From a virus: a DNA stretch of 20,071 nt. Of the stretch, positions 1 through 20,071 are shown one piece after another. The position numbers were made by a program, and so were the translations under genes. Under the pieces are notes generated by a model. It had not been told where the DNA came from, did not search any database, and saw only the letters and a program-made list of their open reading frames with translations. The number at the start of each line of letters is the position of its first letter. Position 1 is the stretch's first letter. The stretch lies in IMG/VR virus record IMGVR_UViG_3300044705_000027, positions 1 through 20,071 of that record; one strand, 5' to 3'.

Positions 1-432
1 AGTCCCGGAAATATTGGTAATTGTAGTCCAAAATATCTCATTTAGATTAGTATCAGTATTAAAAACATAGATACCAATATAATATCCTACTGCCATTCCA
101 CTAGCACTTGTTACAGAAATAGTGGTGACTCCTATTGAAGCAGCAGCCGATAATGTAGTATAAACATAAGATTGAGTGCAATTAGAACTTGTACCATCAA
201 TTGTATAAGAAGCTTGATCTGCTACTGTAAATAAATATCCTACCTTACTTTTCCAAAGATATTTACCTACCGCTGCCCAACTTTTAATCATTAGATTAAA
301 TTGATTTACTGCTAAATCTAAATCATAACTTGTGAGGGCTCTTCCTTGAGTGACAATACCTAAGTTTTGGAAAGCAGAAGTGATTATTTCATCACGATTC
401 ATGCTAAAAGTGTTAGTACCACTAGTAGTCAT
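1..432 (-). CDS. gp4-like tail accessory / head-tail connector protein, 3' end outside the window
   Basis: The frame opens at the ATG at 432 and stays open for 144 codons to the window edge, so only the N-terminal part is visible. It begins MTTSGTNTFSMNRDEIITSA and continues with a helical pattern, AFQNLGIVTQ then DLDLAVNQFNLMIKSWAAVG (residues 38-57). An 'alpha-helix, LG, then N-x-M-x-K-x-W' N-terminus is characteristic of podoviral proteins related to the P22 gp4 tail accessory factor, which joins the portal to the rest of the tail; this is recalled family knowledge. Residues from about 85 are serine/threonine-rich and beta-like. The start lies one base after the TAA of the tailspike gene (TAATATG), so it is the last visible member of that operon. 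In P22 the gp4 gene sits close after the coat gene, whereas here it follows the ejection genes and tailspike. Family assignment is moderate and no function beyond virion assembly is claimed. Confidence 0.6.
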   Translation of the reverse strand, partial: MTTSGTNTFSMNRDEIITSAFQNLGIVTQGRALTSYDLDLAVNQFNLMIKSWAAVGKYLWKSKVGYLFTVADQASYTIDGTSSNCTQSYVYTTLSAAASIGVTTISVTSASGMAVGYYIGIYVFNTDTNLNEIFWTTITNISGT

Positions 433-433
433 A

Positions 434-1840
434 TTAATATAAAATATTGCTGGGTATTATATATCCCCATGTATTAATAGTAGTATTAAGAACTCCTGTA
501 GCTTGCCATGCAATTTGTCCTCCAGCATCTGTTGGCATTTCGAAATTTATAGAAGTATTAAGACCACTAATACCACCTAGTTGATATTGAGAATTATTAA
601 CAGTAGGAGTTGCAGGAGTTTGTCCATTTTGGATAAATCTCATAAAATATACTAACGTTGAAGTCGGAGTAGCCGCAGCCACTGATAATAAAACAGTAAG
701 AATAAAACCAGTAGGTACACTAACTCTTAAAGTAGTGGAAGAAGTAGGAGAATTGCCGCTATAATTAGTAATAGCATTTGCAAAATAAAATATGTTACCA
801 TTTTGAATAAAAGCTAAAATATTAGCTGATGAATCTGTTAGGATGCTACCTCTATAAGAATATTTTGTATAGCCAGAAGGAAGATTGGGTGGCAATAAGC
901 CGCTTGTTATAACGTCAAAACCAGCATCTACTATAGAAGTAGTAGGATTATAAATCATCCAACAATGATACCAAGTATTAGCTGCCACTGTTCCACTAAA
1001 AAGTCCTCCATTGCCTGAACCACTTACCCAATTAAGATGGATATCTTTAATCATATTGCTACTTAATCTAGCTTGTCCGCTACCATCGCTAAACTGAAAA
1101 TTTCCGGCTCCAAAAGTAATTTGATTAGTAGAAGAAGTGGGAGTATTGGTAATTGTAATAAATTCAGGTAAATAACTTAATCCGGTACTACTGATTGTTG
1201 CATCAGGAGTTGTGATAGATTGTAAAACTGTAATAACTAATTGAGTACCATTCTCATTCCAATTTAAAGGATAGGTTTGCCCAGTATGAATATCTCCAGC
1301 AGATAAGGCAATAGTACTACCATCATCTTGATATTTATATAATCCTATTGCCCCCAAACCATCAATATTTATTGTGGGAGAAGCATTACAAGTAGCATGA
1401 AAAGTGATAAAGAAAGATTGAGTTTGCAAATATTCTTTTAATCCAACATCAGAAGTAAGGGTGTAGGCACTTCCGGTTCCACTAGTTGTTCCCATATACA
1501 CAGTGGGCATTGGGTCAAAATCTGTAAGAGAATTAGTTTGTGCATCTACTGGGTCATAAGTTGCTATCACTATATCGTTGCTATCGGTAAGTACAATTTT
1601 GTATAGACTTTTATCACTTACCCAAATATTAGTTTGTGAACTACTAGTGGAGGAAGCAAAATAACCATCCGCATTAACAACTAGAGGGTTAGTTTGTGCA
1701 GTGGTAAGGGCTTCATCAGAATAAGTAGCTTTAGGTGTGGTAGTGCCAGTCTCATAAGTATAGAGCTGATAGCCCACGGCAATTGTTACATTAGAGCTAT
1801 CTATTATTTGCTGTAAAACTGGGATAAGTCTTTGCGCCAT
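434..1840 (-). CDS. tailspike / tail fibre protein (468 aa)
   Basis: This is probably the receptor-binding tail protein. Residues 1-60 hold a leader seen on many podoviral tailspikes: a short helix, then QLYTYETGTTTPKATYSDEA (residues 25-44), then NPLVVNADGYF (51-61), the 'tube of T-x-P repeats then V-x-x-A-D-G' signature of virion-anchoring head-binding domains. Residues 110-205 resemble a common fibre domain with the pattern 'tinidGlGa...l..gdi..Gq.y.l.w...'. The remainder (about 215-468) is threonine/serine/asparagine-rich beta structure, probably trimeric. I see no motif for a glycosidase, lyase or deacetylase, so depolymerase activity is not claimed. Its ATG overlaps the stop of the upstream 619-aa ejection gene (TAATG), suggesting translational coupling. 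The C-terminal part is the likely host-range determinant by inference. Confidence 0.72.
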   Translation of the reverse strand: MAQRLIPVLQQIIDSSNVTIAVGYQLYTYETGTTTPKATYSDEALTTAQTNPLVVNADGYFASSTSSSQTNIWVSDKSLYKIVLTDSNDIVIATYDPVDAQTNSLTDFDPMPTVYMGTTSGTGSAYTLTSDVGLKEYLQTQSFFITFHATCNASPTINIDGLGAIGLYKYQDDGSTIALSAGDIHTGQTYPLNWNENGTQLVITVLQSITTPDATISSTGLSYLPEFITITNTPTSSTNQITFGAGNFQFSDGSGQARLSSNMIKDIHLNWVSGSGNGGLFSGTVAANTWYHCWMIYNPTTSIVDAGFDVITSGLLPPNLPSGYTKYSYRGSILTDSSANILAFIQNGNIFYFANAITNYSGNSPTSSTTLRVSVPTGFILTVLLSVAAATPTSTLVYFMRFIQNGQTPATPTVNNSQYQLGGISGLNTSINFEMPTDAGGQIAWQATGVLNTTINTWGYIIPSNILY

Positions 1841-3699
1841 TATTCACCTTGTAAAAAATTTAAAATATCTCCTCTAATATCAGGATTGGAGGCAGCAATT
1901 AATGCTAATTTTTTAAAATGATTATTAATCGCTTTTTCACCTGTAATTTTTTCTCCTTGAGCTAACCAATTCACAAATCTAGGATTAGTAAATAATTTTC
2001 CTCCTAGATAAGCAGTTCCTATTGCTTGTCCTGTTTTGACTGCTCCTAATAATCCTAGACCAGTTCCGGTTAAAAATATCTGAGTGGCAGTGTTGCTGGT
2101 ATTTGCTTTATTCTCAATTCCTCTCACTCTTTCAATTATTTTATTAAATCTAGTAAAAGCTGCTTGTTCACTGGGTTTAAATAAAATATTGCGAGCTTCT
2201 GGAGACAATGCACGATAATTTTTTAAGAATAAATTAGGTATAAATTCTTTTTCTTTATTTTGACCTAATCTTTCTACTACTGTTGATTTTAATATTTCTC
2301 TTTCATCAGGTTTTAAACTTCTTAAAATAGAGCGTATTTTAGTATCTCCTTTAGAAGTACTAGAAAGAGCTTCTGATAAAATTCTTTCGGGATATTGATT
2401 ATTAATTATTTTAGCAAGTTTATCTTCAATTTGCTTTTTACCTTTAGCATAAAAATTATTAGTAGCTTCAAAGGCGGCTTTTGCTTTTGGGCCTTTATTA
2501 ATAAAAGCTTGCTTCATATCATTGCTTAATCCTTCATATAATTTATTTAGATTAGCATTTGTTATATTTCCACTAGGTAATTTGTAATCAATTAAATCTC
2601 CAATTTCACTGCGATAATATTTAGCGGTTCCATAATTAAGCTGACCATTATTGCTTTGAATATCTTTCTGTAAATCTCTTATCACATCAAAAGCTTTGTT
2701 TCCAAGCGCTCTTTCTCTTGCCGCTGTTTCAGGAGGTAATTCGCTTATAATATTATTAATAGTAGATTGGATATTATCAGTTTTAATTGCTTCATTTTTA
2801 GGTACAAATTTATCTAAACGATTATAGAGCTTTTTAGAAGCAATTTTAAATCTATCTACATAATTCTTTGTTCCCTCCTGGATTAATTCTCCCCCCCCTT
2901 GCTCAGTGCGAGATTCAGCATCTATTGTTTTGCGTATTCCTTCTTTTATTTGATTTATAGTTTGTTCTTTTGCTTTCTGAAATTGTCCAGCAGCACCTGG
3001 TATTCTCTCTAATGCCGCTTCTGTTCTTCCGATGATTCCTCTATCTGATATTTGACCTAAGGTGGGATTAATTCTGGCTTCTTGAAAAGCTTGTTTTGCT
3101 TCAATATTAGGCTTAATTAGTTTTTGTAAAGGGTTTGAGAGCATTTGTCCCGCTTTTGCTATTCCAGCTCCTAGAGCCGCTCCGATCCCCGCACCTTTTA
3201 ATGTTTCTTTTGGTAATTCTTCTATATTTCTAGCTTCTCCTGCTCCTCCAAGTGCCCCAAGTAATGCTCCCCCCTTAGTAATTGTCTTAATTCCTTGTCC
3301 TGTTAGCTTAGCAGCTTTTAAAGCAGCATTTCCAGCAGGAAAACCACTAATTAATTCGGTAGCAAAAGATTGAACAGGATATTGTTCACGGCTTCTTTGT
3401 AAATCTTGCTGCTGCTCTTGCTGTATTTCTCTATAGAGTTCAGGAAATGAGCGATTACCAGCTTTGCCAGTAGCTTTTAATAATCCAGCAGTTGCTGCTC
3501 CTACTAATTCATCTCCAAATCCAAATGTAGAGCCGCTTAATCCAGTATGCAGTAATGCTTCTCCTCTTGAAATGTCTTTTTGCTGGGGTTGAATTTTATT
3601 TTGTACAATATAATCATTTACCGCAGTTTCGATATCCTGTCTAGAAGTGCCTTTGGGGAAGGTTAATTTAGTTCCATTTTCTAAAGTTACTATAGGCAT
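1840..3699 (-). CDS. gp16-like DNA ejection (internal virion) protein, 619 aa
   Basis: This is the largest of three consecutive internal virion genes. The N-terminus (1-31) has the 'V-x-L-x-D/N-G-x-x-x-x-x-P-x-G-T-x-x-x-x-I' pattern common at the start of phage ejection proteins, followed by SGSTFGFGDELVGAATAG (55-72). Two glycine/alanine-rich segments at about 142-155 and 167-184, and another hydrophobic glycine-rich segment near 538-571, could insert in the host envelope during DNA entry. The middle (200-530) is charged and helical. Length matches P22 gp16 (about 609 aa). Its stop overlaps the tailspike start and its own start overlaps the preceding stop, both as TAATG. A run of eight G on the coding strand (2891-2898) lies inside the gene. 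Position between a gp20-like protein and the tailspike supports the role. Direct homology to gp16 is not proven from the sequence alone. Confidence 0.65.
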   Translation of the reverse strand: MPIVTLENGTKLTFPKGTSRQDIETAVNDYIVQNKIQPQQKDISRGEALLHTGLSGSTFGFGDELVGAATAGLLKATGKAGNRSFPELYREIQQEQQQDLQRSREQYPVQSFATELISGFPAGNAALKAAKLTGQGIKTITKGGALLGALGGAGEARNIEELPKETLKGAGIGAALGAGIAKAGQMLSNPLQKLIKPNIEAKQAFQEARINPTLGQISDRGIIGRTEAALERIPGAAGQFQKAKEQTINQIKEGIRKTIDAESRTEQGGGELIQEGTKNYVDRFKIASKKLYNRLDKFVPKNEAIKTDNIQSTINNIISELPPETAARERALGNKAFDVIRDLQKDIQSNNGQLNYGTAKYYRSEIGDLIDYKLPSGNITNANLNKLYEGLSNDMKQAFINKGPKAKAAFEATNNFYAKGKKQIEDKLAKIINNQYPERILSEALSSTSKGDTKIRSILRSLKPDEREILKSTVVERLGQNKEKEFIPNLFLKNYRALSPEARNILFKPSEQAAFTRFNKIIERVRGIENKANTSNTATQIFLTGTGLGLLGAVKTGQAIGTAYLGGKLFTNPRFVNWLAQGEKITGEKAINNHFKKLALIAASNPDIRGDILNFLQGE

Positions 3700-4811
3700 T
3701 AATCCTCCTCAATAGTAGCTCTTACCCCATTTGCTGCGGTAAATTGTTTAGGATTTTGCCTATTTTGTTTATTTTCAGAAGCAAAATCAATTAATACGTC
3801 TTGCGGATTTAAACCTGCTCTAGTAGCAATTCCTTCATATTGTTTAATAGTTTTTTGTGCATTTTTTTCAGCAACTTTATATAATGAATTAGCTCTATTG
3901 GTGAAATCTCCTCTTTGTTTTTGAGTTAATAATTTTCCTTCTATAATGTTGTTATAAAGATTTCTTATTCCTTCCGGCACTCCTCTAGCATTTTCAACAG
4001 CTGCATATTCTCCCTCTCTAACGGTAGAGCTGGGATCAAGCATTTTCATGTAAGCAAAGATTAAAGACATATCACCAGCTGGACTTGGATTTTGGGCGGA
4101 AACCACAATATTATCATAAGCATTTCTTACATCTCGAAATGTCCCTAATTGCTGATTTAATTCTTTTCTTAAATTAGAAGTTTTTTCAGCACTCGCTTGT
4201 GAAGTATCTCTTAAGTTCTTTAATTGTTGAGTTTTTTCAGTAAGAGCTGATTGTCTCCGTTGCTCTGTTAAAGCATTAATAGCTCTAATATTTGCGGTAG
4301 TCTCGGAATTTTTTAATTTGGCCCCTTCTTCTTCTAATTTTTCTTTTCCAGTTTTGTTCTGGTCTATAAGCCATTGTAAAGCTCCCGGTCCCGTACCTTC
4401 TGCCCATACTCTTGGCAATCCACTTATATCCATACCCATACTGGATAACTGAGCAAGCATTTGCTGATAGCGAGCTGGTTTTTCATCAACATTGGCATCT
4501 CGCACACTAGTTGCTAAATTAGCAGCCATTCCATTACGATATTTTGTTGTTTCTAATACTGCGTTAGCGGCAGCAGGATTAATTAAAGCAATTTGAGAAA
4601 TAGCTCCATAATCTCCTGCTTTTACAGCATTTCCTAAAGAAGCTAAGCTGGCTTGGTTTTGCTGTTCTTTTAAATATTTAAGCTCATCAATTTTTGCTTG
4701 TCTTGCAAGCAATCCGGTTTGATAACCTTTGGTAAGAGCTTCTAAAGGACTTTCTTGATTTCCCTCCTGGAATCTTGCGCTATAGTCAATAAATGGAAGT
4801 CCCGAACGCAT
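3699..4811 (-). CDS. gp20-like DNA ejection (internal virion) protein, 370 aa
   Basis: This is a largely helical, glutamine/alanine-rich protein with coiled-coil character at about 150-235. It carries GDMSLIFAYMKMLDPSSTVR at 246-265, followed by 'E-G-E-Y-A-x-x-E-N-A-x-G-V-P-E'. I recognise this segment as shared by many phage internal virion or DNA-transfer proteins. No signal peptide or transmembrane segment is present. The start ATG at 4811 overlaps the TAA of the gp7-like gene and its own stop overlaps the start of the gp16-like gene, so the three ejection genes are coupled in the order gp7-, gp20-, gp16-like. In P22 these proteins are packaged in the head and form a trans-envelope conduit; that role is carried over by family analogy and gene order. 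Confidence 0.65.
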   Translation of the reverse strand: MRSGLPFIDYSARFQEGNQESPLEALTKGYQTGLLARQAKIDELKYLKEQQNQASLASLGNAVKAGDYGAISQIALINPAAANAVLETTKYRNGMAANLATSVRDANVDEKPARYQQMLAQLSSMGMDISGLPRVWAEGTGPGALQWLIDQNKTGKEKLEEEGAKLKNSETTANIRAINALTEQRRQSALTEKTQQLKNLRDTSQASAEKTSNLRKELNQQLGTFRDVRNAYDNIVVSAQNPSPAGDMSLIFAYMKMLDPSSTVREGEYAAVENARGVPEGIRNLYNNIIEGKLLTQKQRGDFTNRANSLYKVAEKNAQKTIKQYEGIATRAGLNPQDVLIDFASENKQNRQNPKQFTAANGVRATIEED

Positions 4812-5455
4812 TAGTAATTACCTCCCATTGTTCCACCCAATCCGCCAAATTTTCCACCAGACATACTAGCGCCTATACCAAAAGTTAAAGGACTAGTAAG
4901 AGAACTAGTTGTTTTGCTAATTGCTGCTCCCCAATCAAAAGGATTATAAGCACCTCCAAGTGATAATTGAGAAAGCATAGGAGCAGCATTCATTCCAAGA
5001 CTTGCTTGACTATTAGCAGCGCTTAATCCCAAATTACCCAATCCCATTAATTGATTAATATAATTGCCATATTCTTGAGAAGCTAAATCAGATGCATAAC
5101 GTTGTGCTTCTTTTGCTTGATTACCAGAGAATAATTGACCTCTGGCAGCAGCAACTCGATTAAGCGCATCAATTCCTTCATTTAATCTAAATTGATAACT
5201 AGGAGAAGCCTGAAAGGCACCCATATCACCACCAGTTAGAAGGGCAGTAAGAGGACTTAAAGCAGAAGTACCAGCTTGCGTGAAAGGATTTAGCAATCCT
5301 TGCTGTTGCTGTAAAAATTGCTGTTGTTGAGTATATATATCATTATATGCTCTTTGTTGCTTACGGGCCTGTCTACTGCTTAAGTAAGCTCCTACAAGAT
5401 TACCACCAGCATTAACAGCTCCTAATCCTGCCAGTGCCGCTAATTGTGCTACCAT
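4811..5455 (-). CDS. gp7-like DNA ejection (DNA transfer) protein, 214 aa
   Basis: The N-terminus (residues 1-27) is an alanine/glycine-rich hydrophobic helix, then a basic stretch SSRQARKQQRAY (26-37) and a glutamine run (43-52). Residues 80-140 hold the family hallmark: ASPSYQFRLNEGIDALNR, then AAARGQLFSGN, then SQEYGNYINQLMGLG. This 'P-x-Y-x-F-R-L-x-E-G ... A-A-R-G-x-L-x-S-G ... A-x-x-E-Y-x-N' pattern is common to P22 gp7-type injection proteins. The C-terminus (185-214) is glycine-rich. Length is near P22 gp7 (229 aa before processing). It follows a 49-aa lysine-rich gene by two bases and overlaps the gp20-like start at 4811 as TAATG. The protein is expected to be packaged with the DNA and ejected first. 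Confidence 0.75.
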   Translation of the reverse strand: MVAQLAALAGLGAVNAGGNLVGAYLSSRQARKQQRAYNDIYTQQQQFLQQQQGLLNPFTQAGTSALSPLTALLTGGDMGAFQASPSYQFRLNEGIDALNRVAAARGQLFSGNQAKEAQRYASDLASQEYGNYINQLMGLGNLGLSAANSQASLGMNAAPMLSQLSLGGAYNPFDWGAAISKTTSSLTSPLTFGIGASMSGGKFGGLGGTMGGNY

Positions 5456-5457
5456 AG

Positions 5458-5607
5458 CTATTTCTTTTTAGGTTTTTTCTTTTTAAGACCATTAATAGAA
5501 AGAGAGTAACGTTGATGATATCCTTCATTTAGATATTTCATTGCTTCCCCAAATTCTTTGTTAGGAATAGCATCTCTTCTTTTTTTAAGTGGTTTAGATT
5601 TTTTCAT
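5458..5607 (-). CDS. small lysine-rich protein, copy 2 (49 aa)
   Basis: This is a short gene found by reading the gap. The ATG at 5607 opens a frame starting MKKSKPLKKRRDAIPNKEFG and ending GLKKKKPKKK before TAG at 5458-5460. Roughly one third of the residues are Lys or Arg. The middle, KYLNEGYHQRYSLSINGL (24-41), aligns with the same region of the next gene upstream (KYRKEGYGEKQSIAMGLEYA), so the two look like diverged tandem paralogues. It begins two bases after that gene's stop and ends two bases before the gp7-like start, so it sits tightly within the operon. There is no clear Shine-Dalgarno; the leader is A-rich (AAATAACTATG). Such a basic protein next to ejection genes could bind packaged DNA, but this is inference. 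Confidence 0.72.
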   Translation of the reverse strand: MKKSKPLKKRRDAIPNKEFGEAMKYLNEGYHQRYSLSINGLKKKKPKKK

Positions 5608-5609
5608 AG

Positions 5610-5768
5610 TTATTTTTTCTTTTTCTTTTTTTTAGATTTATTAGATAATCCTGCATATTCTAAGCCCATAGCAATAGATTGTTTTTCTCCATAACCTTCT
5701 TTTCGATATTTGCTAATTTTCTTAGAAGCTATTTTTTCTTTTTTTCTTTTAGTAGCTGATATTTTCAT
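5610..5768 (-). CDS. small lysine-rich protein, copy 1 (52 aa)
   Basis: The ATG at 5768 is preceded by AAGGA at a usable distance (ATAAGGAAAATATG), which supports translation. The product begins MKISATKRKKEKIASKKISK, continues YRKEGYGEKQSIAMGLEYAG (21-40) and ends with a tail of seven lysines. The pattern 'basic N-terminus, EGY..KQSIAM.L.YAG, poly-Lys tail' recalls small lysine-rich phage proteins with a Q-A-I-A-x-A-L-S-E-A core; the resemblance is from memory and is not a database result. It lies between a fibre-like gene (stop at 6187-5786) and its paralogue at 5458-5607. A DNA-binding minor virion component is possible but unproven. Confidence 0.72.
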   Translation of the reverse strand: MKISATKRKKEKIASKKISKYRKEGYGEKQSIAMGLEYAGLSNKSKKKKKKK

Positions 5769-5785
5769 ATTTTCCTTATATTAAA

Positions 5786-6187
5786 TTAAGACCATAATAA
5801 TCTATACCATGTAGTGGTAGCTGCTCTATAAATCCATTGAAAAGCCTGAAAACCACTTATAGAACTTACAGTGCCATTAATTGTTTGTCCGGCTCCTGGC
5901 ACTAATGTGAGATTAAAAATACCAGTTGTGTTAACTATTGAAAAATATTGACCATCATTTGGAGAAGAAGGAAAATTAATCGTGGTGTCACTAGAGCCGC
6001 TAATAAATATAACGCCAGCACCTGTAGGACTGACAGTACCTCCTGATGCAGCATATAACATGCTACTATTAGATTCAGTGCCAGAAACAATTAAATTAGT
6101 AAAAGAAAAATTTCCGCTCACTGTCAGAGTATCGGTAGTAAGACCTCCAGTAACATTTAAACCATCTGGTAAATTGGTGATTGTCAT
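5786..6187 (-). CDS. putative fibre/decoration protein with shared N-terminal module (133 aa)
   Basis: The protein starts MTITNLPDGLNVTGGLTTDT and then LTVSGNFSF. The same opening occurs in the 258-aa protein encoded just upstream (MGTITNFPDGVNITGGLTAD), so both share an N-terminal module of about 30 residues. The rest (50-133) is a compact beta-rich domain, 'V-x-P-T-G-A-G-V-I-F ... FPSSPNDGQYFSIVN ... VPGAGQTINGT', ending in the aromatic WIYRAATTTWYRLLWS. Patterns of this kind occur in phage fibre and decoration proteins. There is no catalytic signature. The shared N-terminus probably docks on the same virion partner while the C-terminal domains differ. Whether the partner is the capsid or the tail cannot be told; being close behind the coat gene favours a head-associated role. 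Confidence 0.6.
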   Translation of the reverse strand: MTITNLPDGLNVTGGLTTDTLTVSGNFSFTNLIVSGTESNSSMLYAASGGTVSPTGAGVIFISGSSDTTINFPSSPNDGQYFSIVNTTGIFNLTLVPGAGQTINGTVSSISGFQAFQWIYRAATTTWYRLLWS

Positions 6188-6198
6188 AATTAAATTTA

Positions 6199-6975
6199 TT
6201 AAAAAGTTGTTTCAATAGTCATTGTACCGTATGCACTCACAGTACCAGAAAAATTGCCGGCAGTTAAAAAATAATAAGTAGTAGTGGTTGTAACAGAAAT
6301 TGGCACTTTGGGTATAATCACAGAAACATTTATTAAATCTGGTGCTGAATTATAGCTAGTAACTACTGCATTTGAACCAAATACAAAATTTGTTCCGCTG
6401 GTATTTGTATCAAAACCGGATGTATTACTAAATACTGCACCACCTACTCCTGCACATTGTAATTGAATGATAGCGCTCAATAAATAATTACCTGGTTGCA
6501 ATGAGATAGAACCTAATGACTGAAAACCACTTCCTCCCGAAGTTAAGGATATCGCACTTCCTTGCAAAACTTGAATAGTTTGAATATTTCCTACATTTCC
6601 AGTGGAAGCAAAAGAACCAGTAGTTCTAGTTGTTAAATTTACTCCTCCTCCTGTAGCGTTTGGAATTGCTAATTTGGAAGCATTATCAGCAGCAGTGACT
6701 ATTACATAATCACCTCCCATAGGAATATTGACCATTTGACAATATAGAATGCTAGAGACAAGTCGAACAGCTCCATCGAAAGTACTTTGCCCAGCAACTG
6801 TTAAGGTAGAATTAAGAGTTGTGCCTCCAGAAACATCCAGACCTCCGGTAATAGTAGCTCCGCTTCCAACTACAAGCGCACCCGGAAATGTTACATTTCC
6901 ACTTACAGATAAAGTATCGGCTGTTAAACCACCTGTAATGTTAACGCCATCTGGGAAATTTGTGATTGTACCCAT
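6199..6975 (-). CDS. putative fibre/decoration protein with shared N-terminal module (258 aa)
   Basis: Residues 1-30 match the N-terminus of the neighbouring 133-aa protein. Residues 14-70 then show a repetitive 'GGL-x-x-(D/S)-x-L-x-V-(S/A)-G' pattern (GGLTADTLSVSGN, GGLDVSGGTTLN, STLTVAGQSTFDG) typical of triple-stranded beta shafts. The C-terminal half resembles a phage-fibre jelly-roll: SLQPGNYLLSAIIQLQC near 175-191, ending TTTTTYYFLTAGNFSG then VSAYGTMTIETTF. The 'tttyyl.a...f.gtv.ayGti.a' ending is one I associate with the C-terminal domains of phage fibres. It starts one base after the stop of the 221-aa gene (TAATATG). A trimeric fibre on the head or neck is the best guess; the ligand is unknown. 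Confidence 0.62.
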   Translation of the reverse strand: MGTITNFPDGVNITGGLTADTLSVSGNVTFPGALVVGSGATITGGLDVSGGTTLNSTLTVAGQSTFDGAVRLVSSILYCQMVNIPMGGDYVIVTAADNASKLAIPNATGGGVNLTTRTTGSFASTGNVGNIQTIQVLQGSAISLTSGGSGFQSLGSISLQPGNYLLSAIIQLQCAGVGGAVFSNTSGFDTNTSGTNFVFGSNAVVTSYNSAPDLINVSVIIPKVPISVTTTTTYYFLTAGNFSGTVSAYGTMTIETTF

Positions 6976-6976
6976 A

Positions 6977-7642
6977 TTAAATATTTCTTGGTTGTGAATA
7001 ACAGAAAGTAAAAGACTGATTCGCTGTATAGCTAGTAAATAAAAATCTAATATTTACAGGTGAATAAAGAGTTTGATAAACTCCAGCCAAAGTAGAAGCC
7101 CAAGTAATCCAAATCCATTGACTACTTGGAATATAATTATTTACTACATAAGGGCCAGTAGAAGGCTGTAAATCAGGACTCCTAGTATATTGTACCGAAA
7201 ACCCGGAAATGGCAGTGGAAGTATTTAATTCCAATTTATCTGCCGCCCAAACAATAGGATAGGCTGGACTGATTGCACCAGTATTAATACCTATATCAAA
7301 GGTATTGCCACCATCATTAGTGTTAAGAGATAAATAACTTAAAGAGGTATAATAAAGTGTAGAACTGACTGTTTCTAAAGTATCAGGGGCACTAATAACT
7401 TCAGTTTGACTTTCTCCATTAAAATCAGTTCCTACAATTGTTATAAAATAAGAAGTTAAATTAATCGCATTATTATTGGTAATAATAATAGTATGAGCTA
7501 AACCATCAGGAGTAGTAGAGGTGGTTGGCGTGAAGATGTCATTAGTCCCGTCATAAACTCCAGCTATATTATTTCCAAAAGCAGTAGTATTTGAGACTGC
7601 TGGCGTAATGGTAGTTTGAAAAGGAATTGCTGCTACACCCAT
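6977..7642 (-). CDS. putative virion structural protein, beta-rich (221 aa)
   Basis: I place the start at ATG 7642 (MGVAAIPFQTTITPAVSN), one base after the stop of the preceding gene in the same TAATATG arrangement used at 6975 and 432. An in-frame ATG at 7684 would add 14 residues and overlap the previous gene by 41 bases, and it has no Shine-Dalgarno. The product is rich in Thr, Ser, Asn and aromatic residues with no charged helices. It contains a stretch (about 75-110 of the mature frame) of the form 'G-T-D-F-N-G-E-S-Q-T-E-V-I-S-A-P', which I associate with podoviral structural proteins encoded just after the coat gene. No enzyme motif is seen. It is likely a head or neck component, with exact role unknown. 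Confidence 0.6.
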   Translation of the reverse strand: MGVAAIPFQTTITPAVSNTTAFGNNIAGVYDGTNDIFTPTTSTTPDGLAHTIIITNNNAINLTSYFITIVGTDFNGESQTEVISAPDTLETVSSTLYYTSLSYLSLNTNDGGNTFDIGINTGAISPAYPIVWAADKLELNTSTAISGFSVQYTRSPDLQPSTGPYVVNNYIPSSQWIWITWASTLAGVYQTLYSPVNIRFLFTSYTANQSFTFCYSQPRNI

Positions 7643-7643
7643 A

Positions 7644-7883
7644 TTATTTACCGTATAAATTATTAATTGTGATGCTTGTAGCATCTAAAAATACATCTTG
7701 CGCCTCTGGTCTGGCATTGGGCAGATTGAGATTATCTGTAACCGGAGGAATATTAAGTTGAGGATGTTTTTGATCCCATACTCTTCTTAACACATAAAGA
7801 CCATTCCATTGCATTTTAAATTCTGCTAGGGGTCTTTTAAATCCAGTCCGGTCACAAATACCGGGATTATCCCGTCTGCCCAT
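7644..7883 (-). CDS. small conserved head-region protein (79 aa)
   Basis: The sequence starts MGRRDNPGICDRTGFKRPLA and continues KMQWNGLYVLRRVWDQKHPQ (24-43). The arrangement 'G-x-C-D-R-T-G-F-K-x-x-x-x-E/D-x-x-x-x-W-N-G-L-x-V ... W/F-x-x-x-H-P-Q' is a conserved small-protein pattern that I recognise from phage genomes immediately after the major capsid gene. Its function is not known to me. A single Cys in CDRTGF does not make a full zinc site. The C-terminus (50-79) has no strong motif. The gene begins ten bases after the coat gene's stop and is followed by a beta-rich structural gene, so a role in head completion or the head-tail joint is plausible from position only. Confidence 0.68.
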   Translation of the reverse strand: MGRRDNPGICDRTGFKRPLAEFKMQWNGLYVLRRVWDQKHPQLNIPPVTDNLNLPNARPEAQDVFLDATSITINNLYGK

Positions 7884-7893
7884 TGTCTATTAA

Positions 7894-8802
7894 TTATAGA
7901 CCAGTTGAAGCATAAGCAGCTCTCCAATCAGTCCAACCGAAAGAGAAACGACAATAAGTTTTGTATTTTTGGACTTCTTGGTCGAATGCTCCATCATTAG
8001 TGAACTCAGGAGAGTTACGATTATAATGCTTTAAGCCATTTGGAACTCCACTTAACATAAAGTAAGCAGTAGAAGAAGTGAGGTAGTGATTAACTACATA
8101 ACCTCTTGGAATAGAACCAAGCTGACGCATAGCGTTAATATCGTTATTAGCAGTACCGCTTTGCAAAATACTTCCCAAGATTCTTTCGGTAGTAAAACGA
8201 AGAGCAGGTGGAATAACGAGTTTTTTGCCTTCAATAGGATTTACCATACCCATATAGTTAAGTGAGGTATCCATTTGAATTAGTAAGTTTTCTATAGCAG
8301 TTTCAGAAATTGCTGCTGCCGCTCCTAAGTTACTTTGACTACCGGAAAGCGTTGGATGTGATGCGCTAAATAATGGTTGTCCGTCACCACCTACAGCAAC
8401 AGATGAATTAGTGCCATTATTTAAAACATTTGCCCCAATAGTTTCATAAGTCCTTTTAAGAGCATCTCCTAATTCACGCATACCATACATTAGAATATCC
8501 AATGTTTTGCCATCATCTTTAGCTTCTCTAGAAATTTGGAAACCAAGACCATAAGCATTATGGTTATAGAAAGTAGTATATGCTTGTTGATTGCTTGTAT
8601 ATTGAGTAGCTTGTGCTTCAGGTTTAACTGGTACATAAGTGAAACCAGTATTAAGCACATCCATCTCAAAAGCATCATTTGATTGATGAATTTCAAAAAT
8701 TTCTTTCCATTCATCATATTGTTGACTATATTGACCCCACCAGTTATCTACTAATGGTTTCAAGTTTGCTGGGAAATTACCCCTTACTATTACGCCGACC
8801 AT
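7894..8802 (-). CDS. major capsid protein (302 aa, HK97-fold type)
   Basis: This is the probable coat protein. It has the best ribosome-binding site in the window (AAGGAG, ten bases before the ATG at 8802), as expected for the most abundant virion protein. Features fitting HK97-fold coats are an N-terminal acidic/aromatic arm (WWGQYSQQYDEWKEIFEIHQ, 21-40), a region AYGLGFQISREAKDDGKTLD (83-102) that fits an E-loop to spine-helix transition, and GGDGQPLFSASHPTL (138-152), where 'P-L-F-S-x-x-H-P' is recurrent in phage coats. It also has VIPPALRFTTERIL (196-209), the 'V-x-P-P-x-L-x-x-x-A/T-x-x-I-L' P-domain motif. It lies downstream of scaffold and decoration genes. No protease gene is visible nearby, consistent with an uncleaved, P22-like coat assembled on a scaffold. 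Confidence 0.88.
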   Translation of the reverse strand: MVGVIVRGNFPANLKPLVDNWWGQYSQQYDEWKEIFEIHQSNDAFEMDVLNTGFTYVPVKPEAQATQYTSNQQAYTTFYNHNAYGLGFQISREAKDDGKTLDILMYGMRELGDALKRTYETIGANVLNNGTNSSVAVGGDGQPLFSASHPTLSGSQSNLGAAAAISETAIENLLIQMDTSLNYMGMVNPIEGKKLVIPPALRFTTERILGSILQSGTANNDINAMRQLGSIPRGYVVNHYLTSSTAYFMLSGVPNGLKHYNRNSPEFTNDGAFDQEVQKYKTYCRFSFGWTDWRAAYASTGL

Positions 8803-8812
8803 AAATTAAATT

Positions 8813-8818
8813 CTCCTT
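8813..8818 (-). promoter_or_regulatory. strong ribosome-binding site of the major capsid gene
   Basis: The minus strand reads AAGGAG followed by AATTTAATTT and the ATG at 8802. It is the clearest Shine-Dalgarno in the window. Most other genes here start from overlaps or A-rich leaders without one, so it marks the capsid gene for high expression. Confidence 0.75.
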
Positions 8819-8830
8819 AATTAAATATTA

Positions 8831-9451
8831 TTAAACTCCTGTTGAACCAGGTGTACCAGTGTGAAGGTTGAACTTAACCAACCAAACTGTGTATTGACCT
8901 ACGATATTGTTAACTATATCTTTCACTCCAAGTATCTGTAATTGAAGAGTGTTAGTAGTAGCAACAGAAGCGGAACTTAATTGTGCGCCGGAAAGAGCAG
9001 AGAAAGTGCTGCCAGTATTTGTATAAATCAAATTGGCATTACTACCTACAGCAGAAGCGGTAAGTGTTACAACACCATCGTCTTGAATCTCAAATACTTC
9101 ATTGTAGTCATCAGCTACATAAGCAATCATATCACCATTTCCTTGTTGATAATAATTGCATCCAGTACCATAAAGATTACTGGGTAAAAACTCAAATCCC
9201 ACAATTACACCAGTAGAAGAATTACTTGAACCAGCAGTTGCTTTAGTGATGGTAGGAAGAGAGCCGGGATTTATTGCTTTGCCATTAAGAGAATAAGTAG
9301 TGTTACCACCACCAGTAATTACAACAGGATCGCCCACATATAGATTGGTAGAAACTGAGCCAGAAGAAATATAATACGGATTTATTTTTGGGTCGCTACC
9401 GCTGTATTGACGATTCATGCGCAACCCAAAAGGACTATTTACATTAGCCAT
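8831..9451 (-). CDS. capsid decoration / head-stabilising protein (206 aa)
   Basis: The N-terminus MANVNSPFGLRMNRQYSGSD is highly characteristic of phage structural proteins encoded beside the coat gene ('M-A-N-x-N-x-P-F-G-x-R-P/M-x-R ... G'), usually annotated as decoration, cement or head-stabilising proteins. The body is beta-rich with glycine/serine/threonine loops, including NPYYISSGSVSTNLYVGDPV (24-43), a segment IAYVADDYNEVFEIQDDG near 109-126 and a final VGQYTVWLVKFNLHTG. There is no catalytic motif or signal peptide. It is transcribed directly before the coat gene, separated by 28 bases, and follows a 201-base non-coding gap. It may bind the outer surface of expanded capsids; that role rests on family resemblance and position. 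Confidence 0.7.
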   Translation of the reverse strand: MANVNSPFGLRMNRQYSGSDPKINPYYISSGSVSTNLYVGDPVVITGGGNTTYSLNGKAINPGSLPTITKATAGSSNSSTGVIVGFEFLPSNLYGTGCNYYQQGNGDMIAYVADDYNEVFEIQDDGVVTLTASAVGSNANLIYTNTGSTFSALSGAQLSSASVATTNTLQLQILGVKDIVNNIVGQYTVWLVKFNLHTGTPGSTGV

Positions 9452-9489
9452 TTTAGATTAAAATTAAATTGATAAGAATTTAAACGGAT

Positions 9490-9554
9490 GATGTCTCAAG
9501 AGGCGTTAAACGCCAAAAAGAAATGATGTCTCAAAAGGAAGTGTCTCAGAAAGG
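9490..9554. repeat. three short direct repeats, consensus (G)ATGTCTCA-A-AGG
   Basis: On the plus strand the units are GATGTCTCAAGAGG (9490-9503), GATGTCTCAAAAGG (9525-9538) and AGTGTCTCAGAAAGG (9540-9554). The shared core TGTCTCA starts at 9492, 9527 and 9542, giving spacings of 35 and 15 bases. On the transcribed strand each reads CCTyTTGAGACATC. The spacing is too irregular for CRISPR. The sites could bind a protein or be a degenerate duplicated element. Confidence 0.6.
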
Positions 9555-9555
9555 A

Positions 9556-9616
9556 TGTCGCTAAAGATAATTTTTATACCTATTTATGTCTTTTTATAAA
9601 AAATCTTTAAGCGACA
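9556..9616 (-). other. large imperfect stem-loop upstream of the decoration-capsid genes
   Basis: The arm at 9556-9578 (TGTCGCTAAAGATAATTTTT then ATA) pairs with the arm at 9591-9616 (TTTTTATAAAAAATCTTTAA then GCGACA). The outer TGTCGCT/AGCGACA and AAAGAT/ATCTTT segments match, with one bulged A and a small internal loop, leaving a terminal loop of about 12 bases. The transcribed strand shows no clean U-run after the stem, so it is a weak fit to an intrinsic terminator. It may be a processing or stabilising hairpin at the 5' end of coat mRNA. Confidence 0.5.
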
Positions 9617-9652
9617 ATACCTTTTTAAAATAAAAGATTATTAAGTCAATAA

Positions 9653-10156
9653 TTATTTTCTTCTAATAACTTTATTGCCCAATACTAAATCTTCTTGTGC
9701 TTCAGTAGTAGCATAAAAGTTAGTATTTCGTTGGGCACTAGAAGGTACACCCACAATATTACGCATACTTTTATCGTAATTATCACGAGCCTCTAATTCT
9801 TGCCATTTTCTATGAATTTCTAATGGGATCTCATAAAGAACATGCATTACTTCCCTTCCTCTATGTACATAGCCAGCATATACCGGAGGTACATCTTCTA
9901 CTTTTCTAAATCCTCTTGCAACATAAGGTGCAATTTCCGCTTGGTAATCTTCATCTTTAAACCAATATCTAAAATATCCAGGTCTTTCTACATTTGGAAA
10001 AGAATTACGAGCTTTAATTGGGATATATTGTCCATGTTGTTTTGGTACTTTATAAGAAATACCATCAATTATAGTCTCATCAAATATATCTGAATCATTT
10101 GGTAATTCAGTAGCAGCGATAATGGGAGTATTTTTTTGTTTTTTCTCTGTTGTCAT
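9653..10156 (-). CDS. uncharacterised virion-region protein (167 aa)
   Basis: I do not recognise a named family. The product is soluble and mixed alpha/beta with a basic C-terminus (GNKVIRRK). Residues 30-60 contain DGISYKVPKQHGQYIPIKAR, followed by a segment rich in aromatics (ERPGYFRYWFKDEDYQAEIA, 57-76), then ARGFRKVEDVPPVYAG and a helix IPLEIHRKWQELEARDNY (129-146). The 'Y-F-R-Y-W ... D ... A-x-x-A-G-F-x-x-V' layout suggests a small structural or assembly protein. It lies nine bases after the scaffold stop and before the gap preceding the decoration gene. That position, between scaffold and coat, would fit a minor head protein or assembly helper, but no function is claimed. Confidence 0.7.
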   Translation of the reverse strand: MTTEKKQKNTPIIAATELPNDSDIFDETIIDGISYKVPKQHGQYIPIKARNSFPNVERPGYFRYWFKDEDYQAEIAPYVARGFRKVEDVPPVYAGYVHRGREVMHVLYEIPLEIHRKWQELEARDNYDKSMRNIVGVPSSAQRNTNFYATTEAQEDLVLGNKVIRRK

Positions 10157-10165
10157 GATTAATTA

Positions 10166-11128
10166 TTAATTTTGGTTCTTAAAATAGCTTTTTACATAAG
10201 CTTCTCTGGTTGATATTCCCCTTTCTACTGCCCAATCACATGTTTCTTTAGCTCCCTTTGGCAAATCATTATAAGTTTTATGTCGAGTGTTTGCGTTTCC
10301 CATTCCTCCCAAATCATTACCTTCTACCATTTGAATAGTGCTGCGTTTTTGAAATTTATTTGGGTAAATTGTTTTGATTTTAGCGCTTACCATTTCCAAT
10401 CTTTGGTTAAGCGGAAGATGGGCAGTTTGAGGATTCATCAATAAAGAATTATCATAAGCGGCAGCCATATTGCGCATTTCTATATCTTGGTCAAACCAAC
10501 TATTATTTTGTTTCCAACCATTAATAGTCATTTGATCTTGCGGAGATAATTGAGGAGCAGAAGGGACTGAAGGAGTTGGATTAGTTGGAACTTCTTTGTA
10601 AGTATTACTATACTTCTGCTTTTGTTCTAATAGCTGAGCGTAACGTTCAAAGTCCATTTCTTCTTTAGCTCGCTCAATCTCTCTATTAAGATAAGTTTGG
10701 GTGTTTTCCAAATCTCTTATTTCTCGAGTTTTATTTATCTCAAGAAGAGTGCGCATATCTTCACTCATCTTTTGTATTTGCTGCTCAAGAATTTGGTTTT
10801 TGTCTGCTAATTCTCTTAATCTTTCATTTCTGATTGGGGCTATTCGTTGAGAATTTTCTAAAAATTCTTTGTAATCAATAAATTGACGCTCTGAACCATC
10901 TTTATTCTTATTATTAAATAATTCTTGAGGTCTCCAGCCTTCATTCCAAGCTATTCTTGCGTCATCATCAGGTAAGTTATCAAATATTTCTCTTTCTTTA
11001 ATTTTCCTTTCTTCAGGAGGCAAAGAACGTAAATCAGGAGCAGAAGAAGCTTCTTGATTATTATTTGTTATCTCTGCAACCTGTGCTACAGATATATTTG
11101 GTTGTAAGTTATCATTATTGTCTGTCAT
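10166..11128 (-). CDS. capsid scaffolding protein (320 aa)
   Basis: The protein has the standard build of a phage scaffold. Residues 1-35 form a polar disordered N-terminus. Residues 36-95 hold an acidic segment with DDDARIAWNEGWRPQELFNN (54-73), a 'G-W-R-P-x-E-x-F' pattern seen in podoviral scaffolds. Residues 100-178 are a highly charged long helix or coiled coil (NERLRELADKNQILEQQIQK...), 180-197 are a proline-rich linker, and the C-terminus is basic and helical (WAVERGISTREAYVKSYFKN, 299-318) and could bind coat subunits as P22 scaffold does. It is encoded between portal and coat. AGAGGA lies upstream of the ATG at 11128, which overlaps the end of the GroES-like gene by 14 bases. Cleavage sites or a fused protease are not seen. 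Confidence 0.8.
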   Translation of the reverse strand: MTDNNDNLQPNISVAQVAEITNNNQEASSAPDLRSLPPEERKIKEREIFDNLPDDDARIAWNEGWRPQELFNNKNKDGSERQFIDYKEFLENSQRIAPIRNERLRELADKNQILEQQIQKMSEDMRTLLEINKTREIRDLENTQTYLNREIERAKEEMDFERYAQLLEQKQKYSNTYKEVPTNPTPSVPSAPQLSPQDQMTINGWKQNNSWFDQDIEMRNMAAAYDNSLLMNPQTAHLPLNQRLEMVSAKIKTIYPNKFQKRSTIQMVEGNDLGGMGNANTRHKTYNDLPKGAKETCDWAVERGISTREAYVKSYFKNQN

Positions 11129-11495
11129 TATTATCCTCTAAAATTGGTTGTTCATTTTTTATATCCCATTTTTGCCATCCTAATATATTAGATGAAGCAT
11201 CATCTATTAGTCGAAAGTAGTTATCCTTTTCGCTTAACATCATAACGCCAGTGTGAGCCTTAAAGAATACTAAAGATCCAACTGGTATTTCGTGTTCATT
11301 CCACGAAAAATTCTTACCTTTTTTAGCTAAAATCCCAACAGTAGAATAGAAAGCTACATTTTCTCTTTGTTCAGAAGTTACTATTATTCCACCAGAAGTA
11401 CGAGGAGGGGGAATATCAAATATCCATACTAAACAGCAATCAGGTTTAATATTAATTTCTTTTAAATTAAATTGACTCAGATTTTTTTTATTCAT
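11115..11495 (-). CDS. groES: GroES-like co-chaperonin (126 aa)
   Basis: The order of motifs matches the 10-kDa chaperonin fold. Residues 19-30 (DCCLVWIFDIPP) correspond to the first strand of GroES. RTSGGIIVT (32-40) corresponds to the mobile loop, whose GGIVL segment in GroES inserts its I-V-L tripeptide into GroEL, here GGIIV. VGILAKKGK (53-61) matches 'G-x-V-L-A-V-G-x-G', and PVGSLVFFKAHTGVMMLSEK (71-90) matches 'V-G-D-I-V-I-F-N-D-G-Y-G-V-K'. FRLIDDASSNILG (94-106) matches the final strand with the 'S-D-I-L-A' ending. It is longer than bacterial GroES (about 97 aa) through both termini. By analogy with T4 gp31 it would cap host GroEL to fold a phage protein, and its position directly before scaffold and coat suggests the coat. 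The gene overlaps its neighbours by 8 and 14 bases. Confidence 0.82.
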   Translation of the reverse strand: MNKKNLSQFNLKEINIKPDCCLVWIFDIPPPRTSGGIIVTSEQRENVAFYSTVGILAKKGKNFSWNEHEIPVGSLVFFKAHTGVMMLSEKDNYFRLIDDASSNILGWQKWDIKNEQPILEDNNDRQ

Positions 11496-11751
11496 AAGTT
11501 TTAAATTCGTTAATAATAGTTATAATACGGTCTATACTTCGAAGAAAAATAATAGTTTGTTTAATAGCAGCAGTACCTTTTCTTTCATTTAATTCATCAC
11601 CATTAAAGCTTTCATAAGCGGTTTGTTGTATATATTCAGCCCAGCTCTTTTTATATTCTTCTAAAAATTGTACAAAAGTTTCTGTACCGCTGGAATTAGC
11701 CCATGCTTGTAAAATAGAACAATGTTGTTTGGTAAAATTTTCTATATCCAT
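11488..11751 (-). CDS. small helical protein of unknown function (87 aa)
   Basis: I recognise no family with certainty. The product MDIENFTKQHCSILQAWANS...EFKTYE is predicted wholly helical, with an acidic N-terminal half and a segment ELNERKGTAAIKQTIIFLRS (53-72) followed by IDRIITIINEF. Small proteins of this shape with an 'E-R-K-G' core are often found beside podoviral portal genes, but their role is unknown to me. It overlaps the GroES-like gene start by eight bases and begins one base before the end of the membrane-protein gene's intergenic, so it is co-translated with these. There is no membrane segment or metal-binding motif, with only one Cys (residue 11). Confidence 0.65.
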   Translation of the reverse strand: MDIENFTKQHCSILQAWANSSGTETFVQFLEEYKKSWAEYIQQTAYESFNGDELNERKGTAAIKQTIIFLRSIDRIITIINEFKTYE

Positions 11752-11752
11752 G

Positions 11753-12004
11753 TTATTTTTTTAAGATTTCCAAAATTGTATTAATTAACTCATGAAATTT
11801 ATTAATCATATCCTCATATAATTGCTTAGTTGAAGAACGATGATAAAAATCCATACCTAGAAATAAGGTGGTTAATATAATGATAAATCCTCCATAACCA
11901 CAAAAAGGATTAATACAAAATATGATGGTGGAAATGCCAACTGTTAATAATAATACTAGAGCAATTCCAATAATATATTCCCGCAATTTATTTTTTATGC
12001 TCAA
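11753..12004 (-). CDS. two-pass membrane protein (83 aa), holin-like shape
   Basis: Two hydrophobic segments are clear: about residues 10-31 (YIIGIALVLLLTVGISTIIF then CI) and 37-54 (YGGFIIILTTLFLGMDFY), separated by a short turn with NPFCG. They are followed by a charged amphipathic C-terminal helix (STKQLYEDMINKFHELINTI, 58-77, then LEILKK). The earliest start in frame is TTG at 12004, overlapping the upstream gene by 17 bases; another TTG at 11986 would give 77 aa. No Shine-Dalgarno decides between them. Small size, two membrane spans and a charged tail resemble class II holins, but no endolysin is in the window and the location between portal and scaffold is unusual for lysis genes. Membrane location is confident, holin function is not. 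Confidence 0.6.
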   Translation of the reverse strand: MSIKNKLREYIIGIALVLLLTVGISTIIFCINPFCGYGGFIIILTTLFLGMDFYHRSSTKQLYEDMINKFHELINTILEILKK

Positions 12005-12326
12005 TTAAATAAAACTTACAATCTATTGCCCTTTTATCATTAATTTCCGGAAGTTGTTTCCAAATTAAATCAAAAGTTGTTTTTTCGGTTCTATGTTCTT
12101 CTATCCATTGATGAATCATTTCTATATAAATATAGATTTGACCTAATAAAAAAGCTTGTTCCATTCCGGAATTTATTGCTGAAGAAATATTTTGAGTTTT
12201 TAACTCATTGATAGGATAAAAACAAAAGTCAAATTCTTCTTCAAAATTAGGATTTTGTCTAATATTAACTATATTTAATTCTTGCTTTATTAGCTTCTCT
12301 ATTATCTTTTTTATATCAGACTGCAT
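11988..12326 (-). CDS. unknown small protein (112 aa)
   Basis: I do not recognise this protein. The N-terminal 30 residues form a charged helix (MQSDIKKIIEKLIKQELNIV), followed by an acidic/aromatic patch NFEEEFDFCFYPINEL (27-42). A helical segment with several aromatics (QAFLLGQIYIYIEMIHQWIE, 57-76) is next, and then a basic C-terminus. The helix at 57-76 is moderately hydrophobic but contains charged residues, so it is more likely buried in the protein than membrane-spanning. ATG 12326 sits one base after the stop of the 97-aa gene (TAGTATG), and its end overlaps the start of the membrane-protein gene. The tight packing suggests a co-expressed accessory function for head assembly or host takeover. 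Confidence 0.62.
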   Translation of the reverse strand: MQSDIKKIIEKLIKQELNIVNIRQNPNFEEEFDFCFYPINELKTQNISSAINSGMEQAFLLGQIYIYIEMIHQWIEEHRTEKTTFDLIWKQLPEINDKRAIDCKFYLIEHKK

Positions 12327-12327
12327 A

Positions 12328-12621
12328 CTATAACTGCTGTAAATAAATTGTTGATTCTACCCAAAATTCTTTGTTATCTTCCATAATCACATTATTAGAA
12401 AAATAATAAATACCATATTGTTTGGTTCTTTTAGTATAATCTTTGAAGAATTGTTTTAAATCCTTAATAAATTCTGTAAGAGCAGAGTGAGGGTCTTCCC
12501 AAGTTTTAAGCAATTGATTATTCTGAAATACTGTTAAATCTGCTTCATCTTCAAAATCTGATATAATCTTTATATTACGAGGTAAAATAGGATTTAAATC
12601 TAAAGTATCAAATATTCTCAT
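12328..12621 (-). CDS. unknown small protein (97 aa)
   Basis: I do not recognise this protein. It starts MRIFDTLDLNPILPRNIKII and is mixed alpha/beta: a beta-like stretch with acidic residues (SDFEDEADLTVFQNNQLLKT, 21-40), an amphipathic helix ALTEFIKDLKQFFKDYTKRT (47-66), then a beta-rich C-terminus (YGIYYFSNNVIMEDNKEFWV, 69-88). It has no cysteines or membrane segments. The ATG at 12621 overlaps the end of the 128-aa gene by 14 bases, and its own stop is one base before the next start. It belongs to the portal-to-scaffold block of small genes whose order suggests a single transcript. Confidence 0.62.
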   Translation of the reverse strand: MRIFDTLDLNPILPRNIKIISDFEDEADLTVFQNNQLLKTWEDPHSALTEFIKDLKQFFKDYTKRTKQYGIYYFSNNVIMEDNKEFWVESTIYLQQL

Positions 12622-12994
12622 TAGTTATTGTAGTTATTGTAGTTTTTAGGCAAATTTGATATAAGGTATTACCTTCAATATCTAACATTTCTATTATATG
12701 AGGTTTTTCTATCCAATCTATTGATTTAATTTTGTCTCCTTGTTTATATCCCATAGTTATATAAGTTTTAAATGCTCCTTCCATATACCACATAGTTCTA
12801 TTAAAATCATGACTACGACAAGAATTTAAAATAATCATATCAGTTTCTTTTTTGCGAGAGTGAGGTAATAGATTATGTTTCTTATTACCTTCAAATATTC
12901 TAGGTATTTCTATTAATCCCGATTCTTGCAATCCAAAGTAATTTATAAGAAATCTATCTAATTCCTTAATTAGAGGGTCTAGTGATTTTTCCAT
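12608..12994 (-). CDS. unknown small protein (128 aa)
   Basis: I do not recognise this protein. The N-terminal 25 residues are an amphipathic helix (MEKSLDPLIKELDRFLINYF), followed by a basic loop GNKKHNLLPHSRKKETDMII (36-55). Next comes a segment with LNSCRSHDFNRTMWYMEGAF (56-75) and a beta-rich end (QICLKTTITTITNENI). The 'GYKQGDKIKSIDW' stretch (82-94) looks like a small SH3-type or strand-turn-strand unit, but that is impressionistic. ATG 12994 overlaps the portal stop (TAATG), so it is probably coupled to portal translation. Two cysteines occur but are not spaced for zinc. Confidence 0.62.
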   Translation of the reverse strand: MEKSLDPLIKELDRFLINYFGLQESGLIEIPRIFEGNKKHNLLPHSRKKETDMIILNSCRSHDFNRTMWYMEGAFKTYITMGYKQGDKIKSIDWIEKPHIIEMLDIEGNTLYQICLKTTITTITNENI

Positions 12995-15177
12995 TATTGT
13001 GGTTGAGTTGTTTCCATTTCAGAAATACCTGCTTCTTGTGGCATTTCTTGTTGTTGTGCTTGAGCTTGTTGCTGTTGCTGAATTTCTTGGTCTTTTGCTT
13101 GCAATTCAAGTTCAGTGCGTCTATGAATACCTTCTAATATAGCTTCATATTCTCTAATTTTTGCTTCTCTTTCTGCTAATAATTGGTCTTTTTCAGCAGC
13201 CATAGCGTTTGCTATATTTAGCAATGATTTAGTTTCAAGGTTTTCAATCTCAGCTTCTTTATACTTAATATTATATTTCTTTTCTTCCAGTTCCGCAGCT
13301 ACTTTTATTGCTTCAATTTGTACTTCTTTTGCTCTACTTTCCTGCTTAATCATTTCCATTTCAACTAATGGGTCAGGTTGAGGTTGTGGAGTGATTAAAA
13401 GGTCGTCCCGGTCTTCTATTCTCATTAAGCGAAGCACATCTTCCGCAATCTTTTGTCCATTTAAAAACGGGGCAATTGGAGATTGTAAAAGAGTTAGATA
13501 ACTATTAATTTTAGTGATGCGTTGTAAGGAAGATAAATTCTCAATATCAGCATTAGGCACTAAATCGTAATCATCTATTCTAAAATCATGCGCAACCGAA
13601 GCATCAGCAATAGTTTCATCTATCACCTTTAAATATTCTTCATCTGTTAAATGCTTAGCATTGAGCTTGAATATCTTGTCAAATTCCTCGCTAAATGATA
13701 GCGACAAACGCTTAAATATAGCTCTAAAATGCTTAATACCTTGTTCTGCATTTTGATATGCAACTGTTGGAGCGATATTAGCAGCTTGCTCTCCAGTTAT
13801 TGCTTCTGAAAGCATTCCTAGGCTTTTAGCAGTATCTAAAAGTAATTGAAGTAATACGAAAAGAGTTTGGGAAGGTTCTTTAACGGGAAGCGGAACAATA
13901 TTTTTCTCTAAATCTACGCCAAAGTTATCAACTACCTTCCATTCCCCAATTCTGAACTTATTCTCACCTGGTAATATTCCCTTAATTGACTTAGCAATAA
14001 AGCCACCTCCTCTATTAGAAAGAGTACCGGCATCAATTAACTGATTAACAATTGAGTTTGTTGCGTGATTAATATTAAAAAGCAAATGCCCTAAGCCAAT
14101 ACCATAGAAACTACCATCGGGATTTCTTTTAAATATAAACTTAGTGAAATATTGCTGTCTTCTAATTGATGCAATCCGCCCTTCTTCATTATATTCAATA
14201 TCTTCTGCTTCAAATGCTCTAACTAATCTGCAAAGCGTGTCTGTTCCTTTATGAACTGTACCAATGTAAGGTTCAGGATAACCGTCTTTATCCAAATCAT
14301 ACCACATATGTTGCTCTAAAAAGCCATGCAAATCAGAGCTTACAATACTATGATGCGGTAAATGTAAGGATTTTGGGTCTTCAAATTCGCTATTATCTCC
14401 ATCTTTATCAAAAGAAAAGTCAATAAATATGCCCTTCCTAATTCTTTCTACTATTTGCTGTCTGTATAAATCAATTATTTGGGTAACAACAGCATTTTCT
14501 AAGCTAACCGCCCTATCATGAATTATAATTTTATCTGGGAATATTACATCGCTACATATTTTTCTTTTTGCAAAGTTCCAATAAGTTTTCTTAAAAATAG
14601 TTCCGAGGGCCGCAACAGCTCCTAATAGCTGATCTGTGCTTTGTTCCCATCCATCAATATCATATTTAAGCTGCCAATTCATGAACTCCGTAACTCTATC
14701 AGCTCTTCTTTGCTTTGCTCCTACATTTTGCATGATAGGTTCTCCCGTTTCCGGATTTTGCATCTCTTCACCTTCTACATTTAAAGCAGGCTCTCCGTCA
14801 TCATTACCTATTACTACACCCTTAACTGTTTCATTTGTAATAAGCTCAGGATAAGCGAAATCTCCGAATATTCCGCATGCTGTAGCGATTATCGGCATCA
14901 ATACATTAGAAGCTTTATCCCATGGTTCAGCACGTCCTTTGTCATAGAGTAAGGTAAGCTCTAAGATTTTCCTTAATTCGTCATTTTTTTCTTTTCTGCT
15001 AGCTAAATCAGTGTTATAGCGGTCTAAGATTTGTTCTTTGATTGTTTCAGCGGTTTGTTGGTCTAATTCAGCGGCAAGATTATCACTTTCAAGAATACGC
15101 TCAATAGAAAAAGCCTCGGTAGTGATTGGCTGCGGTTCATTGATTGGTTTTTCTTTCTCTGAGTATGATTCTTTCAT
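12994..15177 (-). CDS. portal protein (727 aa, P22-size)
   Basis: The portal is the dodecameric ring through which DNA enters and leaves the head. Length is close to P22 gp1 (725 aa). Residues 82-113 carry the motif RAEPWDKASNVLMPIIATAC then GIFGDFAYPELI, a 'P-W-x-x-A-S-N-x-x-x-P-x-I-x-x-A' signature of this portal family. The core follows, with AVAALGTIFKKTYWN near 187-201 and a helix with GIGLGHLLFNINHATNSIVN around 360-380. The last 120 residues are a long charged helix ending in a glutamine-rich tail (EIQQQQQAQAQQQEMPQEAG). P22 portal also ends in a helical barrel, so this may be its counterpart. The ATG at 15177 overlaps the upstream stop as TAATG. Role assignment is strong from size, motif and place between terL and scaffold. 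Confidence 0.87.
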   Translation of the reverse strand: MKESYSEKEKPINEPQPITTEAFSIERILESDNLAAELDQQTAETIKEQILDRYNTDLASRKEKNDELRKILELTLLYDKGRAEPWDKASNVLMPIIATACGIFGDFAYPELITNETVKGVVIGNDDGEPALNVEGEEMQNPETGEPIMQNVGAKQRRADRVTEFMNWQLKYDIDGWEQSTDQLLGAVAALGTIFKKTYWNFAKRKICSDVIFPDKIIIHDRAVSLENAVVTQIIDLYRQQIVERIRKGIFIDFSFDKDGDNSEFEDPKSLHLPHHSIVSSDLHGFLEQHMWYDLDKDGYPEPYIGTVHKGTDTLCRLVRAFEAEDIEYNEEGRIASIRRQQYFTKFIFKRNPDGSFYGIGLGHLLFNINHATNSIVNQLIDAGTLSNRGGGFIAKSIKGILPGENKFRIGEWKVVDNFGVDLEKNIVPLPVKEPSQTLFVLLQLLLDTAKSLGMLSEAITGEQAANIAPTVAYQNAEQGIKHFRAIFKRLSLSFSEEFDKIFKLNAKHLTDEEYLKVIDETIADASVAHDFRIDDYDLVPNADIENLSSLQRITKINSYLTLLQSPIAPFLNGQKIAEDVLRLMRIEDRDDLLITPQPQPDPLVEMEMIKQESRAKEVQIEAIKVAAELEEKKYNIKYKEAEIENLETKSLLNIANAMAAEKDQLLAEREAKIREYEAILEGIHRRTELELQAKDQEIQQQQQAQAQQQEMPQEAGISEMETTQPQ

Positions 15178-15368
15178 TATTTAATTTCAGGGGAAATAAT
15201 TTTACTGATTACCTTTTCTTTATTAACATCGTAAGCAACTTTCTTAACTATAGTCCCAGATACTAATAAATTACGCCATGTTGAAACTGCTGATTCTTCT
15301 AATTGATTATCTTGATTTAGAAAATTTAGGATTCTCTCAGTTCTATTTTTTTTCTCAGATTCTTTCAT
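15177..15368 (-). CDS. small charged protein before the portal (63 aa)
   Basis: I do not recognise this protein. It starts MKESEKKNRTERILNFLNQD, is highly charged and helical for 40 residues, then has strand-like VSGTIVKKVAYD and a basic/hydrophobic end (VISKIISPEIK). Its start region shares the 14-base string GATTCTTTCATTAT (plus strand 15358-15371) with the portal start (15167-15180), so both proteins begin with M-K-E-S. Its TAA overlaps the portal ATG (TAATG), so it may control or couple portal translation. It is the first gene after the hairpin-rich gap 15369-15637. Confidence 0.62.
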   Translation of the reverse strand: MKESEKKNRTERILNFLNQDNQLEESAVSTWRNLLVSGTIVKKVAYDVNKEKVISKIISPEIK

Positions 15369-15386
15369 TATAACTCAGTTTTAGGT

Positions 15387-15471
15387 CTCTTAAATCTATC
15401 TTTCTCTAATCTCCACTACGCAGTGATTGATACTCGAAGCCCGCAGCAGTGCGACCTTGTCAATTTAAGAG
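15387..15471. ncRNA. candidate three-way-junction RNA element
   Basis: Plus-strand CTCTTAAAT (15387-15395) pairs perfectly with ATTTAAGAG (15463-15471), a 9-bp closing stem. Inside lie two small hairpins: CACT-ACGC-AGTG (15414-15425) and CGCA-GCAG-TGCG (15442-15453). Together these form a closed three-way junction that can be drawn for either strand. The short inner stems could be chance, so confidence is low, but the combination lies in a non-coding block and contrasts with the AT-rich surroundings. Confidence 0.3.
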
Positions 15472-15513
15472 CAATTCCAATGAAAATAAATAAGCAGACT
15501 TTAACTGCACGTT

Positions 15514-15527
15514 TCTGCTTAAGCAGA
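15514..15527. repeat. perfect 14-base palindrome
   Basis: TCTGCTTAAGCAGA reads the same on both strands. The half-site TAAGCAGA also occurs at 15491-15498, so TCTGCTTA (15514-15521) can pair either with that copy or with its own second half. It could be an operator half-site pair or part of an alternative RNA fold. Confidence 0.5.
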
Positions 15528-15545
15528 GGTTCTAAGCACGCTTTC

Positions 15546-15582
15546 TAAAAAGAAAGGAAGATTAAGCTTCGGGACTTAATCT
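15546..15582 (-). terminator. candidate intrinsic terminator after the terL / 115-aa genes
   Basis: On the transcribed strand AGATTAAG, an 8-base loop and CTTAATCT form a perfect 8-bp stem (15582-15559), followed by the pyrimidine-rich tract TCCTTTCTTTTT (15558-15547). It lies 55 bases after the stop of the 115-aa gene. The stem is AT-rich and the U-tract is interrupted by C, so termination may be partial. Confidence 0.45.
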
Positions 15583-15637
15583 TATATTGAACTATTATTT
15601 ATTTTCAATAAATAGATTAAAAGTATTACTTTAGAAG

Positions 15638-15985
15638 TCAAGTATTATCATAATGAGTATTAAAGGCCACTCCTAGTTTATTTATAATATTTGCTGAATT
15701 CATTATATCTGAATTAATTAATGATACTGCACAAGTTCCATTTAATTCATCAATAATAGCCAATCTTGAACAAACTACCCAGCCTTTATCACCCTTTTTA
15801 ATTTGCGGGGTTTCTCTCCAAAGAATCAACCTACCAATTTGACTATAATAATAATCTCTAAGTGCTTGCTCATAATGCTCTTTTGCCTCTTCTTTAGTCT
15901 CACAGAAATAAGCAAAAGGTTCTCCCTCTCTTTTAATTCCAGCGTGAGTTAATGTAATCCATTTTCCAGTTGATGCTATTGCCAT
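15638..15985 (-). CDS. unknown protein downstream of terL (115 aa)
   Basis: I do not recognise this protein. It begins MAIASTGKWITLTHAGIKRE and contains a helical stretch ETKEEAKEHYEQALRDYYYS (29-48), then IGRLILWRETPQIKKGDKGW (50-69), which looks like a small beta-barrel edge. The C-terminal third, with SRLAIIDELNGTCAVSLINS (73-92) and NSANIINKLGVAFNTHYDNT, could be a strand-rich domain. There is no membrane segment or zinc site. It starts 16 bases after the terL stop with an A-rich leader (AAGAAACTATGG) and no Shine-Dalgarno, and is followed by the hairpin block. Co-transcription with terL is likely. Confidence 0.62.
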   Translation of the reverse strand: MAIASTGKWITLTHAGIKREGEPFAYFCETKEEAKEHYEQALRDYYYSQIGRLILWRETPQIKKGDKGWVVCSRLAIIDELNGTCAVSLINSDIMNSANIINKLGVAFNTHYDNT

Positions 15986-16001
15986 AGTTTCTTATAAATT
16001 G

Positions 16002-17600
16002 TTAATACCCCGTTATTTCATTAGTCCGTCGTTCAAAAGAAGAATAACTCATTGTTTGCATTCTTTCATCAGCCATTGGAAATACAACGCCCATTTTTGA
16101 ATCCAATATTCTACTCAAAGCATCTAACATGTCATCATGCGTGCAAGCCGGATATTGCATATATTCCTCTTTGATAAAAGTTTGTACTAAATCTCTTGGC
16201 TTTCCTTCTACATCGATATACTCAATCCTCGGCGGCATATATATTCTACTATTACGATATAGCGGCTCTAATCTCATAATACGCTTGTCTTTTCCTCCTA
16301 ATTTCTCATCTAGCGCAACAATATTAAAGCGGTAATTATACTGCGCCATTTTTTCTTGTATATGTTGAATATCCGCTTGCATTCCATATTGCTCATATCC
16401 TACATGTAGCGGCTTGTATTTTCTAACAAGATTAAATAGCATTTGAGCTTTTTCGCTAAGCGATAGTCTATCCCTTATCATATCTACAATATAGTAATTC
16501 TCATCTTCACACACAGCAATTACTATCATTACAGTATAGTCGCTATTTTTTTCTTTACTACCTGCCGGGTCAACAACTATGTACAAATTACCAGCTCTCT
16601 CAGTTGCAAAATTATATTGTGCATATTTGAGCCATTCAAATTTAAATCCTCTGACACTATCAGCAGTGGGATTCATTAGATACTGACATGCAATATTATA
16701 ACGATTTAAATCCCTTATAATCTGTTGCCATTCTTCCGACTTCATATAGACCAACTTACCATCTAATTGTCCATTATCAGTGGCAGGATATTTTCTTGCT
16801 TTAACACTACCAGCATTGATTAATTGACAATGTAAATCATTCCAATGATAGAAAGTTCCAATATGACGCCTGATAGCTGGTAATGCCTTCATAAAGTAAT
16901 TTTGTGCACCATCCCAACTAGTTTTACTTTTAAGTATTTGTTCTGGTGTAGATACATTAGATTCTCTTACGCAGTCATCAAGTATCATTACATTACATCT
17001 TTTACCTACTGGCAAATCTAAGTTCAATCCGAAAGCTTCTAATGTAGGATAGCTACTATTCTTTTGTCTAAATGTGAGAGTAGATAGATTCCAACGGTCA
17101 GCATGCTTAGAAGGATTATCCCAAAGTACATCAGGGAACAAATCTTTTAAGAATTGATTAGACTCACATTCTCGCTTAATCTTATATAGATGCTCTTTGG
17201 CTAAATCTAAAGTAGCAGAAAATATCATAAATGAAGGCTCACTTCCTCCGGTGATTTCTTTCCATTCTGGCAATGGATTCTCACCATGAGAAGCTAGAAT
17301 ATCCTGTATTGTCTTACCGAAAGTAATGATAGTTGATTTACAACTGCCTCTTGCCCATAAATCTAGATATCCATTTGGCTCTTTCTCTACTTCTTTACAT
17401 CTAGCAAATAAGAAAGGATGCTCGATAAACTTCCTGTTCAACACAAAATAAAGTAAGAAGAATAAATCTGTACGAGCTAATTGCCTATAGAGCAATTTCT
17501 TGTCTTTATCATTTAGTTCTATAGTACGGTCTAGGAAATCTCGGTATTCCTGCGCATTAGTATAGTGCGCACAAATGCTTGGAGTAAGTTTGATTTGCAT
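16002..17600 (-). CDS. terL: terminase large subunit (532 aa)
   Basis: This is the packaging ATPase/nuclease. The ATPase half has a Walker A-type motif ARGSCKST (83-90, the R-G-x-x-K-S-T form common in phage terminases), a Walker B NVMILDDCVRES (203-214) with the acidic pair D208-D209, and a likely coupling motif FYHWND (250-255). The nuclease half has three acidic clusters of the RNase H-like fold: IVVDPAG (341-347, D344), VGYEQYG (400-406, E403) and HDDMLDAL (488-495, D489/D490/D493). Length is typical. The start at ATG 17600 has no Shine-Dalgarno; instead an extended -10 box lies 11 bases upstream, so the mRNA may be almost leaderless. No recognisable small subunit is adjacent. Confidence 0.93.
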   Translation of the reverse strand: MQIKLTPSICAHYTNAQEYRDFLDRTIELNDKDKKLLYRQLARTDLFFLLYFVLNRKFIEHPFLFARCKEVEKEPNGYLDLWARGSCKSTIITFGKTIQDILASHGENPLPEWKEITGGSEPSFMIFSATLDLAKEHLYKIKRECESNQFLKDLFPDVLWDNPSKHADRWNLSTLTFRQKNSSYPTLEAFGLNLDLPVGKRCNVMILDDCVRESNVSTPEQILKSKTSWDGAQNYFMKALPAIRRHIGTFYHWNDLHCQLINAGSVKARKYPATDNGQLDGKLVYMKSEEWQQIIRDLNRYNIACQYLMNPTADSVRGFKFEWLKYAQYNFATERAGNLYIVVDPAGSKEKNSDYTVMIVIAVCEDENYYIVDMIRDRLSLSEKAQMLFNLVRKYKPLHVGYEQYGMQADIQHIQEKMAQYNYRFNIVALDEKLGGKDKRIMRLEPLYRNSRIYMPPRIEYIDVEGKPRDLVQTFIKEEYMQYPACTHDDMLDALSRILDSKMGVVFPMADERMQTMSYSSFERRTNEITGY

Positions 17601-17653
17601 TAGTATAGTTGATTATACCAGAGAAAGTATTTTTTGGTATAGTTTATATACCA
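17601..17653 (-). promoter_or_regulatory. two tandem inverted repeats overlapping a candidate terL promoter
   Basis: Plus-strand TGGTATAGTTTATATACCA (17635-17653) is a perfect 7-bp inverted repeat with a 5-base centre. TAGTATAGTTGATTATACCA (17601-17620) is a second copy with one mismatch. Their centres are 33 to 34 bp apart, about three helical turns. On the transcribed strand the second copy reads TGGTATAATC, which contains a full extended -10 (TGnTATAAT, TATAAT at 17617-17612) only 11 bases before the terL ATG. No good -35 is seen, as extended -10 promoters may allow. The arrangement looks like a repressor operator laid over a promoter. Confidence 0.55.
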
Positions 17654-17719
17654 CAACTCTTAATGTAATCCTTTAAAACTTGGATTGCAAGTTCAATCTT
17701 GAAGCAGAAATTGAAATAA

Positions 17720-17747
17720 CTGCAAATATAATTTCTCTTATTTGCAG
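17720..17747. repeat. perfect 9-bp inverted repeat in the terL leader gap
   Basis: CTGCAAATA (17720-17728) and TATTTGCAG (17739-17747) are exact inverse complements with a 10-base loop. The structure lies 19 bases after the stop of the 87-aa gene. No clear U-run follows on the transcribed strand, so it could be a processing hairpin, a poor terminator or a protein-binding site. Confidence 0.45.
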
Positions 17748-17765
17748 AAAGAGGCTAAAATGCAA

Positions 17766-18029
17766 TTAAGAAGCAAAACACTTAACGCAACTTAACTTAC
17801 CACAATAACAAGTTTTATCATTTTTGCGTTGCTCTTGTGCTTTTTTATCTAAATCCATATAAATCTTAATTGCTTCCGCCATTACCCAAGCTCTAGATTC
17901 TAAGTTGACTTTTGCAAATTCAAGTATCTTTTTGGCTCTTGCGAAACAATCATCATCTAAATCAAATGTAATCACATTTTCTTCGTTACCTTTTTTCTCC
18001 ATTTTCTTTAATTTGAACCAACTTAACAT
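17766..18029 (-). CDS. small RHH-like protein with a C-terminal cysteine cluster (87 aa)
   Basis: Residues 19-62 (VITFDLDDDCFARAKKILEF, then AKVNLESRAWVMAEAIKIYM) have a strand followed by two helices, resembling a ribbon-helix-helix DNA-binding unit. The C-terminus has TCYCGKLSCVKC (73-84), with cysteines at 74, 76, 81 and 84 that could bind zinc. I do not know a named family with this combination. An alternative start at the second Met (residue 10) is possible; neither has a clear Shine-Dalgarno. It is the last gene before the operator-like region and terL, a place where a small terminase subunit would be expected, and DNA-binding character would fit that or a repressor. Both roles are inference. 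Confidence 0.62.
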   Translation of the reverse strand: MLSWFKLKKMEKKGNEENVITFDLDDDCFARAKKILEFAKVNLESRAWVMAEAIKIYMDLDKKAQEQRKNDKTCYCGKLSCVKCFAS

Positions 18030-18040
18030 TTAACAGCTGC

Positions 18041-18196
18041 TTATTTTTTATTAGTCCTTTTCTTTCGAATATATTTTATTATCAAATAAACACATTCATT
18101 ACAAATCTCAGCTTGAGGTCCTATTATTAACTCTCTTATTTCCTCCTCAGGTTTAGCACAAAAAGAACAACATAGTTTACCATCTATTACAGGCAT
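18041..18196 (-). CDS. stand-alone ClpX-type zinc-binding domain protein (51 aa)
   Basis: This short gene was found by reading the 18030-18229 gap. ATG 18196 gives MPVIDGKLCCSFCAKPEEEI, then RELIIGPQAEICNECVYLII, ending KYIRKKRTNKK before TAA at 18041-18043. The core CSFCAKPEEEIRELIIGP (10-27) plus EICNECV (30-36) closely matches the N-terminal zinc-binding domain of ClpX, 'C-S-F-C-G-K-S-x-x-E-V-R-K-L-I-A-G-P-x-x-Y-I-C-D-E-C-V'. The cysteines are C10, C13, C32 and C35 with the exact ClpX spacing (two, eighteen, two). The AAA+ module of ClpX is absent. In ClpX this domain dimerises and binds adaptors and some substrates. A free copy could act as an adaptor-binding decoy, inhibitor or partner of host ClpX; this is inference. 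It lacks a clear Shine-Dalgarno and ends 11 bases before the next gene. Confidence 0.82.
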   Translation of the reverse strand: MPVIDGKLCCSFCAKPEEEIRELIIGPQAEICNECVYLIIKYIRKKRTNKK

Positions 18197-18229
18197 AGTT
18201 ATATCAAGTTTAGTGAGTTATAGCTTAAA

Positions 18230-18442
18230 CTAAGTATAAGTCTTTAATTCTACTTTATTGTACTGCTTACAGTTCTTACATAAGAAAACATATGCAGCTT
18301 TAGAATATAATTCTTTAAATTTCTTTATTGAATATTTCTTACTTGTTATTTCAGAACAATAAACACAGCGAGAATATAGAAGCTTTTCTTGATTAGAATA
18401 GCATAATTGATATTCAAGAGCTTTATTGATTAATTCAAACAC
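18230..18442 (-). CDS. small zinc-ribbon-like protein (70 aa)
   Basis: The best start is GTG 18442, because GGAGAG sits six bases before it. It overlaps the upstream 57-aa gene's stop (GTGTTTGA). A TTG at 18460 in frame would add six residues but has no Shine-Dalgarno. The product begins with a helix (MFELINKALEYQLCYSNQEK), then has SRCVYCSEITSKKY (25-38) and YVFLCKNCKQYNKVEL (51-66). The two C-x-x-C knuckles (C26/C29 and C55/C58), 25 residues apart, are the pattern of a zinc ribbon. No target can be read from the sequence. It lies directly before the ClpX-type zinc protein. Confidence 0.62.
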   Translation of the reverse strand: MFELINKALEYQLCYSNQEKLLYSRCVYCSEITSKKYSIKKFKELYSKAAYVFLCKNCKQYNKVELKTYT

Positions 18443-18608
18443 AATATTCTCTCCAATCAATGAAATGATAATTACTACAATGCCAGCTTATTTTAATTGT
18501 TTCATTATTAGCCCAGAGCATCTGTTCTAATTCTTCCTGAAGAGCAGCATAATCAAATAATTGAAGATGAAAAGGGCAACCTTGATAAATTGGCTTAAAA
18601 TCTTTCAT
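18435..18608 (-). CDS. small protein with Cys/His residues (57 aa)
   Basis: The frame opens at ATG 18608, which shares its ATGA with the stop of the 92-aa gene (4-base overlap), and closes at TGA 18435-18437 inside the start of the 70-aa gene. This tight coupling on both sides supports it as a real gene although short. The product is MKDFKPIYQGCPFHLQLFDY, then AALQEELEQMLWANNETIKI, then SWHCSNYHFIDWREYCV. CPFH (11-14) and WHCSNYH (42-48) could bind metal, but the spacing is not a known motif. Otherwise it is a mix of one acidic helix and short strands. Function is unknown. Confidence 0.6.
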   Translation of the reverse strand: MKDFKPIYQGCPFHLQLFDYAALQEELEQMLWANNETIKISWHCSNYHFIDWREYCV

Positions 18609-18883
18609 TTTATCATCTCCTCCAACCCTTTCTCTAGCTCATTAATTGCCCATTCTATCTCTGGGTCGAAAGGAATAAAATTAATTACATTTTTAAAACT
18701 ACACCCCTTGCAATCAAATCCTAAACGCTGAGTTGATATTATTTTATTAAATTGCTCTTCTGAACAATCAGGGAGTAAATGACTATCGCCACAATTACCA
18801 CAATATAAACACAATTCTTGTGAAATGGGATTATACCTTATTCTAATATTTCCATCGTCATCACAAATAAGAGGGAATTTCAT
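18605..18883 (-). CDS. small zinc-ribbon-like protein (92 aa)
   Basis: The protein has seven cysteines. C25, C28 and C31 fall in ELCLYCGNCGD (23-33), and C58 and C61 fall in FDCKGCSF (57-64); two C-x-x-C knuckles about 30 residues apart suggest a zinc ribbon. The N-terminus (ICDDDGNIRIRYNPISQELC, 6-25) is strand-like, and the C-terminus is an acidic helix (EIEWAINELEKGLEEMIK, 75-92). The shape 'beta-strand, knuckle, strand, knuckle, acidic helix' is seen in small phage nucleic-acid- or protein-binding factors, but I cannot name one. It starts four bases after the stop of the 67-aa membrane gene and overlaps the next gene as ATGA. Confidence 0.65.
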   Translation of the reverse strand: MKFPLICDDDGNIRIRYNPISQELCLYCGNCGDSHLLPDCSEEQFNKIISTQRLGFDCKGCSFKNVINFIPFDPEIEWAINELEKGLEEMIK

Positions 18884-18887
18884 ATTT

Positions 18888-19091
18888 TTATCTCATTGCT
18901 TCTTCTACTAGCTCACAAGCTTCTTCACAAGAATAACCTTGTTGTTGCAATTCTTTTATAATCTCTTTCCTAAAAGCCGGTTTATCTTTGGAATAATAAT
19001 AGCATAGTCCTATTATTCGCAATAACAGACTTCTAATAAAAAGACCTATTATAATCGCTCCCCAAACTTTAAGAATAAACATTAATGTCAT
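18888..19091 (-). CDS. single-pass membrane protein (67 aa)
   Basis: Residues 2-30 (TLMFILKVWGAIIIGLFIRS then LLLRIIGLC) form a hydrophobic helix containing a few basic residues, so one membrane pass with an inside-facing basic tail is likely. The C-terminal half (DKPAFRKEIIKELQQQGYSC, 36-55, then EEACELVEEAMR) is a charged soluble helix pair with UBA-like or zinc-free bundle character. The ATG at 19091 overlaps the TGA of the Ntn-hydrolase gene by four bases (ATGA), so it is probably translationally coupled to it. Its start region repeats that of the hydrolase (AATAAACTATGACATTA on the coding strand). Function is unknown; a membrane anchor or partner for the hydrolase is possible. Confidence 0.65.
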   Translation of the reverse strand: MTLMFILKVWGAIIIGLFIRSLLLRIIGLCYYYSKDKPAFRKEIIKELQQQGYSCEEACELVEEAMR

Positions 19092-19651
19092 AGTTTATTC
19101 CATTCTCCATTATTAAAGCAAAATATATCTATTTGATTTTCTCCAACATTATAACTACAAGGTATCATGTAGTCTATTTTGTTTAAAATATAAAATACAT
19201 TTTCACAAAATTGTTTTATATTTAATTTATCAGGAATCTTTATGATAGATAATATTAACGCCTTGGCTGCATCATGTTGCAATCCTATTGCCCAATAATC
19301 ACCAACATTAAAACAACCTAATCTCCCATCAATTAAATGGATTCCATGCTTATCTATTATCAGACCATTAAAATCTGAATCCTGCATAATCTTGTCTGTA
19401 TACTCTGTTTTATATAAATCAATTAAGCTAGTAATAAAATAATGACCTTCTATATCATATCTAATATTATCTCCGATTAATTCTCCTATATACTGAGCCG
19501 ATATAGCTGTACCACTACTTAAGATTAAACGCTGGTTCTCTTCATCTAGAATATGTTTATCTGCTAAGATATAGCTATTATCTAGCCAAATTCTTCTATC
19601 AGTAGCAGCCCAGATTTCATCTTTATACTTAAATGCAAATGCTAATGTCAT
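19088..19651 (-). CDS. proteasome/HslV-like Ntn-hydrolase (187 aa)
   Basis: The N-terminus MTLAFAFKYKDEIWAATDRR has the pattern of proteasome beta subunits and HslV: a Met followed by Thr, a strand, a turn, then 'A-A-x-D'. Counting from the Thr as residue 1, the Asp of ATDRR is residue 17, as in HslV and proteasomes, and a Lys (ADKHIL) falls at position 31, near the catalytic Lys33. Then come LILSSGTAISAQYIGELIGD (residues 42-61), matching 'V-I-A-G-F-A-G-G-T-A-D-A', and NGLIIDKHGIHLIDG and GDYWAIGLQHDAAKALI (118-134), matching 'A-I-G-S-G-G-x-Y-A-x-A-A-A'. Length is near HslV (about 175 aa). The initiating Met would need removal to free the Thr. Substrates and whether it forms rings are unknown. 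It heads the operon with the membrane and zinc proteins. Confidence 0.75.
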   Translation of the reverse strand: MTLAFAFKYKDEIWAATDRRIWLDNSYILADKHILDEENQRLILSSGTAISAQYIGELIGDNIRYDIEGHYFITSLIDLYKTEYTDKIMQDSDFNGLIIDKHGIHLIDGRLGCFNVGDYWAIGLQHDAAKALILSIIKIPDKLNIKQFCENVFYILNKIDYMIPCSYNVGENQIDIFCFNNGEWNKL

Positions 19652-19932
19652 AGTTTATTTATTTTTTGCGCGGCCCCTTACCTCCTCAGAAATAAAGGGT
19701 TCAAGGCATTTTAACTCAATAATTACTGGCAATTTCCCGGCCTTTTATTTCTTATTTATTTTATTTATACTAAAAATCCCCAGCCCAACAAAATCAGGTA
19801 TCCGCCCGGTGGACAAAACGCACTCCCCCTTGATATATGCGGGTCGAGCTTCTTTTAAAGTAAAATGTTAAGCCTCAAAATGGCTCGAGTCAGCAAATCC
19901 GGGATTCGGCACGGTGAGCAAATGGCACTTAG
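19652..19932. other. G+C-richer non-coding stretch upstream of the Ntn-hydrolase operon
   Basis: I find no supported gene here. Much of 19781-19930 is visibly richer in G+C than the surrounding phage sequence, and contains short palindromes (AATCCCGGATT and GGCTCGAGTC-type strings). A perfect Shine-Dalgarno-like AGGAGGT (minus strand, 19686-19680) lies about 28 bases before the hydrolase ATG, too far to serve it directly. The minus strand has a reading frame of about 40 codons (19869 to about 19750) without a good start. Possible meanings are a packaging or replication site, an acquired host fragment or a leader region. Confidence 0.45.
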
Positions 19933-20071
19933 CTATTTATTAGACACTCCAAATCTTATGTCTAAATCTTTGAAGCGATATTTATAGTTTTTATATATAA
20001 TATAATCAGCTCGCATAACTTTAATATCTTCTTGCCTGATATTATACTTTTCTATTGTAGCTTTGATTGCG
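19933..20071 (-). CDS. C-terminal end of an unidentified gene, start outside the window
   Basis: From the window edge the minus strand has an open frame of 45 codons ending TAG at 19933-19935; one base at 20071 belongs to a split codon. It reads AIKATIEKYNIRQEDIKVMR then ADYIIYKNYKYRFKDLDIRF GVSNK. The piece is charged, Lys- and aromatic-rich with a helix-then-strand look and AT-rich codon use like the phage genes. It is too short to name. Its direction agrees with every other gene here. The stop followed by a non-coding stretch suggests it ends an upstream transcript. Confidence 0.5.
   Translation of the reverse strand, partial: AIKATIEKYNIRQEDIKVMRADYIIYKNYKYRFKDLDIRFGVSNK

Follow-up and report, generated by a model that had tools for sequence, protein, structure and literature searches.

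A 51-codon phage ORF encodes a free-standing zinc-binding domain of the ClpX type

A minus-strand ORF of 51 codons in a phage genome record encodes the C4 zinc-binding domain (ZBD) of ClpX as a protein of its own, unaccompanied by the ClpX motor. The window, that is, the whole stretch of DNA analyzed here, comprises 20,071 bases and corresponds to the full virus record. The ORF starts with an ATG at position 18196, ends with a stop at 18041 and encodes the protein MPVIDGKLCCSFCAKPEEEIRELIIGPQAEICNECVYLIIKYIRKKRTNKK, whereas the plus strand of the same interval is broken by stops; the preliminary description had left the strand unstated. The profile search called for in the preliminary description matched Pfam zf-C4_ClpX to residues 9–43 of the protein (E 6.8e-11; 42.3 bits versus a cut-off of 27), a match that, judged by sequence, is far beyond chance. 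As had been claimed, the four cysteines are placed exactly as in E. coli ClpX: the zinc ligands C10, C13, C32 and C35 follow the pattern C-x2-C-x18-C-x2-C, and the spacing in the E. coli protein is identical. The first matches of a PDB sequence search were the E. coli ClpX zinc domain structures 2ds5–2ds8 and 1ovx (E 3e-9), and three PHROG families, phrog_6797 (E 1.8e-9), phrog_12435 (E 1.4e-7) and phrog_5259, also matched the ORF. The identity of the domain and its zinc ligands are thereby established.

The lack of a motor is also established. ClpX equivalog models matched the ORF only over their first ~50 of 414–418 positions, far under the cut-off, and the AAA+ module (Walker motifs, ClpP-binding loop) was absent both from the ORF and from the whole record, in which a ClpX search returned the zinc ORF as its sole match, in agreement with the earlier statement that no AAA+ motor is encoded. 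An in-frame TAA lies 8 codons upstream of the ATG, so the start is fixed and no N-terminal extension is possible. The protein consists of the bare domain and a short basic tail, with only ~8 residues following the matched domain. No clear ribosome-binding site was seen before the ATG, as was the case for many genes in the record, including that for the terminase, and promoter and terminator scans did no better than shuffles.

Such a small frame could be a captured fragment of clpX with no selected function. Its reduction to a bare domain, a Pfam score that is the lowest of those scored and its sporadic presence would all fit this view, but none of the four cysteines or the core fold residues has been lost, the rest of clpX is untraceable in the record and small ORFs of the same strand are tightly packed around the ORF; we regard a functionless fragment as quite improbable. 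Nor was a truncated or decayed clpX kept as the main reading: no part of clpX other than the ZBD matched anywhere in the record, and the next downstream ORF is unrelated.

In the window, the recognizable genes are encoded by the minus strand (Table 1). The phage genes of the record encode the terminase (phrog_38), a portal protein (phrog_1216), capsid proteins (phrog_371 and phrog_4523) and a DNA-ejection protein (phrog_598); together with the Pfam match, these genes, the terminase included, uphold the earlier description of the ORF as a phage gene for an isolated ClpX zinc domain. The zinc ORF sits within a run of small same-strand ORFs just upstream of the terminase gene. Several members of this run (17766–18883, minus strand) carry CxxC pairs (those of 87, 76 and 92 aa), and no families were found for them.

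Table 1. Positions of the zinc ORF and of selected neighboring features in the window
Feature	Position	Strand	Evidence or remark
GroES-like co-chaperonin, divergent	11115–11495	−	phrog_3188; between portal and capsid
Terminase large subunit	16002..17600	−	phrog_38, E 2.4e-55; same orientation as zinc ORF; shows phage context
Next ORF downstream, 87 aa	17766..18029	−	C-terminal CYC..C..C motif; family-less; no ClpX remnant
Free-standing ClpX-type C4 zinc-binding domain ORF, 51 aa	18041..18196	−	Pfam, PHROG and PDB matches
Profile-matched zinc domain	18071..18172	−	PF06689 positions 2–36 of 39; cysteines 10, 13, 32, 35
Next ORF upstream, 76 aa	18230..18460	−	Two CxxC pairs; family-less

Elsewhere in the window, the position of the GroES-like gene is common to related phages, and two neighboring ORFs, 49 and 52 aa long and very rich in lysine, lie between tail-side genes (5458–5768, minus strand). 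The start of a 187-aa orphan ORF (19088–19651, minus strand), MTLAFAFKYKDEIWAATDRR, resembles by eye the N-terminus of a proteasome/HslV-type peptidase. This reading was discarded, as no Pfam, PDB, phage or PF00227 match was obtained; the single-sequence fold of this ORF was poor (pLDDT 38).

Related phages include Alcaligenes phage vB_Af_QDWS535, Roseobacter phages CRP-901/902 and Pelagibacter phage HTVC023P, with identities to such phages of 35–43% for the capsid protein and about 20–33% for the terminase and portal proteins. A search for kin with a capsid alignment yielded 80 loci at identities of ≤43%, and the terminase used as a single-sequence query matched none. A single-sequence search of viral contigs revealed no close relatives of the 51-aa ORF. 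Since the 50 records searched from relatives by capsid or terminase, many of them partial, gave no zf-C4_ClpX match, the zinc ORF looks like an accessory gene. A PADLOC search for a link to defense systems returned nothing.

Free-standing ClpX zinc domains are common in phages; they are kept in unrelated phages and are already represented in RefSeq and PHROGs, and hence are not a new type. Searches of viral contigs and phages recovered two sets of distinct zinc cores: 25 belong to proteins as long as ClpX, some of them from jumbo phages (for example, Bacillus phage G and Agrobacterium phage Atu_ph07), and 24 to short ORFs (≤160 aa). Some of the contigs classed as viral could in fact derive from prophages or from the host. 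The largest short family is that of the 110-aa protein of the E. coli P2-like phage P88 (AIZ95127.1), which 109 of 5,426 complete E. coli genomes encode and whose RefSeq name, among the matches listed, is ‘ClpX C4-type zinc finger protein’. Uncorrected pairwise counts over 15 distinct copies gave a rough dN/dS of 0.32 for the zinc part and 0.56 for the N-terminal part, indicating that the zinc domain of this P2-like family is under purifying selection. The window copy is the shortest free-standing domain seen and scored lowest with Pfam (42; the eight further short or fused proteins that were scored reached 57–69). Within this already annotated type of phage ORF, it is unusually small and divergent. 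No functional study of a phage free-standing ClpX ZBD was found in the open-access literature.

Several other arrangements were observed in the same survey. A 303-aa viral-contig protein (L092:2400–3308) has its zinc domain near the C-terminus and an N-terminal part that is ParB-like by eye and had no Pfam match. Two consecutive short ORFs (L170:3938–4530) each contain a ClpX-type zinc domain; in one of the two, the spacing is altered. In actinomycete proteins of ~120–140 aa (L183, L184–L187), the ClpX zinc domain lies at the N-terminus, and the C-terminal segment resembles a helix-turn-helix. A contig labeled Acinetobacter phage (L176; CAKLQH020000005.1) shows the chromosomal order tig-clpP-clpX and may be mislabeled host DNA.

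An extra N-terminal segment of roughly 40–90 aa is found in most of the other free-standing ZBDs of phages and is absent from the window copy. Such a segment would suit an adaptor-like tether, which would pair with the zinc domains of host ClpX and deliver a phage or host protein to ClpXP, perhaps the product of a neighboring small ORF, and the crowding of the zinc gene by small ORFs agrees with this idea. However, the window copy has no cargo segment, its start being fixed by the upstream stop and only ~8 residues following the domain, and for this protein we find a tether unlikely.

AlphaFold2 was run on the 51-aa protein with a 22-row alignment of the fetched loci. The resulting model is a confident treble clef (mean pLDDT 90.3), and in Foldseek and VIA-align comparisons the E. 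coli ClpX ZBD entries (2ds5–2ds8, 1ovx) ranked first or close to first. The model superposed on 2ds8_B (the ZBD-XB complex) with Z 7.1 and an rmsd of 1.2 Å over 41 residues, whereas unrelated zinc fingers gave a Z of about 3. The Foldseek E-values were weak (2e-3 to 5e-2), as expected for such a short chain. The predicted fold is that of the ClpX ZBD, and the protein most likely adopts it.

The docking face of the domain was compared with that of the 25 ClpX cores and the 24 other free-standing cores, using residue numbers from an alignment of the window protein to 2ds8 (E. coli ClpX) and adaptor and substrate pocket positions taken from PMC7804408. The window protein retains the cysteines and S15, F16, K19, I28, G30, P31, I35 and E38. 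It differs by Glu at Y34, Ile at A29, Tyr at I46 and Glu at K26. Position 34 is aromatic or His in 25 of 25 ClpX cores; the substitutions at Y34, A29 and I46 set the protein apart from all 25, and Glu34, Ile29, Tyr46 and Glu26 were found at these four positions in none of the 24 other short versions. No other docking face in the comparison is as diverged. Phe16 and Ile46 belong to the hydrophobic side pocket at which trigger factor docks on ClpX; this pocket overlaps with the site for lambda O, and the hydrophobic region concerned is also where SspB and RssB bind (PMC7804408). In the window protein, F16 of this pocket is kept and I46 is replaced by Tyr. Given the changes at I46, Y34 and A29, binding of the ordinary ClpX adaptors cannot be assumed.

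A docking face so diverged would also fit a ClpX treble-clef fold that has been repurposed for a partner outside the Clp system, such as a sigma factor, an RNA polymerase component or a phage protein, the protein then being a small dimeric anti-sigma factor or regulator. By analogy, such a partner is possible: the B. subtilis anti-sigma factor CsfB forms a treble-clef dimer whose structure most resembles the ClpX N-terminal domain (NTD) (PMC5890618), some cyanobacterial sigma factors carry zf-C4_ClpX as an accessory domain (PMC11119718), and the C-terminal segment of the ~120-aa actinomycete ZBD proteins looks by eye like a helix-turn-helix. By contrast, a direct link to transcription is absent, the sequence still best fits the ClpX family, and the authors of the CsfB study doubt that CsfB and ClpX are related by evolution (PMC5890618). 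We consider repurposing a possibility to be taken seriously, albeit a doubtful one. Because the docking face is changed, action on the Clp system is rated just somewhat above it.

We tentatively favor the view that this bare ClpX-type ZBD folds as a zinc treble clef, dimerizes and acts in trans on the host Clp machinery. The treble clef would dimerize through its C-terminal helix. The phage domain could then serve as a decoy, occupying adaptors or substrates that would otherwise dock on ClpX, or alternatively pair with the zinc domains of host ClpX; either way, particular ClpXP substrates might be spared or redirected during infection. That the protein is expressed, dimerizes, has a target in the ClpX pathway and benefits the phage is inferred. 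The isolated E. coli ZBD at 5–20 µM inhibits RssB-mediated degradation of σS by ClpXP in vitro (PMC7226468), and the ClpX ZBD dimerizes in isolation (PMC9035409), which makes a decoy or mixed-dimer role plausible by analogy. Phage inhibitors of host proteases are known, namely T4 PinA and T7 gp4.5, which act on Lon, and lambda RexB, which acts on ClpP (reviewed in PMC10286901). The preliminary description had proposed that the domain could titrate adaptors, mix with host ClpX or redirect ClpXP; the in vitro precedents are in line with this proposal, but the changed docking face means that its adaptor-binding part cannot be taken for granted.

In favor of action on Clp we count the family match, the ligand spacing, the fold, F16, the precedents for ZBD inhibition and dimerization, the known phage protease inhibitors, the retention of ZBDs and the dN/dS of the P2-like family; against it stand the diverged docking residues, the failure to find a relative of this exact ORF in viral contigs or in the 50 records of capsid or terminase kin, and the lack of a clear ribosome-binding site. 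A stronger version, in which the docking face has been re-tooled and the bare domain is a dedicated decoy or subunit poison of host ClpXP, seems rather unlikely. If it were true, the protein would represent a minimal case of a widespread, uncharacterized class of phage Clp modulators. More generally, should free-standing ZBDs prove to target ClpXP, phages would possess a broad class of protease modulators made from a piece of the host machine, for which the 51-aa copy offers a minimal test case.

Compared with known systems, the window protein is closest to the ClpX N-terminal ZBD (PF06689; 2ds5–2ds8, 1ovx), with which it shares the C4 spacing, the SFC and L-I-x-G-P segments, the predicted fold and F16; unlike ClpX, it has no AAA+ module, carries I46Y, Y34E, A29I and K26E on the docking side and ends in a basic C-terminal tail, RKKRTNKK. 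The P88 protein (AIZ95127.1) is likewise a phage-encoded ClpX zinc domain without a motor, but it is 110 aa long, has an N-terminal segment of about 60 residues and has a zinc domain near that of E. coli ClpX. The actinomycete ZBD proteins of ~120 aa (Labedaea, Paractinoplanes) are also free-standing and have the CCSFCAKP segment in common with the window protein, whereas they are cellular and possess the additional C-terminal segment. CsfB (Gin) is similar in being a small, stand-alone, dimeric treble clef with a fold near that of the ClpX NTD (PMC5890618), but it is only about 20% identical to ClpX and has a different interface pattern. By contrast, the window protein matches the ClpX family: Pfam, with which weak matches can be missed, gave no Gin match, returning only zf-C4_ClpX and a sub-threshold DUF5908.

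Follow-up and report, generated by a model that had tools for sequence, protein, structure and literature searches.

The window analysed here, a stretch of 20,071 bases, is the entire virus record IMGVR_UViG_3300044705_000027, and our findings cover that record, which is possibly a fragment of a phage genome. The gene on which we concentrate encodes P0001 and belongs to a run that lies wholly on the minus strand: P0001 is followed by small ORFs and then by the terminase large subunit (TerL), the portal protein and the major head protein. The features are:

19088..19651, minus strand: gene for P0001, a putative proteasome-like (Ntn-hydrolase-fold) protein of 187 aa, described from the ORF, a profile, an alignment-based AF2 model and fold matches; its landmarks, in protein numbering, are Met1-Thr2, Asp18, Lys32/His33, Gly47, A121-I122-G123 and Asp160
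18888..19091, minus strand: ORF of 67 aa, hydrophobic N-terminus by eye, no clear family
18041..18196, minus strand: stand-alone ClpX C4-type zinc-binding domain of 51 aa (PF06689, 42.3 bits against a cut-off of 27)
16002..17600, minus strand: terminase large subunit (phrog_38, E 2.4e-55)
12994..15177, minus strand: portal protein (phrog_1216, E 6.1e-28)
7894..8802, minus strand: major head protein (phrog_371, E 2.9e-14)
19083..19099, no strand: 17-bp direct repeat, copy 1, over the start codon of the 67-aa ORF
19643..19659, no strand: 17-bp direct repeat, copy 2, over the start codon of the proteasome-like ORF

A preliminary description of the window had placed a proteasome/HslV-like hydrolase at 19088–19651, and the ORF, its strand and the residues named are all correct: behind the Met-Thr start, and numbered with the threonine as 1, P0001 has Asp17, Lys31, SSGTA from position 44 and GDYWAIG ending at Gly122. 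The ORF begins with ATG, and because an in-frame stop lies two codons before it, the start cannot be placed further upstream. At 28.5% GC, 187 codons free of stops were computed to arise by chance with a probability of ∼ 1e-7, and P0001 is therefore a real gene. A strong Shine-Dalgarno-like GAGGAGG is found on the minus strand at about 19680–19690, ∼ 30 nt upstream of the start, a spacing that is too far under the usual rules. At its other end the gene overlaps the 67-aa ORF by ATGA, as is usual for the spacing of phage genes. The two repeat copies are 100% identical, lie 560 bp apart and bracket the P0001 ORF, an arrangement that looks as if the gene might come or go as one piece. Between the P0001 gene and TerL, three small minus-strand ORFs (17766–18029, 18230–18460 and 18605–18883) carry paired CxxC/CxC by eye; they are possible zinc ribbons, with no confident Pfam match. 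Within the head gene cluster, 11115–11495 (minus strand) matches weakly the phage GroES-like co-chaperonin family phrog_3188 (E 3.2e-4), and a similar-sized ORF occupies, by eye, the same position in contig L001 (7363–7698).

By direct search, P0001 is an orphan. HMMER gave no match in Pfam or NCBIfam (E up to 10 in each) or in PHROGs (E up to 1), and phmmer none among PDB sequences; tblastn found no relative in 50,697 phage records (E up to 10) or in 72,556 plasmids. Scans of IMG/VR with different peptide patterns returned 2, 37 and 27 pattern matches and scans of GTDB genomes 240 each, with no relative among them; these scans require an exact 8-residue pattern and thus make visible only fairly close relatives. 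Nor was a P0001 homologue detected in the fetched stretches of 59 capsid-related and 80 TerL-related loci. Since three catalytic-looking residues are by themselves weak evidence, a profile is the better test of kinship.

One of the capsid-related contigs, L041, encodes between TerL and portal a phage 'peptidase HslV family' protein of ∼ 145 aa. It is a PPH, a kind of proteasome homologue that the accessible part of PMC8665760 (Fuchs et al., 2021) describes as ∼ 140 aa long, present in phages and their hosts and said to lack helix H2. With this protein as seed, relatives were found encoded in 262 IMG/VR stretches, 80 of which were kept as the PPH set; patterns such as MTTIAYKD were used to fetch them, which in part builds in their N-terminal conservation. 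All four PPH tested with hmmscan matched PHROG 1040 ('peptidase HslV family') strongly, and E. coli HslV did likewise. PF00227 detects nothing in the window record or in the 30 records related by capsid that were searched, but it also misses the true PPH of L041 and is therefore too blunt a probe.

Two profiles were tried. The less convincing was built from 40 of the 80 PPH only: P0001 came top of the 139 window ORFs with 9.1 bits, and was outscored by one unrelated ORF (10.5 bits) and by 3 of 20,000 shuffles. The broader profile comprised 53 sequences (the 40 PPH, 11 annotated phage HslV-family proteins and two HslV) and scored P0001 at 12.4 bits over residues 9–123, with an E of 9.5e-4, first among the 139 window ORFs. 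When it was run on 11,311 ORFs, the next best after P0001, the true PPH of L041 aside, reached 8.8 bits; the best shuffle reached 11.0 bits and none of 20,000 attained the score of P0001. hhalign with the single-sequence P0001 query gave a probability of 56% over 103 columns. Judged from these comparisons, the resemblance of P0001 to HslV/proteasome-like proteins is remote, yet more than chance. The kinship proposed in the preliminary description is accordingly borne out by our own 53-sequence profile, whereas the public families (Pfam PF00227 and PHROGs) return no match. That the resemblance is a coincidence and that P0001 has some other fold would agree with the lack of any direct database match and with an uninformative single-sequence model (see below); it is hard to reconcile with a score above every shuffle and above all ORFs except the L041 PPH, and we consider it improbable.

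AF2 run on the single sequence failed (pLDDT 37.9), and fold searches with that model gave no match; the fold prediction of P0001 therefore depends on the alignment rows chosen. Alignment A5 (41 relatives), picked over alignments A3 and A4 for its lined-up catalytic columns, gave a model with pLDDT 73.2 and pTM 0.70, poor in the C-terminal 30 residues. Its strands and helices are ordered as in proteasome subunits, with helices at 49–62, 75–80 and 83–91 before the strand at 95, and the four-layer alpha-beta-beta-alpha fold is seen in it but not reproduced by the failed single-sequence model. Foldseek matched the A5-based model to 613 PDB chains at E ≤ 1e-3 (best 3.3e-7), and the best 50 of the 613 are all proteasome or HslV. 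VIA-align gave Z 16.8 with a 20S subunit (rmsd 3.3 over 171) and Z 16.6 with the eukaryotic HslV 4hnz (rmsd 2.7 over 163). Among the predicted viral structures of BFVD there were 19 matches at E ≤ 1e-3; those that are named all come from tailed phages, and several carry the name HslV or proteasome. A PDB search with the A5 alignment itself matches HslV, but HslV and PPH rows are part of that alignment, so the match says nothing about P0001. The fold of the good model may likewise come from those rows, and we take the model as support for a proteasome-beta/HslV fold, not as proof. Given relatives, the modelling predicts the fold that the preliminary description implied and no other. Secondary-structure elements of the single-sequence model recur for the most part in the alignment-based one (strands 5–9, 12–17, 20–23, 26–29, 97–100, 103–106, 112–116 and 119–125; helices 52–58 and 145–158), a further point against coincidence. 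On balance, it is very probable that P0001 is of the proteasome-like family and fold.

The active site gives a more divided picture. We use the proteasome position names Thr1, Asp17, Lys33 and Gly47 as they appear in the accessible text of PMC8665760. P0001 was aligned to 53 phage and bacterial HslV-like relatives, with no close homologues among them. The Thr2 column holds Thr in 51 of the 53 (two gaps). At the level of sequence, the Met1-Thr2 start presents the N-terminal nucleophile characteristic of proteasome-like Ntn-hydrolases, a Thr or Ser behind Met or a propeptide. Asp18, which is Asp17 counted from the threonine, stands in a column with Asp in 52/53; residue Gly47 of P0001 (protein numbering) and Gly123 stand in columns with Gly in 52/53 and 53/53, and Asp160, presumably the Asp166-like position, in one with Asp in 51/53. 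The catalytic Lys column (Lys in 52/53) falls on His33 of P0001, and Lys32 adjoins it. Leu44 occupies the column taken by eye for the proteasome oxyanion Gly47; the relatives have Gly there in 22/53 and F in 19/53. Finally, P0001 reads G-L-Q in place of G-S/T-G, with Leu124-Gln125 where the relatives have S/T (53/53) and Gly (53/53). The motif, which is a pattern observed in these sequences and not the family definition of the PPH authors, is kept in 80/80 PPH ORFs (78 by regular expression; the other two read SIGSG), and its serine we take to be proteasome Ser129, which supports catalysis.

The claim that P0001 reproduces the catalytic layout of HslV and proteasome beta subunits therefore holds only in part: Thr1, Asp17 and the Asp166-like residue are kept, whereas the Lys column lies on His33, G-L-Q replaces G-S/T-G and a Leu sits at the Gly47 position. 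With no Ser129-type motif, a Leu in place of Gly47 and a catalytic Lys displaced by one in the alignment, the protein may have lost its activity; from its sequence, P0001 could plausibly be active, but clearly less securely than the preliminary description supposed, and the odds that it is an active Thr peptidase are roughly even. A catalytically dead protein with a proteasome fold would be a binding or scaffold pseudo-enzyme, which might join or cap host HslV or another ring or bind a host protease regulator. Inactive subunits are common in proteasomes, and the replacement of a motif that is invariant among the relatives, the His in the Lys column and the Leu at the Gly47 position would all suit such a role. 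The retained Thr1 and Asp17, a Lys adjoining the right place, and the many PPH that also do without Gly at the Gly47 site do not, and we regard a dead enzyme as possible but rather unlikely.

The distribution of such genes was followed in phages related to that of the window. Whole-record searches, which covered 30 of the 59 capsid-related and 45 of the 80 TerL-related loci, found proteasome-like genes in 2/30 and 2/45 records, themselves fragments; in the fetched stretches of all 59 and 80 loci, a PPH occurs in L041 only. The order TerL - PPH - portal is seen in L041 (1243–5562, from the ORF list) and in L061 (1979–6522), whose TerL and portal belong to the same PHROG families as those of the window. 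The position of PPH genes varies: they lie by packaging genes in L041, L061, L134 and phiAH14a and elsewhere near tail, replication or lysis genes. L001, the TerL and portal of which are each 48% and the capsid 51% identical to those of the window, yielded no proteasome-like match over the 38 kb of its record. Because presence is sporadic and L001 has none, the P0001 gene looks accessory, and it is probably not a core head gene. More widely, the HslV-family protein of phage VpV262 is matched by 322 of 50,697 phage records at E ≤ 0.01, many of the matches being partial, and HslU is annotated beside none of ten further annotated HslV-family stretches in the short flanks examined.

This distribution bears on whether P0001 could be the head-maturation protease of the phage. 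Its gene adjoins packaging and head genes, and no separate prohead protease appears among the 10 proteins scanned with PHROGs, but L001, with its related TerL, portal and capsid, lacks a proteasome-like match, as do a further 27 of the 30 capsid-related records (fragments); we give this idea next to no weight. The window capsid protein also has weaker matches to phrog_4523 and phrog_133, which are head and protease fusion families.

No partner ATPase had been noticed in the window, and this observation stands: the AAA_2 (HslU-type) profile has no match in the 20-kb record, whereas 14/14 control genomes were positive. The record does contain the stand-alone ClpX zinc-binding domain, which the preliminary description does not mention and which falls below the 60-aa cut of the first ORF listing. 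This 51-aa ORF matches the zinc-binding domain (ZBD) of E. coli ClpX (2ds7) with E 3.1e-9, has no AAA+ part, and lies on the same strand and in the same gene run as P0001, about 0.9 kb downstream. In the phage collection, 26 records match the ClpX-like finger, 8 of them covered by at least 80%; some of the 26 encode a complete ClpX or resemble host DNA. Escherichia phage P88 (L240, 409–741) has a 110-aa ORF with a ClpX-type zinc finger, annotated as carboxylate-amine ligase/ClpX-like; these annotations look doubtful. A general partnership between PPH and free ClpX zinc fingers was rejected: PF06689 occurs in 0/50 PPH-bearing records and in 1/50 non-PPH records, there below the family cut-off.

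A functional link between P0001 and the zinc finger is thus a hypothesis drawn from one contig. In its simplest form, P0001 would be an accessory peptidase tied to host ClpX, the stand-alone domain joining or blocking the ClpX docking domains and so redirecting or sparing substrates. The ClpX ZBD forms dimers and docks adaptors and substrates including lambda O (available text of PMC7804408), and the 51-aa ORF with its PF06689 match shares the gene run of P0001; set against this are the PPH-bearing records with no such domain, the single instance (n = 1) and the stand-alone ClpX-like fingers of other phages such as P88, so that the coupling is very unlikely. Likewise very unlikely is that the gene run forms a proteolysis-takeover module of the phage, a diverged, unfoldase-free ring co-expressed with a ClpX domain that would pair with host ClpX and hand substrates to the ring or block ClpXP. 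The missing GSG serine would, in that case, point to an altered reaction or to a ring whose role is only regulatory.

We favour a reading in which P0001 is a strongly diverged phage Ntn-hydrolase of the HslV/PPH type, encoded by an accessory gene a short way upstream of those for packaging and the head, and we put its probability, proposed mechanism included, at about 55%. From what was established here (the ORF, its residues, the remote similarity and an alignment-dependent fold) we infer a course of events extending to Met removal, assembly, peptidase activity and substrate. The host would remove Met1 and expose Thr1 as the N-terminal nucleophile, which Asp17 and a nearby Lys would help. Subunits might assemble into a ring, by analogy with known members of the fold, and the ring could then cleave peptides or unfolded substrates, either with no unfoldase dedicated to it or by means of a host one.

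Phage proteasome homologues are frequent yet functionally uncharacterized, to go by the available part of PMC8665760, and we found no functional study of one in the open-access literature, most subscription papers being outside our scope. What distinguishes P0001 from the others is how far it has diverged, the absence of the serine motif and the ClpX finger encoded nearby. With it one could ask whether the proteasome fold serves phages as an enzyme or as a scaffold; lacking a motif kept by every relative, it helps to delimit what that fold needs, and the free zinc finger beside it offers a concrete hypothesis, inexpensive to pursue, for how phage proteasome homologues might meet host proteolysis.

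Several known systems can be compared with P0001. The accessible sections of PMC8665760 describe 22 new proteasome homologues, of which AAH is found in many phages, and phages are also indicated for CPH, PMI-4 and DAH; for the phage homologues these sections report no telling context, no AAA+ partner that co-occurs with them, no known function and few clues to one. PPH (PHROG 1040) resembles P0001 in being phage-encoded, in its Met-Thr start, in its aligned Asp, Gly and A-x-G positions and in having no AAA+ partner. P0001 is longer (187 versus ∼ 140 aa), is predicted to have extra helices at 75–91, where PPH lacks H2, and, unlike PPH, has no G-S/T-G and no match to PHROG 1040 at E ≤ 1; it is not a canonical PPH. 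HslV (ClpQ) shares with P0001 the Thr1-Asp17 spacing, the 15-residue distance between Lys31 and the SGT/GGT turn and the overall size, and its fold is matched by the P0001 model (the 4hnz comparison above). Unlike HslV, P0001 has no HslU in the window and no PF00227 match, and the Ser and Gly of GSG are missing; it is not HslV proper. The 11 annotated phage HslV-family sequences keep G-S-G, whereas P0001 does not. Similar in build are Vibrio phage VpV262 ORF47 (186 aa) and BFVD entries of ∼ 170–220 aa, which are like P0001 in length, phage origin and predicted fold, although BLASTP finds no meaningful similarity between ORF47 and P0001 (best local 12.3 bits, E 6). Of the group I homologues AAH, CPH and BPH, the first two are reported in phages (PMC8665760, Table 1), and P0001 too is phage-encoded. 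According to the available text of PMC7823757, a Salmonella jumbo phage has two HslV genes and no HslU, and a phage 'bacterial proteasome homolog' is reported in that of PMC8953757. Phage proteasome homologues without an unfoldase are thus already known, and P0001 is a divergent variant of them.
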